From: a bacterium
GTDB lineage: Bacteria; UBP18; UBA7526
DNA length: 17,592 bases
Reading direction: 5' to 3'
Assembly (NCBI GenBank): GCA_030619985.1
Contig: JAUXAI010000022.1
Span: 1 to 17,592, forward strand
This document shows, piece after piece, positions 1-17,592 of this stretch. The notes under the pieces are model-generated. The model was not told the origin of the DNA. It did no database searches and worked only from the letters and a program-made list of their open reading frames with translations. Each line of letters starts with the position of its first letter. The first letter of the stretch is position 1. The position numbers and the translations under genes are program-made.

Positions 1-1
1 G

Positions 2-202
2 GCCAAGGGTCGTACCTTAAAGATAAGTGATGGAACGGGAACTATAGATGTTGTAATCTGGAAGAATCTCTACGACCAGATACCGCAGAGAGCTTCTCTC
101 GTTCAAGGAACAAAGATTCAGGTCTCAGGAGAGATTGCAAGTTACAAGGGAAGATTGCAAATAAAACCAAGGGACCCGGGCGATGTCCAGATTGTAAGGT
201 AA
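2..202 (+). CDS. OB-fold nucleic-acid-binding domain protein, C-terminal part (partial)
   Basis: Only the last 66 residues are in the window; the frame is open from base 2 and ends with TAA at 200-202. The sequence has the look of a tRNA_anti-type OB fold: GRTLKISDGTGTIDVVIW, then a 'VQGTKIQVSGEIASYKGRLQI' type strand pattern (G-x-K-V-x-V-x-G-x-I...G-x-x-Q-I), as in nucleic-acid-binding OB domains of helicases, polymerase subunits and secreted nucleases. The domain ends the protein. One base separates its stop from the next start, so it is co-transcribed with the permease and YdjM-like gene. The family call rests on pattern similarity. The N-terminus, and so any signal peptide or catalytic domain, is not visible. 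Binding of RNA or DNA is known for the fold but not shown here. Confidence 0.7.
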   Translation, partial: AKGRTLKISDGTGTIDVVIWKNLYDQIPQRASLVQGTKIQVSGEIASYKGRLQIKPRDPGDVQIVR

Positions 203-203
203 T

Positions 204-1529
204 ATGGATTTTCTTATTCTCATTCCCTATATTCTTTTGGGAACATTGATGGCCGGTTTAGTTTCCCTCATCCCTGCTCTGCATATCTTTAACTTAGCAG
301 GTTTTATCCTCCTCTATTTTAAGTTTCCCCAGCTTCTTCCCGGGAATGCCCTTCCGGCCTTCATGATGTCCCTGGTCGTCTCCTGGTCGATAATCAACAC
401 CATCCCCGCCCTCTTTTTAGGGGCGCCGGATGAGAGCGCCATGTTCATTGTTCTGCCCGGACAGAAGTATATGATGCTGGGCAAGGGATATGAGGCCGCG
501 GTTCTCTCTGGAGTGGGAGCACTGGGAGCAATCATTGTCCTGGGTATAGGAAGCCCGGTCATCTTAAAGCTCTTCCCCAAGATTCGCTGGCTTCTAATAC
601 CCCATATGGGCTGGATACTTCTCTTGATCTGTGCCTATATCATAATGGGCGAGTGGCCCAAAGCAACCCTGAGGCCAAAGACAAAGTGGGGAAGATTTAT
701 CGATGGCTGGAAATCGAGTGCTGCCGGGATCCTCACTTTTATCCTTGCTGGGTTATTGGGAATCTTTATCCTGAATAAACCCTTCATTCCTATTGAAAGG
801 GCCTTTCAGAATATCATGCCCGCCTTTGTTGGATTATATGCTGTCCCCTGGGTGATTACCAATATCATATCCAAGACAGAGATCCCTAAGCAGAATATTT
901 GCACCTCCATTGATTTGGATTATAAGTTAGCCATAAGGGGAACATTCGCTGGAGTCTTAGGGGGCTCCTTTGCCGCCCTGCTACCCATCATTACTGGAGG
1001 AATAGGGGGCTTGATCGCTGGCCATGCCACGGCCCAGAGGGATGATAGGCTCTTCATCATCTCCCAGGGTGCTTCCAAGACCACCTATTATGTAGGCGGC
1101 TTTCTACTCTTCTTCGTTCCCTATTTTGGGATGTACCATCTGAGGAGGGGAGGGATGGCCTGGATGCTCTCCCCCTTCTATGTTCCCCGGACTATAGGAG
1201 ACTACTTCATAATCTTAGCCACCATCGCCCTGAGTGCCGGTTTTGCCTTCTTCTTACTATTGCGCTTCTCTCGCTTCGTGATAAAAGTCATCACCAAGTT
1301 TGATTACCGTTTAATTTCACTATTTACGGTAGTCATACTCTTTGCCATTGTGCTCACAATAACTGGTTTAAGAGGAATATTCATTACTGTTGTTGCCACG
1401 GGCATCGGACTCATCCCGGTTCTCTTTCATTCCCGAAGGATGAACTGTATGGCCATTCTCCTTGTCCATATGACCTTGAGCATGTTTGGGGTTGAGCCCG
1501 CAGTGCTCAAATTCTTCCACCTTATTTAA
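204..1529 (+). CDS. COG1784/TctA-like multipass membrane permease
   Basis: A 441-residue integral membrane protein with about ten hydrophobic segments and short polar loops. It resembles the TctA superfamily (large membrane subunit of tripartite tricarboxylate transporters), in particular the shorter COG1784 branch common in archaea. Family-like features are the glycine-rich stretches near residues 95-115 (GYEAAVLSGVGALGA) and 250-275 (FAGVLGGSFAALLPIITGG, then GGLIAGHATAQ). The start at 204 has an AAGGT box 4 nt upstream and lies one base after the OB-fold stop. Canonical TctA is about 500 residues and works with TctB and a periplasmic TctC binding protein; neither is adjacent, so citrate or carboxylate transport should not be assumed. 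Its neighbours are an OB-fold protein and a membrane metal hydrolase, an association with no assigned function that I know of. Confidence 0.72.
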   Translation: MDFLILIPYILLGTLMAGLVSLIPALHIFNLAGFILLYFKFPQLLPGNALPAFMMSLVVSWSIINTIPALFLGAPDESAMFIVLPGQKYMMLGKGYEAAVLSGVGALGAIIVLGIGSPVILKLFPKIRWLLIPHMGWILLLICAYIIMGEWPKATLRPKTKWGRFIDGWKSSAAGILTFILAGLLGIFILNKPFIPIERAFQNIMPAFVGLYAVPWVITNIISKTEIPKQNICTSIDLDYKLAIRGTFAGVLGGSFAALLPIITGGIGGLIAGHATAQRDDRLFIISQGASKTTYYVGGFLLFFVPYFGMYHLRRGGMAWMLSPFYVPRTIGDYFIILATIALSAGFAFFLLLRFSRFVIKVITKFDYRLISLFTVVILFAIVLTITGLRGIFITVVATGIGLIPVLFHSRRMNCMAILLVHMTLSMFGVEPAVLKFFHLI

Positions 1530-1541
1530 AGGAGAATTGAT

Positions 1542-2768
1542 ATGAAAGGATTAACCCACTTCACGGTTGGGGCAGCGATTGCCACCTGTTTTCCCCAGGC
1601 GATAGATCTTTCCTTGACCCACTTCTCTGCCATCCTCGCTCTGGGAGGGATATTCGGCCTCCTTCCTGATACCCTGGACTTTAAACTGGCCATGTTCATT
1701 GAGGAGAACGACTATATCATCGATCCGGCAACCAAAGAGTTCCTGAGAGACCCCATGGACATGAATAGCATCGATCCCCAGAAGGTGGCGGCCAAAGTGG
1801 CCCAGGCAATAGATGAGGCCTGGGATACAGGAAGGGAGATAAGGTTACAGTTACATACCGTTCAGGTGGCCGGGGATCTCTGGAGGCATTACGAGGTCTT
1901 CTATGATACAAAGGAGAATGAGGTAGTAGTTACTATAGGCCCGGTGGTTACCATGTCTCAGATGCCGGGTGAATTCTTAGGGATACCCTATGACTTTAAG
2001 GAAAGGGCCAGGGCGAAGACAAAGTGCAATATTCTCCAGACCCAGAACCGATCATCGAGGATAGACATCTTCAATGGTCCCTCCTTTGGTTATATGAAAA
2101 AGGGAGAGGAGGGGGTGGAAATCATCTTTCTTCCCTGGCACAGACAGTGGAGTCATAGTCCTATCTTAGGGATAATATTCGGTGCTCTGGGCTGGATATT
2201 CCTGGGAAAGATATATGGTCTGGTCATTGGCCTGGGCTTCCTCTCCCACATCCTCCTAGATCTAACAGGATTCATGGGGGCCAACCTATTCTGGCCAATT
2301 AAACAGCGACGAACAACGGGTGGCCAATTCCTGAAGGCAAGCAACCCCATAGCCAACTTCTCAGTCATCGCCTTCTCTGGGATCCTGGCCCTCTGGAACC
2401 TCAATAAGTTCTCTCCCCAGCCCACCTTCCACCTCCACGCCTGGCCCTACTTTGGCTACTTCTTTCTCCTTCCCTCCTTTCTCTTGATGGCTACTAACAG
2501 AATCCTGGAGATGAAGGGGCGTGTAGTAGAGATTTTCAAGAGGGAGAGACTAGGAGCACTGGGAAGAATCTTATTACTCCTCATTTTGGGAGAAGGTTGG
2601 CAAGAGAAGATAAAAGAGGCGAAGGAGGAGAGAATAGCTCCCAAAAGGATAGGGAAGGTGGTTCTTGAGATACTTAGAATGATGATGAGGGAGGAGAAGG
2701 CAGAGGTCGCCAGCCAGGTGAGGGCTGACGAGGAAGTGGCAGAGAGCGAAGAGGAATTTGCCGGATAA
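1542..2768 (+). CDS. YdjM-like membrane-bound metal-dependent hydrolase with a large internal insertion
   Basis: 408 residues. The YdjM/LexA-binding membrane-hydrolase family (PF04307) pattern is present in order: THFTVGA with His6, GLLPDTLD with Asp43 and Asp46, WHRQWSHS with His200 and His205, and SHILLDLTGFMG with His236 and Asp240. These conserved His/Asp residues are thought to bind metal. Family members are usually near 200 residues with the first two motifs close to the third; here about 145 soluble residues (roughly 48-195) separate them. Further membrane segments follow (about 205-240, 270-290 and 305-325), then a charged C-terminal tail of about 70 residues ending in a Glu-rich stretch. 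An AAGGAG site precedes the start, 13 nt after the permease stop. Metal binding follows from the family; substrate and true activity are unknown. Confidence 0.7.
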   Translation: MKGLTHFTVGAAIATCFPQAIDLSLTHFSAILALGGIFGLLPDTLDFKLAMFIEENDYIIDPATKEFLRDPMDMNSIDPQKVAAKVAQAIDEAWDTGREIRLQLHTVQVAGDLWRHYEVFYDTKENEVVVTIGPVVTMSQMPGEFLGIPYDFKERARAKTKCNILQTQNRSSRIDIFNGPSFGYMKKGEEGVEIIFLPWHRQWSHSPILGIIFGALGWIFLGKIYGLVIGLGFLSHILLDLTGFMGANLFWPIKQRRTTGGQFLKASNPIANFSVIAFSGILALWNLNKFSPQPTFHLHAWPYFGYFFLLPSFLLMATNRILEMKGRVVEIFKRERLGALGRILLLLILGEGWQEKIKEAKEERIAPKRIGKVVLEILRMMMREEKAEVASQVRADEEVAESEEEFAG

Positions 2769-2810
2769 CTAAAGCATTAAAACCAAGAATCAAGATCTGG
2801 TACTTTTTTA

Positions 2811-2842
2811 AGAGGCCTATCTCTTTTTGAGGTGGGCTTTTT
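2811..2842 (+). terminator. Rho-independent terminator after the OB-fold/permease/YdjM operon
   Basis: The 9-bp stem GCCTATCTC (2815-2823) pairs with GAGGTGGGC (2829-2837), with two G-U pairs and a TTTTT loop; weaker A/G-T pairs extend it outward to 2811. A T-run follows from 2838. It lies 43 nt after the YdjM-like stop and before the tsaC promoter, so it separates two transcription units. Confidence 0.8.
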
Positions 2843-2913
2843 CTATGTCTTTTCATAGTGTTCTCCGTCATTTTTGATTAGTTATTCTTAGTAAAACGAA
2901 CCGCGTTTTTTAT

Positions 2914-2942
2914 TTGACCTCTGATGCTATTTGTGATATATT
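2914..2942 (+). promoter_or_regulatory. Sigma-70-type promoter of tsaC
   Basis: TTGACC at 2914-2919 and TATATT at 2937-2942 are separated by exactly 17 bp; each matches five of six consensus bases. Predicted transcription start is near 2949. This makes an upstream initiation codon at 2924 unlikely and gives a 5' UTR of about 56 nt containing a hairpin. Confidence 0.75.
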
Positions 2943-2965
2943 CGTTATGGGATGGATTTGGCGAT

Positions 2966-2989
2966 GCCATGCACCAGACGGTGCATGGC
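2966..2989 (+). promoter_or_regulatory. Perfect 10-bp hairpin in the tsaC 5' UTR
   Basis: GCCATGCACC (2966-2975), AGAC loop, GGTGCATGGC (2980-2989). The hairpin is transcribed from the promoter above and ends 6 nt before the AGGAG ribosome-binding site (2995-2999). No T-run follows, so it is not a terminator. It may be an mRNA stabiliser, a protein site or one of the small palindromes seen elsewhere in this window. Confidence 0.65.
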
Positions 2990-3004
2990 GGTGCAGGAGA
3001 AGAA

Positions 3005-3646
3005 ATGGCAAAAGTTTTAAAAGTAGATTCTGATCATCCCGGAAAGGAAATAATTGAGGAAGCCGCCAAAATAATTAAGGATGGGAGATTGGTTGCCCTT
3101 CCCACAGAGACGGTCTATGGCCTGGGGGCAGATGCCCTAAATGAAAAGGCGGTTAGGAAAATATTTGAAATAAAAGGAAGACCTCTTGATAAACCGTTAA
3201 GCATCCTTATCGGTAAAAAAAAAGACTTGAAGCAATATGTCCAGGAAATTCCCAAATCTGCCCAAGTTCTGATAGAAAGATTCTGGCCAGGGCCCTTAAC
3301 CCTAATCTTCAGGGCTTCTTCCCTGATACCTAATATCATGATGGGTGAGAACAATACCATCGGCATACGCATGCCAGATTGCATGATAGCCCTGGAAATA
3401 GTTCAAGCCTCTGGGGTTTCTCTTGCCTGTCCCAGCGCCAACCTATCAGGAAGGCCCCCCCCCACTAAAGCAGAAGAAGTGATAAAAAATCTGGGTGAGA
3501 AAATAGATCTCATCCTCGCTGGAGGGGAGACAAAGGTAGGAGTAGAATCCACAGTCTTGGACATGACCACCTCTTTCCCCACTATGGTAAGAGAAGGGGC
3601 GCTCAAAAGAGAAGAAATAGAAGAAGTGGTTGGGAAGGTTCTATGA
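3005..3646 (+). CDS. tsaC: L-threonylcarbamoyladenylate synthase (TsaC/YwlC/Sua5 family)
   Basis: 213 residues from the preferred start. The enzyme makes threonylcarbamoyl-AMP from threonine, bicarbonate and ATP, the first step of t6A modification of ANN-decoding tRNAs, in the cytoplasm. Seen: PTETVYGLG (about residues 33-41), KGRPLDKPL (57-65), WPGPLTLI (94-101), GIRMPD (119-124), PSANLSG (143-149) and ESTVLDM followed by REGAL near the end, all typical of the YrdC fold. Length fits the single-domain TsaC form without the Sua5 extension. The frame is open from 2924, but ATG 3005 has AGGAG five bases upstream and lies after the predicted transcription start. Its stop overlaps the phosphatase start (ATGA). 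Two nine-base homopolymers, A9 at 3215-3223 and C9 at 3455-3463, lie inside the gene. Confidence 0.93.
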   Translation: MAKVLKVDSDHPGKEIIEEAAKIIKDGRLVALPTETVYGLGADALNEKAVRKIFEIKGRPLDKPLSILIGKKKDLKQYVQEIPKSAQVLIERFWPGPLTLIFRASSLIPNIMMGENNTIGIRMPDCMIALEIVQASGVSLACPSANLSGRPPPTKAEEVIKNLGEKIDLILAGGETKVGVESTVLDMTTSFPTMVREGALKREEIEEVVGKVL

Positions 3647-4113
3647 ACAAGGTCATCCTCTTCGTCTGCACCGGAAACTCCTGCCGCAGTCCCATGGCAG
3701 AGGGTCTTTTGAAGAAAATGCTTGAGGAACAGGGAAAGGGAGGAATCAGGATTCTCTCTGCAGGAATAAAACATGGCCCCTTCAAAAATCCCACAAAAGA
3801 GGCGGTAGAGGCCATGAGGGCCTTTGATTTAGATATCTCTGCCCATCAAACTACTCCCCTTTCAAAGGATGCCATTGAGGAGGCGGCTCTCATCCTGATC
3901 ATGTCTGAGGAGCACAGGAGGTTTATCCTTAATCTAAAACCTAAAGCAGAAGAAAAGGTATTCTTACTCAAGGGGTTTGCTGGTTATAAGGAAGATCTGA
4001 ATATCAGAGATCCCTTCCGTCTCCCCTACAGTGTTTATCAGAAAGTAGCAGGAGAGATAAAAGAGGCCTTAGAGAGGGCGTTACCTAGAATCTTGGAGTA
4101 TCTAGGAAAGTGA
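3643..4113 (+). CDS. Low-molecular-weight phosphotyrosine/phosphoarginine phosphatase family protein
   Basis: 156 residues. The N-terminal P-loop CTGNSCRS has catalytic Cys9 and Arg15 in the C-x5-R arrangement; the general-acid Asp is D123 in IRDPF. This is the LMW-PTP fold, a cytoplasmic phosphatase acting through a cysteine-phosphate intermediate. The residue before the second Cys is Ser13. In Bacillus YwlE, a protein-arginine phosphatase, this is Thr; in eukaryotic-type tyrosine phosphatases it is usually Ile. Ser is nearer to the YwlE state, so arginine phosphatase activity is possible but unproven. The start overlaps the tsaC stop by 4 nt. The order tsaC, phosphatase, rpiB matches ywlC/ywlE/ywlF in Firmicutes. 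The last codons (YLGK, stop) are part of an 8-bp repeat array. Confidence 0.88.
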   Translation: MNKVILFVCTGNSCRSPMAEGLLKKMLEEQGKGGIRILSAGIKHGPFKNPTKEAVEAMRAFDLDISAHQTTPLSKDAIEEAALILIMSEEHRRFILNLKPKAEEKVFLLKGFAGYKEDLNIRDPFRLPYSVYQKVAGEIKEALERALPRILEYLGK

Positions 4114-4141
4114 GCTAGTAGGAAAGTGAGAAAGTGAGCAG
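4102..4141 (+). repeat. 8-bp tandem array spanning the phosphatase stop codon
   Basis: Five diverged octamers in register: CTAGGAAA, GTGAGCTA, GTAGGAAA, GTGAGAAA, GTGAGCAG. The TGA stop (4111-4113) lies in the second unit. The same octamer family (consensus GTRRGAAA) recurs at 11895, 12903 and 16523. The rest of this spacer (4142-4281) holds word-like direct repeats such as ATGTTCAATGTTCAATGAG, and no gene. Confidence 0.75.
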
Positions 4142-4281
4142 GATGATTAGGTGGAATAGGGAAAGCAGAAATCGGTTTTCTAATTTCCATCAACTGTTTT
4201 CTGACTTCGTTGTCTGTTGTCCAATGTAAAATGTTCAATGTTCAATGAGAGTCGAAAGATAAGTGAGGGGGTGCAAATGAG

Positions 4282-4770
4282 ATGAGGATTGCCTTAGGGA
4301 GCGACCACGGTGGGTTCTATCTGAAAGAAGAGATTAAGAAATACTTAAAAGACTATGGTCATACCTACATCGATTTTGGGACGGAGAGCGCAGAGTCCGT
4401 TGACTATCCAGACTTTGGCTACAAAGTAGCAGAGGCAGTGGCCAGTGGTAAGTGCCATAGGGGAATTGTGGTCTGTAGAACCGGGATCGGAGTCTCAATA
4501 ACTGCTAATAAAATTCCGGGGATAAGGGCCGCTCAGTGCCATGACCTCTTTACCACTAGGATGGCCCGGGAACATCTAGATGCCAATATATTGGCTCTTG
4601 GGGCAGACATTGTTGAAAAAGAACTAGCAAAGGAGATGGTAAAGCTATTCTTGGTAACCAAGTTCTCTGGTGGTCGCCACGCGAGGAGACTGAAGAAACT
4701 CATTGAGATTGAAGAAAAATATTTGAAGACACGAAGACGCGAATTGCAACCGCCAAAGCGCAAAATTTAA
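4282..4770 (+). CDS. rpiB: Ribose-5-phosphate isomerase B (RpiB/LacAB family)
   Basis: 162 residues. It interconverts ribose 5-phosphate and ribulose 5-phosphate in the cytosolic pentose phosphate pathway. Seen: GSDHGG (residues 6-11), DFGTxSxESVDYPDFG (31-46), the catalytic-Cys loop VVCRTGIGVSI (63-73, Cys65), TANKIPGIRAA (74-84), HLDANILALGA (98-108) and a GGRHARRLKKL end typical of the family. Usual bacterial RpiB reads CGTGIG; here Arg66 replaces Gly next to the catalytic Cys. The family normally stops near residue 149; the last 13 or so basic residues come from an octamer repeat (GAAGACAC then GAAGACGC, 4725-4740) and are probably a non-functional tail. ATG 4282 is the family-consistent start; its only purine-rich box, GAGGGGG at 4265-4271, is somewhat far. 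Confidence 0.92.
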   Translation: MRIALGSDHGGFYLKEEIKKYLKDYGHTYIDFGTESAESVDYPDFGYKVAEAVASGKCHRGIVVCRTGIGVSITANKIPGIRAAQCHDLFTTRMAREHLDANILALGADIVEKELAKEMVKLFLVTKFSGGRHARRLKKLIEIEEKYLKTRRRELQPPKRKI

Positions 4771-4811
4771 CTGAAAAGACGTAAAAAAAAGCGCGTCTGT
4801 CCACCGTTAGT

Positions 4812-4840
4812 TTGACGGAAATTATCGCGAATATAAGAAT
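4812..4840 (+). promoter_or_regulatory. Possible promoter upstream of rnfC
   Basis: TTGACG (4812-4817) with a 17-bp spacer to AAGAAT (4835-4840), four of six consensus at -10; TATAAG at 4832 is a better hexamer but spaced only 14 bp. It lies about 50 nt before the preferred rnfC start. The evidence is weak and rests on the -35 match alone. Confidence 0.35.
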
Positions 4841-4889
4841 GAATCTATACGTGTTAGAAAACATAAATCATACGAATAAAGAGCAGAAG

Positions 4890-6233
4890 ATGAAAATTAG
4901 AAGTTTTCGGGGGGGAGTCCATCCCCCTGAAGAAAAAATCACTTTTTCACTACCCATTCAGGAGATGCCCCTTCTCAAAAAGGTGGTCATTCCACTATCC
5001 CAACATACCGGCGCTCCTGCCAAACCAGTGGTCAAGGTGGGAGATAGGGTAAAGAGAGGACAAAGGATAGGCGAGGCCCAAGGCTCCGTCTCCTCTAACA
5101 TCCATGCCTCTATCTCAGGAAAAGTCGTAGATATCGCAGATCATCCCCACCCCTTAGGCCCACCCAGTCTGGCAATTACCATTGAATCTGATGGAAGGGA
5201 TGAACATCACCCGAGCATCAAGCATAATAATGACTACTTCAGACTCCATCCCAATGAGATAAGAGAGATCGTTAAAGAGGCGGGCATCGTTGGCCTGGGT
5301 GGAGCGGCCTTTCCCACTCATGTCAAGCTTTCTCCTCCAGAGGATAAGTGGATAGATACCGTTATCCTGAATGGCTGTGAGTGCGAACCCTACCTCACCT
5401 GCGATCACAGGTTAATGATTGAAAAGACCTACGAGATCATTCAGGGGTTAAAGATCATCGCCAAGACCCTGGAGGTCACCTCCTGCTATATCGGAATTGA
5501 GAAGAATAAGAGGGATGCTATAAGAGCGATGAGGGAAGAGATTCGCAATGAAGCGAATATGGAGGTCGTGCCCCTCAAGACGAAGTATCCCCAGGGTTCA
5601 GAGAGACAACTAATAGAGGCCATTTTGAATAGAGAGGTTCCTTCTGGAGGACTGCCCCTGGATGTTGGGGTAATAGTCCAGAATGTAGGGACCGCTTTGG
5701 CAATAAGTGAGGCAGTGAAGAAGGGAAACCCCTTAATCGAGAGGGTGGTCACGGTCACGGGAAAAGGGATTAAAAATCCAGCCAACTTAAGAGTAAGAAT
5801 TGGTACCCTTTTCCAGGATGTGATCGACTATTGTGGAGGATTCAGGGGGAAACCGGGCAAGATGATCATGGGCGGACCATTAATGGGGTTCAGTCAGTAT
5901 ACTACCCAGGTTCCGGTAATTAAAGGAACCACCGGTATTCTCGTTCTACCTGAAGAGGAGACGGAAGAGATAAAGGAAAGATCCTGCATCAGATGTAATA
6001 GGTGTGTCGATGTCTGCCCCATGGACATCTCACCTAACCTGATTGCAAAGTACGCCAGCAAGGATAGGTTTGATTGGGCCAGAGAGTACGGAGCTCTGGA
6101 CTGCATGGAGTGTGGGATCTGTGCCTATGTTTGTCCGGCAAAGATACCATTGGTTCAACTCATAAAGTATGCCAAAGCCCAATTGACACGGGTCACAGGG
6201 GGAACAGGGGATACAGGGGTAACAGGGGGTTAA
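4890..6233 (+). CDS. rnfC: Rnf complex subunit RnfC (NADH/electron-transfer subunit)
   Basis: 447 residues. RnfC is the peripheral Fe-S flavoprotein-like subunit of ferredoxin:NAD+ oxidoreductase, at the cytoplasmic membrane face. Seen: the FRGGVHPPE start (6-14), a barrel-sandwich region PVVKVGDRVKRGQRIGEA (46-63), the nucleotide/FMN-type loop GIVGLGGAAFPTHVK (132-146), ILNGCECEPYLTCDHRLM (159-176) and two ferredoxin clusters CIRCNRCVDVCP (366-377) and CMECGICAYVCP (405-416). The frame is open from a TTG at 4812, but ATG 4890 gives the family-typical N-terminus MKIRSFRGG. The last residues (TGGTGDTGVTGG) are encoded by a 9-bp tandem array and look like repeat-derived extension. It is first in the operon; rnfD follows with a strong ribosome-binding site inside the 3' repeat. 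Confidence 0.95.
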   Translation: MKIRSFRGGVHPPEEKITFSLPIQEMPLLKKVVIPLSQHTGAPAKPVVKVGDRVKRGQRIGEAQGSVSSNIHASISGKVVDIADHPHPLGPPSLAITIESDGRDEHHPSIKHNNDYFRLHPNEIREIVKEAGIVGLGGAAFPTHVKLSPPEDKWIDTVILNGCECEPYLTCDHRLMIEKTYEIIQGLKIIAKTLEVTSCYIGIEKNKRDAIRAMREEIRNEANMEVVPLKTKYPQGSERQLIEAILNREVPSGGLPLDVGVIVQNVGTALAISEAVKKGNPLIERVVTVTGKGIKNPANLRVRIGTLFQDVIDYCGGFRGKPGKMIMGGPLMGFSQYTTQVPVIKGTTGILVLPEEETEEIKERSCIRCNRCVDVCPMDISPNLIAKYASKDRFDWAREYGALDCMECGICAYVCPAKIPLVQLIKYAKAQLTRVTGGTGDTGVTGG

Positions 6234-6278
6234 ACCCTTGTTACCCCTGTCACCCCTACCACCCTTGTTACCCTTGAG
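6186..6278 (+). repeat. Inverted pair of 9-bp tandem arrays across the rnfC stop codon
   Basis: Left arm: four 9-mers ACAGGGGNN (6195-6230), plus a diverged copy at 6186-6194. Right arm: five 9-mers of ACCCYTGTT type (6234-6278). The arms are complementary: CAGGGGTAACA (6214-6224) pairs perfectly with TGTTACCCCTG (6239-6249), three G-C pairs and a G-U pair extend the stem inward, and pairing continues imperfectly outward. The rnfC TAA (6231-6233) lies in the loop, and the rnfD ribosome-binding site begins at the end of the right arm. Confidence 0.85.
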
Positions 6279-6290
6279 GAGGTAACTTTT

Positions 6291-7232
6291 ATGCCCCAGA
6301 GATTGGTAGTTTCTGTCTCTCCTCATATTAGGATAAAGGGGAATATTCCCAGGATGATGTGGGACGTGGTCATTGCCTTAGTCCCAGCAACCATTGCCAG
6401 CATCTACTTCTTTGGCTCTAAGGCAATCTATATCATCCTGGTGACCACATTCTCGGCATTAATTACCGAGGCACTTATTCAGAAGTTATGTAAGAAACCA
6501 GTTACTATCTTCGACGGAAGCGCAGTAGTCACTGGGATCCTCTTGGCCTTTAACCTCCCCCCTGGTATCCCATTATGGATGGCTGGGGTGGGGGGAGCCA
6601 TTGCCATCTCCATTGGAAAGCAGGCCTTTGGTGGACTGGGCCATAATATCTTCAACCCCGCCTTAGTTGCCAGAACCATCTTATTAATCTCCTTTCCTGT
6701 GGTCATGACTACCTGGTCTCCACCGAGATTCATCTCCTTCGATGCCCTGACCTATGCCACGCCCTTAACCGCCCTAAAAATGGATAATATATTAACCCCT
6801 CTAAAGGACCTCTTTATTGGTAATGTTGGGGGTTGTATTGGGGAGACAAGTGCTTTAGCCTTGATTATAGGGGCACTCTATCTTCTTCTACGTAAACACA
6901 TCACCTGGCACATACCAGTCACTTTCATCGCTACTGCTGGAATCCTCTGCTGGTTATTTGGCGGAGCAGAATTATTTCGAGGCCCTTTTTTATTCCACGT
7001 CTTAGCCGGTGGCCTATTATTAGGTGCTTTATTCATGGCCACCGATCCAGTTACCTCTCCCACTTCTCGCTCAGGGAGGATGATATTCGGTATGGGATGT
7101 GGTGCTATTACTGCTTTAATTAGATTAAAGGGGGGCCCACCAGAAGGAGTCTCCTTTTCTATTCTTCTGATGAATGCTTTCGCTCCCTTAATCGACCGCT
7201 TCATCAGACCACGCAAGTCAAGGGTAAAATAA
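6291..7232 (+). CDS. rnfD: Rnf complex membrane subunit RnfD (FMN-bearing)
   Basis: 313 residues, polytopic inner-membrane subunit of the RnfD/NqrB family, which forms part of the ion channel and carries a covalent FMN. Seen: SPHIRIKGNIPRMMWDVVIALVP at the N-terminus, FDGSAVVTGILLAFNLPP (74-91), GGLGHNIFNPALVAR (114-128), YATPLTAL (155-162) with Thr157 at the position expected for the phosphoester-linked FMN, GGCIGETS (180-187) and MATDPVTSP (249-257). These are family hallmarks. A GAGGAGGT site (6276-6283) lies 7 nt before ATG. Thr157 sits in ATPL rather than the fuller SGAT seen in NqrB, so flavinylation is a family-based inference. A repeat-rich spacer of 172 bases separates it from rnfG. 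Confidence 0.95.
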   Translation: MPQRLVVSVSPHIRIKGNIPRMMWDVVIALVPATIASIYFFGSKAIYIILVTTFSALITEALIQKLCKKPVTIFDGSAVVTGILLAFNLPPGIPLWMAGVGGAIAISIGKQAFGGLGHNIFNPALVARTILLISFPVVMTTWSPPRFISFDALTYATPLTALKMDNILTPLKDLFIGNVGGCIGETSALALIIGALYLLLRKHITWHIPVTFIATAGILCWLFGGAELFRGPFLFHVLAGGLLLGALFMATDPVTSPTSRSGRMIFGMGCGAITALIRLKGGPPEGVSFSILLMNAFAPLIDRFIRPRKSRVK

Positions 7233-7404
7233 CTGTCACTTTAATACCCAAGATACAAGATACAAACATCAAACAATATCCAAATTCGAAATTCAAAATT
7301 CAAAACAGTTTGATAATTGGTTATTGACTATTGGGATTTGTTTGGTTATTGTTTCTTGGTTATTATATCTTATTTGATTATTTTTCTGAATGAGGTATAC
7401 AAGA
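7233..7404. repeat. Repeat-filled rnfD-rnfG spacer
   Basis: The left half is A/C-rich and built of recurring words (GATACAA twice, AAATTC and AAAATTC copies at 7281-7304). The right half is G/T-rich with GGTTATT repeated three times (7319, 7344, 7358). The halves are roughly complementary, so the spacer is an imperfect large inverted repeat. TTGACT-17-TATTGT (7324-7352) could be an internal promoter, but in such biased sequence it may be chance. No ORF of note. Confidence 0.5.
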
Positions 7405-7980
7405 ATGAGGGAGTCATCGAGATTGGTCATTGTTTTAACTCTGGTCTGCCTCATTGCTGCTTTGGCTCTGGCAGGAGTGGATAGACTCACAAAGGAGCCT
7501 CGCTTAGAGCAGAAGCGGTTGGCACACTTAAAAGCAATTAGAGCCGTTCTGCCTCCCCTCGATAACGACCTCTTAAAGGATAAGAAAGAGATTGAGGGAG
7601 TGACCTTTTATTTAGGAAAAAAAGAGGGAGAGATCACTGGGGTTGCCTTCTCATCAAAAGGAGAGGGATATAGTGGTTTCATCACCATTATGATGGGAGT
7701 GAGACCTGAGGATGATTCTATCACTGGGATAGAGATTTTGGAGCATATAGAAACTCCTGGTCTGGGGGCAAATATTGAGAAGGAGGAATTCAAAAACCAA
7801 TTTAAGGAAAAATCCTTAGCTAACTCTAAATTGGTTGAGGGAAGATTAGCGGTTAAGAGGGATAGGGGAGACATCGATGCTTTGACTGGAGCCACCATCT
7901 CTTCCCGAGGAGTAACCGAGGCAGTGGATGAAGGGCTGAAGATATTCCTGAAATACAAAAAACAGATACTTGTTGAATAG
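7405..7980 (+). CDS. rnfG: Rnf complex subunit RnfG (periplasmic FMN-binding)
   Basis: 191 residues from ATG 7405, which has GAGGT (7392-7396) 8 nt upstream; an in-frame ATG at 7390 would add five residues. One N-terminal membrane anchor (about residues 6-24) is followed by an FMN-binding domain facing the periplasm. Key motif: DALTGATISS (158-167), the RnfG/NqrC consensus [ST]GATx[ST], where ApbE attaches FMN through a phosphoester to the Ser/Thr two residues after the T (Ser166 here). GVRPEDDSITGIEILEHIETPGLG is also family-typical. It is the only gene in the window ending with TAG, followed directly by an in-frame TGA. The spacing to rnfE (242 bases) is unusual for an Rnf operon. Confidence 0.94.
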   Translation: MRESSRLVIVLTLVCLIAALALAGVDRLTKEPRLEQKRLAHLKAIRAVLPPLDNDLLKDKKEIEGVTFYLGKKEGEITGVAFSSKGEGYSGFITIMMGVRPEDDSITGIEILEHIETPGLGANIEKEEFKNQFKEKSLANSKLVEGRLAVKRDRGDIDALTGATISSRGVTEAVDEGLKIFLKYKKQILVE

Positions 7981-8001
7981 TGAACAAGAGTTAGTTTATC
8001 G

Positions 8002-8221
8002 TCGTTCGGTTAAGGTTACGACGCCTATATCAAATGATGTAGCGCAATATCAAAAGTCAAAATTCAAAAGTCAAAATGATCCGTCTAAGACGGACAAAAT
8101 GTAAAATTTTGAATTTTAATCTGTAATTTTGATATTTAATTTTTAATATTTGATTTTTTCAACGTAACCCTGCGATGTTATCGATACAGGCCTCGTTGCC
8201 CTAACCGTCAGACGTAACCTT
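8002..8221. repeat. 220-bp nested inverted repeat (MITE-like) between rnfG and rnfE
   Basis: It fills nearly the whole spacer. Perfect nested arms: AAGGTTACG (8012-8020) with CGTAACCTT (8213-8221); ATATCAAAA (8047-8055) with TTTTGATAT (8127-8135); AAAATTCAAAA (8059-8069) with TTTTGAATTTT (8107-8117); and a central hairpin TCCGTC-TAA-GACGGA (8080-8094). Outer ends (about 8002-8030 and 8190-8217) align imperfectly over about 29 bp. No coding capacity. It could be a miniature inverted-repeat element or a regulatory hairpin. Confidence 0.7.
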
Positions 8222-8222
8222 T

Positions 8223-8822
8223 ATGGAAATTGAGATGAGCCTTCAAAAAGAGTTTACTAAGGGATTTTTTGCTGAGAATCCAATATTCAGACTACTTCTC
8301 GGGATGTGTCCTACCTTAGCCGTGACTACTGCTGCCATAAATGGGGTGGCCATGGGACTGGCCACTACCGTAGTCTTGGTTGGTTCCAACTGCACTATCT
8401 CCCTATTACGAAGACTCATTCCTCCTCGGGTGAGAATCCCGGCCTTTATCGTCATCATTGCTTCCTTCGTCACCATCATCGATATGCTCATGGCCGGCTT
8501 CTTCTATGAACTACATAAGGTGCTTGGCCTCTTCATACCGCTCATTGTTGTTAACTGCATCATCTTGGGAAGGGCAGAGGCTTACGCCTCAAAGAATCCC
8601 CTCCTTCGTTCTCTCATCGATGGCTTGGGAATGGGCTTAGGCTTCACCATCTCTTTAATCGTTTTGGGTAGTATAAGGGAAATACTGGGAAGTGGAACCG
8701 TCTTTGGATTTGCTCTCTTAGGAGAAGGCTATCCTCTCTTTATAGTTATGCTCCTTCCTCCGGGAGCATTCATCGTTTTAGGCCTTCTATTGGGACTAAT
8801 GAATAGGTTGAGGAAGGCATAA
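8223..8822 (+). CDS. rnfE: Rnf complex membrane subunit RnfE
   Basis: 199 residues with six hydrophobic segments, RnfE/NqrD family: one of the two inverted-topology membrane subunits that with RnfA form the ion-translocation core and share an intramembrane Fe-S centre. Seen: [27 protein letters not shown] near the start, with the Cys of GMCP conserved, and [15 protein letters not shown] (about 109-123) with the second conserved Cys. The ORF opens at ATG 8223; the family-typical [10 protein letters not shown] start is ATG 8235, and neither has a strong ribosome-binding site. The 5' end abuts the 220-bp inverted repeat. Its stop overlaps the rnfA start (TAATG), implying translational coupling. 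Confidence 0.94.
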
Positions 8823-9403
8823 TGCTTCATTTATTCGTAATCTTCTTAAGTGCCATCTTAGTAAATAACTTTGTCTTAACAAGATTCTTGGGCATCTGTC
8901 CTTTTTTAGGCGTTTCCAGAAGGGTAGAGACCGCACTGGGGATGGGCATGGCGGTGATCTTCGTCATGACTCTAGCTTCTTTAGTGACCAACCTCATATA
9001 TAATCTTGTCTTAGTTCCCTTGAACCTCTTATTCTTACATATCATCACCTTCATTCTGGTCATCGCCTCCTTAGTCCAGCTGGTTGAGATTGTCTTAGAG
9101 AAGATCAGCCCTGCCCTATATCGCGCTTTAGGAATATATCTTCCCTTAATTACTACCAACTGTGCCATCCTGGGTCTCGCTCTATTGAATGTCATCAAAG
9201 GACATAATGCCATTCAGGCCATTTTCTTTGGTCTGGGAGCGGGAATTGGCTTTGCCCTGGCTCTTCTCATCATGGCTGGGATAAGGGAAAGACTGGAGTT
9301 AGCAGATGTTCCAGTAGCCCTACAGGGAGCAGCCATCACCCTCATCACGGCTGGACTTCTCTCTTTAGCCTTCATGGGCTTCAGTGGATTGGTAAAACTT
9401 TAA
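8822..9403 (+). CDS. rnfA: Rnf complex membrane subunit RnfA
   Basis: 193 residues with six hydrophobic segments, RnfA/NqrE family, paralogous to RnfE with opposite membrane topology. Seen: [21 protein letters not shown] (about 12-32) with conserved Cys, and the matching internal half [14 protein letters not shown] (about 109-122) with conserved Cys; the two Cys-bearing half-helices provide ligands of the intramembrane Fe-S cluster in this family. The start overlaps the last base of the rnfE stop. A spacer of 122 bases with GTTAAT-type repeats follows before rnfB. Confidence 0.95.
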
Positions 9404-9412
9404 ATAGATCAG

Positions 9413-9505
9413 TTAACAACGGTTAATAGTAGTTAATAACAGTTAATATCAGTTGCGTTTTTTAGTGTAACCGATTTTAACCGTTAATAACCGATATTAA
9501 CCTTT
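9413..9505. repeat. GTTAAT-word inverted array in the rnfA-rnfB spacer
   Basis: The left arm repeats GTTAA words about every 10-12 bp (GTTAACAAC, GTTAATAGTA, GTTAATAACA, GTTAATATCA at about 9414-9452). The right arm carries the complement (TAACCGATTTTAACCG, TAATAACCGATATTAACC at about 9468-9502). The arms can fold into a long imperfect hairpin. The rnfB ribosome-binding site GGAG lies just after it (about 9514). Confidence 0.6.
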
Positions 9506-9525
9506 CTAATCACGGAGTCTTAAGA

Positions 9526-10320
9526 ATGGTTAATCCAATAATTTTATCAGTTTCTGTTCTGGGTGGCTTGGGTCTCTTGGCTGGGAGTGGGCTAGCCTAT
9601 GCCTCTAAGAAGTTCGTTTCTAAGATAGACCCTAAAGTAGAGGCAATATTGGAAGCCTTGCCTAGAGCAAACTGCGGGGCCTGTGGATTCGCGGGATGCA
9701 GCGGCTTTGCCAAGGCATTGGTTGAGGAAAAGGCTCAGGCCAATGGTTGCATCCCTGGTGGGGAAGGGGTAGCCAATCAAGTTGCTTCCATTCTGGGAGT
9801 AGAGGTAGAGGTCAGAGAGAAGAGAATCGCCAAGATTCTTTGTTATCATAGAGGAGCATCCCAGACTCAGTTTGACTATCAGGGTCTGGAAAGCTGCCGG
9901 GCAGCGGCCCTCTTATTTGGTGGGGATAAGGCCTGTCTCTACAGCTGTCTTGGACTAGGGGATTGTATCGAAGTCTGCCCCTTCGGGGCCATCACTCTAA
10001 TCAAAGGAAGAATTGAGATTGATGAAGAGAAATGTACTGGATGTGGAAAGTGCATCTCCATCTGTCCCAAGGAGGTAATTGCCTTAGTTCCCGAAGAGAA
10101 GAAAGTCCACGTCCTCTGTAACTCTAAGGATAAGGGAGCCATAGTAAGAAAGATATGCAAGGAAGGCTGCATCGGATGTGGGATCTGTGTCAAGGTCTGT
10201 CCAGAGGGAGCAATAACCCTAAAAGATAATTTAGCTTATATCAATTATGAGAAATGCACAGAGTGCGGGGTCTGTGTCGAAAAGTGTCCCACCCACGTCA
10301 TTGAAATGGTTAATGGTTGA
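9526..10320 (+). CDS. rnfB: Rnf complex Fe-S subunit RnfB (ferredoxin-accepting)
   Basis: 264 residues. RnfB accepts electrons from reduced ferredoxin and passes them to the membrane subunits. Seen: an N-terminal membrane anchor (about 4-26), the 4Fe-4S domain with C50-x2-C53-x4-C58-x16-C75, then a run of ferredoxin clusters: C137/C141/C147/C151, CTGCGKCISICP (170-181), CIGCGICVKVCP (215-226) and CTECGVCVEKCP (244-255). This is the multi-cluster RnfB form. GGAG precedes ATG by 8 nt. The final residues MVNG and the stop lie in a 7-bp tandem array that continues into the spacer. Standing last, rnfB gives the order C-D-G-E-A-B known from clostridia and other anaerobes. Confidence 0.95.
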   Translation: MVNPIILSVSVLGGLGLLAGSGLAYASKKFVSKIDPKVEAILEALPRANCGACGFAGCSGFAKALVEEKAQANGCIPGGEGVANQVASILGVEVEVREKRIAKILCYHRGASQTQFDYQGLESCRAAALLFGGDKACLYSCLGLGDCIEVCPFGAITLIKGRIEIDEEKCTGCGKCISICPKEVIALVPEEKKVHVLCNSKDKGAIVRKICKEGCIGCGICVKVCPEGAITLKDNLAYINYEKCTECGVCVEKCPTHVIEMVNG

Positions 10321-10367
10321 CGGTTTACGGTGTACGGTAAAAACGGTTAACGGGTAAACGGTAAACG
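10306..10367 (+). repeat. 7-bp tandem array spanning the rnfB stop codon
   Basis: Units of ayGGTTA type: ATGGTTA (10306), ATGGTTG (10313), ACGGTTT (10320), ACGGTGT (10327), ACGGTAA (10334), ACGGTTA (10343), ACGGGTAA (10350), ACGGTAA (10358). Two units are coding, and the TGA (10318-10320) crosses a unit boundary. Confidence 0.7.
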
Positions 10368-10395
10368 ACCACTTAAAACATGAGGAGGTATTTCC

Positions 10396-10947
10396 ATGAA
10401 AGTAAGAGTTCCTTTGAATAGGGCAAGTAGGCTTTTGAACCATGGGCCGACAGTATTGATAACCTCCTTTTATAAGGGACGACCAAATGTTCAGACCGTT
10501 GCCTAGAACATGCCCTTGGACTATGATCCCCCAAGGGTAGCTTTGGTGGTCGGAAGCGATAACTACTCCTATGAGTGTATTACCAAGACAGGTGAATTTG
10601 TAATAAATATCCCATCCAAAAAATTATTGGAGAAGACCGTCCAATGCGGGACCATCTCAGGAAGAAAAGTAAATAAATTCAAGAAATTTAAACTGACCCC
10701 CATTCCAGCGAAGAAGGTAAAAGCACCACTCATAAAAGAATGTATTGGCCACCTGGAATGCAAACTCATTAAATCGAAAGTAACCAAAGATTATGACCTT
10801 TTCTTAGCGGATGTGGTATACGCCTGGGCGGAAGAAGGCACATTTACTGATAGATGGCTTATAGAAAAGGAAAGGGCGAAGACCATCCATCATCTCGGTG
10901 GAGAGTACTTCACCTTTCCCAGCAAGGTAAAGATTAGGGAATGGTGA
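10396..10947 (+). CDS. Flavin reductase-like (FMN-binding split barrel) protein interrupted by an in-frame TAG at codon 37
   Basis: A consensus GAGGAGGT (10382-10389) lies 6 nt before ATG 10396. The frame reads MKVRVPLNRASRLLNHGPTV... to TVA at residue 36, then TAG (10504-10506), then NMPLDYDPPRVALVVG and on to TGA at 10945-10947 with no shift. The joined product of 183 codons has normal length for the flavin_reduct family (PF01613; FMN-binding, NAD(P)H-dependent flavin reductases and relatives). Family members as I recall them read TVAW(N/x)MP here, so the TAG replaces a Trp TGG by one transition. Codon use on both sides looks intact. It may be a recent nonsense mutation, a sequence error or a read-through codon. 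An ATG two codons later (10510) would give a 145-residue product without a good ribosome-binding site. It lies directly after rnfB. Confidence 0.8.
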
Positions 10948-10949
10948 CC

Positions 10950-11063
10950 ACAAAGACACAAAAGGAGAAACAAAGACACAAAAAATTTCCATTTTGTGCC
11001 TTTAAGTTAAATTCTGCGTTTTTGCCCTTCGGACCCTGAAGGATCCTCAGGATCCTGAATGGG
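10950..11063. repeat. Direct repeats and hairpin in the spacer before amrB
   Basis: ACAAAGACACAAAA occurs at 10950-10963 and 10970-10983, followed by a partly inverted copy (TTTTGTGCCTTT, 10993-11004). A hairpin AGGATCC-TCA-GGATCCT (11040-11056) is flanked by CCC and GGG, which extend it. No ORF. The amrB ribosome-binding site AAAGGAGG follows at 11071-11078. Confidence 0.6.
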
Positions 11064-11086
11064 CGGTTGCAAAGGAGGGAAAGAGA

Positions 11087-11890
11087 ATGGTAAGAAGAGC
11101 GGTTGTTGCTGGACAGTTCTATAATGGGACAGCGGAGAGTTTGAGGGAACAAGTAAGAAAGTATATCGATGAGAAGGCGAAGAAAGAAGAGGTGATGGGG
11201 GTTTTAGCTCCCCATGCGGGGTTCATGTTCTCTGGCCAGGTGGCAGGAGCCGTCTATTCCCACATAATTTTTCCTGATACCTTTGTCATCCTTGGTCCCA
11301 ATCATACTGGAGCAGGACACCCCTCCGCTATTATGACAAAAGGGAAGTGGCAGACTCCTTTAGGAGAGGTAGAGATTGATTCTGACTTAGCGAGTAAGAT
11401 ATTGGCCAATTCTAAGAGCCTGAGAGAGGATGAGAGGGCCCATTCCTATGAGCATTCTATAGAGGTTCAGCTTCCTTTCTTGCAGTACTTAGGAAAGGAC
11501 TTTAAGTTCGTTCCCATCTGTCTGAGCCACCTCGATTCAGAGGCCTGCCGGGATATTGGGAAAGCAATCGCTCAGGCAATAAAGGAAGAGAAGAAGAAGG
11601 TAGTTATCGTAGCCAGTTCAGATCTCACCCACTATGAGCCACAAGAGGAAGCGAATAGGAAGGACAAGGTTGCCTTAGACGCAGTAATAAAATTGGACCC
11701 GGAGGGATTAATTAACAGAGTAGAGGAACTCAGGATTTCAATGTGCGGCGTTATCCCTACAACCATTATGCTTATGGCAAGTAAAGAGTTGGGCGCCACA
11801 AAGGGCGAGTTAGTAAAATATATGACCAGTGGGGATGTCATCGGCGACTATCGCCAGGTAGTAGGCTACGGCGGAATCCTTGTTAAGTAA
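11087..11890 (+). CDS. amrB: AmmeMemoRadiSam system protein B (MEMO1 family)
   Basis: 267 residues. MEMO-family proteins resemble class III extradiol dioxygenases; in prokaryotes this member co-occurs with an AMMECR1 protein and a radical SAM enzyme in a system of unclear role. Seen: the start RRAVVAGQFYNG, PHAGFMFSG with His43, LGPNHTG with His73, HSYEHSIEVQLPFLQ (119-133), SSDLTHY with His182 and the C-terminal GDYRQVVGYG. The His residues correspond to the putative metal/active-site positions. AAAGGAGG 8 nt before the ATG is a strong initiation signal. It is followed after 37 bases by amrS, so a two-gene unit is likely. No AMMECR1 (protein A) gene lies in the window. Confidence 0.92.
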   Translation: MVRRAVVAGQFYNGTAESLREQVRKYIDEKAKKEEVMGVLAPHAGFMFSGQVAGAVYSHIIFPDTFVILGPNHTGAGHPSAIMTKGKWQTPLGEVEIDSDLASKILANSKSLREDERAHSYEHSIEVQLPFLQYLGKDFKFVPICLSHLDSEACRDIGKAIAQAIKEEKKKVVIVASSDLTHYEPQEEANRKDKVALDAVIKLDPEGLINRVEELRISMCGVIPTTIMLMASKELGATKGELVKYMTSGDVIGDYRQVVGYGGILVK

Positions 11891-11894
11891 AAAA

Positions 11895-11926
11895 GTAGGA
11901 AAGTAGGAAAGTAAGAAAGTAGGAAA
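11895..11926 (+). repeat. Octamer array GTAGGAAA x4 between amrB and amrS
   Basis: GTAGGAAA at 11895, 11903 and 11919, and GTAAGAAA at 11911: four units in perfect 8-bp register, starting 5 nt after the amrB stop and ending one base before the amrS ATG. The last unit supplies the only ribosome-binding-like AGGA of amrS. Same octamer family as at 4102, 12903 and 16523. Confidence 0.9.
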
Positions 11927-11927
11927 G

Positions 11928-12914
11928 ATGAAAGAAGCACTATATTACGAGAAGGTAGATGACAAGATAAAGTGCCTTCTATGTCCCAAGGAGTGTCTCA
12001 TTGCTCCGGGAAAGAGGGGATTCTGCAGGGGAAGGAAGAATGTGGATGGAAGGTTAATTGCCTTAACCTATGGGGAGTGCGTTTCAATTGCTGTCGACCC
12101 CATAGAGAAGAAGCCCTTGTATCACTTCCATCCTGGCTCCTTAATCCTCTCCTGCGCTCCCAATGGCTGTAACTTCACCTGCGTTTACTGCCAGAACTGG
12201 ACTATTTCTCAGGAGGAGACCCCCACCCAACATGTCACTTCTCAAGAAATGGTGGAACTTACTCTGAAGAAGGACTCTGTGGGAATTGCTTATACCTATA
12301 CCGAGCCTTTAATCTGGTATGAGTATCTCTTGGAGACAGCGAAGTTAGCAAAAGAGAAGGGGCTGGCCAATGTCCTGGTTACCAATGGCTACATTAACCC
12401 CGAGCCCTTTGAGGAACTTCTCCCCTATATCGATGCTATAAATATCGATGTCAAGGCCATGAAGGAATCATTCTATGAGGAATACTGCAAGGCCACCCTC
12501 TCCCCAGTCTTACAGACGGCAGAGAAAGCAAGGAAAGCCTGCCATGTGGAGATCACTAATCTCATCATCCCTACCTTAAATGATTCTGAAGAAGATTTTA
12601 AAAAACTAGTCGATTGGATAGCAGATGAGTTAGGGGATGATACCCCTTTACACTTCTCAAGATATTTTCCGGCTTATAAGTTGAATATTCCACCCACTCC
12701 AGTAACTACCTTAGAGAAAGCGAGGGAAATAGCCCAGAAGAGATTAAAGCATGTCTATATCGGAAATATCTTAGATCCCAGTGCCAATACCACCTATTGT
12801 CCGAAGTGTAAGAAGGCCTTAATCGTACGTGATGGATACTCTATCTCCAGGATGCATCTGAAAGGGAAGAGATGCCAGTATTGCGGGGAGGAGATTAACA
12901 TAGTGAGAAAGTGA
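11928..12914 (+). CDS. amrS: AmmeMemoRadiSam system radical SAM enzyme
   Basis: 328 residues, pyruvate formate-lyase-activase-like (COG1180) branch. Seen: an N-terminal Cys cluster C16-x2-C19-x3-C23-x9-C33 typical of this family; the radical SAM motif C81-N-F-T-C85-V-Y-C88 (Cx3Cx2C) followed by QNW, binding the [4Fe-4S]/S-adenosylmethionine pair; AYTYTEPLIWYEY (about 123-135); VTNGYINPEPF; DVKAM; and a C-terminal zinc-ribbon-like pair CPKC ... CQYC. Length fits the family. The protein substrate is unknown; the consistent partners are MEMO and AMMECR1 proteins. The final codons and stop are in an octamer array. It closes the segment beginning at amrB. Confidence 0.92.
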   Translation: MKEALYYEKVDDKIKCLLCPKECLIAPGKRGFCRGRKNVDGRLIALTYGECVSIAVDPIEKKPLYHFHPGSLILSCAPNGCNFTCVYCQNWTISQEETPTQHVTSQEMVELTLKKDSVGIAYTYTEPLIWYEYLLETAKLAKEKGLANVLVTNGYINPEPFEELLPYIDAINIDVKAMKESFYEEYCKATLSPVLQTAEKARKACHVEITNLIIPTLNDSEEDFKKLVDWIADELGDDTPLHFSRYFPAYKLNIPPTPVTTLEKAREIAQKRLKHVYIGNILDPSANTTYCPKCKKALIVRDGYSISRMHLKGKRCQYCGEEINIVRK

Positions 12915-12942
12915 GAAAGTGGGCAGGTGGGAAAGTGGAAAA
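12903..12942 (+). repeat. Octamer array spanning the amrS stop codon
   Basis: GTGAGAAA (12903), GTGAGAAA (12911), GTGGGCAG (12919), GTGGGAAA (12927), GTGGAAAA (12935), in exact 8-bp register. The amrS TGA (12912-12914) is inside the second unit. The unit GTGGGCAG resembles GTGAGCAG of the 4102-4141 array. Confidence 0.85.
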
Positions 12943-13010
12943 GGTAAAATAGTGAAAAATGCAAAATGAAAAATTAGCAATGCAAAATGCAAAATTACTT
13001 CCTACTTTTT

Positions 13011-13063
13011 ACTTGTCAACTTGTATTCTTATTAACTTGTTAACTATCTGAACGGAGTGAGGA
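13011..13063 (+). repeat. Leader block shared with the PpiD-like gene upstream region
   Basis: ACTTGTCAACTT (13011-13022) equals the complement of 16297-16308. The 24 bases 13040-13063 match the complement of 16272-16295 at 21 positions and share the GGAGTG stretch just before the start codon in both places. The two copies differ by 17 extra bases between blocks here. This suggests a duplicated gene leader. Confidence 0.7.
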
Positions 13064-13079
13064 TGAAAGGGATTTTGGA

Positions 13080-13163
13080 ATGAAGAAGTTATTCATTCCA
13101 TTTTTAATAATAGTCCTTGTATTTTTGAGGCATCGGAATTTCAATAAATTCCGATGCCGATGA
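13080..13163 (+). pseudogene. 27-residue signal-peptide-like ORF, probably a gene remnant cut by a palindrome
   Basis: ATG 13080 is preceded by AAGGG 8 nt upstream and encodes MKKLFIPFLIIVLVFL, a lysine start and hydrophobic core like an export signal. The reading frame then enters a perfect 13-bp palindrome (13129-13158) and ends at TGA 13161. The leader before it is related to that of the PpiD-like gene. Most likely the start of an exported-protein gene truncated by the palindrome; a genuine small membrane peptide cannot be excluded. Confidence 0.4.
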
Positions 13164-13308
13164 TTAGAAAATTTGGGGGAAAGAATCTGCTTGCCCCCAA
13201 GGGGTAACAGTGGAGAAATGCGACGTATAGGAACATTTCGGAACGCCAGAGGGGTGAAACCCCTATGGAAGTATTCCCGAAGGGAATATCTTGATGGGGC
13301 AGAAAAGG

Positions 13309-13887
13309 ATGAAGAAACTTTATCTTATTCCTATTGGGGAAGTGGATGGGAAGATACTGGAGGGATTGAAATCCTCTTTAAGAGAGAGGTTCCATTTAGA
13401 GGTTGTAATTGGGGAGGCTCTGCCTAAACCAGATTATGCCTACAATCGAAGAAGAAGACAGTATCATTCCTCACCCATTTTAGATAACCTTTCCCGCCTT
13501 CGCTCTTCCACCCTCCGCAGTAGCAGTACTACTGCTACGGAGGACGGGTCGAGCTTCGGCGGGCAAGCCTATCGGGTATTGGGGGTTACAGAATTAGACC
13601 TTTATGTTTCCAATCTCAACTTCATCTTCGGTCAGGCCCAGATGGGAGGAAGAACTGCTTTAATCTCTCTTGCTCGATTAAGAGAGGAGTTCTGGGGAAG
13701 AAGGCCAAACGAGAGACTGCTTGCCGAAAGGGCCTTAAAGGAAGCGGTCCATGAGCTGGGCCATACCCTTGGTCTGGAACATTGTTCCAATCCAAAGTGT
13801 GTCATGCACTTCTCCAACTCCTTGGCTGATACAGATATAAAGGGCTCCTGGTTCTGTCCAGAATGCGAGAAGAAGATTAGAAAATGA
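13309..13887 (+). CDS. amzA: Archaemetzincin-family zinc metalloprotease with an inserted palindrome-encoded segment
   Basis: 192 residues from ATG 13309 (MKKLYLIPIGEV). The frame is open to 13291, and ATG 13294 is an alternative with AGGG inside a hairpin upstream. The family signature HExxHxxGxxHCx4CxM...Cx2C is complete: HELGHTLGLEH (148-158) for catalytic zinc and Glu149, then CSNPKCVM, and CPEC (183-186) for the second, structural zinc. RVLGVTELDLYV and LNFIFGQAQMGG are also family-typical. About 24 residues rich in Ser, Arg and Thr (about 62-86) have no place in the family and are encoded by the 71-bp palindrome at 13493-13563. Known members are cytosolic aminopeptidase-like enzymes; the role here is unknown. 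The stop overlaps the apbE start by 4 nt. Confidence 0.9.
   Translation: MKKLYLIPIGEVDGKILEGLKSSLRERFHLEVVIGEALPKPDYAYNRRRRQYHSSPILDNLSRLRSSTLRSSSTTATEDGSSFGGQAYRVLGVTELDLYVSNLNFIFGQAQMGGRTALISLARLREEFWGRRPNERLLAERALKEAVHELGHTLGLEHCSNPKCVMHFSNSLADTDIKGSWFCPECEKKIRK
13493..13563. repeat. 71-bp palindromic element inside the amzA reading frame
   Basis: Outer arms CCCGCC (13493-13498) and GGCGGG (13558-13563); inner arms CTCCG (13513-13517) with CGGAG (13538-13542), and TAGCAGTA (13521-13528) with TACTGCTA (13530-13537). The arms between are imperfectly complementary. It keeps the frame open and separates conserved family blocks (ILDNL before, YRVLGVTELDL after). It resembles intragenic palindromic elements such as those of Rickettsia in kind, not in sequence as far as I can tell. 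Confidence 0.8.
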
Positions 13888-14861
13888 TTAAAAAACTTCT
13901 CTTCTTTATCTTAATAGTTATTTTTTTAATTAGTGGTTGCACTCCAAGATTTCCTACTAAGAAAGAGTTCTTGATGGATACTGAAGTGGAGATCATCCTA
14001 CCCCAGGGAGGTGAGGAGGATTTTACCGCTGCCTTTAATGAAATAAAAAGAATTGAGAAATTAATGGATGTCCATAATCCAGAGAGTGAAATCTCTCGAG
14101 TTAATAAATTGGCCGATAAGGAACCGGTTAAAGTTAGCAAAGAGATCTTTGAGGTCTTGAAAGAGGCGCTGAAATATAGTAGGCTTACCTCTGGGGCCTT
14201 TGACGTGAGCATTCGTCCCTTGTCTCGTTTATGGGGAGAAAAAGGAAAGTTAAAGGAAGTCCCTGAAATAAAAGAGATAGAGGAAAAATTACTACTGGTC
14301 AATTACAAAAATATCATCTTAAATGAAAGGAATCAGACGGTTGAATTTAGGAGGGAAGGCATGACTATGGATCTGGGGGGGATAGCGAAAGGCTATGCCC
14401 TAGATTGTGTCATAAGAGTTTTAAAGGAAAGGGGAATTAAAGAGGCCTTGATCAATGCCGGCGGAGATATTCGAGTTATGGGAGAAAGAGATTGGAAGGT
14501 CGGCCTGCAACATCCCAGGAAAGAGGACGAGGTTTTGGCAGTAATTAGACCAAGAGACCAAGCAATTGCTACCTCCGGCGATTATCAGAAATACTTTATC
14601 AAAGAGGGTAAGAGATATCACCACATTATCAATCCCGAGACTGGTTATCCTGCTACAGAATGTATGAGTGTAACCATTATCGGACCAAATGCTATTCAGA
14701 CAGATATCCTTGCTACCGGAGTCTTCATTTTAGGTCCAGAGAAGGGAATGGGGCTAATAGAATCCCTAAAGGAAGTTGAAGGAATCATTATCGATACTCA
14801 GGGAAAAATCCTTCTTTCTTCCGACCTAAAAGGAAGATTGCAAATTGACTCTAATATTTAA
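13884..14861 (+). CDS. apbE: FAD:protein FMN transferase (ApbE), lipoprotein
   Basis: 325 residues. ApbE transfers FMN from FAD to the Ser/Thr of [ST]GATx[ST] motifs, as in RnfG, and to RnfD/NqrB-type sites, on the outer side of the cytoplasmic membrane. Seen: a signal peptide ending in the lipobox LISGC (lipidated Cys19), DLGGIAKGYALD (163-174), INAGGDIRVMG (190-200), ATSGDYQKYF (229-238), HHIINPETGYP (246-256) and TDILATGVFILG (273-284) with the Mg-binding Asp. Length is normal. It overlaps amzA by ATGA, so the two are translationally coupled, an unexpected pairing. The likely clients, RnfG and RnfD, lie about 6-7 kb upstream. The gene ends 4 bases before the convergent PpiD-like gene, with no terminator visible between. 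Confidence 0.95.
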   Translation: MIKKLLFFILIVIFLISGCTPRFPTKKEFLMDTEVEIILPQGGEEDFTAAFNEIKRIEKLMDVHNPESEISRVNKLADKEPVKVSKEIFEVLKEALKYSRLTSGAFDVSIRPLSRLWGEKGKLKEVPEIKEIEEKLLLVNYKNIILNERNQTVEFRREGMTMDLGGIAKGYALDCVIRVLKERGIKEALINAGGDIRVMGERDWKVGLQHPRKEDEVLAVIRPRDQAIATSGDYQKYFIKEGKRYHHIINPETGYPATECMSVTIIGPNAIQTDILATGVFILGPEKGMGLIESLKEVEGIIIDTQGKILLSSDLKGRLQIDSNI

Positions 14862-14865
14862 CCCC

Positions 14866-16263
14866 TTACCTTTCTACAGGATAAATTTTAATTTTGGCTC
14901 TTTGATGTAAATCCTGATACCATTGATTATAGACCGTTGCTTTCTTCTTTTGAATAAAGTCTTCAGTAAATGCCTCCCTCTCTTGACTGAATCTTTCCTC
15001 ATCCATTCCTTTTCGTTTGATTACTTTAATGATGTAATAACCATCCCTTCCCCTTAGAGGATCCTTCACTTCGCCCACTTTGAGGCCGAAGGCCTCCTCT
15101 TCAATCTTTCGGGGCAGGTTACTCTCCCCACGCTTGAAAAGACCGGTTCCTTCAACCTCTAAAAAAAACTTTTTAGCCAAAATCTCTAAATCCTCTTTTT
15201 CCATTTCCTTTGTTATTTCTTGAGCCCTTTCTTTCGCGGTCTTCCATCTCTTTTCTTCTTTTAAAGTTCTCTTTATCTTTTCTTTTACTTCTTCTAAGGG
15301 AGGGATGTAAGATTCTTTCCTTTCCTCTAACTTGATGATGTGGTAGCCGAATCTGCTTCTCACCGGGCGAGATATCTGACCTTCTTTCAATCCAAAAGCC
15401 ACCCTCTCAAACTCCTCTACCATATCCCCTTTCTTAAAGAAGCCCAGATCTCCGCCCTTCTCTTTGCTGGGACACTGGGAGAGTTCTTTTGCTAGGCTTT
15501 CGAAATCCTCTCCCGCTTTCGATTTCTTTTTTATCTCTTTTATTTTCTCTGAGGCCTCTTCTCCCTTAACCAAGATATGCCTTACTCTTATCTTCTCTGG
15601 TATCCGGTAATCCTCTTTTTGCTGCTCATAATACTCTTCTACCTCTTCTTTCTCAGTCCTTATATCTTTCTCGGGTTTTATAAGAAGATATTCAATCTCT
15701 ATCTCTTCATTCATTTTTAGATATTCATCCCGGATCTCCTTTTCGCTTATCTCTATCCCATCCAGAATTAGATTCTTCAATTTGGTAATAGAAATTTCCT
15801 TGCTCATCTCCTCTTCAAACTTTTGGGGAGTATATCCCAACCAATCCAGGAGGGCGAAATAGGTCTCTTTATCGAACTTCCCCTCTTTCTGAAAGGCCGG
15901 GTAGCTTTTTATCTCTTTCCTCAATTCTTGATCACTCACCCTAATTCTCTCCCTTTTCGCTTCCTGGAGCAGAAGTTCCCTTTTGATTAAGCTATTTAGC
16001 GCCGCTCCCTCCAGGTTTAAAATCTTTGCCATTTCTTGGTTGAATGCATCCCCCATCCTCTCTCGCATCGCCCGGTAGAGCCCCTCAACTTCCTTGTAAT
16101 AAACCTCTCTTGTGATGCCCTTCCCGTTTACCGAAGCGACCAGGCCTATCCCCCTTTCTCGCAATCCCCCTGTGCCCCACCAGATAAAGGCCGGAATAAT
16201 TAAAATGATGGTAATCCAAAGAATTCTTCTTGCCCTTCTGCGCATGATCTTGAGCATTACCAT
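14866..16263 (-). CDS. PpiD/SurA-like membrane-anchored peptidyl-prolyl isomerase
   Basis: 465 residues from ATG 16263, which has GGGGAGG 6 nt upstream; the frame opens five codons earlier at GTG 16278. The N-terminus is short and basic (RRRARR), then one membrane segment (about 14-29), then a SurA_N-like helical chaperone region (about 40-185), a parvulin PpiC domain (about 226-316: IRVRHILVKG, KGGDLGFFKKGDMVEEF, FGYHIIKLEE) and a second, shorter parvulin-like half (about 363-417: GLFKRG, EEEAFGLKVGEV, GRDGYYIIKV). This resembles PpiD/SurA folding factors of the periplasm for outer-membrane and exported proteins. No lipobox is seen, so the anchor is a transmembrane helix. The only minus-strand gene in the window, transcribed divergently from mreB. 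Confidence 0.88.
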   Translation of the reverse strand: MVMLKIMRRRARRILWITIILIIPAFIWWGTGGLRERGIGLVASVNGKGITREVYYKEVEGLYRAMRERMGDAFNQEMAKILNLEGAALNSLIKRELLLQEAKRERIRVSDQELRKEIKSYPAFQKEGKFDKETYFALLDWLGYTPQKFEEEMSKEISITKLKNLILDGIEISEKEIRDEYLKMNEEIEIEYLLIKPEKDIRTEKEEVEEYYEQQKEDYRIPEKIRVRHILVKGEEASEKIKEIKKKSKAGEDFESLAKELSQCPSKEKGGDLGFFKKGDMVEEFERVAFGLKEGQISRPVRSRFGYHIIKLEERKESYIPPLEEVKEKIKRTLKEEKRWKTAKERAQEITKEMEKEDLEILAKKFFLEVEGTGLFKRGESNLPRKIEEEAFGLKVGEVKDPLRGRDGYYIIKVIKRKGMDEERFSQEREAFTEDFIQKKKATVYNQWYQDLHQRAKIKIYPVER

Positions 16264-16290
16264 AACTTGCCTCCCCACTCCATTCGGATA

Positions 16291-16439
16291 GTTAATAAGT
16301 TGACAAGTTAATAAGTTGATACGTATTTTCGTATTCTCTTATTCTCGTATTTTCTTGTTAACTTGTATCCTTGTTAACTTGTATCCTTGTTAACTTCTGT
16401 CTACTGATCACCGATCGCTGTTCACTGTTCCCCGTTCAC
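16291..16439. repeat. Inverted and tandem repeats in the 5' leader of the PpiD-like gene
   Basis: CTTGTTAACTTGTATC is repeated at 16354-16369 and 16370-16385 with a partial third copy at 16386-16396. On the other side, AAGTTGACAAGTTAATAAG (16297-16315) is roughly its complement, with TATTTTCGTATTCTC words between. Related words appear at 13011-13050. No ORF of note. Confidence 0.75.
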
Positions 16440-16445
16440 TGTTAT

Positions 16446-16474
16446 AGTATATCTCCTCTTTAAAATTTTTGCAA
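16446..16474 (-). promoter_or_regulatory. Promoter of the PpiD-like gene
   Basis: On the minus strand, TTGCAA (16474-16469), a 17-bp spacer and TATACT (16451-16446); four and five of six consensus bases. The predicted start near 16439 would give a leader of about 175 nt through the repeats. It is paired back to back with the mreB promoter. Confidence 0.6.
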
Positions 16475-16481
16475 GAAAAAC

Positions 16482-16510
16482 TTGCCCCGTTAGAAATAGT
16501 GTGATATTAT
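16482..16510 (+). promoter_or_regulatory. Promoter of mreB
   Basis: TTGCCC (16482-16487), a 17-bp spacer and TATTAT (16505-16510); four and five of six consensus bases. The predicted start is near 16517, giving a 5' UTR of about 210 nt composed of short repeats. Only 7 bp separate its -35 box from that of the divergent promoter. Confidence 0.6.
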
Positions 16511-16522
16511 AGCAAATAGAAA

Positions 16523-17592
<1,070 letters not shown>

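Follow-up and report, generated by a model that had tools for sequence, protein, structure and literature searches.

A flavin-reductase-like gene lying directly behind rnfB is interrupted by an in-frame TAG codon, which raises the question of whether this codon is decoded as an amino acid, acts as an ordinary stop, or is an error of the assembly. The window, that is, the whole 17,592-nucleotide stretch of DNA analyzed here, is one entire contig of a draft genome (1.25 Mb, 91 contigs, 83.65% complete), the nearest relatives of which are MAGs. On the forward strand, rnfB (9526-10320) is followed by a good ribosome-binding site, a Shine-Dalgarno sequence (gaggaggt) with its spacer at 10380-10395, and then by the flavin-reductase-like gene (PF01613) at 10396-10947, which comprises 183 sense-equivalent codons interrupted by a single TAG. 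The frame opened by the ATG at 10396 runs through 36 codons, the TAG at codon 37 (10504-10506), and 146 sense codons to a TGA at 10945-10947. The protein obtained by reading through the TAG belongs to the PF01613 family (98.7 bits, against a curated Pfam cut-off of 27), and a PF01613 search of the genome returned 94.3 bits for the gene with the TAG inside, which is the sole PF01613 gene found in the 84% complete assembly. In addition, the read-through protein aligns over its full length, across the TAG, with PDB entries 3e4v, 3hmz, and 1eje and with flavoredoxin 3bnk, and the codon 37 position is aromatic (Trp or Phe) in the aligned PDB chains shown. The family match and the 183-residue alignment thus bear out the preliminary description of an in-frame TAG in an otherwise intact flavin-reductase gene after rnfB. 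The gene is part of a run from 9526 to 14861 that contains rnfB, the flavin reductase, a Memo-family gene, a radical SAM gene, an archaemetzincin-like peptidase (M54), and an ApbE flavin transferase. The intergenic motif CGGTTAACGG, one copy of which is located at 10344-10353, occurs nine times in 366 kb against about 0.7 expected copies, and may represent a dispersed intergenic repeat.

Comparison with relatives places the change in a single lineage. Orthologues in five same-family genomes share 89-93% protein identity over residues 1-183 and contain no stop, and codon 37 is TGG (Trp) in all five, so that the stop is private to one lineage while the orthologues are intact, as in a single-nonsense pseudogene. 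In a 20-row alignment of homologues, which includes the window's gene with Trp written in at codon 37 and thus has 19 independent rows, Trp occupies this position in 18 of the 19. The TGG of the relatives and the near-invariant Trp together indicate that the TAG is a lineage-private codon one G-to-A transition away from the expected one, in agreement with the earlier observation that it stands where the family usually has Trp. DNA alignments also show that the order rnfB, flavin reductase, Memo-family gene is the same in several relatives.

Identity to the relatives varies along the window. Positions 18-2833 are 95% identical to the relative G002, compared with 82-90% over much of the window, and only three mismatches fall within 144-1246, across a TctA-family permease gene, with identity dropping gradually downstream; this pattern suggests recent between-species recombination or a mixed assembly. 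Toward the other end, one 200-base bin (16201-16400) reaches 99% identity to G002, and positions 16711-17588, over an MreB-like gene at the contig end, are 94% identical to a second relative, G001, which resembles a mosaic-like switch between relatives.

Whether TAG serves as a normal terminator in this genome bears directly on how codon 37 would be read. The tally of 18 gene ends in the window given in the preliminary description is exact (11 TAA, 6 TGA, and one TAG, that of rnfG, with a TGA directly after it); however, the rarity of TAG drawn from it does not hold genome-wide. In a 366-kb sample consisting of the tRNA-bearing contigs and others, TAG ends 28 of 182 long ORFs and 35 of 176 gene ends aligned with the end of a relative's gene, and the relative has TAA or TGA at 18 of those 35. 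Such exchange at aligned ends indicates that TAG is an ordinary stop, interchangeable with the other two. By simple arithmetic, one TAG or fewer among 18 ends has a roughly 20% chance at about 15% TAG usage. RF1 is present and intact with its PIT and GGQ motifs, as is an RF2 with SPF and GGQ; neither avoidance of TAG as a terminator nor loss or alteration of RF1 was found.

The same sample was surveyed for further internal stops by comparison with 241 genes of the relatives (about 60,000 codons), with antisense shadow ORFs filtered out. No second TAG lies inside a conserved gene body in this set, so that the TAG at codon 37 stands alone, and the other stops flagged fall, by our reading, ahead of the probable start codon, close to the C-terminus of the frame, or on the antisense strand. 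The lack of any other internal stop shows that errors are not a general feature of the sampled assembly and that there is no general recoding. A general reassignment of TAG was accordingly rejected, given that TAG ends 15-20% of genes, that RF1 is intact, and that no other internal TAG was seen.

A sense reading of the TAG, whether by a suppressor tRNA, as pyrrolysine, through general reassignment, or by programmed hairpin-aided read-through, is very unlikely. It would account for the resumption of conserved coding right after the TAG, and the preliminary description had called for a search for an amber-suppressor tRNA or pyl genes. With RF00005, 42 tRNA genes were recovered from the genome, every one scoring well clear of the cut-off and with no weak tail, and none of the 42 carries a CUA anticodon (ARAGORN on the tRNA-bearing contigs, in an assembly 84% complete); a CUA tRNA was likewise not seen in G002, which is 93% complete, and a suppressor tRNA was rejected on the count of 42 genes. 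Some tRNA genes are nevertheless missing with the unassembled part, as exemplified by tRNA-Trp, which was not found in the assembly, although G002 has one, and is probably encoded in the missing part. Pyrrolysine was rejected as well: PylS remained below the cut-off in all six genomes, with weak matches of a kind seen in all 14 control genomes, and MttB, the pyrrolysine-bearing methyltransferase, is absent. In the portion of a 2021 survey in eLife (PMC8629427) cited here, the bacterial codon reassignments are those of UGA and arginine codons, with UAG not among them. A predicted 9-bp hairpin past the TAG (10511-10539, beginning 7 bases past it; z -2.1) could in principle favor read-through, yet a fold of equal or greater stability is found past 2.3% of coding positions, and past 5% of TGG codons, and some TGG relatives, notably G001 and G002, fold similarly past codon 37, presumably owing to the conserved protein sequence. 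The hairpin is therefore probably incidental and was rejected as a read-through signal. Site-specific read-through inserting Trp or another residue in a redox enzyme beside the Rnf genes, by way of the hairpin or of a suppressor tRNA encoded in the unassembled 16%, is more improbable still. A stop at the TAG followed by a restart at the ATG at 10510, which would yield the reductase in two pieces of 36 and 145 residues, deserves hardly more credence: this ATG, 4 bases past the TAG, opens a 145-aa ORF (10510-10947), but it has no Shine-Dalgarno sequence in front, for which reason reinitiation was rejected, and it corresponds to Met39, conserved in all five close relatives and hence not a new start, while the downstream piece would have neither the near-invariant Trp nor the first strands.

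Two readings with an ordinary stop in the assembled sequence carry most of the weight, and we consider it narrowly probable that the TAG is a fresh, real nonsense mutation. A single recent G-to-A transition would have replaced TGG, the codon of the near-invariant Trp37, by an amber stop, in the organism or in one of its strains; RF1 would then end translation after 36 residues and release a short dead peptide, the flavin reductase would probably be lost, and the change would be too young for decay to have set in elsewhere in the gene. The reality of the base and the loss of function are what we infer from the base in the assembly, the stop-free orthologues with TGG at a near-invariant Trp, the intact RF1, the normal use of TAG as a terminator, the isolation of this TAG among the 241 genes, and the failure to detect a CUA tRNA, PylS above its cut-off, or MttB. 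The preliminary description had held that abundant TAG stops and no suppressor tRNA would favor a plain pseudogene, and this combination is what the 84% complete assembly contains. It had said the same of a decayed downstream half, for which no indication was found in private changes or in dN/dS relative to the relatives: the lineage-private base changes downstream of the TAG are eight synonymous and two conservative non-synonymous ones (I52V and D93N), compared with 6-11 synonymous and 0-8 non-synonymous private changes in the other lineages, and pairwise dN/dS downstream is near 0.03-0.06. An old pseudogene was thus rejected and, with the downstream half intact, the change is of very recent date, a variant of one strain or otherwise polymorphic, or a consensus error. 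It is quite conceivable, if short of probable, that a wrong consensus call at one base, or a base from a minor strain, put the TAG into a metagenome assembly and that the true gene has TGG and is intact. The window belongs to a draft of 91 contigs with MAGs as nearest relatives, the gene is undecayed both before and after the TAG, and the lack of any sign of relaxed selection fits an error equally well. Moreover, the Trp is near-invariant, and the loss of the sole PF01613 gene found, one kept behind rnfB in the relatives, might be costly, which argues against a real nonsense mutation. However, no other stop was clearly seen inside a conserved gene body in about 60,000 codons, and it is this cleanness of the rest of the sampled assembly that leads us to lean slightly toward the real mutation. 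Collectively, the fresh nonsense mutation and the sequence error considered in the preliminary description are both supported, whereas read-through and recoding are not, given that TAG is a common stop and no suppressor tRNA was found.

A one-base nonsense change is an ordinary finding, of value mainly as a caution: when a draft MAG shows a single in-frame TAG, recoding should be proposed only once reads, the tRNA complement, and TAG usage across the genome have been inspected. Should the base prove real, the locus would capture a gene just as it is being lost, next to a conserved Rnf cluster. Compared with known systems, the gene resembles those of pyrrolysine and amber suppression in that an in-frame UAG is followed by conserved codons, but differs in its Trp site, in the normal use of TAG as a terminator, and in the lack of PylS over the cut-off, MttB, or a CUA tRNA. 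It aligns over its full length with the FMN-binding split-barrel family PF01613, differing by one TAG codon. Unlike recently inactivated, single-nonsense pseudogenes, it bears no further decay and its TAG is known from the assembly only, whereas it shares with them one stop in a conserved frame and intact orthologues in its relatives.
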